Shown here piece after piece: positions 1 through 64,000 of a stretch of 64,000 bases of DNA; the first letter of the stretch is position 1, and every line of letters begins with the position of its first letter. A program made the position numbers and the translations under genes. This DNA is from Methanosarcina acetivorans C2A (GTDB lineage: Archaea; Halobacteriota; Methanosarcinia; Methanosarcinales; Methanosarcinaceae): the NCBI RefSeq assembly GCF_000007345.1, contig NC_003552.1:3906001-3970000 (forward strand), read 5' to 3'. The notes beneath the pieces are model-generated. The model saw only the letters and a list, made by a program, of their open reading frames with translations, was not told where the DNA came from and searched no databases.

Positions 1-1436
1 TCGTCGTTAAGACCCATATAGAAGATAGTGCCTTTCCCTACCTGCCAGTAGCTGAGCATAGGAATCCCGTCTTCCGTGGCTACGAGGGTTGTGGAACCCG
101 TCCTTTCAGTTGCGTTCAGGTATTTGCGGACAGAGATCTCGTCGGTCTTCACGTCTTCCGTGATGCTGCTCTGAAGGACTTCTTCAACCTCGAGCCCGTC
201 TTCTGCTACCTCAACTCCGAGAGGTTTTACAGGCAGGAGCTTAACAAGGTCGACCTCGGTTTTATTGGGTTCAAGGGCTTCGCTTGCAATGAAAACCGCA
301 TTTCCTCCGTTTCGCACGTAATTTTCAATATTATCCACCGAACCGTTGGCAATCGGAGTTTCTTTCTGGGCAAGCACGACAAGCGTATAGTTGTCAAGAG
401 AAGCTGGCAAGGAATCCCGGATTTTCAGGTCACTGTTGGGGAGCAGGGAAAGCGCTGTTTTAGAAGGCAGCTTTCCGTTATCCGTGACATAGAGGATCTG
501 CTGCCCGGAGGTATCCGGAATTGAGATGTAAGCCTTATTGTCAACGGACAGGTCGTCTTTAACATTGAGACTGATCGTGGTAATTCCGGGGTTCAGGTTT
601 TCCAGTGTGAACTGGTTCGTACCGCCTGCAGGAACAGAGAGAGTGAAAGACTTTGAAGTGTTTCCCGAAATTCCTCTCCCGGTCCCAATCTCAATATTTG
701 CACTTTCACTTTCGTAGTTCTTGACCACGCCTGTGTAGCTGTATTCCCCGTCCGTGGCTTCAATCCAGCCGTTAATAATTCCTATATTATCCGCCGGTTT
801 TCCGACCTTTACGAAATTGACCTCAAGCCCGTAGGACTCCGCCAGGTTCTTGGAAGCTACGGGGTCGTCTCCGTTCCAGTTTGTAAAATCCGATATAACA
901 ATGATCCTGCCCCCTTCATCAGCGAGGAGGCGCATACCTGTGGAAATGGCCGCAGAGAGGTCGGCAGTGCTGGCTCCCGGTTTAACTTTTCCGAGGATTT
1001 CTCCGGCAGCTGACGCGCTTTCACCCTCAAGGGTAAGCAGGGGAGTGCTGGAAGCAAGGATTATGCTGTTCTTCTTACTCACATAGCCTTCAGCAATTTC
1101 GACCGCATCCTCAAAACGGGACTCAACCTGCATGCTTGCCGAAGTATCAAGGATGAGCACCGTATGCTCTCCACTGAGAGGCTCGTTTGAGGTGTAATAA
1201 TAGCCTGCAGCCCCGATGGAGAGCAGGATCAGCATAAGGAGCTGGATCAGGAAAAGGGGATCTCGCACAATTTTCGTAAGCGAAGCATAAACCCTTTTTC
1301 GTTCCCTTTCAAGTTTGAGGACAAACATCAGGGAGGGAATCGAAAGCACCGCTGGTTTCGGGCGGAGCATGTAAATGATTATAAGCGGAATGATACTCAG
1401 GAGGGCGGCAAGAGCAAGGGGGTTTTCAAAAGGCAT
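1..1436 (-). CDS. BatA-like membrane protein with VWA domain (C-terminus outside window)
   Basis: The reading frame opens with ATG at 1436 and stays open to the window edge, so about 478 residues are visible and the C-terminus is missing. The first ~20 residues (MPFENPLALAALLSIIPLII) and a segment near residues 55-75 are hydrophobic, as in the BatA N-terminal domain. A von Willebrand factor A domain follows, with a metal-binding DTSAS motif near residue 90. The rest resembles a CARDB-like/gatase-like extracytoplasmic region. Family knowledge: such proteins accompany MoxR ATPases and DUF58 proteins and are thought to help membrane-complex assembly or stress tolerance. Its start lies 3 nt past the DUF58 stop, so the two are surely co-transcribed. 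The fold assignment is good; the substrate is unknown. Confidence 0.8.
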   Translation of the reverse strand, partial: MPFENPLALAALLSIIPLIIIYMLRPKPAVLSIPSLMFVLKLERERKRVYASLTKIVRDPLFLIQLLMLILLSIGAAGYYYTSNEPLSGEHTVLILDTSASMQVESRFEDAVEIAEGYVSKKNSIILASSTPLLTLEGESASAAGEILGKVKPGASTADLSAAISTGMRLLADEGGRIIVISDFTNWNGDDPVASKNLAESYGLEVNFVKVGKPADNIGIINGWIEATDGEYSYTGVVKNYESESANIEIGTGRGISGNTSKSFTLSVPAGGTNQFTLENLNPGITTISLNVKDDLSVDNKAYISIPDTSGQQILYVTDNGKLPSKTALSLLPNSDLKIRDSLPASLDNYTLVVLAQKETPIANGSVDNIENYVRNGGNAVFIASEALEPNKTEVDLVKLLPVKPLGVEVAEDGLEVEEVLQSSITEDVKTDEISVRKYLNATERTGSTTLVATEDGIPMLSYWQVGKGTIFYMGLND

Positions 1437-1439
1437 TTT

Positions 1440-2321
1440 TCAGCGTCTCCTTCTCCTGATCGTATGGTAAAAAGCATTAAAGATAGGGGTGTCGGTTGTG
1501 AAGGTGTAAAACTCGGCTCCGACCTTCATGCAGGTTTTTTTAATACTTGCAGTGTGGTCGTCCAGCTTCTGAGTATAGCGTTCCTTGAACTTTTCACTGA
1601 TATATGTCCTTATATCTTCCCCTGTTTCAAGGTCTATAAGCTTGCTATTTCCCTGGAGGGGGAGTACTTTTTCCGTGGGGTCAAGCACCTGTATAACGAT
1701 AAGGTCATGGTCGGAGAGCCTGTACAGAGCTGTTTCTATTGCCTTCGGGTCCTGCATGAAGTCGGAAATAAGGATTACAAGAGACCTTGACTTGATCACC
1801 TGGCTGTACTTCATAACGGCTTCACTTATGGAAGTGCCCCCTGAGAGTTCAAGTGCGCTGAGCCTGTCGATTGTCCGCATAAGGTTCTTCCTGCCTCTGC
1901 GGGGTCTATTGATATCAATTTCTTCCGTAAAAGTGGATATGGCAAACCTGTCGTTATATTTTGTTACCATGTAAGCAAAACCTGCAGCAAGCATGGCAGA
2001 ATACTCAAACTTCGAGGTCCCCTTTTCGGGGTAGTCCATGCTTTTGCTGGCGTCCAGAAGGATGTGGGTTGTAAGTGTCTTTTCTTCCTCAAACTGCCTC
2101 ACATAGAGCTTTTCAGTCCTCGCATAAGCCTTCCAATCTACATCTTTCAAAGCGTCGCTTGAGTCATACTCCCTGAACCCGATAGTATCGATACCGTGTC
2201 CGCTTCGGGTTGATGGACGGTTCCCGGCATAGACCGTCGATACCCTTTTCCGGACCGAAAAGGTAAAGCGGTCAAGCTGCCTGAAAAAATCCGTTTCGAT
2301 TTTTTGATTTGTGCGAGTCAT
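1440..2321 (-). CDS. DUF58 family protein (VWA-like)
   Basis: This 293-residue protein shows the DUF58 signature in its first half: a GIDTIGFREYDSSDALKDVDW block followed by an ARTEKLYVRQFEEEK segment. A VWA-like domain follows, with LLDASKSMDY as the metal-binding start and SGGTSISEAV as the middle motif. No membrane segments are seen, unlike many bacterial DUF58 proteins. It sits between moxR (about 180 bp upstream) and the BatA-like gene (3 nt downstream), the classic MoxR-DUF58-VWA arrangement. In such operons the DUF58 protein is probably an adaptor or client of the MoxR ATPase; the actual target cannot be told from sequence. Confidence 0.88.
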   Translation of the reverse strand: MTRTNQKIETDFFRQLDRFTFSVRKRVSTVYAGNRPSTRSGHGIDTIGFREYDSSDALKDVDWKAYARTEKLYVRQFEEEKTLTTHILLDASKSMDYPEKGTSKFEYSAMLAAGFAYMVTKYNDRFAISTFTEEIDINRPRRGRKNLMRTIDRLSALELSGGTSISEAVMKYSQVIKSRSLVILISDFMQDPKAIETALYRLSDHDLIVIQVLDPTEKVLPLQGNSKLIDLETGEDIRTYISEKFKERYTQKLDDHTASIKKTCMKVGAEFYTFTTDTPIFNAFYHTIRRRRR

Positions 2322-2499
2322 TCCTGATCTTCAACTGAAAAGCCCGGTTCTGCCGAACCTGAAAAGCCTGGTAAGGTTTTAACCTCAGGGGGATTTTAAC
2401 CTCATATTACATTTCACACAACTCAGTCCTCAGGACCTGCCCGGTTACAGGCCTTTCGGATTTCATTTATCGAATCTACTTGTCGAATCGCTACTCTTT

Positions 2500-3474
2500 T
2501 CATTTGACCTTTTTTAGAATTTCCTCAACGGCTTCATCCGGGGTCATTCCGCTTCTTTCGGCTTCGAAAGTCAGGATCAGTCTGTGGCGGAGAACCGGGT
2601 AAGCCATGTAATCGATGTCCTCCTTACTCACGAAGTTCCTGCCCTGGATCAGGGCTCTTGCCTTTGCTGCAAGGATAAGGCCGATGGATGCACGGGGAGA
2701 TGCCCCGTATTCGATGTGTTCCTTATCTTTGCGGGTCATTGACACAATAGAAAGGACGCGCTGCTGGAGTTCTTCAGAGATCGGAACCTGCCGGGTAAGC
2801 TTCTGTAAATCAAGAAGTGTAGACTTTTCCAGGCCCCTTGTGATCTGTGGGGTTTCGGACTTTGTATAACGGTTGATGATCTCCATTTCCTCTTCAAAGG
2901 AGGGATAGTCTACAAGGATCTTTAAGAGGAAACGGTCCAGCTGGGCTTCGGGAAGAGGGTATGTACCTTCCATTTCAATTGGGTTCTGGGTAGCAAGGAT
3001 AAAGAAGGGGCGGTCAAGCAGAAAAGTATCGTTTCCGACCGTTACCTGTTTTTCCTGCATGGCTTCGAGCAGGGCGGACTGGGTTTTGGGGGATGCACGG
3101 TTGATCTCATCTGCAAGCACGATGTTTGCAAAAACAGGCCCGGGTTCAAACCTGAATTCTTTTTTGTCGCCCTTCTCTTCAATCACGTTGGTTCCTGTGA
3201 TGTCAGAGGGCATCAGGTCAGGGGTACACTGAATTCTGCTGAACTTCAGGTTCATCGCCTTTGCAATCGTGGAGATCATAAGGGTCTTTCCAAGCCCGGG
3301 GTTGCTTTCCACGAGGGCATGCCCTTCACAGAGAATTGAAATTATAATCTGTTCTACTACCCTGTTCTGGCCCACTATGACATTCCCTATTTCTTCAAAG
3401 AAACTTTTAAAAATCCTGCCCGCGTTCTGGTAGGTCGTGCCGGCCTGCCCTGAATCGATATTGTCCTCAGTCAT
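2500..3474 (-). CDS. moxR: MoxR family AAA+ ATPase
   Basis: AAA+ chaperone-like ATPase of the MoxR family. Visible motifs are Walker A (ESNPGLGKTL), Walker B (VLADEINRASPKTQSALLEA) with the MoxR-type LLEAMQE helix, sensor 1 (FILATQNPIE) and the arginine-finger segment QLDRFLLK. The frame can be opened at a GTG at 3507, but the ATG at 3474 has a well-placed AGGGTG ribosome binding site about 8 nt upstream and is preferred (324 residues). MoxR proteins remodel partner proteins carrying VWA domains, and two such partners are encoded directly downstream. Promoter details are not clear in the ~280 bp before it. Confidence 0.92.
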   Translation of the reverse strand: MTEDNIDSGQAGTTYQNAGRIFKSFFEEIGNVIVGQNRVVEQIIISILCEGHALVESNPGLGKTLMISTIAKAMNLKFSRIQCTPDLMPSDITGTNVIEEKGDKKEFRFEPGPVFANIVLADEINRASPKTQSALLEAMQEKQVTVGNDTFLLDRPFFILATQNPIEMEGTYPLPEAQLDRFLLKILVDYPSFEEEMEIINRYTKSETPQITRGLEKSTLLDLQKLTRQVPISEELQQRVLSIVSMTRKDKEHIEYGASPRASIGLILAAKARALIQGRNFVSKEDIDYMAYPVLRHRLILTFEAERSGMTPDEAVEEILKKVK

Positions 3475-3757
3475 ATTTGATACACCCTTTGAATCGCTGT
3501 TTTTCACGGGTTCCGATGCCCTTTCCTGCTAACATTATCCGTTTCTGCAACAGAATGTCATTCAAAACAGCCTGTTGTTCCAAATATAGTCTGTAAGTCT
3601 AATACAGCCTGTAATTAAATCCTGTAATTTCCAAAACTGTGCTCAATAACCTTCGATTAAACCGAATATGGCTAAGTCCAACTTAATATGAATATTTTAC
3701 AATCTTGATATCAATTTTGATATAAATGTTTCATGATCGTAGTGTAAATTTTTCATA

Positions 3758-4651
3758 TTATTCTTCTGCAAGTTGTTCAAAGTAAGTCTGGATGACACTC
3801 CTGTACCCTTCGGGCAGGTTCTCATAATAAGACTGAGAAGCAATGGCTTCCGGGTTGTAGATATCCGACTGAATGAATGATTCGTTGCTCCTCTCTTCCC
3901 CTTCTTCCTGGCTCGTAAAACCCTCCCCTGCACCAGGAGGGATCTGCAAGTCCACTTCCGTGCCTTCAATTATGATAACGGCCGGCTCTCCAAGAAGATC
4001 TTCATTGCTCTGCTGTTCTCCCGACGTCCCGCCGTTTTCCTCCAGGGAAACAAGGTCCGAACCACCCGGAAAGGGAATGTTATCGATTACTTCATCCAGG
4101 TCGGTAGGACTGATAGTTGACTGATACCCGGTATGGACGACATATGCCAGAACCGCAACAGCGAACACGGTTAGCAGGACATCTTTTGCAAGCTTTTTCC
4201 TGTTAAGGAAAGCAGAAGACTGCACAGGCTTAGAATCGATTACGACACTGCCTATAAGGTCGCGGACGATTATATTATCCATATCCCGGTTGTCATAGGC
4301 TGTCCTCATCCTCTCCCTGAGTACAGGATACTTTTCTTCAATCAGGGTAATGGCATCTTTCTTTTCAGCCCTGTAATACCTGACTGCCGTGAGAATAAGC
4401 GAGAGGGCAAAGGAAAGAACAATCAGCCCCAGTGTCTCAAAGACAATTTCAGAACCAAGAATACTATATTTGGAACCGGTATAGGGCTCGAAAGCGGGGA
4501 ACATTAAAAATATATCTCTCATGTTGAAGAGCACAAAAAGGGCATAGAGAACCAGAAACGTTGCAAGCAGGTCTGCAAAAGCATAGAGCCCTCTATATTT
4601 TTTCAGAACCGATTCGTGTTTGTTTATGATTTTTTCAAGCTCCAGAGCCAT
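3758..4651 (-). CDS. Membrane protein of unknown function, first gene of the MoxR operon
   Basis: The frame extends to 4717, but the ATG at 4651 (MALELEKI) is preceded by GGGAG and gives a sensible N-terminus, so it is chosen (297 residues). Three hydrophobic segments can be seen, near residues 25-45, 70-92 and 155-177. Between the second and third lies a basic, probably cytoplasmic stretch, and the last ~115 residues are acidic and low in complexity. The family is not recognised by eye. Its position ahead of moxR-DUF58-VWA suggests a role in the same membrane-associated complex, but the 250-bp gap before moxR leaves co-transcription uncertain. Confidence 0.7.
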   Translation of the reverse strand: MALELEKIINKHESVLKKYRGLYAFADLLATFLVLYALFVLFNMRDIFLMFPAFEPYTGSKYSILGSEIVFETLGLIVLSFALSLILTAVRYYRAEKKDAITLIEEKYPVLRERMRTAYDNRDMDNIIVRDLIGSVVIDSKPVQSSAFLNRKKLAKDVLLTVFAVAVLAYVVHTGYQSTISPTDLDEVIDNIPFPGGSDLVSLEENGGTSGEQQSNEDLLGEPAVIIIEGTEVDLQIPPGAGEGFTSQEEGEERSNESFIQSDIYNPEAIASQSYYENLPEGYRSVIQTYFEQLAEE

Positions 4652-4731
4652 CCCGCTCCCTTCTGCAACCGGAGATCCCGGTGTAATTATTCTTAAGAAT
4701 GTTATATAAAGATGCACAAAGACAGATAAAG

Positions 4732-4793
4732 ATACTATAGGGAGATATTATAGAAAGATACTATATAAAGGTACTATATAAAGATACACGTTC
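4732..4793. repeat. AT-rich direct repeats with tandem TATA-like boxes
   Basis: The block contains several copies of a GATACTATA(TAAAG) word, two of them as TACTATATAAAG in direct tandem. It lies just upstream of the membrane-protein gene starting at 4651. The TATATA cores could serve as archaeal promoter elements or be a small tandem duplication. The rest of the 4652-4957 gap shows no gene. Confidence 0.5.
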
Positions 4794-4957
4794 CAGCTGC
4801 AAATTCTTTCTGTACGTCCTCCTGTAAGTCGCTTCGCAAGTTCCTTCCGTATGCTCTTACCGGAAATACACCCATGTAAGAACTACATTCTGAATGTTCT
4901 GAACCCGGAATTCTTTTCTGAACCCGAAAGCCTTTTTCCGAACCTGCAGGCTTCTGC

Positions 4958-5914
4958 TTATACGAAATTCCTGAAGGCAGGATAGGAACCCAGTACTTTT
5001 AGAGTATTCGCTTTTGACTTTGTACCAGCTTTTGATTTTATATCTTCTAAGGCACCTTTTATAAGTGCATCGCTTGTACAGCCTTCGAAGTCGATGTAGA
5101 AGTAGTAATCTCCAAGTTCCTTTTTGGAAGGCCTCGACTCGATTTTAGTAAGGTTGATTCCCCTTTTTGCAAAAGCTCCCAGAAGTTCGTATAATGCCCC
5201 AGGGCGGTCTTTTTCCAGGTATACGATAAGAGATGTCTTACAGGCCGAATGGCTGACCTTTTCCCTTGAGGTTTCGGGATGGAACTCAGGCTCTTCCCTC
5301 CGGCAGGGCTCAGGGATAGATTTGCCTTCAACACCCGCGGCGTCCATGGTCTGCTCCGATGAAGTCTTTTGCCCTGCCCGGATAATAATAAAACGGGTGT
5401 GGTTTTCCTTTCTGTCCTGGATATTTGAGAGCAGGATTTTGAGCCCGTAACGCTCTGCTGCCTCTGGGGACGCTATTGCTGCCATTTCCTCAAATTCCCC
5501 TGCCAGCCTGGCCGCGTGGGAAGTGCTGCCCGTGCTCCTGAGTTCCGCTTCAGGAAAATGCCTTTTCAGGAAATGCCTGCACTGGGCAAGCCCCTGAGGA
5601 TGGGAAAGAATGACCCGGATCTTATCAGGCCCGCCTTTAGAGAGCAGGCAGTGCTCGATTTTAACAACAATTTCCCCGATAATAACAGCCTCATTTTCAA
5701 GTAGGAGGTCGAGGGTAACTCCTACGGAACCTTCTATGGAGTTTTCCACAGGAATTACAGAGACGTCTGCGTTTCCTTTAACTGCAGCCAGGAAAGCATC
5801 CTCTATGTCTCCAAAATACCGAAACTCGGCATCCTTCAAGCTATTTTTCTGAATCCACAGCTTTGCAGCCCTTTCCGAATACGAGCCTTCCGGCCCCATT
5901 ACACCTATGATCAT
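4958..5914 (-). CDS. pheA: Prephenate dehydratase with ACT domain
   Basis: Converts prephenate to phenylpyruvate in phenylalanine synthesis. The N-terminal catalytic domain begins MIIGVMGPEGSYSE and carries the conserved PVENSIEGSV segment and the catalytic Thr-Arg-Phe block in NHTRFIII. A C-terminal ACT regulatory domain follows, with GALYELLGAFAKRGINL and the ESRP motif used for Phe feedback binding. Between them is a ~45-residue acidic insert that most homologues lack. The frame is open to 5959, but the homologous start is the ATG at 5914. No ribosome binding site precedes it, and a TTTTTATTA element about 28 nt upstream fits a TATA box, so the message may be leaderless. Confidence 0.93.
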   Translation of the reverse strand: MIIGVMGPEGSYSERAAKLWIQKNSLKDAEFRYFGDIEDAFLAAVKGNADVSVIPVENSIEGSVGVTLDLLLENEAVIIGEIVVKIEHCLLSKGGPDKIRVILSHPQGLAQCRHFLKRHFPEAELRSTGSTSHAARLAGEFEEMAAIASPEAAERYGLKILLSNIQDRKENHTRFIIIRAGQKTSSEQTMDAAGVEGKSIPEPCRREEPEFHPETSREKVSHSACKTSLIVYLEKDRPGALYELLGAFAKRGINLTKIESRPSKKELGDYYFYIDFEGCTSDALIKGALEDIKSKAGTKSKANTLKVLGSYPAFRNFV

Positions 5915-5965
5915 CTGAAGCTTAATTGGAGGGAAGGTAATAAAAAGTTTTGATGGCATAGCTGG

Positions 5966-6034
5966 GCCAGCAGAGTTGCGGCTCTACAGTGCGCTGTCCG
6001 TTTCACTCGCTTTGCTCGCTCAAGCGGACTAATT
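5966..6034 (-). repeat. Dispersed repeat copy (inverted relative to the copy near 47.7 kb)
   Basis: Read on the minus strand, this block matches the sequence at 47,667-47,756 over roughly 60 bases with a short internal deletion in the latter. Shared words include GACAGCGCACTG and GAGCCGCAACTCTGC. The core forms a small hairpin (GCAGAG / CTCTGC around CCGCAA). A shorter relic is seen near 29,249-29,277. No coding potential. Confidence 0.7.
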
Positions 6035-6086
6035 TAGGGTTTTAACAATTAGTTTCGTTAAAGAGGGCTAATTTGAGCAATCTAAG

Positions 6087-6959
6087 TTAATTTATTTCAA
6101 AAGGACTTTTTCTGAGATAAAAACTTCCCGGGTTTTCTGTTCTTTCCAGTTCTTCTTGAAGGTCAAGCTTTTCTCCTGTGTTCCAGAGGAGTTCAAATTC
6201 TTCTTTGAGGTTTTTTGCAAACCCGGTGTCCCGGATTTTTACGACTGAAAGGACACGATCCCGGTCTATGGGATGGGGCTGGAAAAGGACAACTATGGTG
6301 TCGTCAACTATTCCGAAACAGGAATAAAAATTCTGGACCAGCCTGATATCAAGGCTTTTTTTCATTTTTTCAAGAACTTCTTCTTCCTGATTGGAGAGTA
6401 TGGAAGTAAGAGCTTTGAAACGCGGGGAAGCCAGCAACCGAATATGGACTCCCCTGTCAATAGCCTTTGTTATTTCCGGAAGCGCGTGGAAAACAATGTA
6501 GACTCCGAAGACTGGAGGAATGATGCAGACCGATTTTTTTACTTCACTATAAACGGATACGGCAAATTTTTTGATTTCGGATTCGGTGATAGCGGTCGTC
6601 CAGAAGATTTCATCCTTTCTTTTTTGATTGGGGATAGCTTTCAGGACCTGCTTTGCTTCTTCGATAGAGCCTTTCAAAACCGCGATCTCCCTTTCAACTT
6701 CTGCTTTTCTCCGTTCAAAAATAGCGTCAAGAGAGATCTCAGGATCTACTGCCCGATATTTTTTTGGCCTTGAAGCCTGGACTTCCACAAACCCTTTCCC
6801 GGCCAGGGACTCAAGGACGGAGTAGATTTTTCCATAGGGCACCTCCGCATCCCTATAGATGGCGCTTGCCTCTGAAACACCCAGTTTCAACAAAGAAAGA
6901 TAGACAGCTGCTTCATAGGCATTAAGACCGACATCCTGCAGGAACCTTTCATTCGGCAT
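6087..6959 (-). CDS. TrmB-family transcriptional regulator
   Basis: 290 residues. The first ~70 residues form the TrmB winged helix: LQDVGLNAYEAAVYLSLLKLG, then VPYGKIYSVLESLAGKGFVE, the usual signature of sugar- or metabolite-responsive archaeal TrmB proteins. A coiled-coil-like helix follows near residues 80-110 (ERRKAEVEREIAVLKGSIEE), then an effector-like domain containing the HALPEITKAIDRGVHIRLL phospholipase-D-like/TrmB-C pattern. It stands alone between pheA and a divergent promoter region, so its target is not obvious. No signs of damage. Confidence 0.88.
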   Translation of the reverse strand: MPNERFLQDVGLNAYEAAVYLSLLKLGVSEASAIYRDAEVPYGKIYSVLESLAGKGFVEVQASRPKKYRAVDPEISLDAIFERRKAEVEREIAVLKGSIEEAKQVLKAIPNQKRKDEIFWTTAITESEIKKFAVSVYSEVKKSVCIIPPVFGVYIVFHALPEITKAIDRGVHIRLLASPRFKALTSILSNQEEEVLEKMKKSLDIRLVQNFYSCFGIVDDTIVVLFQPHPIDRDRVLSVVKIRDTGFAKNLKEEFELLWNTGEKLDLQEELERTENPGSFYLRKSPFEIN

Positions 6960-7112
6960 GCCGAAATTTGGGCTTTAATCTCTTAAAGCAGTTTCGAAAA
7001 TCTGCAGGGTGATACCTGAAAAATACCGATATTTAATGCAAAAAAGGTTTCTGGTATTGGAAAGTACCAGAAAAAATATTCGTGACCTGAAAAATTTACC
7101 TGAATTTCGACT

Positions 7113-7460
7113 TTATTTGAGCAATTTAAGGGCATCTCTGCAGGCTGCTACGGCAGGCGCACCCGAGGTTATGAATATGACATCCATAACTTCCATTATT
7201 TCCTCTTTGGTAGCGCCGTTCTTGAGGGCACTCTGCATCTGTACTACAGTACACCTTTCACACTGTTTGGATGCAACGACTGCAAGAGCTATCATGATCT
7301 TGACCTTTGCAGGCAGGGCCCCATCTGAAAGCAGTTTGTGGTCACATCTCTTGTATTTGTGCAGGAACTCCGGGTCCAATTCCCCAAGGGTTTCCAGAAT
7401 CTGCGGGGTAAAACCCAGCTTCTCACTCATTTTTTCGATTAACTCTTCATGTTCTCCCAT
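7113..7460 (-). CDS. Carboxymuconolactone decarboxylase / AhpD-like protein
   Basis: 115 residues, the normal size for a single-domain CMD protein. The family hallmark is the helical CxxC block [20 protein letters not shown], followed by [20 protein letters not shown]. In AhpD the two Cys and a following His give peroxidase or disulfide-reductase activity; here the position usually held by His is Gln (VVQM), so peroxidase chemistry is uncertain. A role in redox or oxidative defence is an inference from family. It is monocistronic, transcribed away from the ATPase gene at 7960. Confidence 0.85.
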
Positions 7461-7874
7461 ATAGCTAACCCCAATTTTTGTATAATTATTGTTAATTAGA
7501 TTGCATATTATTAATATTAAGGTTTGCTAAACCCAAAATTTATTCCCCTTGACCAGTTTATGGGATTGTATTTTCCAATAACTTTCTCAAAAATAGCTTA
7601 CTTCATAAACTTGACTATATATTGAATTAAATTTTTACTTGCACAGTATAATGTTTTCTGTACTTTAAGGAGGTTTAAAACACGACGAAAATTGCAGCAT
7701 GGTGTACAGCTCAATTTTGATTATATAAGAACACTGGCCGACTCTTCCTCTTGCCTATAGAAACGAAACGTCCTGCATTTTTGCTATGAAATTTATTGAT
7801 TTACTTTATGAAGCCAACAATTTTTATTTCCTGTTTAGCTGTCGCTACTTACATCTAAAATGTAATCTCATAAA
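7461..7874. other. AT-rich intergenic region without a gene
   Basis: No convincing open reading frame. An isolated AGGAGGT at about 7668 is followed only by an 8-codon frame. The region separates the CMD gene from the accessory block and is more AT-rich than the core genes. Confidence 0.5.
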
Positions 7875-7936
7875 TTTATCGTCTATACACGACAAAATTA
7901 ATAAATTTTATCGATTATACTAGATAAGTATATAAA
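7875..7936 (+). promoter_or_regulatory. Paired 21-bp operator-like repeats and TATA box of the DUF4143 ATPase gene
   Basis: Two direct repeats, 7875-7895 and 7907-7927, agree at 16 of 21 positions. Each is also a near-palindrome of the form TTATC-N10-GATAA (GACAA in the first copy). They run directly into TATATAAAT at about 7929-7937. That element is roughly 25 nt before the GTG at 7960, and no ribosome binding site is present, so transcript start and start codon probably coincide (leaderless). The arrangement suggests repression by a dimeric protein bound next to the TATA box; the binder is unknown. Confidence 0.5.
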
Positions 7937-7959
7937 TAAGAAATTCCTGATTATTCTTT

Positions 7960-9297
7960 GTGGAGACAAGGGAGAAACTGAAAAGTGCCATTATCGAATG
8001 GCAGGGAAGAGCATTACCACCATTGCAGAAGCGTAGCTATGAGGCGAACATCGATGCTCCGCACATAAATGACATAGTGGGTGTGAGGAGATGCGGCAAA
8101 ACATACTATATGTATCAACTGATATCAGAACTGCTTGAGAGGGGCGTGCCAAAGAGCAATATATTGTACCTGAACCTTGATGATGACCGCTTGCAGCCGT
8201 TAAATGGGGACGAACTGCAGCTACTGGTAGAAGCTTTCAGGGAAATTCAGGAGGTATCCGCAGAAGACCGTTTGTATCTTTTCCTTGACGAAATCCAGAA
8301 CTTCCCTTCATGGGAACGATGGGTTAAAGGCATCTACGATAGAAAACAGAATGTGAAGTTAGTAATAAGCGGCTCGAATGCATCCCTGCTTTCACAGGAA
8401 ATTTCCACCTTATTAACAGGCAGACATCTGAGCACCAGGATGTTCCCTTTCAGTTTTGCGGAACTCCTGGATTATCATTCGATAACCTTTGATGTGAAAA
8501 CACTCCCTTACTCGGAAGACAGGCCAGTTGTCAAACGCAGATTCAACGAATACCTGGAAAAAGGAGGATTTCCCGAGACCATAGTCTATCCGTCGGTGCA
8601 GCATCGGGAAACATTGCAGTCATACTTTGACGACATCATCTACCGGGATATTATTTCAAGGCACGGAATACGCAATCCCCTGATATTCAAGGACCTGGCG
8701 CTATTCTGCATATCGAACATCGCAAAACCGCACACCTATAACTCTCTCCGAAGGCTGTTTGCCAATTACTCTTCCCTCAGCACGGATGCGATAATCAATT
8801 ACATTGCATACCTTGAGGATGCACTCCTGCTCTTCAGCGTCAACCATTACGATGAATCCCTAAAACAACAGATAAACAAACCCAGGAAATTATATTGTAT
8901 CGATACAGGCATGATCAATGCCGTTTCCTTCAAGCTATCCTCCGATACCGGGAGATTATACGAGAACCTCGTCTTCATCCAGCTCTTACGTTCCGGAAAC
9001 GAGATCTACTACTGGCAGGACCGGAAGGGCCTTGAGGTCGATTTTGTAACAAAGAAAGGACTTGAGCCCTCCCGATTGATGCAGGTCTGCTCGGATTTTT
9101 CCGACCCGAAAACAAAAGAACGCGAAGTGAACGGACTACTGGCCGGGATGAAGAACTTTAAAATGAAAGAAGGGACGATTATCACATCAGATCTTTTTGA
9201 CGAGGAGGTCGTTGACGGGAAGAAGATAAGGTATGTGCCTTTGTGGTACTGGCTGCTTGAGGGTGAATTCAATATGATGAATGATTATTCAATATGA
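7960..9297 (+). CDS. AAA ATPase with DUF4143 C-terminal domain
   Basis: 445 residues from a GTG start. Walker A is VGVRRCGKTYYMYQL (residues ~46-60), Walker B is YLFLDEIQNFPSWERWV, and a sensor-like VISGSNASLL follows, the AAA_14 pattern. The C-terminal DUF4143 region ends in YYWQDRKGLEVDFVTK, which resembles a PD-(D/E)xK nuclease-like core. These proteins are common in archaea and bacteria as lone, mobile, poorly understood ATPases, often in variable regions. No partner gene adjoins it. The start is set by the TATA box 25 nt upstream and the fit to family N-termini. Confidence 0.88.
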   Translation: METREKLKSAIIEWQGRALPPLQKRSYEANIDAPHINDIVGVRRCGKTYYMYQLISELLERGVPKSNILYLNLDDDRLQPLNGDELQLLVEAFREIQEVSAEDRLYLFLDEIQNFPSWERWVKGIYDRKQNVKLVISGSNASLLSQEISTLLTGRHLSTRMFPFSFAELLDYHSITFDVKTLPYSEDRPVVKRRFNEYLEKGGFPETIVYPSVQHRETLQSYFDDIIYRDIISRHGIRNPLIFKDLALFCISNIAKPHTYNSLRRLFANYSSLSTDAIINYIAYLEDALLLFSVNHYDESLKQQINKPRKLYCIDTGMINAVSFKLSSDTGRLYENLVFIQLLRSGNEIYYWQDRKGLEVDFVTKKGLEPSRLMQVCSDFSDPKTKEREVNGLLAGMKNFKMKEGTIITSDLFDEEVVDGKKIRYVPLWYWLLEGEFNMMNDYSI

Positions 9298-9506
9298 TCA
9301 ATGATATGGACATTAAATCCTGTTGAACATTCTAAAATTTAATCCCAATGTAAAGATTTATAGTTCCAGTAGAATCCTATTTAATAAATAAAGTAATTTT
9401 AAATTCGTCCTATCAAAGCTCATAAAGATATGCCATTTAAGAAATCATGTAAAATCGCTAAACGGAAATATTTTGAACATAAACACACTTGATAGATGGT
9501 AATTGA
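9298..9506. other. Short AT-rich gap before the DUF488 operon
   Basis: No gene. It probably holds the promoter of the DUF488 operon (AT-rich words around 9380-9480), but no single TATA box stands out. Confidence 0.35.
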
Positions 9507-10370
9507 ATGAAAAATCTGAATCATAGACAAAGAGCTCTTCTTTACACCATAGACAAACTCCATGAGAGGGACTTATCTTCGAGACTCATGATAGTGAAGA
9601 GTCTTTTTTTGTCATCTCAAGTAGAAAAAATAGACAGATTAATTAAATTCTATCATTTTTTCCCTCACCACTACGGCCCTTTTTCCAACGCTTATTATAC
9701 TGATATTTCCAGGTTACAAAAAGAAGGTTATATTATCGAAAAAGAAAAAAAGTTTGAATTAATCGAAAAAGGGAAAATAGCTTTAAAAGGGATTGATCCA
9801 AAAGCAACTTTGAAGATAAATAGAGTTGTGAAGAAATTTAATTCTGAAAAAGAAATTATGGAATACGTATACCGAAAGTTTCCTGATTATACGATAAAAA
9901 GTAAACTTCTCCCCTGCCAGGAAGTGATAATACAAGAGCCTGGCCTTTTCACTATCGGTTACGAAGGAAGAGACATTGACCTTTTCCTTAATATTTTAAT
10001 TCAGAATTCCATAGATGTTCTTGTTGATGTCAGGAAAAATCCTTTCAGCATGAAATTCGATTTCACAAAAAATAGCCTTAAAAATTATCTCGAAAACTCG
10101 GAGATTCGATATCTCCACATCCCCGAACTTGGTATAAAAGGGGAAAAAAGAAAAGACCTTCGCACACTCAAAGATTACGAAAAACTCTTTGAAGAATACG
10201 AAAAAACGACAATAAAAGACAATCCCAGGCTTTTAGATAATATTGCGGAATTAAGCCGAAGCCACCGTGTTGCTCTAATGTGTTTCGAAGCCGATGTAAA
10301 CATGTGCCATCGTGGAGTTATTGCAAGAAATATAGTTCAGAAAGAAAATGTGGAAGTTTTAAATATCTGA
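9507..10370 (+). CDS. DUF488 protein with N-terminal Panacea/SocA-like helical domain
   Basis: 287 residues with two parts. Residues ~1-95 (RQRALLYTIDKL ... HHYGPFSNAYYTDISRLQKE) resemble the DUF4065 ('Panacea'/SocA-like) helical domain known from toxin-antitoxin and phage-related proteins. Residues ~145-287 are a DUF488 domain: LFTIGYEGRDIDLF, VDVRKNPFS, the HIPELGI segment, and the C-terminal LMCFEADVNMCHRG block with its conserved C-x-E and CHR. Function of DUF488 is not established; the conserved Cys, Glu and His look catalytic. The next gene starts about 50 bp downstream on the same strand and is probably co-transcribed. Low GC and lysine-rich composition mark it as accessory. Confidence 0.75.
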   Translation: MKNLNHRQRALLYTIDKLHERDLSSRLMIVKSLFLSSQVEKIDRLIKFYHFFPHHYGPFSNAYYTDISRLQKEGYIIEKEKKFELIEKGKIALKGIDPKATLKINRVVKKFNSEKEIMEYVYRKFPDYTIKSKLLPCQEVIIQEPGLFTIGYEGRDIDLFLNILIQNSIDVLVDVRKNPFSMKFDFTKNSLKNYLENSEIRYLHIPELGIKGEKRKDLRTLKDYEKLFEEYEKTTIKDNPRLLDNIAELSRSHRVALMCFEADVNMCHRGVIARNIVQKENVEVLNI

Positions 10371-10422
10371 AACACATAAAAGCCATGTAAACTATTGTTT
10401 TATTTTTTGGAGGTATTCCTGA

Positions 10423-11181
10423 TTGAGACAGGAAACCGAGAAAATCGTAGTTCTGGTGAGGGCTACACCAGAGGAAAGTAAAAAGCATGGATATCTTGTA
10501 TGTGTTGCCGGAATAAATGAGGAGGGAGAATTCAGGAGAGTTTATCCTTTCGAATTTAGCTATGGGGAAAAGTTAATCAATTTTAAGAAGAAAGACCGGA
10601 TAGAAGTTGTCCTGACAGAACCGGACAACGATCAAAGAAGAGAAAGCAGAAAGCAAATCCGTTACAAGAACCTGCATTCCCCTGTTGAGGACGAAGAGCT
10701 AAGAAATTTACTCCGGTCGAAAGTAAGTTCAATAGAAAAACTAACTGAAGAAAATGCAAGTCTTGGAGTAGTAAAGCCTGAACTTTTAGACGTAAAGATC
10801 GACATAAATAGCACTGAAATATACGACAAGCAGCAGTACTTCAACTTGATGGGCGATTATCTGGTCGAGAAAAGAGAAAAAGTCAAAATGCCTGTCGAAC
10901 TGAGATATCATTTCAGGTGCAAAAATGATCCTGCCTGCAAAGGACATCAGATTATTCTGCTCGACTGGGAACTTAACGAGCTTGCAAGAAATGTTATGCG
11001 GATAGACACAGATCCGGCATCCATAGAAGAAAAGATCAGGTATAAATTTTTTGATTCCATGCAGGAAAGAGACCTCTATTTTGTAATGGGAACTCACTTC
11101 CGTTTCAAAACCTGGATGATTATAGGAATTTTCTACTTAAAGAAGAAAGATGAGAAGCAAAAGAATATTTTTGATTTTTAA
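10423..11181 (+). CDS. Conserved partner of DUF488, possible OB-fold protein
   Basis: 252 residues from a TTG at 10423 with a strong GGAGGT site about 7 nt upstream. The N-terminal ~80 residues (KIVVLVRATPEESKKHGYLV, then a FRRVYPFEF motif) look like a beta-barrel of the OB kind. A C-terminal domain carries a C-x6-C-x2-H motif (CKNDPACKGH) followed by ILLDWELNELARN. The same motifs recur, from memory, in proteins encoded next to DUF488 genes, so the two are likely one functional module. Nucleic-acid binding is an inference from the OB-like fold. No membrane segments. Confidence 0.6.
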   Translation: MRQETEKIVVLVRATPEESKKHGYLVCVAGINEEGEFRRVYPFEFSYGEKLINFKKKDRIEVVLTEPDNDQRRESRKQIRYKNLHSPVEDEELRNLLRSKVSSIEKLTEENASLGVVKPELLDVKIDINSTEIYDKQQYFNLMGDYLVEKREKVKMPVELRYHFRCKNDPACKGHQIILLDWELNELARNVMRIDTDPASIEEKIRYKFFDSMQERDLYFVMGTHFRFKTWMIIGIFYLKKKDEKQKNIFDF

Positions 11182-11631
11182 AATTGCGGGCTTTTCTATT
11201 CTGATAGTGGCCTTAAGAACCACACCTACGCATTTTTCTTGTTTAAATAAGGATAGACGATTTTTGAGTTGGGGTACCGGCGTTCTCACCGGCCGACGAA
11301 GGAGGCCGATCTTTCCCGAAAAATAAAAAAGAAAAAGAGCTTGAATTCAAAAAGCAGCAACAGAATTTTTCCTCATCTGAAGGGGTTGGCTAGAGAAAAA
11401 AATTATTGAAGATATTCTCAACTTCACCCCTTATATCCAATATGACGATTCAAAGTTCCAAATCTTTTTCTCCCTTGTCCCGACTCTGGGTAGATACACA
11501 TGTAAACAGAGAAAGGTTCAGAGAAGAATGGTTTGAATAAAAAGTGATAGATTGGACTCAAAAAAGAGTAACAAGAGAAGGAAATAAATCCTTAACCGAT
11601 GACCAATGAAATTAAATTGATATTACGATTT
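11182..11631. other. Intergenic region with a structured element and a possible protein remnant
   Basis: Apart from the hairpin element at 11,276-11,318, a stretch of plausible coding sequence runs on the plus strand from about 11,395 to 11,539 (contains EDILNFTPYIQYDDSKFQIF). It lacks a start, is preceded in frame by a TAG, and ends in TGA. It may be the debris of a lost gene; its family is not recognised. Confidence 0.35.
11276..11318 (+). other. Structured element, copy A (hairpin shared with 57.4 kb)
   Basis: A stem CGGCC/GGCCG closes a 9-nt loop GACGAAGGA, followed by TCTTTCCCG. A second copy at 57,424-57,468 has the same loop (one change), the same flanking GTTCT and TCTTTCCCG, but different stem bases that still pair. 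Flanking CGG and CCCG words could form an outer stem. It lies 95 bp after the DUF488 partner gene. It may be an RNA motif or the end of a small mobile repeat. Confidence 0.5.
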
Positions 11632-12416
11632 TTATACTACGTCAATAGAAACTTTAGCGTAACTTATCTCTTCTATTTCTAAATCTAATGGATTGAGCAT
11701 TTTTAGAACAGTTCGTAAATCTGGTAACAAGAAGTTTAGAGATTCAATTTTAGTATTAGTATTTCCTAAATTGGTTCCATGAACCATACGATTTCTCATA
11801 CTTGTCAATTTTTCCCAAGCATTGCTCCTAACGTTTATTCCGTGCGCTGCTAGTAACTCTACATTGGAAAAAACATTCTCACAATCATTGCTCTGCAAGT
11901 TGAGACTTATTTTCTTTAGACTCAAAGCTTCCTCCAATGCACTATAAACCATTATAATCGCATTATTAATATTAGGATGTATTTGATTCTCATCAGAGTT
12001 AGAATTGTCTGAAAGAAGCAGTTTTTCAGCTTCATCAAATCGTTTAACAATCATATACCATTTCTGAGCTAAATATCCTTGATGTAACCATTCTATTGTT
12101 TGGTTAAGAGTATCGACAGATGCTCTTGCATCTATTAACGTAATTTTGTACGGCAAATTATGTACCACTACATTTCTTAACTCACGAACAACATGTAGCT
12201 TGAAACCTAAGGGACGTGAAATAATTTCTTTGTTGATTAAAAAATCAATTGCAATCTTTGCATTCTTTGGCTGAGAGTTAGTATTATCATATAAATATCA
12301 CTTGTAATATTCTCAATGAATTTACCAATCTCATAGCAAATATCTTCATAATTTTTACATAAGATAGATTTCTCGACTTCCGCAACAACTTCTCTTTCAA
12401 CGTCGATATTTATCAT
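11632..12416 (-). pseudogene. HEPN-like protein gene broken by a frameshift
   Basis: The intact gene would start at the ATG at 12416 (GGAG site just upstream) and end at 11632, about 260 residues. Reading MINIDVEREVVAEVEKSI... proceeds to about 12,288 and there must change frame, within a TATAT run, to continue as DNTNSQPKNAKIAIDFLINK down to the stop. The joined product has two R-x4-H motifs, RNVVVH near residue 75 and RNRMVH near residue 205, the hallmark of HEPN nuclease or nucleotidyltransferase-partner domains; it may be a tandem HEPN-like protein. The second part (from the GTG at 12168) is still open. An IS element sits directly upstream, so expression is doubtful. Assigning it as HEPN is moderate; the frameshift is seen directly. 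Confidence 0.6.
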
Positions 12417-12430
12417 ATATATCTCCAAAA

Positions 12431-12445
12431 GAAAAGATATTGATC
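12431..12445. repeat. Target-site duplication, left copy
   Basis: GAAAAGATATTGATC, identical to 13475-13489, directly abutting the left inverted repeat of the IS481-family element. Confidence 0.93.
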
Positions 12446-13474
12446 TGTTTTGTCCTGAAATAATTTCGTTTTGAAACTTTTTTCCTCTTGTCCATGTTTT
12501 CACCACCCAAACAATCTCACTCCTATTCTGAACTTTGCCTCAACTGGTAATCTATTCCAGAATGCTTCCTGTGGCGATTCTAACTGTTCAAGTTTCAAAG
12601 CTCCATGTGGCCTCTTGTTATACCACTGTACGAATTCTTCAAATGATTCAAACTCTCCTCTAAACCTTTGATATGTATCGAACCATTTCTCTATTTTTCC
12701 GTTTGTCTGAGGATGTCTTACCCTTGCAAGTATTGGTTTGATTCCAAGTTCTTCAATGCATCTTTTAAAGTCACTATCCCATGAACCATCCTTATTAATC
12801 CTGTGAGCCCCGAATTCACTTCCATGATCCATAATGAGCTCTCTTAAAGGGTATATGTCCCAGTACTCTTTGACAAGTTCATCAATCACTTTAATGGTGT
12901 TCTCCGTGTTGCAATGAACGTACTCTCCACCTGCAATTATCATTCTTGATGAATCATCAAGAATGGCACAGACTTGCAGTCCTAACAGGGGATTCTCATG
13001 CCAATCGATGTGTGCAGCAGACATGCTGTGTTCGCGTTCGTATCTACACCATTTTCTTCTCTGTTTCTTTTTTCGGTTTTCCTTGGCAAGGTCCATGCTA
13101 AGTAGGTAGTTATGGATTCTGTTATGAGATATCTTACGATTATATTTGCCTTCGATGAGAATCTCAAGGTAACAGGCTCCAAACTTATAATCAGAGTAAG
13201 TTTGGTCAATCAATTCCTGATCAGAGGAGGATAAGGGGTTCTTTGGTCTTCCAAGATTAATGCCAACTTGAGGAAGCTGACCAGTTTCAACGTATTCTTT
13301 GTAGATCTGCTGAACTCGACGGGCTGAGATCCCCTGGATCTCAGCTATCGTCGAGGTAGATTCACCTTTCGATTTTTGAGCAATGATCCAACGTATCTTT
13401 TTTCCATTAAGTTTCACAAAAGATAAGGGATTACAACCGACATATTTAGCGCGAAATAATTTCGGGATAAAACA
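12446..13474 (-). mobile_element. IS481-family insertion sequence, complete, 1029 bp
   Basis: One transposase gene flanked by imperfect terminal inverted repeats of 23 bp (12446-12468 and 13452-13474; about 20 matches, outer ends TGTTTTGTCC and TGTTTTATCC). Outside them lies a perfect 15-bp target duplication, GAAAAGATATTGATC, at 12431-12445 and 13475-13489. The perfect duplication indicates a recent insertion. The element landed about 15 bp upstream of the ribosome binding site of the HEPN-like gene. Confidence 0.93.
12500..13417 (-). CDS. IS481-family DDE transposase
   Basis: 305 residues, full length. The N-terminus is a helix-turn-helix (KSKGESTSTIAEIQGISARR). The integrase-like core shows the three acidic residues: Asp in AAHIDWHENP, Asp in LIMDHGSEFG, and Glu in NGKIEKWFDTYQ. 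The motif RVRHPQTNGK before the Glu is typical of IS481/IS3-like integrases. The frame has no lesion, so the element may be active. It reads toward the HEPN-like gene and so could drive some transcription into it. Confidence 0.95.
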   Translation of the reverse strand: MKLNGKKIRWIIAQKSKGESTSTIAEIQGISARRVQQIYKEYVETGQLPQVGINLGRPKNPLSSSDQELIDQTYSDYKFGACYLEILIEGKYNRKISHNRIHNYLLSMDLAKENRKKKQRRKWCRYEREHSMSAAHIDWHENPLLGLQVCAILDDSSRMIIAGGEYVHCNTENTIKVIDELVKEYWDIYPLRELIMDHGSEFGAHRINKDGSWDSDFKRCIEELGIKPILARVRHPQTNGKIEKWFDTYQRFRGEFESFEEFVQWYNKRPHGALKLEQLESPQEAFWNRLPVEAKFRIGVRLFGW

Positions 13475-13489
13475 GAAAAGATATTGATC
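13475..13489. repeat. Target-site duplication, right copy
   Basis: GAAAAGATATTGATC, identical to 12431-12445, abutting the right inverted repeat. Confidence 0.93.
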
Positions 13490-13504
13490 TCTAAAATGTA
13501 ATAA

Positions 13505-13895
13505 TTATTGTTTATTCTCACCTTTTTCCCTCTTTATCCTCTCAATCAAAACCTCTGCCGTCTCATAATCCCTCCCTTCCTTCTTGCAATCTCAGCCTCT
13601 GTCTAAACAAGTTGACAGGAAAATGCCTTTGCAAGAATGGACTACCTGAGTTTTTCTGTTTTTTCTCTTGCCGCTGCAACTTTTGCTTCAATCGAGTCAG
13701 CAAAGGCACAGAGGGCATCAACACGCCGGATAATTTCTTGCTGTTCGGGGAGTGGAGGAAGAGGGATTGGTAAATTACCCACTTTTGAAATACTTAGTGT
13801 ATTTAGCCCCGATGTTAACTAGATGATAAAGTTATATTTTCTCTTCCAATAGACGATAAAAGCCAATAAAGTACATACTTGTTATAAATATCGTA
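13505..13895 (-). pseudogene. hsdS: Remnant of a type I restriction specificity subunit (hsdS 3' end)
   Basis: Minus-strand translation gives pieces of an HsdS C-terminus: NKYVLYWLLSSIGREN, then after a frameshift SGLNTLSISKVGNLPIPLPP, PLPEQQEIIRRVDALCAFAD, and SILAKAFSCQLV. After a second frameshift comes RDYETAEVLIERIKREKGEN and the stop at 13505. Two in-frame TAG codons also lie in the segment (after EKTEKLR and after CQLV). HsdS selects the DNA target of type I restriction-modification systems; here only the last ~130 codons survive and no hsdM or hsdR is near. The element marks a lost restriction locus. Confidence 0.85.
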
Positions 13896-13912
13896 AGAAA
13901 AACGTATTTTAA

Positions 13913-13985
13913 TTATATGATTCTGATGAAGGGAAGACAGGGAGTACGGACCCAGATGCTTTCCATCCCGAATTGCGCCTCGGAA
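13913..13985 (-). pseudogene. Decayed partial copy of the ferredoxin 3' end
   Basis: From 13966 the minus strand reads MESIWVRTPCLPFIRII and stop. This matches the C-terminus MESIWVCTRCLPRLIHG of the ferredoxin at 14088-14456 both in protein and in DNA over about 40 bases. The upstream part does not keep the cluster-binding cysteines. It looks like a partial duplication or the end of a lost paralogue. Confidence 0.6.
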
Positions 13986-14087
13986 TCGCAGGAAATCGGG
14001 GATTTCATGGGAGTTGCGATGTAATCTCAACAGTACGCAGCCTTTTCACTTCACTCAGGAGGACGAATTTTTGGTAAAGGATGGAAA

Positions 14088-14456
14088 TTAACCGTGGATC
14101 AATCTGGGCAAACAGCGAGTACAGACCCAGATACTCTCCATTTTGTGTCTGAGGGGAAGGAGGTAGTGGGTGTCTTCTCCGGCTCCGCATTGGAAGCAGC
14201 GAATTGAGATGTCTTTCTTTTTAGGCTGGGCTTCGGTTTTTTCCCTGTTAAATTCGACTGTGTGCCTTTCTTCAATGGAAAGGGCACCTTCGGGGCAGAC
14301 CCCTATACAGAAGCCCATACCGTCGCAGAGTTCTTCGGATACGACTTTTGCTTTGCCGTTAATGATTTGAATAGCACCTTCAGCACAGGGTGCGACACAT
14401 TTTCCGCAGCCTGTGCATTTTTCCTCATCAATTTTTATAATTGTTCGTTTTACCAT
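14088..14456 (-). CDS. 2[4Fe-4S] ferredoxin with C-terminal Cys-rich tail
   Basis: 122 residues. Two cluster motifs are visible: CTGCGKCVAPCAEGA (CxxCxxCxxxC) and CDGMGFCIGVCPEGA. The second has CxxxxxCxxxC rather than CxxCxxCxxxC, so its first Cys spacing is unusual and the second cluster may be atypical. The last 40 residues add a C-x2-C ... C-x2-C pair (CFQCGAG ... CTRCLP) like a zinc ribbon or rubredoxin-like knuckle. Likely an electron carrier or subunit of a redox enzyme. It is the last gene of a minus-strand redox-flavoured series (hypothetical, CGGC, cupin, sulfite-reductase-like). Confidence 0.85.
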   Translation of the reverse strand: MVKRTIIKIDEEKCTGCGKCVAPCAEGAIQIINGKAKVVSEELCDGMGFCIGVCPEGALSIEERHTVEFNREKTEAQPKKKDISIRCFQCGAGEDTHYLLPLRHKMESIWVCTRCLPRLIHG

Positions 14457-14603
14457 GAAGATTAAACCCCTTCCCTTTAGGTCTTATTCCTTTTCTGGAA
14501 AGATATTATTTTATTTGTAGAAGCATCTGGCCTGTCAGACTGGTTGATCTGGTAGACTGACGTTGAAATGGCCAATTTGCCAGAGTGCATGACCAGGAAG
14601 AGA

Positions 14604-15059
14604 TCAGATATCGGAGGACATAAAGTTCCATTTGAAATCCGGCAAGTACCCTTCCCTGTAGAGCGTTGTTTTATAATCATCTATTAACTTGCCCATTTTA
14701 CAGGTATACTTTATAAAATCCGTACCTGCTTCCCCTTTGAACAGGATTCTTTCCGCCTTCTCAAGAAGTTCCGGATGGATAAATACCAGTTCTTCTTTAG
14801 TGTGCAAAAAAAGAGCAGAAAAGTCCCTGTGAATACCCATGCTTCTTTTCAGGAGCTCCGTCTTTAAAGTCTCATCAGAGATATAGTTCTTGAATTTCAG
14901 GTACGCATGAAAGTCTGCTATATTCTGATTTAAAGAGTTCAAAATCGAGTACAGCATGTTATCGGTTGCAGGAAGGGGAAGATCCTGAAGCTCAGGATGC
15001 GCACCTTCATAGATTTCGTTTTCTTCCGTATCTTTGTCCCGGGTTGTATCGTGATCCAT
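14604..15059 (-). CDS. Conserved-looking protein of unknown function
   Basis: 151 residues from the ATG at 15059; an AGGTGA site lies just before it (a GTG at 15068 overlaps that site and is less likely). The first 35 residues are acidic and polar. The rest is mostly helical, with ILNSLNQNIADFHAYLKFKN and YISDETLKTELLKRSMGIHR, and no cysteines except one. It has no membrane segment or signal peptide. I do not recognise the family. The helical pattern is compatible with a ferritin-like or four-helix bundle, but the metal-binding residues are not evident. Confidence 0.6.
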   Translation of the reverse strand: MDHDTTRDKDTEENEIYEGAHPELQDLPLPATDNMLYSILNSLNQNIADFHAYLKFKNYISDETLKTELLKRSMGIHRDFSALFLHTKEELVFIHPELLEKAERILFKGEAGTDFIKYTCKMGKLIDDYKTTLYREGYLPDFKWNFMSSDI

Positions 15060-15159
15060 TTTTATCACCTGCTATATTTGCAAACCAAATGTTCTACAAA
15101 TCGAATTTTAGCCAGTGAAGTTGTAATCTGAAACCTCCTTCAGATTTTAGTAATAAGTT

Positions 15160-15240
15160 ACCTTTTTTCCGAACTGGTCTTTTTTCCGAACTAGTCTCTT
15201 TTTCCGAACTAGTTTCTTTTTCGGAATTGTCCGTTTTTCT
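15160..15240. repeat. Short tandem repeats (TTTTTCCGAACTAGTC-like)
   Basis: Four imperfect copies of a ~21-bp unit built on TTTTTCCGAACTAGT. The block sits between the CGGC gene and the downstream hypothetical gene. Non-coding. Confidence 0.7.
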
Positions 15241-15293
15241 GTAATTGCTTGTCTTTCGTACTCAGCATTGGGTTTGAATCTGCATTGAGTTTT

Positions 15294-15638
15294 TCAGTGG
15301 TGTGTGCCTTCGACTACCTTTATTCCAGCGTCCCGAATCGTCTTTCGGATGGTATCCAGATGAGGGCATTTCGGATAGCTGTCCTCCATGAGCATGCAGG
15401 AACTGAGGTGTACTGCATCAAGCTCATACTGTTTCAGAGCTTTTAGCAGCCTGTAAACCCTCCTGCCAGAGCAGCCGCCGCATGTGAAGAAAGCAATTAT
15501 CTGCGCATCTTTACCGTATGCCTCAAAGTGGGACTTCCTCTCATTGAAGGCTTTGAAGCAGCCCACTCCAGGACAGGTTTCAGAGACGATATCGCATCGG
15601 ACAACTGCGATTTTTGTGGGTTTTGTTTCGTCAGTCAA
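15294..15638 (-). CDS. CGGC domain protein
   Basis: 114 residues from a TTG start at 15638. The naming motif is FFTCGGCSGRRVYRLLKAL (near residue 53). Other conserved cysteines are VVRCD, SETCPGVGCFKAF, SSCMLMED and PKCPHLD, giving nine in all. CGGC domains are small predicted metal-binding proteins of unknown role, common in methanogens and clostridia. It lies about 40 bp after the cupin gene on the same strand, so the two are probably co-transcribed. Confidence 0.85.
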   Translation of the reverse strand: MTDETKPTKIAVVRCDIVSETCPGVGCFKAFNERKSHFEAYGKDAQIIAFFTCGGCSGRRVYRLLKALKQYELDAVHLSSCMLMEDSYPKCPHLDTIRKTIRDAGIKVVEGTHH

Positions 15639-15680
15639 GATTAACAGTCCTGCTCACATACTCTTCAGTCATAAACCGCT

Positions 15681-16019
15681 TTACAGCAGACGGGTTTGTT
15701 CAGTCTGCCTCGGAACTTTTACAACAAGCACCCTGAATATCCCCTCTCCAGGATTCAGCAGGCGGTGAGGGACCTTTGCAGGGCTTTCGATCAGCATGTC
15801 CCTGCTGACTTCTTCCTGTTCGTCCCCTATCTCAACTATGCCGATGCCTTCCAGGACATAGAAAAACACATCCACAGGCGTTATGTGTTTTTTTAAGACT
15901 TCCCCCGGTTTGAGTTCGATGTGCACTGCCTGAGCATGTTCCGTGTCATAGAGCATCCGTACGCTCACATTATGAGGGTTCGGCTTTTCCGGTGAGGATT
16001 TCATCTCAACAACTTTCAT
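15681..16019 (-). CDS. Small cupin-domain protein
   Basis: 112 residues forming one cupin barrel: LKPGEVLKKHITPVDVFFYV (motif 1, with one His) and AKVPHRLLNPGEG (motif 2, one His). Only two of the usual metal ligands are His, so metal binding is possible but not certain. A GGGGAG site precedes the ATG at 16019. The partner CGGC gene follows closely. The role may be sensing or binding a small ligand; the substrate is unknown. Confidence 0.85.
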   Translation of the reverse strand: MKVVEMKSSPEKPNPHNVSVRMLYDTEHAQAVHIELKPGEVLKKHITPVDVFFYVLEGIGIVEIGDEQEEVSRDMLIESPAKVPHRLLNPGEGIFRVLVVKVPRQTEQTRLL

Positions 16020-16461
16020 ATGGTTCTCCCCTTTCTGACCATTTTTCTGCTTTTTTCAACCGCGTTTTGTATGTCACATTTAACATTTTCAACCGGATGC
16101 CCGTTTTCATCCGTTATTTTTCCGAGATTTTTCCCCGGAGTCTATTATCCGAGATTTTAGTATCCGATATAATTCATTCTGGCATCCGTTCCATAAATGC
16201 CTGATCGCTGCAAATTTGTTAGATACGTTTCTTTCTGCCGGATCAGCCACATCAGTAGAACTGTCAGGTGTTTTTCCCATTTTCTCCGGAAGCAAACCGG
16301 GAGGTTCAGAGGCAAAATTCCTGAAAGGCACCGATGGGGAACTATTCTGATTAACCCGCCGTTAGCAGTTAACCTGAAAAAGTCTAACTGCATAATGGCG
16401 GATAGCTGAACAATGGTTACCGGAACTCAGGCAAAAGCCTGAGAGTTTCAGCCCAACCAAG
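16020..16461. other. Intergenic region; hairpin at 16,426-16,443
   Basis: No convincing gene. The perfect hairpin CTCAGGC-AAAA-GCCTGAG lies 18 bp after the stop of the sulfite-reductase-like gene, where a terminator or 3' stabiliser would be expected, but there is no long T run. Confidence 0.5.
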
Positions 16462-17121
16462 TTACAGTCCGACCTGGGTTTTGAACTCTTCAAGGCTCAT
16501 ACCATCAATGAATTTTCCGAGCCTCTTTTTTGTGCCGGAGTTTTTGTAGTAGGTAAGGATTCTCTCAACAGCATCAAGAACCTCATCTTCGGAAAGCCCT
16601 TTTGCCACGACATCTGCAAGCCTGGGCGTTGCAGCAGCAGAACCTCCGACCATGAGATTATAGCCTTTTGCCGTACCCATTATCCCTATATCCTTGATAG
16701 CAGGCTCAGCGCATGAATTCGGGCAGCCGCTAACCCCGATTTTAAGTTTTGAGGGCATGGGCATCCCGTGATATTTTTCATCAAGTTTGAGGCCAAGACC
16801 CAGTGAGTCCTGCTTAGCCTGCTTACAGAAAGTCGTCCCCGGGCAGATCTTGATACTTCTTACGCAGAGCCCTATTGCTGCTCCGGGCTTTATGTTAAGG
16901 TCAGCCCAGACATTATCAAGATCTTCCTCTTTCAGACCCACGATTGCAATTCTCTGGGCAGAGGTTGCTTTCAGGGCAGCTGCCCCGTACTTCTTCGCAA
17001 CTTCCGCTATTTTTATGAGAGTGTCCGGGTCAACGACTCCTCCAGGGAGGTGGGGAGCTATTGCGTATGTTTCACGGTCTCTCTGAACGATTGCGCCTTT
17101 TTCGGGTAAATTGTCTTTCAT
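16462..17121 (-). CDS. Small siroheme sulfite reductase-like protein (Dsr-LP), copy 1
   Basis: 219 residues from the ATG at 17121, chosen because of the AAGGATC site before it and the match to copy 2. It is a one-half-size nitrite/sulfite reductase: an N-terminal ferredoxin-like half (GGVVDPDTLIKIAEVAKKYG) and then the siroheme and [4Fe-4S] ligands CPGTTFC (C-x5-C) and SGCPNSC (C-x3-C). Small proteins of this kind in methanogens are called Dsr-LP; their reaction in vivo is unsettled, with sulfite reduction or detoxification proposed. It lacks the extra ferredoxin domain of larger dissimilatory enzymes. Divergent from an HxlR regulator 277 bp away. Confidence 0.88.
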   Translation of the reverse strand: MKDNLPEKGAIVQRDRETYAIAPHLPGGVVDPDTLIKIAEVAKKYGAAALKATSAQRIAIVGLKEEDLDNVWADLNIKPGAAIGLCVRSIKICPGTTFCKQAKQDSLGLGLKLDEKYHGMPMPSKLKIGVSGCPNSCAEPAIKDIGIMGTAKGYNLMVGGSAAATPRLADVVAKGLSEDEVLDAVERILTYYKNSGTKKRLGKFIDGMSLEEFKTQVGL

Positions 17122-17329
17122 GATTGATCCTTTCTCCTCAAACTTGAATGCTGGTATTTTGAACCTGTTCAAAATATCAGGCAGTTGCATAACGAATAAG
17201 GCAACACCTTTTGATACGTTTTTTAAGCAGGCTTTAATACAGCCCGAATTTTATGATACTCTGCCCGGCCGTACACTGTACAGAGATCTATCATTTAAAA
17301 GCGTTTTTTATAAAAATTGATTTTATAAT

Positions 17330-17363
17330 AGTATCCTTTTGATACCAGTATATTAGAGATACT
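17330..17363. promoter_or_regulatory. Candidate HxlR operators in the divergent promoter
   Basis: Two adjacent palindromes: GTATC-N5-GATAC at 17331-17345 and AGTAT-N7-GATACT-like at 17347-17363. A further GATAC lies near 17,213. They sit 35-70 bp before the HxlR start codon and next to AT-rich TATA-like DNA, in the region shared with the divergent Dsr-LP gene. Dimeric winged-helix regulators of the HxlR family bind such palindromes, so autoregulation is plausible. Confidence 0.5.
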
Positions 17364-17397
17364 AATTTATATATCAGACAGTTTCTATGTTTATACT

Positions 17398-17754
17398 ATG
17401 AAAGACTGCACCGTCTACAAGACGATGAACGTCATCGGGAAAAGATGGACCATTCATATCCTCCTTGAGCTTCACAAAGGAGAAAAGAAAGAAAAACGCT
17501 TCAATGAGCTGAAAAGAAAGCTGGAGTATATAACTCCGAAGATCCTTTCGGAAAGGCTTACAGAGCTTGAAAATGAAGGCCTGATCACAAAAAAATTCGA
17601 TGACTCTACAAACCCCCCAAAATCGGAATACTACCTCACCGAAAGCGGGACAGATTTCATAAAGATAATACATGCAATCAAACGCTGGGGGCTAAAATGG
17701 AAATTCCAGAATGAAGAGTGTGAGAAATTAATTTGTAAGTACTGTGAACATTAA
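17398..17754 (+). CDS. HxlR-family winged-helix regulator
   Basis: 118 residues. The HxlR fold is clear: CTVYKTMNVIGKRWTIHILL at the N-terminus with the conserved Cys-4 and GKRW, the recognition helix region ITPKILSERLTELENEGLI, and the wing with PPKSEYYLTESG. The C-terminus adds a CKYCEH motif. With the N-terminal Cys this could make a thiol or metal switch, in keeping with HxlR proteins that respond to electrophiles or redox stress. It lies between two sulfite-reductase-like genes and probably controls both. Confidence 0.9.
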   Translation: MKDCTVYKTMNVIGKRWTIHILLELHKGEKKEKRFNELKRKLEYITPKILSERLTELENEGLITKKFDDSTNPPKSEYYLTESGTDFIKIIHAIKRWGLKWKFQNEECEKLICKYCEH

Positions 17755-17805
17755 GGGCAAAAAAGATAGAAAAAATAAGGGAAAAAGAGAGTAAAAACAC
17801 GTTTT

Positions 17806-18477
17806 TCACTTTTCCCAGAGACCTACTTCCTTTTTGAACTCTTCCAGGCCAATCTCGTCTATAATCGTTCCGAGTCTTTTCCTGTTTTCCCCATAGTCTT
17901 TAAAGAACTCTACTATCCTGTCAACGGCTGCCAGGATTTCTTCTTCGGAGAGCCCTTTTGCTACGACGTCGGCAAGCCTTGGTTTAAGTCCGGCAGCGCC
18001 TCCCACCATGAGAATGTAGCCTTTTGCCGTACCCATAACCCCTACATCCTTAATCACAGGTTCGGAACAGGAACTGGGGCAGCCGGATACAGCCATTTTC
18101 ATCATGTAAGGGAGTTTCATCCCTCTATACCGAGCCTCCAGTTTCATCCCAAGGCTCACAGCATCCTGCTGGCCTTTCCTGCAGAACGTTGTGCCAGGGC
18201 AGAACTTGACGCCCTTTACAAAAGGTCCGGTAACAATTCCGGCATCCATACCGAGATCTGACCAGGCGGCATCAATATCTTCTTCTTTTAAACCTACAAT
18301 TGCCATCTTCTGTTCGGAAGTCATTTTCAGGGTTGCAGCCCCGTATTTCTCCGCAACGTCCGCAATTTTCCTCAGGGTTGCAGGGTCGACTATTCCTCCA
18401 GGGGTCCTGGGAGCGATTACATATGTTTCTCCGTCGCGCTGAATGATTGCATTTTTTTCAGGAATGGTACTTTTCAT
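17806..18477 (-). CDS. Small siroheme sulfite reductase-like protein (Dsr-LP), copy 2
   Basis: 223 residues from the ATG at 18477, with a GAGAGG site before it. It parallels copy 1 along its whole length: GGIVDPATLRKIADVAEKYG, then CPGTTFC and SGCPSSC as ligands for the [4Fe-4S]-siroheme centre, then IKDVGVMGTAKGYILMVGGA. The proteins differ at many positions, so the duplication is old. It converges on the HxlR gene. Electron donor unknown; the ferredoxin at 14.1 kb is one candidate by proximity only. Confidence 0.88.
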   Translation of the reverse strand: MKSTIPEKNAIIQRDGETYVIAPRTPGGIVDPATLRKIADVAEKYGAATLKMTSEQKMAIVGLKEEDIDAAWSDLGMDAGIVTGPFVKGVKFCPGTTFCRKGQQDAVSLGMKLEARYRGMKLPYMMKMAVSGCPSSCSEPVIKDVGVMGTAKGYILMVGGAAGLKPRLADVVAKGLSEEEILAAVDRIVEFFKDYGENRKRLGTIIDEIGLEEFKKEVGLWEK

Positions 18478-18700
18478 AGGTATCGCCTCTCTACATAACA
18501 ATTATTCCGTCTTATCCTTCCAAACGGACATTCAGGAAAATTATACTTCCATAGTTCAGGAGTTTTTTAACAGTAGTACTTTAAAGATGTTGTTTATAAT
18601 ATAAGAATAGAGGGAAAAAGCGGAGAAGACTTCATACTGCAGAGACCAGCGAAGTTTCTCAGGTTCCTCTTCTCTTAAAGAAAGCCCTGTGAGGTTTTGA

Positions 18701-20107
18701 ATGAGTAAAGAGGGAACGGATAAAGAAAAAACTGGCACTGAAAAAAACCTGAATTTTTTCTTCAAGCCTGAGAACATAGCCCTGATAGGAGCATCCCCTA
18801 ACCCGGAGAAACTTTCCCACACGGTTCTGGAAAGCCTCCGAAAAATAGGCTTTAAAGGAAAACTCTATCCTGTAAACCCCGGATACAAAGAGATTGAGGG
18901 GCTGAAATGTTATTCGGCGCCCGGGGAGATTGAGGACAGGATCGATATTGCTATTTTTGCAGTCCCGGCTAAAGCTGTTCTTGAAATTCTCAAAGGGTCC
19001 GTTGAAAACATAAAAGGAGCTGTAATTGTAAGCTCCGGCTTTCGGGAGATGGGGGCCGGCGGAAAGAAAATGGAAGAAGAGCTCAGGGCTCTTTTGAAAG
19101 AGAAAGGCATCAGGGCTATGGGTCCCAACTGCCTCGGGATATATGATACAATCTCAAAAGTGGACACCTTTTTCATAGAAGGGGAAAAGATAGAAAGGCC
19201 TGCAAGAGGCGGAATTTCCGTGCTTACGCAGAGCGGGTCTTTTGCCGCTGTGATAATGGACGAACTGGCAAATGAAGGGGCAGGCGTTGCAAGGGTCGTA
19301 AGCTATGGAAACAAGGTTGATTTGGATGAAAGCGATTGTCTTGACTTTCTTGCGCAGGACGAAGCCACAAAGGCAGTTGCCCTTTACATTGAGTCCGTAG
19401 GAGACGGGCGAAGGTTCCTTGAAGCTGCTTCAAACTGCGTAAAAAAGAAACCTGTGGTGGCACTCAAGGTCGGAAAACGGGAACCGGGAGCAAGGGCAGC
19501 AAGTTCGCACACCGGAGCAATTAGCGGGAGGTACGAAGCCTATGAAGCCGCCTTCCGGAAAACGGGTATAATCGAAGTTGCAAGTTACGAAGAGTTAAAA
19601 GCTGCCTGCAAGGTCCTTAACAGGTATCCCCCCGTAGCAGGAAAAAGAGTCCTGATAATAACCGATGGGGGAGGGATAGGCATCTCCATTGCCGACTCCT
19701 GTGAGGAGGCAGGGCTCAAAGTCCCTGAACTTTCCGAAACTGCGGCAAAAAGGCTGAAGGAAAAGCTTCCTCCTTTCGCTTCCGTAAGGAATCCGATAGA
19801 CCTGACAGGCAGTGTGCGAGATGAACATTATGTCGCTGGCCTGGAGGAAGTTCTATCAGGAGAATATGACCTTGCAATCGTCAGCCTGCTCTGGGGTCCG
19901 CCCCTTCTTACCGAGGGGGTTGCGGAAAAAATCCGAAATTTTGCCGACAGCTGCGGAAAACCTATCCTGATCAGCTCCCCTGATGGAAGTTACAGCCGGA
20001 AAATGGCTTCAGCATTTACAGATTTCGGAATGCCGGTCTTTTTTACTCCTGAGAGTGCAGTAAGGGCAGCAGCAGTGCTTTGCAGGGGAAATGGTAAGCT
20101 GAAATAA
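18701..20107 (+). CDS. ADP-forming acyl-CoA synthetase, alpha subunit type (no ATP-grasp domain)
   Basis: 468 residues with a CoA-binding Rossmann domain (KPENIALIGASPNPEKLSHT, ~residues 23-45) and a succinyl-CoA ligase-like domain. The phosphohistidine loop is present as AASSHTGAISGRYEA. ADP-forming acetyl-/acyl-CoA synthetases turn acyl-CoA, ADP and phosphate into acid, CoA and ATP. Catalysis needs a beta (ATP-grasp) subunit, which is absent from this protein and from the neighbourhood, so a partner must be encoded elsewhere. It converges with an amino-acid dehydrogenase gene. The start has GAGGT about 7 nt upstream. Confidence 0.88.
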   Translation: MSKEGTDKEKTGTEKNLNFFFKPENIALIGASPNPEKLSHTVLESLRKIGFKGKLYPVNPGYKEIEGLKCYSAPGEIEDRIDIAIFAVPAKAVLEILKGSVENIKGAVIVSSGFREMGAGGKKMEEELRALLKEKGIRAMGPNCLGIYDTISKVDTFFIEGEKIERPARGGISVLTQSGSFAAVIMDELANEGAGVARVVSYGNKVDLDESDCLDFLAQDEATKAVALYIESVGDGRRFLEAASNCVKKKPVVALKVGKREPGARAASSHTGAISGRYEAYEAAFRKTGIIEVASYEELKAACKVLNRYPPVAGKRVLIITDGGGIGISIADSCEEAGLKVPELSETAAKRLKEKLPPFASVRNPIDLTGSVRDEHYVAGLEEVLSGEYDLAIVSLLWGPPLLTEGVAEKIRNFADSCGKPILISSPDGSYSRKMASAFTDFGMPVFFTPESAVRAAAVLCRGNGKLK

Positions 20108-20231
20108 GATCAGATCAAGAGAGCTGAAATGAATTTGATCAAAAAAAGCTGAAATAAAATTTGAGCGCAAAAAAACTGAAACTGCCAGAAATTTGAAAAA
20201 TAAAGGATCGGATCGGGAAAGCGTGCAGAGG

Positions 20232-21356
20232 TTACACAAATCCCGGTGCGGATGAAAAGATTGACCAGCGCCTGTACCTCATAGCCCTTTTAATTCTTTT
20301 TACTGCAAGTTCAACAGCAGCTTCCCTTGGCAAGATTCCTTTTGTTTTTGCAGCTTCCAGGACCTGTTCCGTATTTCCTCTGACCTTTTCTTCAATTGAA
20401 CCGAAAGCCGTGCATCTGGTAGCTCCCTGGTACTCCGAAGCCGCACAGATCACTCCCCCTGCGTTTGCGATAAAGTCCGGCACGTAAAGAATCCCCTTTT
20501 CATAGAGGATTTTTTCCGCTCCCTCGGTGACAGGGATGTTTGCTCCCTCCACCACCAGTTTTGCCTTCAGAAGATGGACATTGCCCTCGTTGATCACATC
20601 AGGACGGGCTGCCGGAATCCAGATGTCACAGGGCACAGAAAGAATTTCATCACAGCCAAGCTTTTCCCCTCCGGGGTAGTCAAGCACACTTTTCCCCTCT
20701 CTCTTAAGCCTGATCAGGGTATCCACGTCAAGCCCTTCCAAGTCGTGGATCGTACCCTGGGAATCGGCAGCTCCAACAAGGACAGCTCCTTTTCGGGTGA
20801 GGAAACGGGCAGCATGTTTTCCGACGGCTCCGAAACCCTGAACAGCTACACGAGCTCCCTTCAATTCGAAGTCACAGTATTGCAACGCAACTTCAGTCGC
20901 ATGGAAAAGCCCCCAGCCCGTAGCCCCTACTTCATCAAGAGGAATACCTCCTACCTCGCAGGGCAGGCCTACCACCCTTCCGATCTCATCTTTTATGCAG
21001 GCCATGCACACCTCATCCGTCCCCATATCCGGGGCGAAGATGTACTCCTCAGTATACCGGAGGGCACTGGCAAGAGCCCTAAGAATCTGGCTTTTCTTTT
21101 CCAGAGGCATTTTCGGGTCCCCGTATATGACAACTTTTCCCCCTCCATAAGACAAATCTGCAGCCGCATTCTTGAGCGTCATGGCCCTTGCCAGCCTGAA
21201 ACATTCTTCGGTGCTCACATCAGGGGCTATCCTTACTCCACCAATGGCAGGCCCCCTTGCAACGTTGTCCACCACAAGTACTGCTTTCAGTCCAACCGAC
21301 GGTTCGTAAACATGAATTATCTTAAACGGCCCAAGTTCGTCGGCAAATTTGAACAT
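20232..21356 (-). CDS. Glu/Leu/Phe/Val dehydrogenase family protein
   Basis: 374 residues, the size of branched-chain or phenylalanine dehydrogenases rather than the ~415-450 of glutamate dehydrogenases. The catalytic Lys motif is LSYGGGKVVIYGDP, of the Leu/Phe type (glutamate enzymes usually read GGGKGG). Also visible are the catalytic Asp region FAPDMGTDEVCM and the NAD(P) fold VAVQGFGAVGKHAARFL. It deaminates an amino acid to a 2-oxo acid or runs in reverse; the exact substrate is open. Its tail-to-tail pairing with an acyl-CoA synthetase subunit hints at amino-acid catabolism but is not proof. Confidence 0.88.
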   Translation of the reverse strand: MFKFADELGPFKIIHVYEPSVGLKAVLVVDNVARGPAIGGVRIAPDVSTEECFRLARAMTLKNAAADLSYGGGKVVIYGDPKMPLEKKSQILRALASALRYTEEYIFAPDMGTDEVCMACIKDEIGRVVGLPCEVGGIPLDEVGATGWGLFHATEVALQYCDFELKGARVAVQGFGAVGKHAARFLTRKGAVLVGAADSQGTIHDLEGLDVDTLIRLKREGKSVLDYPGGEKLGCDEILSVPCDIWIPAARPDVINEGNVHLLKAKLVVEGANIPVTEGAEKILYEKGILYVPDFIANAGGVICAASEYQGATRCTAFGSIEEKVRGNTEQVLEAAKTKGILPREAAVELAVKRIKRAMRYRRWSIFSSAPGFV

Positions 21357-21808
21357 GTCCTCTATAACGATCTCCCCTCGTTTGTTCTCTTAGGTTCGTA
21401 TGCATCTGAGTTTCAGAATTTTCAGGGCTATGTTACTCTAATAAATATATTACTGCAGGACTCTATTATAGTTTCTGCCAAGTTAATTGCACTTTTTTGT
21501 AAATAGAGCATTTCCTAAATAGAGCATTTCCATCATTTCCTTGCAAATGATAAGATGACAGGATCTGGAACTGAGGACAAGACTGCAGGATTGAGAAAGA
21601 CATAGTCCCGCAGAGTAAACAGGATTTTTAATCAGAAAAAGTATTTCAAAAGCCTTATAATAGTTAATTAAATTATGAATATAAAATATATTATTCCTTA
21701 ATAAACCTCAGAAAAATGAATCGTTTGTAATTATTTCGAACTTTGGTCTCACCTTCTGTTTTCTCTCCAAGAAATGGCCCGGAAATGTGAACGATAACAA
21801 AGAACAGG
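21357..21808. other. AT-rich divergent promoter region
   Basis: No gene. It separates the dehydrogenase from the divergent methyltransferase. TATA-like words occur around 21,660-21,700. Confidence 0.4.
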
Positions 21809-22537
21809 ATGGTTAGCGTGGAAACAGTGTTTAAAAGATCAAAATTCTCCTGGGAAGATTATTTTTCAGATAAAAAGAAAGGCGGACACAGATTTTCAAC
21901 AGAAGAGTTCCTTGCTAAAGAAGCAAAAGAGAAGCTATTCCACCTTAATGGCGGGAAGACTCTTCTTGACTTCGGGTGTGGGGCAGGGGAGCTACTCATA
22001 TATTACGCCCCATACTATGAAAAAGTCGTAGGGGTTGATTTCTCCAGGTCCATGCTCCTTGAAGCCAAAAAAAAGGTCCTGAAGCGTAAATATGAAAATG
22101 TGGATCTGCTTCTTGCAGACGACAGAACGGTATGGGAGAAGCTAGACACAAAATTTGACCAGATAACTGCAGCCGGGGTGGTTCAGTATCTGACCCCGGA
22201 ACAGGTTGACAGTTTCATCCGAAATGCTTCCGCGTATCTGAGCGAAGGCGGAAAAATATCTTTTTTTGACATAATTGACCCTAAGCTATATTCTTTGTGG
22301 AAAATAGGATGGTTCTCACAAGACTTCATACCCCGGGATATATTGCTCAGAGTATGTACCTGCTGCGTAAAAAGGGTCTCAGCCTTCCTGGAAAACAGAC
22401 CTGCTGACATAATCGGGAATTCATACAACCCTAACCAGATTGAAAGTATTGCACGAAAAAACGGCTTCCAGATGGAGTATGCGAAATCAGTGTACTATGA
22501 ATACAGGTATCATGCCATACTTACCAAAATTCCCTGA
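21809..22537 (+). CDS. Class I SAM-dependent methyltransferase
   Basis: 242 residues. Motif I is TLLDFGCGAGELLIYYAPYY, motif II is VVGVDFSRSMLLEAKKKV, and the DRTVWEKLD / GVVQYLTPEQ segments follow, as in Rossmann-fold methyltransferases. The C-terminal third (PRDILLRVCTCCVKRVSAFL) has no obvious family. The start is the first ATG after an AGGAT; a GTG two codons on is an alternative. It stands alone, so the substrate (small molecule, lipid or protein) cannot be inferred. Confidence 0.85.
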   Translation: MVSVETVFKRSKFSWEDYFSDKKKGGHRFSTEEFLAKEAKEKLFHLNGGKTLLDFGCGAGELLIYYAPYYEKVVGVDFSRSMLLEAKKKVLKRKYENVDLLLADDRTVWEKLDTKFDQITAAGVVQYLTPEQVDSFIRNASAYLSEGGKISFFDIIDPKLYSLWKIGWFSQDFIPRDILLRVCTCCVKRVSAFLENRPADIIGNSYNPNQIESIARKNGFQMEYAKSVYYEYRYHAILTKIP

Positions 22538-23438
22538 TCCTATTTCAATTTGCAACCCAAACTAAAAGGCGAAGGGTTACTGTTAAATCAATTGCATATG
22601 TTATCGCTCAGGCATTAAAATTCTCTTTTTGTTACACTTAATATTAAACCCTGAAGTTCCCTGAATCCGGCTATTTCTTTTCAGGATGTTCGGATTCAGA
22701 ATCGCACACTTTTGTCCGTATTAAGCCCGCTTCAGCAGCCAGAGCCATCTTCTTCCTGTTGATCTTTCCTATTGATCCGGGTTTTTCAAAAATGAGATTT
22801 TGCAAGAGTGAGGAAAACGTGAGAAGGACAAAAAACAGCACATATATATAACAGGTGTCCAGAATATATCGAAAGTCTATGAAAATGTTTTGAATGCAAA
22901 AGACATTGAAAATTATAAGGGAAAAGATGGGACATAGAACTGCACCCGGAAAGTTGAAAACCAAATACATTCGGGACGTTCTTGAGAAAAAGAATGAACA
23001 GAGAATCAAGGTTCCGGTCCGGAAGGCAGTGTAACACTAATATGGCAATCAAAAATTAGCAGAAGAATTTATTTTCTGCAAATAAACTCAACAAGTTGTC
23101 CTGAAAACCAATAGTTTATCCTAAAAATCACTCGTTTATCCAGAAAAATAGTTTAAAGATACGAAGTTACTCTGGAATACAATATTTGCAGAGAACGGAT
23201 AAGATTTGTTAATAGATTGTTTAATAGTAATCCTTAATAAGTACAGATTTCAAAGAACTTTTGAAACAATAGTGCGAATATGAAGTAAATAATTGTGAAG
23301 TTAAACATTTAAAAATCAAATATTTTGAAATGAAACATTGGACCCGATGTAAAAAAGAGAAAAGTTTAGAGATGAAGGGTTTGGATAAGAAATAACTTAA
23401 AAAGATCCCTGCCCACGGGAGTTTTTGAGGGAATCAAA
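22538..23438. other. Long intergenic region without a supported gene
   Basis: About 900 bp, AT-rich. A 112-codon minus-strand frame (22,671-23,009) has no ribosome binding site and an odd composition (a Phe/Ile-rich first half, polar second half), so it is not called. The last 200 bp probably contain the promoter of the ABC operon. Confidence 0.45.
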
Positions 23439-24263
23439 ATGCAAGCCGATCTCGCAGAGACAGCGACAATGCCATTAAGTTCCACTGTTCAGGAAGCCTC
23501 TTTTGAAACTGAAGACTATTCTGATGCTCACGACATTACTGCCGGGTCAGGAAAAAAGCCCCTTATCAAGCTGACAGACGTCTGGAAAATCTACAGGATG
23601 GGGGAGATTGATTTTGCAGCCCTCAGCGGGATCGACCTGGAGATCTACAGGGGGGAATTTGTGGTGGTTCTTGGCCCGAGCGGAAGCGGAAAAAGTACAC
23701 TCATGAACCTGCTGGGCTGCCTGGACTTGCCCTCAAAAGGGACTGTTTTTCTTGACTCAAGGGACATTTCCAGACTTGACGAATCCGAACTTGCCCGCAT
23801 CAGGGGACAGATGATAGGGTTCATTTTCCAGAGCTTTAACCTGATCCCGACGCTTAACACGCTGGAAAACATCCTTTTGCCCCTGGAATTTCAGGAAGAA
23901 GACCCCGCACGGGCAAGAGAAAGGGGAGAATACCTGCTTGAGGTTGTAGGGCTTTCGGATAAGAAACGAAACCTTCCCTCCCAGCTTTCAGGCGGACAGA
24001 GGCAGAGAGTTGCAATTGCCCGCTCTCTTGCCGTAAACCCACCTATAATCCTTGCCGATGAACCGACCGGAAACCTGGACAGCAAGACAGGGGACTACAT
24101 TCTGGGGTTTCTGGCAAAATTACATGAAAAAGAAGGCAAGACGATTATCATTGTCACCCACGACCTGGATCTTGTAAAACACGCAACAAGAGTCGTGTAC
24201 ATCAGAGACGGAAAGATAGAAAAAATCGAACATGTCAATAGAAAAAACATGAAGGGGAAATGA
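23439..24263 (+). CDS. MacB/LolD-type ABC transporter ATPase
   Basis: 274 residues, with ~45 non-conserved acidic residues at the N-terminus before the ABC core. Walker A is [16 protein letters not shown], the Q-loop is [10 protein letters not shown], the signature [17 protein letters not shown], Walker [16 protein letters not shown], and the switch His is in IIVTHDLDL. This is the standard LolD/MacB group that drives periplasmic or extracellular mechanical work rather than classic import. It is followed after 1 nt by an S-layer-like protein gene and then the permease, all on one transcript. Confidence 0.95.
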
Positions 24264-24264
24264 A

Positions 24265-25647
24265 ATGAAAAAAAATTTCATATTAATGCTCCTGGTTCTG
24301 CTTTTATCAATCATACCGCTAAACGCCGGGACGGCTCTCGCCAGCGGGTTGATAGACTCCTCCTCAGTACAGGTAAGCCTTACCAACCAGAACCCTGATG
24401 CTGCAAGGCCAGGCGAGCCCGTGGAACTCACGGTAAGCATAAAAAACGTGGGGAATAAAGACCTTGAAGACATAACTGTCGAAATTGCCCCCGAGTACCC
24501 ATTCAGCAAAGTGTCGGGAGAAGCGCTAAAAAAAGAGATAGCTTACCTGAATGCAAGACAGGACGAAGACAGTGCAGGCGTCCTTAAGTTCAAGCTCATG
24601 ACCGATTCCAACGCTTCTGAGGGCACATACGAAATAGACATAACCACAACTGCAAAATCGGTAGATGGGTCATCCTCGAGTATCATCACAACCACAAAAA
24701 CCGTTTATCTGGAGGTAAGGGGGAAAGAATATGCCCAGATAGTGACCATAAGCAAGGCAAATATCGACGTGGCAAAGGAAGAACCCCTTGAGTTCATTGT
24801 AACAAACACCGGAAACTCCCCCCTCAAGAACATGGTCATCTCCTGGAAAGACCCTGAAGGAGTGATCCTACCGGTATACTCTGACAACACCAAGTACATT
24901 AAGTACCTCGAACCCGGAAATTCCATAACCCTTTATTACTCGGTAATGGCAGATGTAAACGCAAATCCCGGGCTTTACACTCTGGACATAAACCTTACTT
25001 TTGAAGACTACGAGTCAAATGCAAAGAACATCAGGACAACGGCAGGAATCTTTGTAGGAGGAGAAACCGACTTCGATGTCTCTTTTTCCGAAAGTGATGC
25101 GGGAGAGATCTCCCTTTCGGTTGCGAACGTGGGCAATAATATTGCATATTCGGTGAAAGTATCGATCCCGGACCAGGATGAGTACAGAGTCTCGGGAAGT
25201 TCCTCAACTATTGTCGGAAACCTTGAAAAAGGGGACTACACTATTGCTACTTTTAATGTAATGAGCGCCCGGACTGCAAACCAGGATGCTGAAAACTCAG
25301 AGGGAAGAGCCACTGCTGCCCCGGGAAATGAATCTCCCTCTTTCGGGGTTGAGCCGTCGCTGAAAGTCAGGATCGAATATACGGATGCAAGGGGAGAAAG
25401 AATAACTGTCGACAAAGATGTTCCAATTGAGATGACTGCAGCTGCGGGAACCACAGCACCCGGGGGCAGGCCCGGAGCAAGAGATTCCGGCAGCAGCTTG
25501 AGTTCGTATCTGACCTATATAGTGGTAATAATAGCTGCAGGAGCAGGAGTAATACTGTACCGCAGGAAAAGGCTGGAAAAAATTGAAAAAGGATCGGGAG
25601 ATAAAAAACCGGAAGAAAAGCCGGAAGAAGGGAAGCACATCCTTTGA
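24265..25647 (+). CDS. Secreted CARDB/S-layer-like protein with C-terminal membrane anchor
   Basis: 460 residues. A signal peptide is clear at the start (FILMLLVLLLSIIPLNAGTA). Two to three CARDB-like immunoglobulin-type domains follow (EPVELTVSIKNVGNKDLEDI and FIVTNTGNSPLKNM are typical). A hydrophobic segment near residues 415-435 (YIVVIIAAGAGVILYRRKRL) with basic residues after it anchors the C-terminus. Proteins like this sit between the ATPase and permease of archaeal MacB operons and may act as extracellular adaptor, replacing the bacterial MacA. That role is inferred from gene order. Confidence 0.85.
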   Translation: MKKNFILMLLVLLLSIIPLNAGTALASGLIDSSSVQVSLTNQNPDAARPGEPVELTVSIKNVGNKDLEDITVEIAPEYPFSKVSGEALKKEIAYLNARQDEDSAGVLKFKLMTDSNASEGTYEIDITTTAKSVDGSSSSIITTTKTVYLEVRGKEYAQIVTISKANIDVAKEEPLEFIVTNTGNSPLKNMVISWKDPEGVILPVYSDNTKYIKYLEPGNSITLYYSVMADVNANPGLYTLDINLTFEDYESNAKNIRTTAGIFVGGETDFDVSFSESDAGEISLSVANVGNNIAYSVKVSIPDQDEYRVSGSSSTIVGNLEKGDYTIATFNVMSARTANQDAENSEGRATAAPGNESPSFGVEPSLKVRIEYTDARGERITVDKDVPIEMTAAAGTTAPGGRPGARDSGSSLSSYLTYIVVIIAAGAGVILYRRKRLEKIEKGSGDKKPEEKPEEGKHIL

Positions 25648-25686
25648 GAGTAAAAATACTGAAAAATAAAAACCGAAGGACGTTTC

Positions 25687-26931
25687 ATGAGAAATTCGAC
25701 CTACATGAAAATGGCTCTGAATATGCTCCTGCACAGCAAACTTCGGAGCTGGCTGACAATCATAGGGATTGTCATAGGGGTTGGGGCAGTGGTGGGTATC
25801 ATCTCCCTCGGAGATGCTATGGAGGCAAACGTGCAGAGCAGGCTTGCTGACATGGACCTGACAAAAATCACTATTTCACCCGGATACTCAAGAGCCCAGT
25901 CGAACATGCCGGGACCCGGAAGAGGGTGGGGGGGAGGTTCTACGACCGATACCGAACTGACCGATGATGACGTTTCGGCACTGCAGGGCATAGAAGGCAT
26001 AGCGTACATCACAGGCGAGATTTCCGGCAGGGAGGAAGTAACGTATACAGGAGAAACGGCAACTCTTTCCATCACAGGTGTGGACCCGCAGGTCTGGCAG
26101 TACATGACCACCCTCGAAACCGAATCAGGAAGAATGCTCAAACCCTCGGATAAGTATGTCGCAGTTATCGGGAGTGGAGTTGCCAGTGGGATTTATGACC
26201 AGGACGTAGGGATAAACCAGGTGGTAACGATCAACGGCAAATCCGTGCGCATAGTAGGAATCCTGGCTGAGGAAGGGGGAAGTGAAGACAGGCAGATCTA
26301 CATGCCAATCGATGCCGCAGTATACGTGATCGAGGACGCGGAAGAAGACGTCTTTGATTCTATCACGGTAAAAGCCCAGAGTGAAGAGCTGGTAGACAGT
26401 GTGGTCACGAAGATTGAAGACAAACTTATGATTTCCCGCCATATTGTGAGGGAAGACGACAGAGACTTTTCCGTAACCGCCTCAAAGTCTATGGCCGAAT
26501 CCGTAACAGAGATGACGGATTCCATCACCCTTTTCCTCGGGGCAATTGCAGCCGTGTCCCTGCTGGTAGGGGCAGTGGGCATTGCGAACACCATGTTTAC
26601 TTCTGTCCTTGAAAAGACAAAGGAAATAGGCACGATGAAAGCCATTGGAGCGAAAAACAGGGATATTCTTATGATTTTTGTATATAACTCCGCAATGGTA
26701 GGCTTTGTCGGAGGGATCTTTGGAGTTATGCTGGGAGGGCTGGTTTCGGCTCTCTTCCCTTACCTTGGCGTGACTCTGATGAGAGGAGGAAGCGGGACTA
26801 GCATCTCTCTTTCCCCTGGCCTGATGACCTTCGGGCTGACTCTTGCGGTCCTGATCGGGGTAATATCGGGAGCAGTCCCTGCATACAGGGCTTCAAAACT
26901 GAAACCTGTGGACGCCCTCAGGTATGAGTAA
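25687..26931 (+). CDS. MacB/FtsX-family ABC transporter permease
   Basis: 414 residues. One N-terminal membrane helix (SWLTIIGIVIGVGAVVGIIS) is followed by a ~230-residue extracellular MacB periplasmic-core-like domain. Three C-terminal helices (IAAVSLLVGAVGIANTMFTS, MVGFVGGIFGVMLGG, and FGLTLAVLIGVISGAVPAYR) form the FtsX domain, with EKTKEIGTMKAIGAK between the first two, the hallmark loop. It pairs with the ATPase at 23.4 kb. Exported substrate unknown; likely a peptide, lipid or lipoprotein-like cargo. Confidence 0.93.
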   Translation: MRNSTYMKMALNMLLHSKLRSWLTIIGIVIGVGAVVGIISLGDAMEANVQSRLADMDLTKITISPGYSRAQSNMPGPGRGWGGGSTTDTELTDDDVSALQGIEGIAYITGEISGREEVTYTGETATLSITGVDPQVWQYMTTLETESGRMLKPSDKYVAVIGSGVASGIYDQDVGINQVVTINGKSVRIVGILAEEGGSEDRQIYMPIDAAVYVIEDAEEDVFDSITVKAQSEELVDSVVTKIEDKLMISRHIVREDDRDFSVTASKSMAESVTEMTDSITLFLGAIAAVSLLVGAVGIANTMFTSVLEKTKEIGTMKAIGAKNRDILMIFVYNSAMVGFVGGIFGVMLGGLVSALFPYLGVTLMRGGSGTSISLSPGLMTFGLTLAVLIGVISGAVPAYRASKLKPVDALRYE

Positions 26932-26959
26932 CCGGGAACCCTGGAGAAAAAACAAAAGA

Positions 26960-27012
26960 CCTGCAGACAGAGCACAGATCTGCAGGCCATATGTCCGGGG
27001 AATCTTCCCCGG
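26960..27012 (+). terminator. Two perfect hairpins after the ABC operon
   Basis: CCTGCAGA at 26,960-26,967 pairs with TCTGCAGG at 26,979-26,986, and CCGGGGAA-TC-TTCCCCGG follows at 26,995-27,012. They begin 29 bp after the permease stop. There is no T run right after the second stem, so it may act in 3' end stability as well as in termination. Confidence 0.55.
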
Positions 27013-27183
27013 CATTGAAGACTCCTTTTTCAGTGCTGCAAATTAAAAAAAGAGCTATGGGAAGAGCAGAGGATATTAAAGCCTGAAGAGCCGGAAACCA
27101 GAAGCTCTCCCATTAATTTATTTTTCAGAGGGGCAGGAGATGTCAATGCAATATGGGGCAAATCGTAGAAGATTTAATTCGGA

Positions 27184-27282
27184 GTTTTTTAGATTCTTCT
27201 ATTCAGAATTTTTCCTTTTTTAGATTCTTTTATTTGGAATTTTTCCTTTTTTATAGATTCTTTTATTTGGAATTTTTCCTTG
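27184..27282. repeat. T-rich tandem repeats
   Basis: Three imperfect copies of a ~33-bp unit of the type TTTAGATTCTTTTATTTGG followed by AATTTTTCC. They lie between the ABC operon and the convergent hydrolase gene. Non-coding. Confidence 0.75.
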
Positions 27283-27307
27283 TTCAAATTCCTTTTGTTA
27301 GGAGTCT

Positions 27308-28621
27308 TTAATTGTTCAGGCTTTTATTGTCATCAATCCAATCATCTATGAGTGTCCATAGCTCAGAGGAATTGTTGTCGATCAACAAGCTGCTATGTCC
27401 CTGGTCGTTCCAGCTTATAGTAGTAACCCGATTGTTTGTATTTCCGACCTCGTTTTCATACCACCATGCACCGTAATCGCCAAAACCTCCCCCAAGTCCG
27501 ACATAAAGTACCGGAGAATCTATTCGGGAAGAATTAATTTCATAACCCTCAACATTGCCCATCAGGCCGGCCATATACTGGTCCAGATACTTTGGCGCAT
27601 AAGGTACGGCACCCCCGGTCAGAGTCAAATTAAGCAGCCGGTTTTCGTCAACATAATAGAGGCCGCTAAGATTCCCGCTCCAGTAGTGATAATCCGGAGT
27701 ATAGGGATATGCGGAGAAACTATATGTCTGGCTTGCCATGAGCCTGAAAAACTGCCTGTTTGTAATAAGTTCGGAAAAATTGTATCCTTCAGGCTCTGTA
27801 GAAGCCATACAGGCTACATACATCATTCCTGCCATACTATCATCAGCGTAGACCCCATTTTCGATACTTTCGGTAATCGAAGCAAATTCCTGCATCTGAT
27901 TCTGTATTAATTCGGAATTTTCGGGATTGTATTCGATAATGATATCAACCGGCACTGCTCTGTCAACAGAGCCTGCAGGGAGATCGTCATACTCACTTGC
28001 CTCATAAGCCGTAAGAAGCATTGCCCCGTGACTGTGGCCGATTGCCGTAACCTCTATGTTTTCTGCAGATTTACCGCTTAAGAGAGCTGTATGGCTTCTT
28101 GAGGTATTGATACCTTTGTACGTGTCCTGAAGGTATTCCTCGAAAGTCCAATCCTGCATAAAACTGAAATCAGTTTCATCTGCCTGAACGTTTGTTTCTC
28201 TCCTATCCAGGATATATGTGCTGTACCCCTGCTGAGCATAGTATATCGCCATGTCGGAATAGAATTCCTCGGTCAAAGCATGCCCGGGCAGAATCACCAG
28301 ATTCTTATCTGCTTTTGTAGTCCAGGGCCTTTTCTCCCGCACATAGTTTGTAAGAGTTATATTGTCATATTCTCCGGGCCCGACGTTTACCTTAATTTTA
28401 TATTCTACCACATTCCCGGAAACAGGTCCTATTCTACTGCTTTCTGTAAAAGGCAGACAAGCTTGTGAAACAGTAAACGGAGCAGAGGTATACGAAATTC
28501 CCAGCTTGTCCAGCCGGGTATGAATATTCCCAATCTGTAAATCCGGAACTGCAGCTGAAACCGGAGAAGAAACCGCTAACAGAACGAAGAAGGAAACAAT
28601 TAAATTTATTCGCGTTTTCAT
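27308..28621 (-). CDS. Secreted alpha/beta-hydrolase-like protein
   Basis: 437 residues from the ATG at 28621 (GGTGAAAAC site upstream); an earlier in-frame ATG at 28636 lacks one. The start carries a signal peptide (INLIVSFFVLLAVSSPVSAA). An alpha/beta-hydrolase core is visible: the oxyanion region LVILPGHALTEEF, the strand TYILDRRET, and the nucleophile elbow AIGHSHGAML. The catalytic His is probably in WNDQGHSSLL near the C-terminus. No lipase or peptidase subfamily is obvious. It would act outside the cell or at the S-layer. Confidence 0.78.
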   Translation of the reverse strand: MKTRINLIVSFFVLLAVSSPVSAAVPDLQIGNIHTRLDKLGISYTSAPFTVSQACLPFTESSRIGPVSGNVVEYKIKVNVGPGEYDNITLTNYVREKRPWTTKADKNLVILPGHALTEEFYSDMAIYYAQQGYSTYILDRRETNVQADETDFSFMQDWTFEEYLQDTYKGINTSRSHTALLSGKSAENIEVTAIGHSHGAMLLTAYEASEYDDLPAGSVDRAVPVDIIIEYNPENSELIQNQMQEFASITESIENGVYADDSMAGMMYVACMASTEPEGYNFSELITNRQFFRLMASQTYSFSAYPYTPDYHYWSGNLSGLYYVDENRLLNLTLTGGAVPYAPKYLDQYMAGLMGNVEGYEINSSRIDSPVLYVGLGGGFGDYGAWWYENEVGNTNNRVTTISWNDQGHSSLLIDNNSSELWTLIDDWIDDNKSLNN

Positions 28622-29420
28622 GTTTTCACCTATCAATATTTTGAACTGGATGGACTCAAGAAACCATACGTTTTAAAATAAGCCCTATTATTCCCCGTTT
28701 TAACGTCAAAAGTAGTAGTGCAAAACAAAAGAAACAGGTCCAAATAGCTAAAGACCGACAGCGTAAAAAGAACCTCTGAACTGCTTCCCCAGGAAAATAA
28801 ATGGGAATGAGCTTACGGATCAGACTCCTGAGTTCCCTGCGCCCTCAAAACACTACCTTTCAATTAAACAGGATTTGTACAGATAAGAATTGTGATTTTG
28901 ACTTTCATTTCTATTTTTTTCTAAAGAATGACTATTAAGATAAAGACTGAATCTAACGGACATGGACTTATAATGTTAAAGATCTAAATGTTTACTATTT
29001 TGGCTAACATAGTCAGGATGAAGGAGGCTATATTCTTGATCTTCCAGGGAAAGTAAAAGTAAAGTCCTATATTCAAGAAAAAGCTATGTCCCGGATTTGA
29101 AAAAAACAGATATGGCAGTATTCGGGCTACTGGCTGTATTTATCCTGAAAGGTGACTGAACACCGCAGGAAAAATAAAAAGCCTGATTTAGCAGTCAAAT
29201 CGAAACATCAAACGTATTTCCCGTACAAAAGGGGCACACACAGGAGGTATTTGCTCGCTCAAGAGGACTATTTATTGCCCATTAGTATTTACCAGCAAAA
29301 AGAAAGTGAAAAATCAAAGTTGAAAACGGCATAAAACACTATGCAATCTGGAATCAAAAAGTACCGGATGATTTGCGAGATAAAAAACAAGTATTTCAAC
29401 TGCCAATAAACAAAGGGAGA
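28622..29420. other. Intergenic region with a relic of the dispersed repeat
   Basis: About 800 bp without a supported gene; a 60-codon frame at 29,152 has no ribosome binding site or family. Minus-strand 29,249-29,277 resembles part of the repeats at 6.0 and 47.7 kb (shared word CTTGAGCGAGCAAA-like). Confidence 0.45.
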
Positions 29421-29876
29421 ATGGGAAAGCAAAACATGATAACGCTGAAAGATTCCGTCGTAATAAATCGACCGCCGGAAGTTGTTTTTTCATGGTTTGC
29501 CCATTTTGAGGAAAACTGCAAAGCCTGGCACAAAGACCACGTACTTGCCAGGTGGGTCAAAGGAAGAAATTTTGAAAAAGGTTCCGTGCTTTATGCCGAG
29601 GAATACCTTGGGGGCAAACTGGAAAAGTTGAGCTTTGAAATTACAAATTGCGTACCGAATGAACTTATCGAGTATAAGGTATTGTTCCCGGAGTCCATAA
29701 TCTGTTCGAAGGGCTCGTTTTCCATAAAGCCTGCCGATGGTGGGAGTGTTTTTACTGCCACACTTTCTTTCCGGTTTGGCAGGGTGCTTTCGAAGCTTGC
29801 CGGGAAGAGAGTTGAAGCTATCAGGGTGCATATGAGAGAAGAAGGGGAGAATCTGAAGGTTCTGCTGGAGAAATGA
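29421..29876 (+). CDS. SRPBCC-family small-molecule binding protein
   Basis: 151 residues from the ATG at 29421 (GGGAGA site); the frame also contains an ATG at 29436. The sequence begins MITLKDSVVINRPPEVVFSW near its N-terminus, the usual first strand and helix of the START/Bet v1 (SRPBCC) fold, and ends in a long helix (KLAGKRVEAIRVHMREEGEN). These proteins bind hydrophobic ligands or act as cyclases or hydrolases; no catalytic residue pattern marks a specific activity. Not obviously part of an operon, but the ATP-grasp gene starts only 75 bp downstream. Confidence 0.8.
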   Translation: MGKQNMITLKDSVVINRPPEVVFSWFAHFEENCKAWHKDHVLARWVKGRNFEKGSVLYAEEYLGGKLEKLSFEITNCVPNELIEYKVLFPESIICSKGSFSIKPADGGSVFTATLSFRFGRVLSKLAGKRVEAIRVHMREEGENLKVLLEK

Positions 29877-29951
29877 GGAAATTAAGGGTTAGTTCCTCGA
29901 TAAAAATGTATATTCAAAAATCCAAATTCATAATCCAGGGGAGTAAAGTAG

Positions 29952-31268
29952 TTGATCATACTTGATGAGCCATACGTTTCTCAAATTCTGAGGGATACCA
30001 TTGTAGAAATGAACCTGCCTGTCCTGAAAAACTCAACCTCTGAACGCCTGGGCTTAAGCAAGGAAATAAACCTCCTGAAAGACGCCGAATTTATCGAACT
30101 TTTCAAAACCGAGAATTCCCGCAAAATTTACAGCAATTCCGAAAATTCCCTTGCCTGGATAGCAAACAACCTCGGGTTTACAGGCATCCCTGAAAAGATC
30201 GGGATTTTTAAAGATAAGCTCAGATTCAGGGAACTGATGGGACATATCTATCCTGATTTTTCCTATCAAGGAGTGGATTTTGCCAGCCTGGACGAGCTGG
30301 ACATTGGAGCCGTCAAAAAACCGTTCATAATCAAACCTGCAATCGGCTTCTTCAGTGCAGGGGTATACAGGGTCGATACCCCAGAAGAATGGGAAAAGGT
30401 CCTGCCAGCCTTAAAGCAGGAAATGGAAGACATAGAAGACCTTTTCCCGCCTCAGGTCTTTAACTCCGGAAAATTTGTCCTCGAAGACCACATTGATGGG
30501 CCGGAACTTGCGGTAGATGCTTATTATAACAGCGAAGGAAAGCCGGTTATCCTGAATATTCTGGAACATTTGTTTCCTTCGGAAGATGATGTTGAAGATA
30601 AGGTCTACACGACTTCAAAAAAGACTATTGAGAACTACCTGGAAGCCGTAACTGAATTGCTTTGCAAGATAAATGAAGTTGCAAAACTGTGGGATTTTGA
30701 TATAAAGGATTTTGAAATACAGGATTCTGATGTAAGGGATTATGAAAGAAGAGACTCGGAGCTGCGAAATTTTGAACTACCTGATGTACAAGGAAAGGGA
30801 TTGAGGGATTTCCCGCTGCATATCGAGCTGAGGGTAGATAAAATGGACAGGTTGATACCCATAGAAGTAAACCCGATCAGGTTTGCTGGGTGGTGCACAA
30901 CCGACATTGCATATTATGCATACGGGATCAATGTCCACAGGTATTTTTGCGAGGGACTGGAACCCGACTGGGAAGAGGTTTTAAGAGATAAAGAGAGGAA
31001 TGGCAGAACCTACTGTCTTTTGATTGCTAAAAAGCCGGATGAAATTAAAACGGAAAAGATCGAAACATTCGATTACGAGGGTCTTCGTTCCTGTTTTGAA
31101 AAGCCCCTAGAGCTCAGGAAGCTTGACTACAGGCAGTATCCGGTTTTTGCATTTCTTTTTACCGAAACAGAAGACAATAGCTGGGAAGAGATCGAGAGAT
31201 ATTTGAAGTCGGATTTAATGGATTTCATCCGAATTCGCGCGGAAAAGGGAGGAAAGGGAGAAAAATAA
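29952..31268 (+). CDS. ATP-grasp domain protein
   Basis: 438 residues from a TTG at 29952, set by the GGGGAG site 8 nt upstream. The ATP-grasp fold is visible: KPFIIKPAIGFFSAGVYRVD (nucleotide-binding strand and loop), the FVLEDHIDGPELAVDAYY segment, and the metal-binding IPIEVNPIRFAGW. Between residues ~238 and 285 lies an Asp-rich degenerate repeat (DFDIKDFEIQDSD and so on), an insertion most family members lack. ATP-grasp enzymes join an acid to an amine or thiol; the substrate is unknown. It converges with the HExxH gene. Confidence 0.82.
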   Translation: MIILDEPYVSQILRDTIVEMNLPVLKNSTSERLGLSKEINLLKDAEFIELFKTENSRKIYSNSENSLAWIANNLGFTGIPEKIGIFKDKLRFRELMGHIYPDFSYQGVDFASLDELDIGAVKKPFIIKPAIGFFSAGVYRVDTPEEWEKVLPALKQEMEDIEDLFPPQVFNSGKFVLEDHIDGPELAVDAYYNSEGKPVILNILEHLFPSEDDVEDKVYTTSKKTIENYLEAVTELLCKINEVAKLWDFDIKDFEIQDSDVRDYERRDSELRNFELPDVQGKGLRDFPLHIELRVDKMDRLIPIEVNPIRFAGWCTTDIAYYAYGINVHRYFCEGLEPDWEEVLRDKERNGRTYCLLIAKKPDEIKTEKIETFDYEGLRSCFEKPLELRKLDYRQYPVFAFLFTETEDNSWEEIERYLKSDLMDFIRIRAEKGGKGEK

Positions 31269-31321
31269 AACGGCTAGCTGGAAACTGTTTGTCGGAATTC
31301 CAGACTTTTTGAGGAGATCTC

Positions 31322-32326
31322 TCAACCCAGATTCCGATCAGATCGATGTTGCTCATCGATTCTGTCGTACAGCTCTTTCAAAGCCCTGTGAAGCCTTAAG
31401 ACTTCCTTTTCCCAATCTTTTTTATCGGAATTGGGACAGGACCCTATCTTCACAGCTGCCATCCGCGCATAGTTGCGGGAAATTTTTCGGTTGCTCCAGG
31501 AGAGGCCGAAAGCTTGATCGGTTTTTTTGATGCTGTACTTTTCGTGAATTAAAAACTCATATAGTTCAGAAACCCTGTCAGGTTTTTCTCCGGAGCTTTC
31601 GGGAAATTCCGGAGAGAAAGTAGCCAGATTCCGGAGCCGGTACTTGACTCCGGAGCTTTCGGGGTAGAGTTTTCCAGAGTTGGCAAACTCAAGCATCTCC
31701 CGAAATTCAAGGAAAATATCCGTCTGCCCGAATCCTGAAGGCAGAGTTTTTCCCAGGAGAATAAGGACGTGGATGCATTCGTGAAAGAGGACTTTTGCTA
31801 TAAGAAACTCGATCCTCTCCTGAAGGTTCCACAACCTTTCAACCAGTTCTTCATCCCACAGTTCATGAGGATTTACCAGGATGAGGGATCTGTAGGTTAT
31901 TTTCTTATCTTTTCTGGAAACGGTCTTCTTCGGCTCAAAAGTCAATCCCTGCAGCTTTCCTAAAAACTGTACCCGGACTGCAAGCTCCAGGCAGTGTTCC
32001 CATCCTCCGGAACGCACACTTTTTACCCTGTAATATTTCCCGTCAAAGTGCACCTTTTTGATCAGCCGGTAAAGGTCCTCACTCTGTTCTTTAATAAGGG
32101 ATTTTATCATTGGTTCCCGGTAAATGTTCAGGTCAAGCTGGAGAAGCCCGGGAGAAAAAAACAGGTATTCAGAAGCAGGAAACGAAACAGGAACAAATGC
32201 CGGGACAAGATATGGGAAAGGGGAAGCTGCAGATGATAAATTTCCCTTTATCCCGGATACATGAAAAACGGGGTTTTTCGTTAACGAAGTCTTTTTTGTT
32301 CCTGTTCCCTGAATTTCCTGCTTCAT
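31322..32326 (-). CDS. Predicted zinc-metalloprotease-like protein with HExxH motif
   Basis: 334 residues from the ATG at 32326, preceded by GAGGGG (a GTG at 32341 overlaps that site). The notable motif is LFHECIHVLILLGK, an HExxH zinc motif inside a helix, near residue 180. The first 70 residues are poorly conserved and Ser/Pro-rich. The C-terminus (SELYEFLIHEKYSIKKTDQA) is helical and basic. No signal peptide is seen, so it is probably cytoplasmic. The third zinc ligand cannot be fixed by eye. It could be a minigluzincin-like peptidase, but no family is recognised. Confidence 0.7.
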   Translation of the reverse strand: MKQEIQGTGTKKTSLTKNPVFHVSGIKGNLSSAASPFPYLVPAFVPVSFPASEYLFFSPGLLQLDLNIYREPMIKSLIKEQSEDLYRLIKKVHFDGKYYRVKSVRSGGWEHCLELAVRVQFLGKLQGLTFEPKKTVSRKDKKITYRSLILVNPHELWDEELVERLWNLQERIEFLIAKVLFHECIHVLILLGKTLPSGFGQTDIFLEFREMLEFANSGKLYPESSGVKYRLRNLATFSPEFPESSGEKPDRVSELYEFLIHEKYSIKKTDQAFGLSWSNRKISRNYARMAAVKIGSCPNSDKKDWEKEVLRLHRALKELYDRIDEQHRSDRNLG

Positions 32327-32848
32327 GAATTTACCCCTCACAAATACTTTTTCCCCATATTACTAATTTAATTCAGTAACATAATAATCAATTTCTGTGT
32401 TAACATGTAATATTATGAGTTACTGGATTTATACTTTTTCATATAAAGTGAAAATGTTGTATGAATAGCGAGGAGATATAAAAAATGAGGTTTTTCGAAA
32501 AATTGAAAATGAAAGTTGCGCTGGCCCACCCTTGCTGGCTCACCCCGCTGCGAGCAACGAAGTATGCTCACGTTGTAGCTCCGAGAAGGGGCATGTAAAA
32601 GTGAAAAATCAGAAATAAAAAACCAGAAATTGCTTTGAAAACCAGATTTGCAGGATTATACCGGATAAAGGGCCAGCATAGATTTGCAACAAATATAAAA
32701 AAGTTAATGGATTCAATTATTCTCTGTCATTAAATCATCAAATATAATTCACAGGATACGACCTCTCAATTACCAATCGGTTCTTTCACATTTTTCTGAT
32801 CTAATGTCTTGAAGGTTATTCCAGATATTTTAATCACAACTAACACTT
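32327..32848. other. Intergenic region with a GC-rich repeat-like block
   Basis: No gene. The block 32,518-32,597 (rich in GCTGGC and GCTC words, unlike its AT-rich surroundings) resembles in style the dispersed repeats at 6.0 and 47.7 kb, but the match is weak. Confidence 0.4.
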
Positions 32849-33340
32849 TTATTGTGGCGACAATAAGAGATACCACACATTCTTCCATGAGTCATAGGTT
32901 GCTACAATTGGATATCCTTCCTGTACCCATTTGGTGAGCCCGCCTTCCAGGTTAGATACCTCTTTGTAACCAGCGTCTACCAGCAGACTGCTCGCCTCAG
33001 CGCCTCTTTTTCCTACCTTGCAATAAACAAGTATTTTTGTATTTCTATTACACGGTAACTCTTTCATTCTTGCCGGTAACAGCTCATCAGGGGATAACGC
33101 ATCAGGGTCTGATTTTAAATTTCTCAGTGGTATCAGTACTGCCCCTTCAATTTGTCCATCGTCATATCCAGATGGTGTACAAACATCCAGAATAAATATA
33201 TCTTCTTCTTCGATCATCTGTCTAGCATCGCAGGCAGTCACATTTGTGTATGTGCATTTGCTTGCTGCTGCCATTCCAGGTGAAATTATGAGAAACGCTA
33301 GAAGAATTGCAGCAAAAAATAACATGCATTGTTTATTCAA
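32849..33340 (-). CDS. Secreted rhodanese-like domain protein
   Basis: 163 residues with a signal peptide at the start (MLFFAAILLAFLIISPGMAA). The rhodanese fold follows: DARQMIEEEDIFILDVCTPS, GQIEGAVLIPLRNL, and the active-site loop LVYCKVGKRGAEASSLLVDA with a single catalytic Cys. The six-residue loop CKVGKR is like sulfurtransferases of the PspE/GlpE type. Exported rhodaneses handle sulfur or cyanide outside the membrane or act in redox. Two other Cys (KCTYTNVTAC) near the mature N-terminus could form a disulfide or attach the protein. Single gene. Confidence 0.9.
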   Translation of the reverse strand: MNKQCMLFFAAILLAFLIISPGMAAASKCTYTNVTACDARQMIEEEDIFILDVCTPSGYDDGQIEGAVLIPLRNLKSDPDALSPDELLPARMKELPCNRNTKILVYCKVGKRGAEASSLLVDAGYKEVSNLEGGLTKWVQEGYPIVATYDSWKNVWYLLLSPQ

Positions 33341-33907
33341 TTACATCCCTCCGTATTCGCCAATTTTCCCTAAAAAACCCCAGAATTTGTGAGTTCATTC
33401 ATTCAAACATAGCAACTATTATTAAAATCCGAATTTAGAAACAGTACCCAGAAGTGACAGTTGTTTACGTTATAAAGACATTTTCCAATATTCATTAGCT
33501 GAAATCTGTCATATTGTATAATAAATTGGTACAAAAAAGCAAGAACCCAAAATCTGGATTTTAATAAATACATAATGTACTGAATTCAAATATATAGGTA
33601 ATTAGGAACAATTGATCCGTATAAGAGAAGTTGGACATATAGTGTCATAGTTGTTTTCGATTTTAATGATAATTCCATAAATAGTCAGATTAAATTAATT
33701 TTTTCACGAGGAGCATAAATTTGTTATTAAATTAGGGGGCTGAGAGAATAGGATTTGGCTTTTTTACCTGAATGTATCTGATTTAAACATAAAAATTTCC
33801 GCTCAGGTATTTGAAAGGCTTAAGTACTTGAAAATGCAGCCCTGCTTTCATATTTCCTGACCTACGCTCATATTACAAAACATTATTCCATATTTCCTGT
33901 TCTGCTA
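33341..33907. other. AT-rich intergenic region without a gene
   Basis: Nothing is supported. The right end, 33,820-33,900, is just downstream of kup and has short repeated words (CATATTTCCTG). Confidence 0.45.
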
Positions 33908-35719
33908 TCACATTTCAAACCTTGTCAAAACCCCATGAAGCTTATCAGAAGGAAGCTTATAGAACTGGACAAAAGAAGGGGACAGTTTTTTAATTACAGA
34001 AAAGACTTTCCATATAAGATTACTGGTAAGAATGTCTTCTATTCCGTAAAATATTGTTTTTTCCTGAATGCCTTTATCTTTAAGGATCTGAACAACGTCA
34101 ATTACTTCCATATACCCCACATTTATCTCAAAAACTCTCAACCCTTTTGCCAGATCCTTTGCAAAAGAGCTTTTTACTCCGAAAGGACTTTCACATTTGA
34201 TAATTGAAATAAAGATGTTGTCTTCATAAATAATGTTGTTCTCAAACATTACATTGGAAATGTACCTGGGAACATAATTTATGTCTCGGGCAAAGAAAAG
34301 AGCAGTCCCACTGATTTTATTTTCACTGGCATACACCTGCTTATATTTTTCAAGGAAATCACCAATCTTCATGGGGTTCATCAGTTCATAAAGCTTCTTT
34401 TGTCCGGAAGTGTATATAATGATCAAAGAAAATGCAATTGCTGCTATCACAATGGACCAGTAACCTCCATGAGGGATTTTATAAGTGTTCGAAAGGAGAA
34501 ATACTACGTCGATAACGGTCACAAAAAGAGATACAAAAGACCTGAACATCCTCCCTTTTAAATAAAAAATCAAAGTCATCATCAGGCCCGTAATTGACAT
34601 GGTTCCCGTAACTGCCAGCCCGTATGCAGCTGCAAGTCTGTGGGAGTCCCTGAACTCAAAAATCATAAATAAGACGGAAATAAGGAGAAGCCAGTTTACT
34701 GCACCGATATATATCTGGGACCGCAATTTGCCTGAAGTATAATCGATCTTCAGCATGGGAATTATCCGGGTCGTAATGCCCTGATATACTATTGAGAACA
34801 TGCCACTGATCATGGCCTGAGAAGCAATAATCGTAGCTGTGATACTCAGGATAAGGAATGGGATATATATGACCTCTGCCTGCTGATTTATCATTTCAAA
34901 GAGAATATTTTTTGACTCCGGGTTTCTAATGATAAATGCTCCCTGTCCTAAATAATTCAAGACCAGTGCGGAAAATACAAGTCTCCAAGCTTTCAGAATC
35001 GGCTCCCTTCCCAGATGCCCCATATCGGCGTACAGTGCTTCTCCTCCGGTCGCACACAGGATAACTTCGGATAATACAAAAAATCCCGTAAACCCGTTAT
35101 GTAGGAGAAAACTGATAGCATAATAAGGGTTTATGGCTCTTAGCACACCAGGAGTGTAAAATATTGAGGCAATACCTGAAAATGCGAGGGATGCAAACCA
35201 TAAAACCATTACTGGACCGAAGACCCAGGTGATTTCTTCCGTTCCCTTGCTCTGGACTGAAAAAAGAGCTACTGCGATTATGCCGGCAATGAACATAATA
35301 GCCCCCTGCCCGATGTCCTGGAAATCAGGTATGATCCTCAGGCCTTCAACGGCACTCAGGATGCTGATTGCAGGTGTAATGACCCCGTCCCCTACAAGAA
35401 AAGAGACCCCTATATACGCTAACAGCGTGATAAAAGCCGCATTTCGGCCGGATTTAATGAGAGGGACGAGCAGTTCTTTTAAAACAATAGTCCCTCCTTC
35501 TCCTTTTTTTCCCAGGCTCATCGCAAGCCAGGCGTACTCCACGGTTACTAGTGTGATAAGGGTCCAGATAATTAAAGATAAAACGCCTATCACATGAACT
35601 TCCGTAGGCCTTGTTAGAAGGAATATAACCGTAAGGGTATAGATGGGACTGGTTCCGATATCTCCAAAAACAAGCCCCATCGAATTTATTATTCCCCTGA
35701 AATCGGATTTTGAAAACAT
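33908..35719 (-). CDS. kup: Kup-type potassium uptake permease
   Basis: 603 residues, the usual length. The family signature is near the start: MGLVFGDIGTSPIYTLTVIF. About twelve hydrophobic segments fill residues ~10-440 (for example WTLITLVTVEYAWLAMSLGK and WLLLISVLFMIFEF). The characteristic GEGGTIVLKELL block and the DPYG-like loops are present, followed by a cytoplasmic C-terminus of ~160 residues. Transports K+ with protons across the cytoplasmic membrane. A 90-codon frame on the opposite strand (33,935-34,207) is a shadow. Monocistronic. Confidence 0.95.
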   Translation of the reverse strand: MFSKSDFRGIINSMGLVFGDIGTSPIYTLTVIFLLTRPTEVHVIGVLSLIIWTLITLVTVEYAWLAMSLGKKGEGGTIVLKELLVPLIKSGRNAAFITLLAYIGVSFLVGDGVITPAISILSAVEGLRIIPDFQDIGQGAIMFIAGIIAVALFSVQSKGTEEITWVFGPVMVLWFASLAFSGIASIFYTPGVLRAINPYYAISFLLHNGFTGFFVLSEVILCATGGEALYADMGHLGREPILKAWRLVFSALVLNYLGQGAFIIRNPESKNILFEMINQQAEVIYIPFLILSITATIIASQAMISGMFSIVYQGITTRIIPMLKIDYTSGKLRSQIYIGAVNWLLLISVLFMIFEFRDSHRLAAAYGLAVTGTMSITGLMMTLIFYLKGRMFRSFVSLFVTVIDVVFLLSNTYKIPHGGYWSIVIAAIAFSLIIIYTSGQKKLYELMNPMKIGDFLEKYKQVYASENKISGTALFFARDINYVPRYISNVMFENNIIYEDNIFISIIKCESPFGVKSSFAKDLAKGLRVFEINVGYMEVIDVVQILKDKGIQEKTIFYGIEDILTSNLIWKVFSVIKKLSPSFVQFYKLPSDKLHGVLTRFEM

Positions 35720-36279
35720 AACATATCACTTTATTTGATCCATGAATTTAGCAAAAATCTGATCCGAGGTGGAAGTCCCGTGGATTGAAACTTTATGTCA
35801 ACAAATCATGATTTTACTCTGGCCCAAAAGGAGTGAAAAGGAATCGAATTTACAGGCATTTTAACTCGCGAATTTCCCATCCTCATTTAAAATTCGCCTA
35901 TGGCTTCTGATAGTCTGTATTTTGTTTGATCAACCTTAAAGCAAATTGTATTGTAATAAGAAGATGCTGGGAACTGCTTTTTCAGAGATAGATTCGGATA
36001 TAAAAACCCTGCCCCTTATATAGATAAATCGAGTTTGACCAGCACCAGGAAGATTAAGCGGGTTTGAGTTTTCCACTCCACAAAATGTGTTTTTCAGGTT
36101 TACTTTTAAATCAATCCATATGAACGGAAAATAAAAAACATTTCGTTTCAAATAAGAAAATGTAAAAGGCAGAGAAATCAAAGAAGATTAGAATATAACA
36201 TGCAAGCAGAAAGATCAAAGAAGAATAAGTGAAATGCGTAAGCAGAAAGATCAAAGAAGAACAGGATAAAAACATATGA
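35720..36279. other. Intergenic region with imperfect ~40-bp repeats before the MATE gene
   Basis: No gene. Between about 36,170 and 36,265 the words AGAAAGATCAAAGAAGAA recur three times. They lie directly upstream of the MATE start and could affect its expression or be neutral. Confidence 0.5.
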
Positions 36280-36318
36280 TTGAATAAAAAACATGCAAGT
36301 CCAAAAACGGCGGGAAAA

Positions 36319-37806
36319 ATGAGTATGGAAACGGCAGAAGAAAAAGGGAACACAGAAGAAAAAAAGGCAAAAAAGGAAAAATTAGAAGAAAGCCGGGATG
36401 GAAAGGAAAAAACAGGAAGCATCCCCTCTCAAAAAGTTACAGAGGGAGTGGACGTACTTCTCGGGGACCCCAAAAAAGCTGTTGTCAAGCTCTCGATTCC
36501 GATTATAGTTGCAATGTCCGTACAGACCATCTACAGCCTGACCGATACCTTCTGGGTTGCGGGATTAGGGGCAGATGCCCTGGCTGCCATAGGGTTCTCT
36601 TTTCCTTTTTTCGTTATCCAGATGGCGCTTACAAGCGGGCTTGGTGTGGGTGGAGGGGCTGCAATCTCCCGACGGATAGGGGCCAGGGATAAGGCAGGCG
36701 TGGATAATGTTGCAGTGCATACCTTTGTGCTCATGGTAATCCTCACGGTTGCCCTTACGATTTTCGGACTTGCCTTCGTAAGAGACCTTTTTATGTACAG
36801 CGGGGCCGGAGGGACTACGGACCTCGGAGTTGCTTATGCCAGGGTTATCTTTGCAGGTAGTTTTGTTTTCTTTTTTGCAAACGTTTCAAACTCCATCCTG
36901 AGAAGTGAAGGGGACGCAAAAAGAGCCATGCAGTCCATGATCCTGGGCTCCGTCCTGAACATAGGGCTCGACCCCATTTTCATATACGTCCTTGGTCTGG
37001 GGGTCGCAGGAGCAGCCCTGGCAACGGTAGTCTCTTTTGCATGTTCGGGATTGCTGATGTTTTACTGGTTCTTCGTCAAAAAGGACACCTATGTGTCTTT
37101 TGATTTTCATTCATTCAAGTTTAACCTGGCAATTGCCAATGACATCTTCAGGGTCGGAATACCCTCTTCAGTCGAACAGGTTGCCCTGGCAATGACCGCT
37201 CTGCTCATGAACCTCATCATTGTCAATGTCAGCAACACCGACGGAGTTGCAGTCTATGCCACAGGTTGGAGGGTTGCAAGCATTGCGGTCGCTCCCTTAA
37301 TAGGAGTTTCAATTTCCGTAGTTTCGATTAGTGGCGCCGCCTTCGGAGAAAAGAACTTTAAAAAAGCCCGGCATGCCCTCATTTACGCAACGGAAATCGG
37401 CTTTCTTGCCGAAGCCCTGATAGGCATAGCCGTATACGTATTTGCCCCTCAGATTTCAGCCGTTTTCACTCAGGCTGAAACTGCCGCCCGTATTGCTCCG
37501 GAACTGACCAGACTCCTGAAAATTATGACGGTCTTTTACCCGGCGGTTACCTTCGGAATGCTCTCTGCCTCTCTCTTCCAGGGAGCAGGAAAAGGAACAA
37601 GCGCCCTTATTGCCACTCTCCTGAGAAGTCTGGTCCTGACTCCCCTCTTTGCCGTGCTTTTTGCATACGAATTAGGCTGGGGGCTGCTTGGGGTATGGTG
37701 GGGACTGGTTGCAGGTACGGTTATTGGCTCACTGATCACTTTTGCATGGGCTCAGGTCTATCTGGGGTGTATGATAAAGGAAGAGGGGATAGGGGAGAAA
37801 TGTTGA
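36319..37806 (+). CDS. MATE-family multidrug/metabolite efflux transporter, copy 1
   Basis: 495 residues from the ATG at 36319; the frame can be opened at a TTG at 36280 with a weak AGGAT site. After ~45 charged, non-conserved residues the MATE core has 12 helices in two halves (for example LSIPIIVAMSVQTIYSLTDT and FPFFVIQMALTSGLG; then VEQVALAMTALLMNLIIVNV and FYPAVTFGMLSASLF). MATE proteins export drugs or metabolites in exchange for H+ or Na+. It is a close paralogue of the one at 44,872. It ends 97 bp from the end of the terpene-cyclase-like gene, so it converges with the peptide-modification operon. Confidence 0.93.
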   Translation: MSMETAEEKGNTEEKKAKKEKLEESRDGKEKTGSIPSQKVTEGVDVLLGDPKKAVVKLSIPIIVAMSVQTIYSLTDTFWVAGLGADALAAIGFSFPFFVIQMALTSGLGVGGGAAISRRIGARDKAGVDNVAVHTFVLMVILTVALTIFGLAFVRDLFMYSGAGGTTDLGVAYARVIFAGSFVFFFANVSNSILRSEGDAKRAMQSMILGSVLNIGLDPIFIYVLGLGVAGAALATVVSFACSGLLMFYWFFVKKDTYVSFDFHSFKFNLAIANDIFRVGIPSSVEQVALAMTALLMNLIIVNVSNTDGVAVYATGWRVASIAVAPLIGVSISVVSISGAAFGEKNFKKARHALIYATEIGFLAEALIGIAVYVFAPQISAVFTQAETAARIAPELTRLLKIMTVFYPAVTFGMLSASLFQGAGKGTSALIATLLRSLVLTPLFAVLFAYELGWGLLGVWWGLVAGTVIGSLITFAWAQVYLGCMIKEEGIGEKC

Positions 37807-37903
37807 AAAAAACATCCGTTTTGGAATTTCATAGTCCACAAACAGCAACCAGTCCATAAAGAAACCTGATTGCGACAGTGCACCCACAAAGATGAAAGAT
37901 CAG

Positions 37904-39109
37904 TCATTCGTGAGAAGCAGATCCGGAATAATAGCCTGATAAGTTAAGAAAATCGTATAGTGCACCCATTACTGTTGCTGTTGTAAATAAGAGATTAACA
38001 TCGGTTACGACTTCACACTTTTCGCGATTCGAACCAACCCACGGTTCACGAACCTGCGGATCGGGAACTCTAAGTATCGGTTTTGAAAACCAACTGCCAT
38101 CTTCGTTCTGGTTCTCAATTAGCCATAAGACCGAGTCTTTGACTTCTCTTGAATGGATGTTGTTCTCGAATAAAAGGAGCGAAGATAAGGAAAGGGCTGT
38201 GTAAAAAGGATAAGGGACAGCTTCGTAACCGTTTCCCCACCCTTTTGACGGAACAAATATGCTCTTTAACCAGGAGATAGCCTTCTTGACCGGATCAATT
38301 TCTCCTAGTTGCTTTAAAAAATTACAGGCTAAACTCGTTCCGTAGATCCTGCAGTCCCACCAGTAAGAGTCCCAGTATCCGGCAGAATTCTGCCTGCTTA
38401 TCAGAAATTCCCTGGCCTTCGAGATTTCCTGCTCAAACCATTCCGGACCTGCGGTCAAAAAAGCATTTCCTGCCATTGCTGTTATTGAAGGCTCGGAAAT
38501 ACACCAGGCACTGTCTGGCATTGTATGATATTTCCCGTTTGAACCTGGCAAATAAGTTAAAAAACCGCCTGTGTTTCTATCCTGGTAAGAGGCGAGCAGG
38601 TCAGCAAATTCATGCAGATAAAAAACAAAATTTTCCTGAGTAAGAAGATTTTCTTTTTTGAAGTAATATGCCAGAAGACGTACCACGTTAGCTGTAGAAT
38701 CCGCATCAGGAAGGCAGTTCTGGTGGTATCCCCAGCCTCCGGAAGAAAATTTTGTGTGAAGCAGCCAGACTATTGCTTTTTGAACAGATTTATCCGTATT
38801 CGGGAGCCTGGAAAGGCTGTATGCGATGTAAGCAGTTACCCACTGAGAACTTTTTCCCATTCCCGGGATGTAAAAATCCAGCCAGTAACCTTCGTCGGAC
38901 TGATTTGAAATGATAAAATTACTTGCCTTCCCTATCGCCAGTTCAACAGCATTTAACATCCGGTTGTTAAAGATCTGGTTGTCTGAAATTTTGTCGTTTA
39001 ATATCCGGTTATCTGAGATCTTGTCGTTTAAGATATTTTTATCTGAAATCCTGTCGTTTAATATCCGGTTACTCAAAATCCGGCTATTTAATACCTGTTC
39101 ATTTGTCAA
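37904..39109 (-). CDS. Class II terpene-cyclase-like / prenyltransferase alpha-alpha toroid protein
   Basis: The frame opens at a TTG at 39142 (412 residues), but the TTG at 39109 follows AGAGGG by 9 nt and overlaps the preceding stop by 11 bp, so it is preferred (401 residues). The body is an alpha-alpha barrel with QW-type repeats: ISNQSDEGYWLDFY, SRQNSAGYWDSYWW, IENQNEDGSWFSK and weaker copies. The motif PDADSTANVV (near residue 146 of the long form) aligns with the DxDDTA of squalene-hopene and copalyl cyclases: the catalytic middle Asp is kept and the following Asp is Ser. At ~350 residues for the toroid it is half a squalene cyclase. The first 50 residues are a decapeptide repeat (ILNDKISDNR). 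Last gene of the peptide operon. Confidence 0.75.
   Translation of the reverse strand: MTNEQVLNSRILSNRILNDRISDKNILNDKISDNRILNDKISDNQIFNNRMLNAVELAIGKASNFIISNQSDEGYWLDFYIPGMGKSSQWVTAYIAYSLSRLPNTDKSVQKAIVWLLHTKFSSGGWGYHQNCLPDADSTANVVRLLAYYFKKENLLTQENFVFYLHEFADLLASYQDRNTGGFLTYLPGSNGKYHTMPDSAWCISEPSITAMAGNAFLTAGPEWFEQEISKAREFLISRQNSAGYWDSYWWDCRIYGTSLACNFLKQLGEIDPVKKAISWLKSIFVPSKGWGNGYEAVPYPFYTALSLSSLLLFENNIHSREVKDSVLWLIENQNEDGSWFSKPILRVPDPQVREPWVGSNREKCEVVTDVNLLFTTATVMGALYDFLNLSGYYSGSASHE
38957..39090 (-). repeat. 30-bp minisatellite inside the cyclase-like gene
   Basis: Three near-perfect 30-bp copies plus partial flanks, in frame, encoding decapeptides of the form (N)RILNDKISD. Being a multiple of three, gain or loss of a copy would keep the reading frame. 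Confidence 0.85.
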
Positions 39110-39944
39110 GATTGAAAACCCTCTTATCCAGATATGTAACAAGATCTAACGGCGGGTAACGACTATCCCAGGATTCCTCATTGCAGCGGAGATAAAGCGT
39201 TACTTCCAGGCCTGTTTTTTCAGTATAACCGATGCCTAACCAGTGCAAATATGCATTTTTATTTTTTTCAAACCAGATAAAAAAGTCTTGCGAACAGGGA
39301 TTCAGGTCAGAAACCAGATAAAAAATAGATTTTTCCAGGGCTTTCAGGCAAATTTTGGAACCCGTGGAGATATGGTATCCAAGAACCAGGCCCGAGGCAT
39401 TTCTGGTACTGATCTGATTCCAGTCATCCGGAGGGATAAGTTTCATTATTTCATCAAATATACGGGGCGATGGAATCAGTTTTTTTAAATCCTCAATCAC
39501 CTGGGCATAATTGTCAGGAGTGACAAGGGAATAGGTTTTCAGGACCCAGTTACCATTTGAATCAAATTCATAGCCATATCCTTCGTTTGCTTCGTGGAAG
39601 TAAACTCTTTTAGCGTTCATATCGAAATTTATGCCCGCAATTATCCGAACATTTTCATTGTGCCTGTTTTTTATCAGATCATATAGCTCTTCGGGGGCAG
39701 CCATCAAATCGAGTAACTTTTCTTTTTTTTGCCATATTTCAGTGCCATTTATTCCAAAAATCGGAATGGAGTATCTGTTATAACTTATTGAACCGGAACT
39801 TATCTTAACGGAACTTTCAACCATAGGAGAATAGGAAACTCCCCAGCAAGCATACATTTCTTCAATCGAAGAATAAAAGTCCAGAACTTTTCCAACGGTA
39901 CTTCCATTTGACCCGCTTTTGATTAGATTGATATGCTCATTCAT
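39099..39944 (-). CDS. Unknown protein with beta-hairpin repeats, possible ABBA-type prenyltransferase
   Basis: 281 residues, no membrane segments. Three similar beta-rich stretches are spaced ~65 residues apart: IAGINFDMNAKRVYFHEA, LVLGYHISTGSKICLKAL, and LGIGYTEKTGLEVTLYLR. Each has the form of two strands with a turn and a basic residue leading to an aromatic, the rhythm of ABBA prenyltransferases (CloQ/NphB, DMATS and cyanobactin types). That resemblance is pattern-level only, so the call is tentative. Its stop overlaps the preferred start of the terpene-cyclase-like gene, implying translational coupling. If it does prenylate, the Trp at the end of the adjacent peptide would be a natural target. 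Confidence 0.5.
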   Translation of the reverse strand: MNEHINLIKSGSNGSTVGKVLDFYSSIEEMYACWGVSYSPMVESSVKISSGSISYNRYSIPIFGINGTEIWQKKEKLLDLMAAPEELYDLIKNRHNENVRIIAGINFDMNAKRVYFHEANEGYGYEFDSNGNWVLKTYSLVTPDNYAQVIEDLKKLIPSPRIFDEIMKLIPPDDWNQISTRNASGLVLGYHISTGSKICLKALEKSIFYLVSDLNPCSQDFFIWFEKNKNAYLHWLGIGYTEKTGLEVTLYLRCNEESWDSRYPPLDLVTYLDKRVFNLDK

Positions 39945-40023
39945 AGAACCACAATTTAACTGTTGTCAAAATTAAACTGTTATCAAAAATTAGCAAATTG
40001 TTTAAAATTAGGGAGATGCTTTA

Positions 40024-41487
40024 TCAAATTTCTCTAACAGGCAGTTTCGTCTGAACGGGACATTCCGGTTGTGCATCATAAATTGTGCCATATGAAGAAA
40101 GTACATCTCTGTAACAGTACCCTTTAATTCGATGGCAAGCTTCGAATTCTAAACAGTCATAGCATACGGAATTTTTGAATTTTTCACGGGGAGGGTATAT
40201 AAAATCAGTGATTTTCTTGGAGTTCCATACCCCCATGATTCCTTCATCAAACACATTGCCCACAATGAACTCTTCCCTGTGAGGAATCTGTTCGCATAAA
40301 GTAACATCTCCATTTGGCTGGATAATCATATTCGAACGGCCCCCGGAGCATACCGCCCGATCTTTCCATTTCTCAGGAGAAAGGTTTCGGTTTCCTCCGG
40401 TGGTCAAATTTTGTTCAACGCTTATATTAAGAAGAGGGTAATTTTGATTTACGTACTCTGCAAAGTTAGAGATGAACTCTTTATGCTTAGAGGATAAAAA
40501 TAAATCATTATTATGTCGGTATTTACTTCTACTGTATTGAACAAACTGAAAATCCCTGACTCCAAGGTTCGCAAACTCGTCAACAATAGCAGACATTTCA
40601 AGATAATTAAAAGGGGTGAGAACGCATTTTATTTTGGGACATATCCCTACTTTCATTAAATTCTTAACCGATTGAATTGTTTTTTCGTAATGGTCTTTCT
40701 TTTTGACCATATAACCTGCAGTTGGTGCATCAACACTATCTATACTTAGCTGGACATATCGGAACAGGTGTTCGGGTTCATCCCCGATACCAATATGCAT
40801 TGATGCCAGGCACTTAGCCGTATTTTCATCAATAAAGGATTTTGTCGAAAGCAAAAAAACAAAATCTCTGTCTACCATTGCCTGCAATATCTCAAGTGCG
40901 TCCGGGCGTGCAAAAATGTCGGTTCCGCCGATATCTACAAGGAAAATTTCATTTTCCTGAAGTTCATCAAAAATTCTGCTCCACTGACTGAGCTCTTTTT
41001 CCTCGCACTTTTTCCTCTCTGCATAACAGTATATACAGTCATAATGGCAACGGTTTGTAAACGATATGCTCACAGACAGAGGTCGGGATAATCTCACTAT
41101 GGGGAATTGATACCCTTCAATATCAGGAATCAATTTTTCAAGATTGCTGAGCGAAGGACTTTTTTCACCCTCAAGCACCAGAATATTTAAATTGAGAATT
41201 GCTGCAATTGTTTGATCAACGATCTCGGACAACTTTTTACTGTTGTTTTCCTGGCATTCCGGATGAACTGTTTCATAAAGACCGGAAAAGATTTCCAGAG
41301 CATGTTTTTTGATATCCGATAGATTGCTGGTGCCATCAAAGAAAGGAAGAATCAGGGCTATATTAAGAGGCAAAACAAAGTATTTGTTTTTCTCAACAGT
41401 GCTTTCATAAGCGACAACATATTCTCCATCGTTTCTTAAGATACTGTTTCCTGCTAAATAGGGGAAGTCCTGTTCACAAAATTGCAT
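40024..41487 (-). CDS. Radical SAM/SPASM enzyme with N-terminal peptide-recognition-like extension
   Basis: 487 residues. Residues ~10-110 resemble the PqqD-like (RRE) peptide-binding extension seen in RiPP maturases. The radical SAM core has C147-x3-C151-x2-C154 (NRCHYDCIYCYAERK). The C-terminal SPASM region is Cys-rich: AVCSGGRSN, VTLCEQIPH, SVCYDCLEFEACHRIKGYC and PECPVQ, enough for two auxiliary [4Fe-4S] clusters. Such enzymes cross-link or otherwise modify ribosomal peptides using S-adenosylmethionine radicals. Only 63 bp separate it from the short peptide gene upstream, strongly suggesting that the peptide is its substrate. The RRE call is moderate; the radical SAM/SPASM call is strong. 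Confidence 0.9.
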   Translation of the reverse strand: MQFCEQDFPYLAGNSILRNDGEYVVAYESTVEKNKYFVLPLNIALILPFFDGTSNLSDIKKHALEIFSGLYETVHPECQENNSKKLSEIVDQTIAAILNLNILVLEGEKSPSLSNLEKLIPDIEGYQFPIVRLSRPLSVSISFTNRCHYDCIYCYAERKKCEEKELSQWSRIFDELQENEIFLVDIGGTDIFARPDALEILQAMVDRDFVFLLSTKSFIDENTAKCLASMHIGIGDEPEHLFRYVQLSIDSVDAPTAGYMVKKKDHYEKTIQSVKNLMKVGICPKIKCVLTPFNYLEMSAIVDEFANLGVRDFQFVQYSRSKYRHNNDLFLSSKHKEFISNFAEYVNQNYPLLNISVEQNLTTGGNRNLSPEKWKDRAVCSGGRSNMIIQPNGDVTLCEQIPHREEFIVGNVFDEGIMGVWNSKKITDFIYPPREKFKNSVCYDCLEFEACHRIKGYCYRDVLSSYGTIYDAQPECPVQTKLPVREI

Positions 41488-41550
41488 ATGAGATCAACAA
41501 CCAAAAAAAGTAAAGAGTGCATCCGAGAGTGATGCACTACAAAATTCAGC

Positions 41551-41730
41551 TTACCAGCGCATACCATTCGAACACTGGTCGCAACCTACTTTTTCCTGGG
41601 CCGCAAGCAGCGAACTTTCAAGATCTTGTTCTGAAACATTAATATTCTTCTTTTGCAGTTCATCCTTTACCAGTTTTACGAACTCAGGCACCTTACTTTG
41701 CGCATTTTCAGATAATGTGGGTTTCTCCAT
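41551..41730 (-). CDS. Short peptide, likely precursor of a modified peptide product
   Basis: 59 residues. The ATG at 41730 has an ideal GGAGGT site 8 nt upstream; the longer open frame to 41808 is not used. Residues 1-48 are helical and charged (VPEFVKLVKDELQKKNINVS), like a leader peptide. The last ten contain C50-x-x-C53 and end in GMRW, a compact core-like tail with the only two Cys and the only Trp. No signal peptide or GG site is seen, although VGC precedes the core. First gene of a four-gene minus-strand operon with a radical SAM/SPASM enzyme and terpenoid-like enzymes. The actual modification is unknown. Confidence 0.72.
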   Translation of the reverse strand: MEKPTLSENAQSKVPEFVKLVKDELQKKNINVSEQDLESSLLAAQEKVGCDQCSNGMRW

Positions 41731-42379
41731 ACTATACCTCCAATTTATTTGGATTTGAATCTTCTCACAATCTTTCTGGAAAATCGCCTGCAGGACTATT
41801 TCAAGCAAAAGATTTCAAGTGATGAAGCAAATATACAATGTATTTTCTGGTATAAGACACTTCCCAACAGTCTAAATTTATAAAAAAGTTATAATTGTAC
41901 TCGAATAAAGGAATAACAAATATACCAATATATTGTGAAAGTGTGAACATATATTATACAGTAAGACTAGAAAAAAGCGGAAAATAGAAGAAATCAAAGT
42001 TGTACTGATGCGAAAACATCCCGCAACTAGTGTGGGATAGTTAACTCAAAGTAGGATAGTTAACTCAAAGAAAAATGACTCAAGAATTCAGAGATTTTCT
42101 CCAAAGCATTTTATAACAGGCAGACCCTGCCCTCTTCATTTCATTCAGTATCTTTTTTAAGAATCCCTGTTTCCAAAATTATATGCTATTTTGCACGCAT
42201 CAGAATTATAATAAAGCCCTCAAAAATACGAAGCCATTGATTCTTAAATTCGAATCATTTTTTCTGGCACGCAGGGGATACAGGGCTGGGGATATAGAGT
42301 TCAAAAACGAATCCTGCTCAAACTCCTATCAGGGCTTTCGTTCAAACATATAAAAAGAAATAATAATCAAGGTTGGAAT
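41731..42379. other. Promoter region of the peptide operon; contains a 19-bp tandem repeat
   Basis: About 650 bp, AT-rich, no gene. GGATAGTTAACTCAAAG occurs at 42,035-42,051 and again at 42,054-42,070. The promoters of both the peptide operon and the divergent Cache-cupin gene should lie here; the repeat contains GTTAAC palindromes and could bind a regulator of either. Confidence 0.5.
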
Positions 42380-43309
42380 ATGAGAGCCTCAAAAATCTTT
42401 ATTCAGTTTGCCCTTCTAATTTCTCTGGTTCTTCTGCTCCTGAGCGCTTCAGTTTACTCTCAGCAGGAAGATCAGGTCAGGGAACAGGACAGGGACAAAA
42501 ATTACACGCAAGTTCAGCTACAATCAGAGCTTTCGACTCAGAAGGATACTGTTGCTTTAAAGGTCCGTGAAGCTGCAAGCCTTGTGGAAGAAAAAGGAGA
42601 AGGATCTTTTCCCGAATTCAGGGTAAATGGCAGCAAATGGCTTTATGATGATTTTTACATCTATGTCTGGAGACTTAATGGAACAAGGGCTATCAGAGTT
42701 GTCTATCCTCCGGACATTCAAGGGGAAGGACAGGACGTAAGTGGGATTACGGATGTCAACGGCAAGCCCATAGGAAAGCTTTTCATCGAGACCGCCCTGA
42801 GCGAAAGTGGAGAAGGCTGGGTATCCTACGAATGGCCAAAACTCGGGGAAGCAAAACCTTCAACTAAATACGGTTTCATAAAAAGAGCTACTTTCGGGGG
42901 GGAAACGTATCTTGTGGGTTCGGGCTTCTATATCGAAGATTACCTATTTACGCGAGATACCGAAAATTGCGAATTCATCAATGCAACAGGGGTTTCCCTG
43001 TGCGAACTGATGCACCCGGAGAGGATGAAAAACAACCCCGGAATCAACTACAGCATTGCATATGCGGTTGTGGGTCCCGGAGAAAAAAACCTCCCACACA
43101 GGCTTTCAAACCCTGAAACCTATTACACGCTTGAAGGTAACGGGACGCTTTACATCGATGACGTGCCAGTCACCCTTCAAAAAGGAAAACTCGTCCTTGT
43201 TCCTGCAAATGAAGTTCGGTATGTAGAAAATACGGAAAACTCTTCTCTTCTCCTTCTTGTGATAGATCAACCAGCCTGGAAAGCTGAAAATGAGGAAATA
43301 ATAGGCTAA
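42380..43309 (+). CDS. Secreted Cache-cupin fusion protein
   Basis: 309 residues. A hydrophobic start (FIQFALLISLVLLLLSASVY) is a signal peptide or membrane anchor. Residues ~45-195 form a single Cache-like sensor domain with the typical YIYVWRLNGTRAIRVVYPPD and GWVSYEWPKLGEAKPSTKYG strands. Residues ~205-300 are a cupin barrel: GPGEKNLPHRLSNPETYYTL (motif 1) and LVLVPANEVRYVEN (motif 2, lacking the usual His). Cache domains bind small extracellular ligands; attaching a cupin instead of a kinase or receptor tail is unusual. Role unknown; it is divergent from the peptide operon. Confidence 0.8.
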   Translation: MRASKIFIQFALLISLVLLLLSASVYSQQEDQVREQDRDKNYTQVQLQSELSTQKDTVALKVREAASLVEEKGEGSFPEFRVNGSKWLYDDFYIYVWRLNGTRAIRVVYPPDIQGEGQDVSGITDVNGKPIGKLFIETALSESGEGWVSYEWPKLGEAKPSTKYGFIKRATFGGETYLVGSGFYIEDYLFTRDTENCEFINATGVSLCELMHPERMKNNPGINYSIAYAVVGPGEKNLPHRLSNPETYYTLEGNGTLYIDDVPVTLQKGKLVLVPANEVRYVENTENSSLLLLVIDQPAWKAENEEIIG

Positions 43310-43953
43310 GCAGGAAAAAATGCGAGAACTTGAAGGGGAATTGAGGGAGAATAAGGTAAACTCCTGGCTGTAAGAGTTTTACTCATCCCTTCTTATTAAC
43401 TTTTTTAGATTTATGGTATTAATCGACAGCAAAAGAGCACAAAATCTGGAAAAAATGGCAGCAAGATCAAATACCTGATAAGGGAGACTGTGGAGGAGGC
43501 CTGATGCGGACCCCGATAAAGTCTCTCTGACAAGAATTCTTAATAAGGGTGTCTGATAGGGATTCCCGATATTTGAATATATTTTCATTTATCAAATCAT
43601 AAAATATAAATAAAACCTGTTCCTTCATTAGTTTGAAATTGAACAGTAAGAAAAGTAAATAATAAGATTTAATACAGTCATGATTCGGATGAAACGATAG
43701 AAAAAACCCAGTCAAACCCAAAGTATTCGATACCCAGGAAAAACAGTTAAATCGGATAAAATTCAGTACATTTCGGTACAATCCAAAAGAATTAGTAAAA
43801 ACCAGTCCGAACCCATCAGAGGATTTAATCAGGCACGCCTCACAAACAGACCTACAAGATCAAAAACGCCTCCAAAAAAACTTCTGATGGTCACTGGCCC
43901 TGGCATTATCATCCGGATCAGGACTGGTAAAAAGCGCCTCGCCGTGATGACCG
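43310..43953. other. Intergenic region without a supported gene
   Basis: About 640 bp, AT-rich. Frames of 60-100 codons on the minus strand show no ribosome binding site or recognisable sequence. The promoter of the MarR-MATE operon probably lies near 43,880-43,950. Confidence 0.45.
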
Positions 43954-44412
43954 ATGAAAGAAGAAAGAATAAAAGAAACTGTAAAACTTCAGATTGAGAT
44001 GATCCACCTTCTTCATAAAAATTTTTTTAAGGCATTTCATCAGACAGGTAACAGCCAATATAACCTGAACAAAAATCAGAATAAAGCTATCCTGATTATA
44101 GGGGGTGTAGGCGAGATCATGCCCACAAATCTTGGAAAATGCCTGGACCTTCAGAAAGGAAGCCTGACCAGTATGATCGATGCTCTGGAAAAGAAGGGGC
44201 TTGTCTGCAGAAATGGAGATCCCGGGGATCGGAGAAAAATCCTGGTTTCACTCACGGAAAAAGGAAAAGCTTATCGGGAATGGTTTACAGAGGAGCTTGA
44301 AAAGAATTATTCAGGGGTTATGACCAGACTTGCTGAAGAGGATATTGCAGCCTATCAGGAAAGCCTGAAGACAATACTCGACACATTGAAGAAACTGGAT
44401 GAAACTGCCTGA
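43954..44412 (+). CDS. MarR-family transcriptional regulator
   Basis: 152 residues. Helical dimer ends enclose a winged helix: IMPTNLGKCLDLQKGSLTSM (recognition helix), IDALEKKGLVCRNGDPGDRR and the wing KILVSLTEKGKAYREWF with the DxRK-type motif. Such proteins usually repress nearby efflux genes and release DNA on binding phenolic or lipophilic ligands. The MATE exporter at 44,872 is on the same strand after a broken TrmB gene, so it is the likely target. The stop overlaps the start of the TrmB remnant by 14 bp. Confidence 0.92.
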   Translation: MKEERIKETVKLQIEMIHLLHKNFFKAFHQTGNSQYNLNKNQNKAILIIGGVGEIMPTNLGKCLDLQKGSLTSMIDALEKKGLVCRNGDPGDRRKILVSLTEKGKAYREWFTEELEKNYSGVMTRLAEEDIAAYQESLKTILDTLKKLDETA

Positions 44413-44782
44413 AAAGGAAAAACAGATCCCTAAAACAATACTGAGATCTTCAATGTACCCGGAGCTCGTAAGCAAAATCAAGAAGCTCGGATTAACGGAA
44501 AATGACGTGAAGATCTATATAAGGCTACTTATCACGGTTGATGCGACAGCAAGAGAAATCCATGAGCTTACGTATGTTCCCTGACCAAAAATTTACGCTA
44601 CACTGGGAAAGAATGCAAAAAAGGAATATATAGAGGGCATAGAAAGAACTCCGGCATATTCCGGCTGCATTGATCCGGAAAAACTAACTGAAAAGTTAAA
44701 AGACGAATTCCTTTTCTCCCTGCAGGAAACATTGAAGGAACTTAATTCTGCAGGTTACGGCATAAAAAACATGTGCTGTTAA
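44399..44782 (+). pseudogene. TrmB-family regulator gene broken by an in-frame TGA and truncated
   Basis: The frame starts MKLPEKEKQIPKTILRSS and continues with VSKIKKLGLTENDVKIYIRL, a TrmB helix-turn-helix. At 44,582 a TGA interrupts YVP-PKIYATL where family members read VPRPKIY (Arg CGA to TGA is one change). After it the same frame reads IYATLGKNAKKEYIEGIERT to a TAA at 44,780. Only ~125 residues remain of a family normally ~250-300, so the effector domain is lost. Probably a dead gene, although the 60-residue N-terminal piece could still be made. Confidence 0.75.
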
Positions 44783-44871
44783 TTCCTGTCTGAGTCCCCT
44801 GAGCTCCAGAAAAGAATCAAGCCATCCGAAGAGGAAAAGGGAAAAGGACACATTAAAAGGATGATAACTAA

Positions 44872-46308
44872 ATGAAACCCAGTACTGCCGTAAATTCAAA
44901 TCCCTTCGATTCTGAAAAAGGGCCGGGGACAAGTGGAGTTGAAATCCTTTCGGGAGACCCGAAAAAAGCAATTATCAAACTCTCAGTCCCGATGATTGTC
45001 GCAATGTCTGTCCAGACTATTTACCAGCTTGTAGACACCTACTGGGTTTCAGGGCTTGGGGCAGATGCCCTAGCTGCGATGGGCTTTGTATTTCCTTTCT
45101 TTTTCATAAGCATGGCTCTTTCCAACGGGCTTGGAATAGGAGGAGGGGCTGCAATTTCCAGGCGGATAGGCGCCCGGGACAAAACAGGAGCAGACAACGT
45201 AGCCGTACATACGATTGTAATGATGTTGCTGCTCGTGCTGATATTTACCATACCCTTCTATGCTTTTGCCCCCCAGATCTTCTCTCTGGTAGGAGCGGGA
45301 AGAACAACAAACCTTGCAGTAGCTTACGCGAGGGTGATATTCCTCGGAAGCTTCGTAGTTTTCTTTACGAACGTAGCTAACGCCATCCTCAGGGCCGAAG
45401 GGGATTCAAAGCGGGCAATGCAGGCAATGGTCCTCGGCGCAGCCCTGAATATTGTCCTTGACCCTATATTCATATACACCTTTAACATGGGAATTGCAGG
45501 CGCAGCCTGGGCAACCCTTCTTTCGTTATTCATATCTTCACTGATGATGCTGAACTGGCTCTTTTTCAGGAAGAATACTTTCGTTTCCTTCGAATTTAAA
45601 GGCTTTAGTTTTGAAAGAGATATTGTGAATGACATCTTCAAAGTAACAATCCCTGCCTCGACCCAGCAGCTTTCCATGTCATTGTCCATGCTTATCCTCA
45701 ACCTTATTATCGTGAATGTGAGCAATACCGACGGAGTTGCAGTCTACTCCACTGGCTGGCGGGTTGCTACAATTGCAATTGCTCCTCTCGTAGGTATCGC
45801 AACAGCTGTCGTTTCTGTTTCCGGAGCTGCCTTCGGAGCGAGGGAATTTGAAAAAGCCGAAACAGCCCACACCTATGCAATAAAACTGGGGCTCCTTATC
45901 GAAAGCGGAGTTGCCATATTTACTTTCATTTTTGCCCCGCAGATTGCAGCCATTTTCACGCAGACAGAAGAAGCCGCCCATATAGCACCTGACCTCGTCC
46001 ACTTCCTGCGCGTGATCTGCATCTTCTACCCTTCAGTCTCCTTAGGGATGCTTTCGACCTCTTTCTTCCAGGGCGCAGGAAAAGGCATGAACGCCCTTAC
46101 TGCAAACCTCCTGAGAACCATAGTATTTATCCCGCTCTTTGCGGCTATTTTCGCTTTCACTCTTGATATGGGCCAGGTAGGGGCCTGGTGGGGAATTGTT
46201 GTAGGGAATGGGATGGGAGCCGGAGTGACCTTTGTCTGGGCAAGGCTCTACCTCAGCACAATCCTAAAAACAGGACCCCTGAACAAGCCCATAGAACAGG
46301 GAATTTGA
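44872..46308 (+). CDS. MATE-family multidrug/metabolite efflux transporter, copy 2
   Basis: 478 residues, closely similar to the protein at 36,319 in every helix (LSVPMIVAMSVQTIYQLVDT versus LSIPIIVAMSVQTIYSLTDT; both have SRRIGARDK and FFQGAGKG or LFQGAGKG). The N-terminal extension is shorter here (~30 residues). Twelve membrane helices, cytoplasmic membrane, exchanging Na+ or H+ for a drug or metabolite. It follows the MarR regulator and the TrmB remnant, so it is probably MarR-controlled. The two copies bracket the peptide operon. Confidence 0.94.
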   Translation: MKPSTAVNSNPFDSEKGPGTSGVEILSGDPKKAIIKLSVPMIVAMSVQTIYQLVDTYWVSGLGADALAAMGFVFPFFFISMALSNGLGIGGGAAISRRIGARDKTGADNVAVHTIVMMLLLVLIFTIPFYAFAPQIFSLVGAGRTTNLAVAYARVIFLGSFVVFFTNVANAILRAEGDSKRAMQAMVLGAALNIVLDPIFIYTFNMGIAGAAWATLLSLFISSLMMLNWLFFRKNTFVSFEFKGFSFERDIVNDIFKVTIPASTQQLSMSLSMLILNLIIVNVSNTDGVAVYSTGWRVATIAIAPLVGIATAVVSVSGAAFGAREFEKAETAHTYAIKLGLLIESGVAIFTFIFAPQIAAIFTQTEEAAHIAPDLVHFLRVICIFYPSVSLGMLSTSFFQGAGKGMNALTANLLRTIVFIPLFAAIFAFTLDMGQVGAWWGIVVGNGMGAGVTFVWARLYLSTILKTGPLNKPIEQGI

Positions 46309-46854
46309 AAATATATTTTATACAGCGGTTCTGAAAAGCAGTTTATCCATTAGATACAAATATTTATATAGAAAGAATAGGTAATAAGTTACCGTCTGCC
46401 GGCAAACTGAAAGAATAAATTCGATGTCTAAAAGGTGAGCCAGAATGAAAGAAACAGTTCCACAGAAGCCGCTGGAACCAGTTTTACACGGTTTCCTGCT
46501 CCGTGACAGCACATTCTTCCCAGCCTCAAAGATAAAAATCCTGAAGCTCTTCGGGTTTCTTTCAACAAATAAAACATAAACCCGAAAACTTCCCTGAAAT
46601 GCAGGAAGAGCTTACCTCCTAAGCAATAAAAAAATAAAAAACTATTCGGAAGGCGGATACGTTTACAAACAAAGCTAAAAAAATTTCCTCCACCGAAAAA
46701 CGGCGAACCTACCCAACCAATTGACAGAGAAACCCCATAAAACAAAGCCCATAAAGCCAAAAATTGCCCGAACTCAACCCTTGAAAATTGAAAAATTACC
46801 TGAAAAAGCTTCCGATAAACAAATAAAAAACGACCTGGTAAAAATCTCTAAAAA

Positions 46855-47081
46855 CGAATGGAATCTAAAAAAACGAATGGAATCTAAAAAAACGAATGGA
46901 ATCTAAAAAAACGAATGGAATCTAAAAAAACGAATGGAATCTAAAAAAACGAATGGAATCTAAAAAAACGAATGGAATCTAAAAAAACGAATGGAATCTA
47001 AAAAAACGAACAGAATCTAAAAAAACGAACAGAATCTAAAAAAACGAACGGAATCTAAAAAACGAACGGGGTCTAAAAATG
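46855..47081. repeat. 19-bp tandem array, 12 copies
   Basis: The unit CGAATGGAATCTAAAAAAA repeats with an exact 19-bp period for the first 11 copies; the 12th follows after 18 bp. Early copies are identical, later ones carry CAG or CGG variants, so growth at one end is likely. The period is not a multiple of three, and no gene spans it. Confidence 0.95.
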
Positions 47082-47684
47082 CATTTCAGAAAACAGATTC
47101 TATAAAAACAGATTCCAAAAAACAGATTCTATAAAAACAGATTCCAAAAAACAGATTCTAAAAACGGTTATAAAGGACGAGAATGCCAGAAATACTCAGA
47201 TACAAGTCTTCCCAAAAAAGTCTTCAAATCTGTCTTCAAAAAATATATTTCAACGCGACACCCAACAAATGAAGCCAGAATAATTTGAAGAAATAATGCG
47301 AGACACCAACAGCTCCATCCCTGGAGTAATAACCAACATCTAAAAAACGGTAAGCGTGAAAATAAACCCTGCCCAAAAAACGTTCAACAACCGGGAAAGG
47401 GAAAGGAAAGAACTGGAAACAAAACTCCAGTTCTTTTCCGAAAAACGTAACCTTTCGAATTCTTTTCTTCTATTCTGTCCTAAACTATTCTCTAGTCGGT
47501 ATTCAATTGATTTGTTAGAAATTGATACCTATTTTCTTTTCGCTTTTCTCTTCTCTTGGTTTCATTTTGGTAAAGATAGCTCTAGATAGCTCTCCTGCGT
47601 CTCTTTATTTTACCATTGTTTTTAAGTCGGTCCTCTTGAGCTCAGCTCACTTCTTAACCCATAAATAGTCTGCTTGAGCGGAGC

Positions 47685-47792
47685 GAAACAGACAGCGCAC
47701 TGCAGAGCCGCAACTCTGCCGAAACAGACAGCGCACTGCAGAGCCGCAACTCTGCCGAAACAGACAGCGTACTCCCGAGGCGCAATTCGGGA
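47685..47792 (+). repeat. 36-bp tandem duplication of a hairpin-bearing dispersed repeat
   Basis: Copies 47,685-47,720 and 47,721-47,756 are identical; a third, divergent one follows from 47,757. Each full copy has the hairpin GCAGAG-CCGCAA-CTCTGC. In the third the stem changes to CCCGA/TCGGG with loop GGCGCAA-like. The same family occurs inverted at 5,966-6,034, and the divergent hairpin word (GAGGCGCAATTCGGGA) also appears on the minus strand near 13,970. Confidence 0.8.
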
Positions 47793-47867
47793 AGCGAAAC
47801 TCAGGAGCGGAAAATCCTTAAATTCAGCCGAAAATACAATAGTTTACATCAGGTTAGGGGGCAGGAC

Positions 47868-48266
47868 TTGAAACTCAAGATTGAAACTTCAAAGCGCATA
47901 GAGCTGATAGACATTACCCAGGAAGCCCAGGAAGAGGTAAGGATAAGCGGGATACAGGAAGGTATATGCATCATCAGTGCCAGACACACAACTGCAGGGA
48001 TTATAATTAATGAGAATGAAAGCGGATTAAAAGAAGACATTTTGAACCTTCTGGAAAGACTTGTTCCTCCTGGAGCCGGGTATAAGCACGACCGCATAGA
48101 CAACAACGCCGATGCTCATCTCAAAGCCGTCCTGCTGGGGACGAGCGAAACCCTGCCAGTTGTACAGGGCAAACTGGAACTCGGCACCTGGCAAAGTATC
48201 TTTTTTGCTGAAATGGACGGCCCGAGGCAAAGGACAGTAAACCTGACGATTCTTAAGATCGCGTAA
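47868..48266 (+). CDS. YjbQ/UPF0047 family protein
   Basis: 132 residues from a TTG at 47868 with GGGGG just upstream. The conserved blocks are all present: CIISARHTTAGIIINENESG, KHDRIDNNADAHLKAVLLG, and the tail ELGTWQSIFFAEMDGPR. Conserved His and Asp in HTTAGI and NADAHL form the putative active site. The family is linked to thiamine phosphate synthase activity in some assays, but its natural role is unsettled. Nearby purF and thiDN are consistent with a thiamine or purine context but are on other transcripts. Confidence 0.92.
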   Translation: MKLKIETSKRIELIDITQEAQEEVRISGIQEGICIISARHTTAGIIINENESGLKEDILNLLERLVPPGAGYKHDRIDNNADAHLKAVLLGTSETLPVVQGKLELGTWQSIFFAEMDGPRQRTVNLTILKIA

Positions 48267-48366
48267 GGGACAAGCAGCAAAAAACAAATTAGAACAGCAA
48301 AATAAGAAAAAACATCAAAATAAGAAAAGTAAAGAAAAAAGTCCCTTAAGGGTTGCCTGAAGAGAC

Positions 48367-49803
48367 TTACTTAGAGGAACTTGCGTCCTTACTGAAATCA
48401 TCAAGGCGGGACTGCTTTTTTCTGCATTTCTCGCCGGGGATGTCTACAGGATACTCACCTGTAAGGCAGCCGATGCACATATCGTTCTTATCGCACTCAA
48501 GAGCTCTCATGAGCCCTTCAATGCTGAGATAACCGAGAGAGTCGGCATTTATTAGCCCTTCAACCTCTTTTATAGTCTTGTATGAGGCAATAAGTTCCTG
48601 CCGGGTTGCCATATCGATCCCGAGATAGCAGGGGGCAATAATTGCCGGACTTCCGACCCTTGCATGGACTTCTGACGCACCTGCCTTCCTGACCATATCT
48701 ATGATACGCCGGGAAGTTGTGCCGCGGACAATGCTGTCATCGACAAGGACTACACGCTTTCCTTTGACGTTTTCCTGAATGGCGTTCATCTTGAGCCGAA
48801 CTGCAGTTTCGCGCAGGTCCTGTCCCGGAAGAATAAATGTGCGCCCTATGTAGCGGTTCTTCATAAGACCTTCCAGATACATGATTCCGGACTCTCTTGC
48901 ATAGCCGATTGCAGACGTAATTCCCGAGTCAGGGACAGGAGAAACGATATCCGCTTCAACATCATGCTCACGGGCAAGCTCTCTTCCGATTCTTTCCCGG
49001 ATCTTGTAGACGAGTTTGCCGTCTATGACGGAATCGGGTCTTGCAAAGTAAATAAACTCAAAAACACAATGTGCCGGGTGGGGCTCATTTGTGAGCTGGT
49101 GGCTCTCAAAGCCTGAACTCGTAAAGACCATTACCTCGCCTGGCCTGACATCCCGGATAAGGGTGCCGTTCAGGGTATCAATAGCAACACTTTCCGAAAA
49201 TATTCCATATCCGCCGTCAACTTCTCCAAAACAGAGGGGCTTGAGGCCGAAGGGGTCCCTGACAGCGTACACAACACCGTTGATGAAGATAACAAGAGAA
49301 TAAGATCCAACAAGCTTGCGCATTACATTCCTGATAGACTCGATAGGATCGTGCCTTATCAGTTCCTTCACAAGCAGGTGACCGATAACCTCGGTATCGG
49401 AATTACTTATAAAAATTCGGCCTTCGTTTTCCAGCTCGTCTTTGAGCGCTCTTGCATTTACCAGATTCCCGTTATGGGCAATGGCAACTGTTCCACCCTT
49501 GAAATTAAGGATAAAAGGCTGACAATTTTCAATCCTTGACCCGCCAGTCGTAGAGTAGCGGACGTGTCCGACTCCTGCATTCCCTATAAGGCGCCCCAGA
49601 GAATCCTTGTTGTACACGTCCGGCACAAGCCCCATACCCTTGATGGAGAGGGGAGATGTCCCATCATGCACCATTATACCCGTAGATTCCTGTCCCCTAT
49701 GCTGGAGGGCGTACAGGGCATAGTAAAGCTTGAATGCGACAGTATTTGACTGAGACCTGTCGTCAGGGAGGATTATGCCTGCAACTCCGCATTCTTCTTT
49801 CAA
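48367..49803 (-). CDS. purF: Amidophosphoribosyltransferase
   Basis: 478 residues. Commits PRPP to purine synthesis: PRPP + glutamine to phosphoribosylamine. The N-terminal glutamine amidotransferase nucleophile is Cys-5 (MKEECGVAGI); a short propeptide is probably removed. The GNLVNA and SNSDTEVIGH loops follow. The PRPP loop is VVLVDDSIVRGTTSRRI in the C-terminal half. Cys residues near the end (CDKNDMCIGC and PGEKC) fit the [4Fe-4S] site of Bacillus-type enzymes. It follows L37e by 49 bp and shares its operon. Confidence 0.96.
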   Translation of the reverse strand: MKEECGVAGIILPDDRSQSNTVAFKLYYALYALQHRGQESTGIMVHDGTSPLSIKGMGLVPDVYNKDSLGRLIGNAGVGHVRYSTTGGSRIENCQPFILNFKGGTVAIAHNGNLVNARALKDELENEGRIFISNSDTEVIGHLLVKELIRHDPIESIRNVMRKLVGSYSLVIFINGVVYAVRDPFGLKPLCFGEVDGGYGIFSESVAIDTLNGTLIRDVRPGEVMVFTSSGFESHQLTNEPHPAHCVFEFIYFARPDSVIDGKLVYKIRERIGRELAREHDVEADIVSPVPDSGITSAIGYARESGIMYLEGLMKNRYIGRTFILPGQDLRETAVRLKMNAIQENVKGKRVVLVDDSIVRGTTSRRIIDMVRKAGASEVHARVGSPAIIAPCYLGIDMATRQELIASYKTIKEVEGLINADSLGYLSIEGLMRALECDKNDMCIGCLTGEYPVDIPGEKCRKKQSRLDDFSKDASSSK

Positions 49804-49852
49804 TCTTGACCTCCGGTGCAGGTAAAAAATAGAGAAAATTGAGCAGGCAGGT

Positions 49853-50044
<192 letters not shown>

Positions 50045-50166
50045 TCAACTTGTTAGCATGCGATATTCGATAATTCGAAGCGATTTCGTTTCTGAATAGA
50101 TTCTCAGTCATGCAGGTTCCGCATCTAACCGAGGTTTAACGTAATAGACGAAGTGCTTGATATAGA

Positions 50167-50922
<756 letters not shown>

Positions 50923-52266
50923 ATGACAGAAAACCCCTTAGCAAAAACCCCTATTGTTATGACCATTGCAGGCTCGGATTCAGGAGGAGGAGCCGGAATT
51001 GCTGCTGATCTGAAAACCTTTGCCGCCTTCGGAGTGCACGGGACCTGTGCCATAACTTCCGTAACCGCCCAGAATACAAGAGGGGTGCTTGAAACATTTG
51101 ACCTTGCTCCCGGAGCTGTTGCGAGCCAGATCGAGGCGGTCTGTTCGGATATGAAGATTGAATGGGCAAAGACCGGCATGCTTGCTTCGGCAGAAATTGT
51201 AAAGGAAGTTGCAAAGCAGGTAAAAAAGCACGGGCTTTCCCTGGTGATCGACCCTGTCATTGCTGCCGAAGCCGGAGGAGACCTCCTGCGAAAAGAAGCC
51301 CTTTCGGTCCTTATCGAAGAGTTGCTGCCCCTCTGCAAGGTTACGACTCCAAACGCCTCTGAGGCAGGGATCCTTGCTGGAATTCCCGTCAAAACCTTTG
51401 AGGATGCAAAACTTGCGGCAAGAAAAATTGCAGATCTCGGAGTTGAAGCCGTAATTGTAACAGGTGGGCACCTCGATGCAAGCGACCTCATCTACGAGCC
51501 TGCCTCTGACACCTTTACCCGTATCTCCGGAACCTTTGTCAGCGGAGGAACACACGGCTCAGGCTGCACCTACTCGGCAGCAATGACCGCTTGCCTTGCC
51601 CGTGAGGACAGCCTGGAAACCTCTGCCAAGAAAGCAAAGGACTTTGTGGTGCAGGCAATCCAGAGGAGTATGCCCGTTGGCAGGGGAGTCGGGCCTGTGA
51701 ACCCTCTCGGAAAGACCCTTGAGGACAAAGAGCGTTACCTTGCCCTGGAAGATGTAAAAGAAGCGGTTTTAATCCTTGCCGACAGCCCTGAGTTTGCAAA
51801 GCTCATCCCCGAGCTTGGCTGCAACATAGGAATGGCAATTCCGGGAGCCAGAAATTATGAGGACGTTGCGGCTGTGGAAGGCGGGATAGTGAGGTACAGG
51901 GGGAGGACAAAACCTGTGGGATGTGTTGACTTTGGAGTCAGCAGGCATGTGGCAGGGGTCATCCTTGCAGCCTTTCGCGAGAAGCCCGAAATCAGAGCTG
52001 CCATAAATTTAAAATATTCGGAAGAAATCCTCGCAGCCTGCAGGGATCTGGGGCTTGGAATCTCCTCATTTGACAGGGTAAAAGAACCTGAACGAGCCCG
52101 CACCATGGACTGGGGCAGTTCCGAAACAATAAAAGAATACGGAGGAGTGCCTGGAGTAATCTATGATGAAGGCGGAGTGGGAAAAGAACCCATGGTCAGG
52201 CTTCTCGGTACAGGGGCCTCAGAACTTGCAAAACTTGCAGTGGAACTTTCCAGAAAAATTGAGTAA
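50923..52266 (+). CDS. thiDN: Bifunctional HMP/HMP-P kinase - thiamine phosphate synthase (ThiD-ThiN)
   Basis: 448 residues from the ATG at 50923 (GAGG site); the longer frame to 50875 is unsupported. Residues 1-~265 are ThiD: VMTIAGSDSGGGAGIAADLK, VIDPVIAAEAGG, and the phosphotransfer anion hole THGSGCTYSAAMTA. Residues ~275-448 are ThiN, the archaeal thiamine phosphate synthase, with GMAIPGARNYEDVAAVEGGI and FGVSRHVAGVILAAF. The fusion phosphorylates the pyrimidine and couples it to thiazole phosphate. ThiN replaces bacterial ThiE in many archaea. Confidence 0.95.
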   Translation: MTENPLAKTPIVMTIAGSDSGGGAGIAADLKTFAAFGVHGTCAITSVTAQNTRGVLETFDLAPGAVASQIEAVCSDMKIEWAKTGMLASAEIVKEVAKQVKKHGLSLVIDPVIAAEAGGDLLRKEALSVLIEELLPLCKVTTPNASEAGILAGIPVKTFEDAKLAARKIADLGVEAVIVTGGHLDASDLIYEPASDTFTRISGTFVSGGTHGSGCTYSAAMTACLAREDSLETSAKKAKDFVVQAIQRSMPVGRGVGPVNPLGKTLEDKERYLALEDVKEAVLILADSPEFAKLIPELGCNIGMAIPGARNYEDVAAVEGGIVRYRGRTKPVGCVDFGVSRHVAGVILAAFREKPEIRAAINLKYSEEILAACRDLGLGISSFDRVKEPERARTMDWGSSETIKEYGGVPGVIYDEGGVGKEPMVRLLGTGASELAKLAVELSRKIE

Positions 52267-52440
52267 TAGCTATTGAGTAATTGAGTAATAACTATTGAGT
52301 AATAGCTATTGAGTAATTGAGTAATAGTTTGAGTAATAGCTATTGAGTAATTGAGTAATAGTTTGAGTAATAGCTATCAAGTAACTGAGTAATAGGTTTG
52401 AGTAATAGGTTTGAGTAATAGCTATTGAGTAACAGCAGGA
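52261..52440. repeat. GAGTAATAGCTATT tandem repeats at the end of thiDN
   Basis: Irregular array of GAGTAATAGCTATT and GAGTAATTGAGTAATAG words. It begins inside the thiDN stop codon region and runs for ~170 bp. Non-coding. The rest of the gap to 52,638 holds the trpB2 promoter. Confidence 0.85.
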
Positions 52441-52638
52441 GAAAAGCCGGCACAGATTTTCTTTTTTCGCTTTTCTGGCACATTCTCCTTTTTTCGTCAT
52501 CTCAATCCCCGACTGCATTCCGTATTCGATTTTTCGTAAAGTATAATGATGTCCTATGTAAACCAGAATTGCAAAGCAGACAATACTTAAATACATCAAA
52601 GTTCGATCTTGTACAGAAATGATGTGAAGGAGATTTCC

Positions 52639-53937
52639 ATGGAACAGACAAAGATTATCCTTGACGAAAACGAGATGCCAAAGAAATGGTACAATGTCCT
52701 TGCCGACCTCCCATCTCCGATTGACCCGCCTCTGGATCCAAGAACCTGGCAGCCTATAAGCCCGGATGCTCTTGAGCCCATTTTTCCAAAAGCCCTGATA
52801 ATGCAGGAAATGAGCAGCGACCGGTATATCGATATCCCTGAGGAAGTGCTTGATGTTTACAGGCTCTGGAGACCAAGCCCGCTGTTCAGAGCTCACCAGC
52901 TGGAAAAAGTCCTCAAGAGCCCGGCAAAAATTTACTACAAATACGAAGGAGTTAGCCCTGCAGGCAGCCACAAGACAAATACCTCGATCGCCCAGGCTTA
53001 CTATAACATGAAAGAGGGGACCGAGAGGCTCACAACCGAAACCGGCGCCGGCCAGTGGGGAAGTGCACTTTCTCTTGCCTGCAATTACTTCGATCTCGAG
53101 TGCAAGGTATATATGGTCCGTTCCAGTTTCTACCAGAAGCCTTACCGAAAATCCCTTATAACCCTATGGGGAGGAAACGTCGTGCCTTCCCCAAGCCCGG
53201 ACACGGAATTCGGGAGGAAGATCCTGCAGGAGCAGCCTGACACCCCCGGAAGCCTCGGGATTGCGATCAGCGAGGCTGTCGAGGACGCAATAGCTCATGA
53301 GAACACAAAGTATTCCCTCGGAAGTGTGCTTAACCATGTTGTGCTGCACCAGACCGTAATAGGTGCAGAGTGCAAACAGCAGCTTGCGCAGGTCGAAGAA
53401 TACCCTGACGTGGTTATCGGGTGCTGTGGCGGTGGAAGCAATCTCGGAGGAATAGGGCTTGAGTTCATAAAAGACAGGCTTGAAGGAAAACACAGCGCAA
53501 GAGTGGTTGCAGTCGAACCCTCAGCCTGCCCGTCCCTGACAAAGGGAGAGTACAGGTACGACTTCGGAGACACTGCCGAGATGACCCCTCTCCTTAAGAT
53601 GTACACACTAGGCCACAAGCATGTACCGCCTGCCATCCATGCCGGGGGACTCCGCTACCACGGGGACTCTCCGATCATAAGCAAACTCTGCTCCGAAGGG
53701 CTTATGGAAGCTGTTTCATATGACCAGCAGGAAGTTTTTGATGCAGCCGTACAGTTTGCCAGGACCGAAGGAATCGTTCCTGCACCTGAATCTTCCCACG
53801 CCATCCGCTGTGCGATTGACGAAGCGCTTGCTGCCAAACAGACCGGAGAAGAAAAGACTATCCTCTTCAACCTGAGCGGGCACGGGCACTTTGACATGTC
53901 CTCCTATGACAAATATTTCAGCGGGGAACTTATGTAA
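52639..53937 (+). CDS. trpB2: Tryptophan synthase beta chain, TrpB2 type
   Basis: 432 residues from the ATG at 52639, with GAAGGAGA 10 nt upstream. Longer than TrpB1 by its N-terminal extension ([20 protein letters not shown]). The PLP lysine is in [18 protein letters not shown], and the cofactor phosphate is held by [13 protein letters not shown]. Joins indole with serine; TrpB2 proteins usually do not pair with TrpA as TrpB1 does and may salvage free indole. Not linked to other trp genes. Convergent with a DUF1699 gene. Confidence 0.95.
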
Positions 53938-54358
53938 AAGAACCTGCCTGAAATAACCGATAGTAAAAAGTTTGCTCTGAAAAAACAAAAAAATTAAGCC
54001 TGAAAGATATATACTGAAATATATATGTTTAAGTGTAAGATAGATATTCAGGCTAAATCTTAAAGAGTATGGGACAGATAAGATGCCTTTCAGGCGTCCT
54101 CTGTTTCTTAGAGAACTATTTTCCAGAAAATTTGTTTTAAAATGTTTTTGTATAGATGCTTCCCTGTACCGTTAAAAGGTATTCTGGTACTATTTATGCA
54201 GTACTATTTATTCAGGTACTTTATCGATGCAGGTACTTTATCGATGAAGATACTATTCTTATTCAGATTTCCTGTTGTTAATGTTCTTATTCAGCTGCCG
54301 TTATCCATACACCCCGGATGCAAAATATACATCCTGGATGTACTTTAAAAGGAACCTT
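53938..54358. other. Convergent intergenic region with short repeats
   Basis: No gene. The word AGGTACTTTATCGATG is tandemly repeated near 54,213-54,247, and TATATAT-rich DNA lies near 54,005-54,025. Confidence 0.5.
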
Positions 54359-54766
54359 TTACTCAACTGGTTTTCTGTTAAGGATATAAAGGATCATCTT
54401 CGGGCTGAGCTTGCTTTCTTTAGTCATTTTTTCGGCAACATTTTCACTTGGAATTCCTTCTGCTTTCATGTTCCTTATTTTTGTAATTATTGAAGGAGGG
54501 ACGGTGTAATATTCGTTTATATCCTTTCTGTGGCCCCATACATCTCCTTCAAGCAGCTGGATTTTTTGCATTTCCAGAAACATTTCCATTGACTTTGAAA
54601 TAGTCTTTTGATACGATTTAGGAAGCTGGACTATTTCGAGCTTAGGACATGTTTCAACAAGCAGGAAAATGTCTTTATTTGACGGCCTGAACGCGAGGTG
54701 GATTACTCTTTCGTTCGGGTTTAAGGAGAGAATTTCATCTCTTGAACTGACAACTCGTATTTTCAT
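54359..54766 (-). CDS. DUF1699 family protein, copy 1
   Basis: 135 residues, matching the length of this Methanosarcina-type family. It starts MKIRVVSSRDEILSLNPNER and contains RVIHLAFRPSNKDIFLLVET and LLEGDVWGHRKDINEYYTVP. The C-terminal 40 residues (IRNMKAEGIPSENVAEKMTK) look like a helix-turn-helix, so DNA binding is possible. Biochemical function unknown. A TATA-like ATTTAAATA lies ~60 bp upstream. It is a paralogue of the next gene upstream. Confidence 0.88.
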   Translation of the reverse strand: MKIRVVSSRDEILSLNPNERVIHLAFRPSNKDIFLLVETCPKLEIVQLPKSYQKTISKSMEMFLEMQKIQLLEGDVWGHRKDINEYYTVPPSIITKIRNMKAEGIPSENVAEKMTKESKLSPKMILYILNRKPVE

Positions 54767-55384
54767 ACCATTCCCCAGACCCTAATTTCGTTAAAGAATC
54801 AATAAAACCCATTATACGACAATATTTAAATATTTTTCGATGTTATGGCTAAAAAAGGTATCATTGTAAAAAAAACATATTTGAAAAAAAGGCATATAGA
54901 AAAGCAAAAATAAAATTTAATAAACAAAAATATAGGACTTTACGACCGAAATTAAGCTTAAATTTTTTACATTGTTGAATAAATATAAAAAATGTGTCTA
55001 AAAATAATTAATCGTTTTTCGACAAGAGAAATCAAAGCTAAAACTCTTTTACCGTTGCGTTCGCCGGTTAAATTGATTAAAAAAAGAATGAAGATAATAG
55101 CTAACAGGAAATGATTTCAAAGAGAAAGTGAGGAAATAATTTTCAAGGGGAAAAACCGAGAAAACTGGAGAAACTATAGAATAATTAGAGAAAAGTTTAT
55201 TAAAGGTCAGAGTTCGATCCCGGGAACTCTTTTGAAAAACAAGTCCGGAAATATATGGAAAACTTTTTAAGACAGAGTCTTAAAAAGTTGCCCTCCACCT
55301 CCAGTTAAGTTATCCTTCAAGGGTACAGAATTAATACCTACATACCCCGAAAATTATGGCTGAAAAGACAGGCGAATCCACGCT
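54767..55384. other. Intergenic region between the DUF1699 paralogues
   Basis: About 600 bp, no gene. The first 70 bp hold the promoter of copy 1. Two strong hairpins lie at 55,209-55,289 (separate entry). The rest is AT-rich with no evident feature. Confidence 0.5.
55209..55289. other. Two-hairpin element, candidate non-coding RNA or terminator
   Basis: First stem AGAGTTC (55,209-55,215) pairs with GAACTCT (55,224-55,230) around an 8-nt loop. The second is a perfect 13-bp stem AACTTTTTAAGAC ... GTCTTAAAAAGTT at 55,261-55,289 with loop AGA. It lies ~95 bp downstream of DUF1699 copy 2 in the minus direction, so it could be that gene's terminator or a separate small RNA. Confidence 0.45.
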
Positions 55385-55798
55385 TCAGGATAGTTCCAGA
55401 CTCTTCTTGCTGAGGATGTAGAGAATCATGTCCGAATTCAATTTGCTTTCCCTTGAAAGTTTATCGGCAATCATCTCATTGGAGAACCTGTCGGCTTTTA
55501 ATTCCTGAATTTTCTCCAGAACGTTCTGAGAAACGTTGTAATATTCGTTTATGTCCTTCCGGTGTCCCCATACATCTCCTTCAAGGAGATTGATCTTCTG
55601 CATTTCCAGAAACATCTCTATTGACTTGGAAACAGTCCTTCTGTAAGATTTAGGAAGCTGTATAGCTTCAATTTTAGGACATGTTTCGGCAAGCATGAAT
55701 ACATCTCTGTTAGACGGCCTGAAAGCGAGGTGGATAACCCTCTCATTCGGATTTAGGGTAGGAATTTCCTCCCGTGAACTAACTACTCTGATTTTCAT
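55385..55798 (-). CDS. DUF1699 family protein, copy 2
   Basis: 137 residues, about 70% identical by eye to copy 1: MKIRVVSSREEIPTLNPNER, VWGHRKDINEYYNVSQNVLE, and the same helix-turn-helix-like end (ADRFSNEMIADKLSRESKLN). The divergence is concentrated in the C-terminal helices, which would fit different targets or partners. A role in regulation is an inference. It follows the hisD promoter region in the same direction. Confidence 0.88.
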   Translation of the reverse strand: MKIRVVSSREEIPTLNPNERVIHLAFRPSNRDVFMLAETCPKIEAIQLPKSYRRTVSKSIEMFLEMQKINLLEGDVWGHRKDINEYYNVSQNVLEKIQELKADRFSNEMIADKLSRESKLNSDMILYILSKKSLELS

Positions 55799-55898
55799 AT
55801 TATCCCCACTCTTATTTAAGAATCAAACTTTTATTTATTTATAAATCAAAATTTGGTTACGCACTTACATTTTATATACATATCGAATAGCAGAAATA

Positions 55899-57191
55899 TT
55901 ATTTAGAGGGTTTGTACCCAAAACGAGTCCTTATAGCGTCAGCGTGTGCTTGCAGACCTTCTTCCTCAGCTAATGCGATTATAGTTTCTTTCAGACTTTC
56001 AAGCCCACTCTTGCTGATTTTCTGGATACTGGAGTATTTGAGGAAGTGGTTGATATTCAGCCCCGAATAAATCCTGGCATATCCTGCCGTAGGCAGCACG
56101 TGATTGGTACCGGAAGCGTAGTCTCCAACCGGGACAGGCGCATAGTTCCCTACAAAAATCGATCCGGCATTTTTGATCCTGTTAAGTACGAAATCGGAGT
56201 CTTCCACCATAATTTCCAGGTGTTCGGGAGCGAATTTATTGCTGAAGTCAATGCTCTGCTCAAGAGTGTCGGAAATCAGGACTGCAGCATTCTCAAGTGA
56301 AGTTTTTACAATTTCACTTCTTGCCGTATTTTCAGCCTGAAGAAGCACTTCTTGCCTTACAGCTTCTGCAAGAATTTCTGAAGTTGTCACAAGCACCGAC
56401 ACTGCATTCGGGTCGTGTTCTGCCTGGGCTATGATATCCGAGGCAACCATTGCAGCATCGGCAGAATCGTCCGCTATGATAAGAACCTCACTCGGACCCG
56501 CCGGGAAATCAATCTCGGCAACATTCCTCACCTGCATCTTGGCAGATGTCACAAAAACGTTTCCCGGACCTACAATTTTGTCCACCTTCGGGACTGTTTC
56601 GGTTCCGTAAGCCATTGCCCCTACTGCCTGCACGCCCCCGAGCTTGAAGACCTTATCTGCCCCTGCTACCTTTGCTGCAGCAAGCGTAAGAGGGTGTATA
56701 GACCCGTCAGCCCTCGGAGGAGTACAAACGATAACCTGCTTAACCCCTGCAACCCTCGCAGGGATTACAGTCATCAGCACCGTTGAAGGATAGGAAGCCC
56801 GGCCTCCCGGAGCATAGGCTCCCACACTTTCAAGAGCTGTTGCCTTCTGCCCCAGAACAACCCCGGGTTGAACTTCCATAAACCAGGTAGTCTCAGGCAG
56901 CTGGGCTTCGTGAAAAACTCGTATGTTTGCAGCTGCGACTTTAAGGTGTTCAAGCAGTTCCGGACCGACCCCTGACAGCGCTTCTTCAAACTCTGCCTCA
57001 CTTACCTCAAAACCGGCAAGCTCAACTTTGTCGAACTTCTTCGTATACTCCCTGAGTGCTGCGTCTCCCCTCACTCGCACATCCGAAAGTACGGAAGAAA
57101 CGGTTTCTCCGACATCTGCAAGCCCGGACCCCCGGGAAATTAATTTTTTCATTTCAGCTTCCGAAGCATCAGACAACTTTTTGAATAACAT
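55899..57191 (-). CDS. hisD: Histidinol dehydrogenase
   Basis: 430 residues from the ATG at 57191; the ATG at 57200 three codons earlier is equally possible. Last step of histidine synthesis: histidinol to histidine with two NAD+. Motifs include the NAD site [32 protein letters not shown], the Zn ligands in [11 protein letters not shown], the catalytic [11 protein letters not shown] (Glu and His), and [11 protein letters not shown] near the C-terminus. No other his genes are nearby, as is usual in archaea. Confidence 0.96.
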
Positions 57192-57803
57192 TGTGACCAT
57201 CTCTGAGATTACCTGGTAAAACCTGATCCGATTGATCCGATAAGTTTGGTATAAGCCCTGTATAAACGATATAATCTGATATAATCTGCTCTCATTAAAT
57301 CCCTGATCTCATTTAAGATTTTACCCCAAGCACAGGCTTGAAAGAACTGAAAAAATAAGAATAATCAAGAGGATTGGAGAACTAACTACGGTTTCTCTGA
57401 ACCGTGCAACCTTATTCACTATATCGGGCCGTTCTTTTCCGCTCGACGCAGGAGAGCGGTCTTTCCCGCAAAAACAAAGAAGAGACGAAAGAATATAAGA
57501 ACAGAAAGTAAAGCTGCCAAGATGCTTGTGAGTTTGAGAGAACGGGGCAAATTTTGGCAAACGATTGTATTTTCTCAGCTCCGTGGAGTATGTCTCAAGT
57601 ACATTGTTTCTCATAACTGTAACACCGTGTTACAGGTCCCTTTTTTTGGCAGGCAGACCAGCCCAGCCATTTGTGGCGCAGGGAGAGAAAACTGAAAGCT
57701 TACAGCTCTGACTTCCGGAAGAGACAAAACGATTATCAAAGACGCGGGGAATTAAAGAATAAAAAATGAAAGATTAATGATCATAAGGAAAATCAAGAAA
57801 CGA
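57192..57803. other. Intergenic region carrying structured element copy B
   Basis: About 600 bp. A 97-codon frame on the minus strand (57,321-57,614) runs across the structured element and has no ribosome binding site, so it is not called. Nothing else is supported. Confidence 0.45.
57424..57468 (+). other. Structured element, copy B (hairpin shared with 11.3 kb)
   Basis: Stem CCGCTC/GAGCGG (57,439-57,444 with 57,454-57,459) closes loop GACGCAGGA, with GTTCT before and TCTTTCCCG after. Outer words CGGG (57,425-57,428) and CCCG (57,465-57,468) can also pair. Copy A at 11,276 has the same frame of conserved bases but a differently composed, still paired stem. Confidence 0.5.
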
Positions 57804-59996
57804 TCAAAAATCGCTGATTGTACTCTGCCCGTCTTGGGAACTTTTTTCAAGGCGCTCAGAATCAGAGATCTCAGAAACTGCTTCTCTTCTCCCAATCTGC
57901 CTGAAGATCCTCTCAGCAATTTTTGGGCCGACAAGGGCAGCTACCTTTTCAGGAGTAGCTCCTGCAAGGTCTGCTGTGGATTTGAAGCCTGCCCCATAAA
58001 GTTTTCTTGCCCTTACACGGCCGATGCCCCTGATATCGAGCAGATCCATCAGTTCCGGGCCTGCCCCGTAATGGATGCGCTTTTCAAGTTCTGCAGCTTC
58101 TTTTGCTCCTTTCAGGTCCAGGAGGCGGGCAAGCTGGGTGGCCACGTGCATGATCCATTCGGCAATGTCTGCAGTCGTGTGGATGTCTCCTTCCCCTGTA
58201 CCGAATTTTAAACATATCTCGTTTTCAGGTTTCTCATGGATCCAGTCCATCAGCAAAAGAGAAGTCTTTACCTCACTCAGGAACCACTCATACTCAACAA
58301 TATTGAAGGGGCTCGGCACCTTTGAGAACTCTTCTGCGTGTGCCATTACGAAATCATTGATATCCTGATAGTCCTGGCTCCGCATATACATCAGGCGCAT
58401 ATCGGGCGTACTGCAGACCAGGTGAAGAAGAGTTAGCTCGGTCAGGGTCCCGGCTTCTCTTAAGCCCTTTGCAATGAGGGCTGCAGAAAGTGGGTCAATA
58501 TAGAGCCTGGAAACAAGTTTTCCGAACATTGTGGAAATTAGAGCATCGGAGTCCTGCTCAAGCATCCCTTCCTGCCGTAAAAAGTTCAGGCACTCATCCA
58601 CAACCACGGAGAGCCCGAAGTTTGAGTACTGGTACGCAAAAAAAGTCGCCTCCAGAAAATCCATAAGCTCCTCTTTTGTCCGGGCAAACCCGTTAGAAAT
58701 CGTGGAAAGAACATGTGTCCTGAGGGCGTTTTCCGTCCCGAGCTTGGACCAGATATCCTCGGCCCCGGCTTCTATATATTTCTCAAAAAGGAATAACAGT
58801 TCCTCATAGGACTTTGCCAGCAGTACAGCCTCCCCATAGGGGTCAAGCCTCGGTCTTCCGGCTCTTCCTGCCATCTGCTTGTATTCTAGCACCGGGATAG
58901 GCTGCATACCTGAATCCGAAGAATAGCGCCGATAGCTCCGAATAATTACACGCCTGGCAGGCAGGTTAAGCCCTGCTGCAAGGGTTGGGGTACTTGAGAT
59001 AAGCTTTACGTACCCTTCCCGGAAGCCGGTTTCTACAAGTTCTCTCAGAGGCGAGGTGAGGCCTGCATGGTGAAAAGCTGTCCCTGCCCGAACGCAGGAT
59101 GCAAGAACCGATGCGGTATCGGTTTCACTATTTTCCAGGATCTCATCGGCAATCCCTGCAAGCTTTTCTTTGTCTTCGGCAGAAAGGGTCTTTTTTACCG
59201 CGGAAGTAGCTTTCTTTGCAAAACCCATGCAGTTTTTCCGGCTGCTTTCGAAAACAAGGCACTGTCCACCTTCCCTGAGGGTATCGAGCACAAGGTTTAT
59301 GGCTTCATCTTTTGTGGGCTGTTCAATGAGCTTTTCTTTATCCTTGCAGAAAAAGGTCCCGTCAAAAAACACTCCTTCCATAAGGTCAGTGGGCCTCCAT
59401 TCACTTAGCACAAGTTCGGCGTCAAGCCAGGCTGCAAGTTCATCGGCATTCCCTACCGTTGCCGAAAGGGCAAGGATCTGACAGAAAGGGTTCATTTTCC
59501 GCAGCTTTGCCAGAGTGACTTCAAGGGTGGGGCCCCTGTCCGCAGAATCGATAAGATGGACTTCATCGACCACAACAACCGAGATCTCCTGCATCCAGGC
59601 AGTCTCGTTCCTGAGCAGGGAATCGGTTTTTTCCGACGTGGCTACAATGATGTCGTTTATGCCGAGCCCTTCGTCCCGCCTGTCGTAGTCTCCTGTTGAG
59701 ATCCCGACCCTTATACCCAGTTCGGAAAAATCCTGAAAACGCCTGAACTTCTCGGAAGCCAGAGCTCGCAGGGGCACGATATAAAGGGCTTTTCCTCCTG
59801 CAAGCACGGATTTCAACATTGCAAGCTCCGCAAGCAGAGTCTTCCCCGAAGCCGTCGGGATTGCAGCAAGCAGGTTTTTCCCCTCAAGCAGTCCCTTTTC
59901 AACAGCCTCTGCCTGGGGGGGATAAAGTTCAGGAATCCCGGAGTTTTCATAAAAACGCTTTACTTCATCGGGCAGGTCGAGACTTTCTATTTTCAT
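57804..59996 (-). CDS. hel308: Hel308 DNA helicase
   Basis: 730 residues, full length. Superfamily 2 motifs: Walker [22 protein letters not shown] in [16 protein letters not shown], motif [20 protein letters not shown], motif IV-like [11 protein letters not shown], motif [14 protein letters not shown], and motif [21 protein letters not shown] winged helix and ratchet domain follow, then a helix-hairpin-helix ([20 protein letters not shown]) and a short C-terminal tail. Unwinds stalled replication forks with 3'-5' polarity. The normal archaeal domain layout, with no lesion. Confidence 0.97.
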
Positions 59997-60176
59997 TAAA
60001 AACCAGAAACTCCCACATATGATAAAAAACTATTTTGAAACCGCAATTCAGTTGTCAGAAAACCGTTTTCCTGCAAAAAGTCGGGGTCCCCGTTTTAGGG
60101 AAACCCTCGAGTTATTCAGAAATTGGAATTTATCAGAAATTGGAATAACTGTCTTTTGCAGAATCAGTCTTTGAAT

Positions 60177-60243
60177 CAGTCCTTAACAGGTCAGTCCTTA
60201 ACAGGTCAATCCTTAACATATCAGTCCTTAACAGGTCAGTCTT
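60177..60243. repeat. 15-bp tandem repeats running into the ABCE1 stop codon
   Basis: Four to five copies of CAGTCCTTAACAGGT. The last partial copy covers the final codons and stop of ABCE1, so the array may have arisen from the 3' end of that gene. Confidence 0.85.
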
Positions 60244-62002
60244 TAGCGGAATAATAGTAGTTTCCGCTTTCCTTCTGTTCCCGGTCAAGCCTTGAGCCGA
60301 GGTTGTTTACACGGGGACGCCTCGTTTCTTCGTCCCTGCGGAAGGTGATGCCGAGGTTTTCCAGGAACCTGTTCATGCCGCTTTCCATGCTGAAAGGCCC
60401 GTGGGCTTCACCGTAAACAGAAGGTTTGCCTTCAAAAACAAGGAGACGCTGACTGAGCATATCGATCATGTAGATGTCGTGGTCAACGACCATAGCTGTC
60501 TTCTGGTTATTTTCGGCAAAGCGGTTGATGACTTTGGTGACCATGGAACGCTGCTCCACATCAAGGTGGGCACTCGGTTCGTCCAGGATATAGAGGTCGG
60601 CTTCCTGGGATAGGCAGGCAGCAATTGCCACCCTCTGCAGTTCTCCGCCACTCAGTTCGGTAAGCAAGCTTTCATAGATCCTTTCAAGCTGGAGGGGGTT
60701 TGCGATCTCAACCTCATAGTAGCTGGTCCCGAAACGCTTTGTAATGCCTCGCAGGAAGTCCTGGACACTTACAGGAGTGTCGGCTTTAATGTACTGGGGC
60801 TTGTAGGAAATTTTAACCTCGATTCCCGGGTCCCCTTCATCGGGTTTGATTTCCCCTGCCAGGACTTTTACGAAAGTTGACTTACCTATCCCGTTAGGCC
60901 CGACTATCCCGAGCACTTCCCCTTCCCGCAGGCTTCCGCCTGTTGCCTTGAGGGAGAAGCCGTCCCCATACTGCTTTGAAAAGCTGTTAAAGGAGACCAT
61001 AGACTGAAACTGGGCGTCCTCTCTTGGGGGATGGACCTCAAACCTGATGGCTTCCGGCCGGATCCGGATGTTTTCTTCAGGGAGATAGCCTTTAAGGTAC
61101 TGGTTGATCCCGACCCGCACACTTTTCGGGAGGGTGATCACACCGAAACCTGCGGGTTCACCATAGGCTATGTGAATGACGTCCGTAAGCATGTCCAGAA
61201 TCGCAAGGTCGTGCTCGACTACAAGCACTGCCCTGTCCTTTGAGATTTCCTGAACCAGGCGGGCAACGTTAATTCTCTGGTAAATGTCAAGGTAGGGGCT
61301 TATTTCGTCAAAGAAGTAGAACTGGGCATCCCTTGCCGCACAGGCTGCAATCGCTACCCTCTGAAGTTCCCCACCACTCAATTCCGAAATTTTTCGCTCG
61401 ACTACCCCTCTCAGGTCAAGCCTATCGATAAGCTCGTCAAGAAATCCTCTTTCATCGGTTTTTTCAAGCAGTTCCGAGGTCTTGCCTTTGAAAGCTTTGG
61501 GGATCAGGTCAACGTACTGGGGCTTCTGGGAGACTTTTACCTTCCCGTCCACTACATCTTTGAAATAATCATGAAGCGCGGTCCCGGCATAGTGTTCGAG
61601 TACCGTATCCCAGTCCCCTTTCCCCTGCCCGAAGTTAGGGACCAGGGTTCCGGAAAGGATCTGGACAGAAGTACTCTTCCCTATCCCGTTCGGGCCCAGA
61701 ATCCCGGTCACCTTTCCTATCCTCGGCACTGGGAGCCCGAAAAGGGCAAAACCGTTTGGTCCGTACCTGTGCGTGGGTTCCTGCAGGGCTTCAGGAAGCC
61801 CTATGATCATGATGGCATCGAAAGGACATTTGTTAATGCATATCCCGCAGCCCACACAGAGTTCCTCGGAGATGACCGGCTTTCCGTCGTCCTCAAAAAC
61901 AATGGTTTCGTCTCCTGTCCTGACTCTAGGACAGTACTTTTCGCACTCCTTGCTGCATCTTCTGGGCTGGCACTTGTCTTTGTTAAGTATAGCTATTCTC
62001 AT
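60236..62002 (-). CDS. ABCE1/Rli1 ribosome recycling ATPase
   Basis: 588 residues. N-terminal Fe-S domain with eight Cys in two clusters: KCQPRRCSKECEKYC and CVGCGICINKCPFDAI. First nucleotide domain: Walker A GILGPNGIGKSTSVQIL, signature SELSGGELQRVAIAACAA, Walker B FFDEISPYLD. A hinge follows, then the second domain: GIVGPNGIGKSTFVKVL, TELSGGELQRVAIAACLS, YILDEPSAHLD. It splits ribosomes into subunits after termination. All domains are intact. Confidence 0.98.
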   Translation of the reverse strand: MRIAILNKDKCQPRRCSKECEKYCPRVRTGDETIVFEDDGKPVISEELCVGCGICINKCPFDAIMIIGLPEALQEPTHRYGPNGFALFGLPVPRIGKVTGILGPNGIGKSTSVQILSGTLVPNFGQGKGDWDTVLEHYAGTALHDYFKDVVDGKVKVSQKPQYVDLIPKAFKGKTSELLEKTDERGFLDELIDRLDLRGVVERKISELSGGELQRVAIAACAARDAQFYFFDEISPYLDIYQRINVARLVQEISKDRAVLVVEHDLAILDMLTDVIHIAYGEPAGFGVITLPKSVRVGINQYLKGYLPEENIRIRPEAIRFEVHPPREDAQFQSMVSFNSFSKQYGDGFSLKATGGSLREGEVLGIVGPNGIGKSTFVKVLAGEIKPDEGDPGIEVKISYKPQYIKADTPVSVQDFLRGITKRFGTSYYEVEIANPLQLERIYESLLTELSGGELQRVAIAACLSQEADLYILDEPSAHLDVEQRSMVTKVINRFAENNQKTAMVVDHDIYMIDMLSQRLLVFEGKPSVYGEAHGPFSMESGMNRFLENLGITFRRDEETRRPRVNNLGSRLDREQKESGNYYYSAKD

Positions 62003-62069
62003 AATAGTCCCCGAAAATTACGTTTTTTGATTGGTTAAAACATAAAATGAATTCAGTGAGATGGGTTCA

Positions 62070-62171
62070 TTTGTGTAATTGATCCGTTTGTGTAATTGAC
62101 CCGTTTGTGTAATTGACCCGTTTGTGTAATTGACCCGTTTGTGTAATTGGTCCGTTTGCGTAATTGGATTC
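62070..62171. repeat. 17-bp tandem array, 6 copies
   Basis: TTTGTGTAATTGACCCG repeats with an exact 17-bp period from 62,070, with small changes at the ends. It lies 70 bp upstream of ABCE1, in its promoter region. The remainder of 62,003-62,551 shows no gene. Confidence 0.92.
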
Positions 62172-62551
62172 ATTTGTACAAGTTTTATGAATTCGTAACG
62201 TGTTAATGAGATTAGTAATGCGTTATAATCTAATACTGTATGAATTTATAATGTGGTATTATAATGTGGTATAGTTATCTGATCCCAGTCCTGGGAGTTT
62301 CTTTTCTATTCAGTAAAGATACTTATGATCGAGTTCATGCCCACGTATAAACCAGTCAGGCTATACGGCAGTTATCGGTTATGAAATGCCTGCTCTGGTA
62401 TATGAACCGTTGGAATGTTGCAGGCAGGAAATATCTCCGTGGTAAAGAGCATTATTAAAAATGAAGGAAAAAAACAATAGCAAAAGAGCCCGGGTAAAAA
62501 GGCCTTCTTTTTTGGGAAAGCCTTTTTTGAAGCCCAGGAAAAGAATTTTTT

Positions 62552-62965
62552 TCAATTCAGGAGCAACGTCCAGGTCACAAGGAAGAAATCCATAACTACG
62601 AACTCGACAAAAAACCAGTCCTTAAACTTGAATTCCTTGGCGTCTATTTTAAGCGGGATGTATAAAAGCTTCTGAGCATAATACGTGATTCCGATAACGA
62701 TCATAAGTATGGCATACCAGATACGGTCTTCGCCTGCCCCGTACTGGACGAACATTACAACTCCGAAGATTACTCCAAGTATTGCAGCAACAACTGTTTT
62801 TATAATGTCGTCCCTGTGAGCTTTCTGCTTTTCTTCGGGGGTCTTTTGCTTGGGAAGACTCTTTTTTTCGGGAGCCTCAACACTTGCTGTGTCAATTTCG
62901 ACGGGAGCCTTTTTAGCAGTTGCGGGCTCCTTTCTGGACTTTGACTTTGGGGATTGTTTACTCAA
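62552..62965 (-). CDS. EMC6-like membrane protein
   Basis: 137 residues from the TTG at 62965, chosen because AGGAGAG lies ~8 nt upstream; another TTG at 62989 has no site. The first ~60 residues are basic and polar, then three hydrophobic segments appear: TVVAAILGVIFGVVMFVQYG, IWYAILMIVIGITYYAQKL and FVEFVVMDFFLVTWTLLLN. The spacing suits the archaeal EMC6 family, relatives of the membrane-insertase subunit. It may assist membrane protein insertion. The family call is from overall pattern. Confidence 0.7.
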   Translation of the reverse strand: MSKQSPKSKSRKEPATAKKAPVEIDTASVEAPEKKSLPKQKTPEEKQKAHRDDIIKTVVAAILGVIFGVVMFVQYGAGEDRIWYAILMIVIGITYYAQKLLYIPLKIDAKEFKFKDWFFVEFVVMDFFLVTWTLLLN

Positions 62966-63441
62966 CCTGCATTCTCTCCTGAACGGCAATTATCTTTCCT
63001 GGGGATGTAGTATTAGTTAAAAGCTTAAAAGGACTAAAAATGGGATTATAAATTTCAATGATCATATTTGATTTGGTGATACTGATTAAACAGGGTCTGG
63101 TTAATTAGAGCTAAATTTGACTCCGGTATACTGGTTAAATTAGATTTTGAGCATCAGATTTTGAGTATCAGATATTGAGTATTAGATTTTGAGTATTAGA
63201 TTTTGAGTATTAGATTTTGAGTAATAGTGTTGGTTAAATTAGAGCTGATTAAATAGAGTTAAATGGACCTTGAAGCCTTAAATTATTAGCCTGGAACTTA
63301 AATCGTCGGATCGGATCCTCAAACCGCAGTCTGAATTTGAATTGAAACCTACCGGACCCGGATCATTAAATTAAAGTACCAGATTTAAATGATCATATTT
63401 AAATTTTTAGAGTTAAATTATTAGAACCGAATCTCAGAGAT
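62966..63441. other. Intergenic region with ~15-bp repeats
   Basis: No gene. TTGAGTATTAGATTT recurs about six times between 63,136 and 63,225, with drift at the edges. Confidence 0.7.
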
Positions 63442-64000
63442 TTAAATAAATTCATTGCTTAAAACATTACCGATCTGATCTATGGATATCGAATCGATCC
63501 CTATTGAATTTAAATGTTTTGAAAATTTGGAAGGTCTGTGACCCCCGGGATGATAAACAAGCGTGACTTCAGGGGTGAGTTTTCGAACCATATCCTCAAG
63601 CCCGCAGGCATCAAGGTGGTCGCTTATCTTGATAATAGGATACGGGTAATCCGCACGGCAGCTCAGTACGTACTTTTTCACATTTCGCGGGAGCTTGTCA
63701 AGATCCCAGGGAGCCACCACGAAAACCTCATCCTCCCCTCTGGAGTCAATCCCTGCAAGTTCTCCGGCATCCTCAAGCATGCTCCGTGTAAGTGCCCTTG
63801 TCCGGGCTTCCATACGAATGGCGCCTTCATATCCGAAGCCCCTCATTAATTCAACGGCACGCTGGGCTTTTCCGAACTCGTATGCCCCGAAAGCAACAGG
63901 GCCGCTCTCAAAAAGGGCGCATTTCATACTTTCGAGGTCGTCCGCAAAGTGGCAGGAAGGATCTTCAGGGTCCCCGTAGTTAGCTTCGGTGATAAGGACA
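63442..64000 (-). CDS. Partial metallo-beta-lactamase-fold nuclease-like protein (N-terminus outside window)
   Basis: The minus-strand frame is open from the right edge to 63442, about 185 codons. It begins inside the protein at VLITEANYGDPEDP, like the ITEATYG block of beta-CASP and related RNA-processing nucleases. It continues with GAYEFGKAQRAVELMRGFGY (compare the family's GRAQ helix) and ends with the LVYHPGGHRPSKFSKHL block, probably carrying the last metal-binding His. The metal-binding HxHxDH motif would be outside the window. An ATG at 63927 is internal, not the start. RNA-related nuclease is the best guess. Confidence 0.6.
   Translation of the reverse strand, partial: VLITEANYGDPEDPSCHFADDLESMKCALFESGPVAFGAYEFGKAQRAVELMRGFGYEGAIRMEARTRALTRSMLEDAGELAGIDSRGEDEVFVVAPWDLDKLPRNVKKYVLSCRADYPYPIIKISDHLDACGLEDMVRKLTPEVTLVYHPGGHRPSKFSKHLNSIGIDSISIDQIGNVLSNEFI

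Follow-up and report, generated by a model that had tools for sequence, protein, structure and literature searches.

RiPPs with a cyclised prenyl chain on tryptophan were reported in 2024. According to the passages of PMC13290415 that deal with them, which cite Hubrich et al. 2024, two fusion proteins prenylate the Trp of a peptide and cyclise the attached chain. In NctPC, an ABBA-type prenyltransferase that transfers a geranylgeranyl group is joined to an MstE-like cyclase; in ChrPC, the prenyltransferase domain fused to the cyclase is trans-IDS-like. The cyclase domain of NctPC was likened to MstE in the same passages. The chemistry proposed below is therefore already known in bacteria, and an earlier sequence-only reading of the present locus, which had taken the addition of a terpene cyclase for an undescribed class, was outdated in this respect (PMC13290415).

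The operon analysed here lies in the genome of Methanosarcina acetivorans C2A, a single contig of 5,751,492 bases, within a window of 64,000 nucleotides (the whole stretch of DNA that was analysed, in whose numbering all positions are given). Four ORFs on the minus strand, running from 41730 to 37904, encoded in this order a precursor peptide, a radical SAM/SPASM enzyme, a 281-aa protein and a class II terpene cyclase. The four frames and the gaps of 63 bp (precursor to radical SAM gene) and 79 bp (radical SAM to 281-aa gene) agreed with the sequence-only reading. Rfam and tRNA scans of the 64-kb window were empty, and the literature search found no paper on the M. acetivorans operon. That this is a RiPP operon is nearly certain; that it directs the biosynthesis of a RiPP with a cyclised terpene, by the steps proposed below, has in our estimate a probability of roughly 60%.

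Precursor peptide and radical SAM/SPASM maturase

The precursor gene (41551-41730, minus strand) encoded 59 residues with a helical-looking leader and the C-terminal core VGCDQCSNGMRW (core codons 41554-41586). It was preceded by a strong Shine-Dalgarno sequence, TTGGAGGTATAGT-ATG, which confirmed the ideal ribosome binding site described earlier, and no obvious Shine-Dalgarno sequence was found at the radical SAM and 281-aa genes. The locus is more than a chance arrangement: radical SAM-adjacent precursors matched the peptide in five other genomes (phmmer E 9e-7 to 1.7e-5), and the radical SAM protein, as described below, has orthologues in the same gene order. A missing peptide gene next to homologues of the other genes had been named as a point that would refute the pathway; instead, a short precursor gene adjoined the radical SAM gene, just upstream, in all ten relatives examined (G019, G050, G054, G829, G837, G853, G021, G015, and a Rhizobium and a Mesorhizobium plasmid), and GCxxC was kept in nine of them. 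The precursors of G050 and its near relatives G054, G829, G837 and G853, whose operons are referred to below as the five sister operons, carried VGCEGCANGWHW or a close variant at the C-terminus and ended ...VGC[DE]xCANGWHW; in the precursor alignment, both GCxxC and the C-terminal Trp were conserved. Those of G021 and G015 ended in VGCGFCEVCITACTDCVAYS, without a C-terminal Trp, and the two rhizobial precursors ended in GCDSCTVCPCMICW, with one. The sole exception to GCxxC was the G019 precursor, ...SCHDICITEGSKW, whose leader was frameshifted.

Between the precursor and radical SAM genes, a hairpin with an 8-bp stem followed by a T-rich stretch was located at 41516-41538 (minus strand). Its RNA fold had a z score of -2.28, 4 of 200 shuffles being equally good, and a hairpin was present at the same spot in the four sister operons that were folded (z -2.1 to -3.5); no such hairpin was found in G021 (L049; z -0.7). 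It is possibly a partial terminator or an mRNA stabiliser. As only the precursor gene has a strong ribosome binding site, the hairpin would fit an excess of precursor over enzyme.

The maturase (487 aa, 40024-41487, minus strand) contained the radical SAM motif CxxxCxxC and a SPASM domain, both over the cut-off (PF04055, 7.9e-11; PF13186, 5.6e-12), and Cys147, Cys151 and Cys154 were invariant in the alignment. Orthologous radical SAM proteins were found in the same gene order with E about 1e-130, and the orthologues were 29-77% identical (G019, 77%; G050, 43%; G021, 33%; G015, 31%; the Rhizobium and Mesorhizobium plasmids, about 30%). When nine homologous N-termini were compared by hhalign with a PqqD alignment built in this analysis, residues 31-98 (41194-41397, minus strand) matched with 94.7% probability and E 5.6e-8, a score not reached by any of 200 column shuffles; Pfam PqqD itself did not match the maturase. 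The N-terminal peptide-binding-like region noticed earlier thus turned out to be a PqqD-like RRE, and with a precursor conserved beside the maturase, the RiPP layout of a short Cys-containing peptide with a radical SAM/SPASM enzyme was borne out as well. In the tree, radical SAM proteins accompanied in their operons by a prenyltransferase or by the 281-aa protein were separate from those with neither, with modest support (80/77). A scan of viral contigs with the radical SAM protein found nothing.

The maturase was below the cut-off for every NCBIfam equivalog, the nearest being the mycofactocin maturase, with the GeoRSP maturase as another neighbour. Although far below the cut-off, these best neighbours would suit a route in which the peptide is a scaffold only, from which the radical SAM enzyme and unlinked peptidases free a small cofactor-like aromatic, in the manner of PQQ and mycofactocin, to be prenylated and cyclised later; the segment to be modified is short and C-terminal, and MstE itself works on a small prenylated aromatic. 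However, the conserved precursor residues are two Cys and not cofactor-type residues, the prenyltransferases of the sister operons belong to a family acting on peptides, and there is no peptidase gene within the operon. We consider such a scaffold role quite unlikely.

The 281-aa protein and the sister operons

The five sister operons, from two other Methanosarcinales families, consisted, in this order, of genes for a precursor, a radical SAM enzyme, a prenyltransferase and an FAD oxidoreductase. Gene 3 was unmistakably a LynF/TruF-family peptide prenyltransferase (TIGR04445, 2.8e-23; PF19156, 1.1e-20), with matches to the solved SmiF, LimF and PagF, and gene 4, the FAD oxidoreductase, matched Amino_oxidase, with HpnE below the cut-off. 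A PF19156 search of 305 phylum genomes gave no match, but its controls likewise gave none. No prenyltransferase was found in the G021 and G015 operons, nor, by homology, in the rhizobial operons, even though the rhizobial precursors end in Trp. The C-terminal Trp is therefore no proof of prenylation and may serve the radical SAM step, which counts against the main reading.

Other surroundings of the maturase family were also observed. The radical SAM-only operon of G021 and G015 (L049, L050) had type III CRISPR-type genes, RAMP/Cmr-like on visual inspection, on one side and a long CRISPR-like repeat array on the other. On the rhizobial plasmids (L041, L042), the precursor ending in GCDSCTVCPCMICW and a radical SAM enzyme of the same family were followed by a second enzyme of the radical SAM type; these operons apparently represent a RiPP family that has not been described. 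On a Paenibacillus peoriae plasmid (L043:5800-7420), two Cys-rich precursor-like ORFs were located upstream of a frameshift-split radical SAM gene of the same family.

In M. acetivorans, the slot held by the LynF-family prenyltransferase in the sister operons was occupied by the gene of the 281-aa protein (39099-39944, minus strand), a putative ABBA-type peptide prenyltransferase. The prenyltransferase context proposed earlier was strengthened by this position, since a LynF/TruF/PatF-family enzyme held the same slot of orthologous operons whose precursors also end in Trp. The protein itself had no family match by hmmscan, TIGR04445 and PF19156 included, and searches of 60 relatives, 393 phylum genomes, plasmids and the PDB returned a homologue only in G019. 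A weak match in G249 was discarded as a PQQ-repeat protein. With a LynF-family profile built in this analysis, the G019 homologue scored 11.7 bits (E 0.0013), above about 190 decoys, and the M. acetivorans copy 2.4 bits. The profile-profile score of the 281-aa protein against the LynF family was reached by 4 of 300 column shuffles, and the reverse search gave a match weaker than a chance match picked earlier. The aligned stretch GYEFDSNGNWVLKTY, against GFDFyldGktalkvYP, resembled a conserved strand pair of the LynF family. PTase_Orf2 (NphB type), tried as an alternative prenyltransferase family, gave no signal. The same profile method also missed the link between LynF-type and NphB-type enzymes, two accepted ABBA families, so a negative result for the 281-aa protein says little. 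A single-sequence AlphaFold2 model of the protein had a pLDDT of 38.

From gene position, the sister operons and the weak sequence signal, we infer that the 281-aa protein is likely the prenyltransferase of the precursor. Its missing family match, a model without a usable fold and its marginal link to the LynF family weigh against the main reading. The first and the last of these would also favour a RiPP operon in which the protein has some other role, as a protease, a partner resembling a chaperone or a different modifier; the prenyl chain would then be supplied by an enzyme encoded elsewhere, or the substrate of the cyclase would be a separate prenylated aromatic. G019 had the only operon with a 281-aa homologue, and the cyclase was missing there; this too was counted against the main reading, and it implies that the cyclase and 281-aa genes are not tied together. 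Against a different role for the protein, the same slot in five orthologous operons holds a certain peptide prenyltransferase, and a prenyl cyclase encoded together with a peptide depends on a prenylated substrate, for which the operon has no other candidate gene. We regard a non-prenyltransferase role as unlikely and retain the prenyltransferase assignment.

In G019, the opposite strand encoded a half-size toroid-like protein, frameshifted and carrying a PDLDD motif, some 2 kb upstream of the precursor (L004:12552-13486). It had a weak TED-domain match and is possibly a replacement for the missing cyclase.

The terpene cyclase and its genomic setting

The cyclase gene (37904-38959, minus strand) encoded 351 aa from ATG 38959, or 412 aa if translation started at TTG 39142. 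In the 412-aa reading, most of residues 1-61 were the translation of a 30-bp tandem repeat array of 3.5 copies (38966-39071; Tandem Repeats Finder score 128) that separates the 281-aa gene from the cyclase body, homology to solved cyclases began at residue 63-70, and 38959 was the first in-frame ATG. The overlap of the last two genes claimed earlier hangs on the doubtful TTG start and is itself doubtful; with the start at ATG 38959 the genes do not overlap. Repeat-like stretches resembling the array matched the same residues elsewhere in G016, G002, G025 and G015, for which reason it may be a spreading Methanosarcina repeat.

In phmmer searches the cyclase matched 8paj (1.4e-57), 8pak (4e-48) and MstE (3e-24). 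The first two, the closest structures, are from the myxobacteria Archangium gephyra and Cystobacter fuscus, respectively. The predicted model (pLDDT 87.8, pTM 0.90) superimposed with Z 46.3 on 8paj, 44.5 on 8pak and 39.4 on MstE. The acid motif DADST aligned with DADTT of MstE, whose Asp109 was replaced in the structures solved with substrate and with product. MstE cyclises a geranylgeranyl chain carried on an aromatic ring. At the family level, the protein is certainly an MstE-type class II prenyl cyclase. Sequence, predicted fold and acid motif thus upheld the half-size class II terpene-cyclase-like protein of the sequence-only reading.

In a genome scan, Streptomyces (L014) and Chryseolinea (L017) were found to have fusions of prenyltransferase-like domains with related cyclase domains. 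In Streptomyces sp. MUM 203J, the region L014:5300-11068 encoded a B12-binding radical SAM protein, a small protein ending in SGEW and a 504-aa prenyltransferase-like protein, along with the MstE-type prenyltransferase-cyclase fusion. These fusions, beside the small SGEW-ending protein in Streptomyces, were taken as support for the main reading. Beyond the L014 genome, the actinobacterial search with the cyclase gave just partial matches in long squalene-hopene-type reading frames, and a scan of viral contigs with it found nothing.

The operon occupied a variable slot. In three syntenic Methanosarcina genomes, a roughly 139-aa unrelated gene (MTVLIQKDLNEIIMEKTGI...) was found in its place (L097:7056-8165, L098:5801-7735, L099:220-1785). 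These same three genomes kept the cupin/Cache gene downstream, and two of them also the MATE transporter gene. The operon was gained or lost as one block. Such a slot could also hold an acquired island in decay without a working product; the several frameshifts in the G019 copy and the cyclase start blurred by the tandem repeat would agree with decay. However, all four frames are intact in M. acetivorans, with catalytic motifs and ribosome binding site kept, and the frameshifts of G019, a draft assembly, were close to homopolymer runs and may reflect sequencing errors. Decay is very improbable.

Two MATE transporter genes (36280-37806 and 44872-46308), about 66% identical in DNA, flanked the operon, and both were likewise present around the slot in G009 and G012. 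The MATE gene at 36280-37806, the nearer of the two, was convergent with the cyclase gene and could encode an exporter.

Proposed pathway and comparison with known systems

In the pathway we favour, the RRE of the radical SAM/SPASM enzyme would bind the 59-aa precursor through its leader, and the enzyme would alter the C-terminal GCDQC segment, most likely forming a Cys-based thioether or another cross-link. The 281-aa protein would then add an isoprenoid, most likely to the C-terminal Trp. Geranylgeranyl diphosphate is the precursor of archaeal membrane lipids, and the donor is therefore probably C20. Finally, the MstE-like cyclase would protonate the far end of the chain via an Asp of DADST (Asp148 in the 412-aa numbering), followed by ring closure. 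The order of these steps, the removal of the leader and the biological role are presumed. The precursor, the RRE, the LynF/TruF-family gene 3 in five orthologous operons with Trp-ending precursors and the MstE-like cyclase all support this pathway, as do NctPC and ChrPC, which establish the chemistry in bacteria. A broader proposal is about evenly balanced: a Methanosarcinales RiPP family in which the radical SAM enzyme would rearrange GCxxC, interchangeable prenyltransferases would act on the C-terminal Trp, and the chain would be either cyclised (MstE-like) or oxidised (FAD enzyme), one lineage having a new prenyltransferase sequence family.

Since geranylgeranyl diphosphate is at hand in archaea for membrane lipid synthesis, a polycyclic-terpene peptide could serve as a signal anchored in the membrane or as an antimicrobial, comparable to the prenylated pheromone ComX. 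The sister operons form a natural experiment, with the same peptide and radical enzyme and different terpene tailoring, and M. acetivorans is genetically tractable. In the parts of the literature that the search covered, neither an archaeal prenylated RiPP nor a peptide pathway joining radical SAM modification to terpene cyclisation was described.

Compared with MftC, PqqE, AlbA and ScmE, the maturase was alike in its PqqD-like RRE (N-terminal here), CxxxCxxC core and SPASM domain, and in the short precursor gene just upstream. It differed in lying far under all NCBIfam equivalog cut-offs and in a precursor family with GCxxC, with a C-terminal Trp in the prenyltransferase operons. Among the cyanobactin F-family prenyltransferases (LynF/TruF/PatF, PagF, LimF, SmiF), true members were gene 3 of five Methanosarcinales genomes, whereas the 281-aa protein occupies their slot without a significant family match; unlike cyanobactin clusters, the operon had no cyanobactin protease or heterocyclase genes. 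The cyclase shared with MstE, 8paj and 8pak a single-domain toroid and the DAD[ST]T acid motif, and aligned with them over the full length at 26-39% identity and Z 39-46. It is encoded in a peptide operon, whereas the substrate of MstE is a benzoate and not a peptide.

NctPC and ChrPC, as far as the passages of PMC13290415 describe them, share with this locus a Trp-bearing precursor (C-terminal Trp here) and an MstE-like cyclase, next to which a putative prenyltransferase gene is present in M. acetivorans. Here, however, the prenyltransferase candidate and the cyclase are separate genes rather than one fusion, and no homology to known prenyltransferases is recognisable in the 281-aa protein. 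The proposed acceptor Trp is C-terminal, in contrast to the internal Trp of ChrPC. The host is an archaeon, and its operon also includes an RRE-containing radical SAM/SPASM enzyme together with a GCDQC core. Relative to the literature searched, what is new is the archaeal host, the splitting of prenyltransferase candidate and cyclase into two genes, the partnership with a radical SAM enzyme, and the existence of a sister-operon family with exchange of genes 3 and 4.
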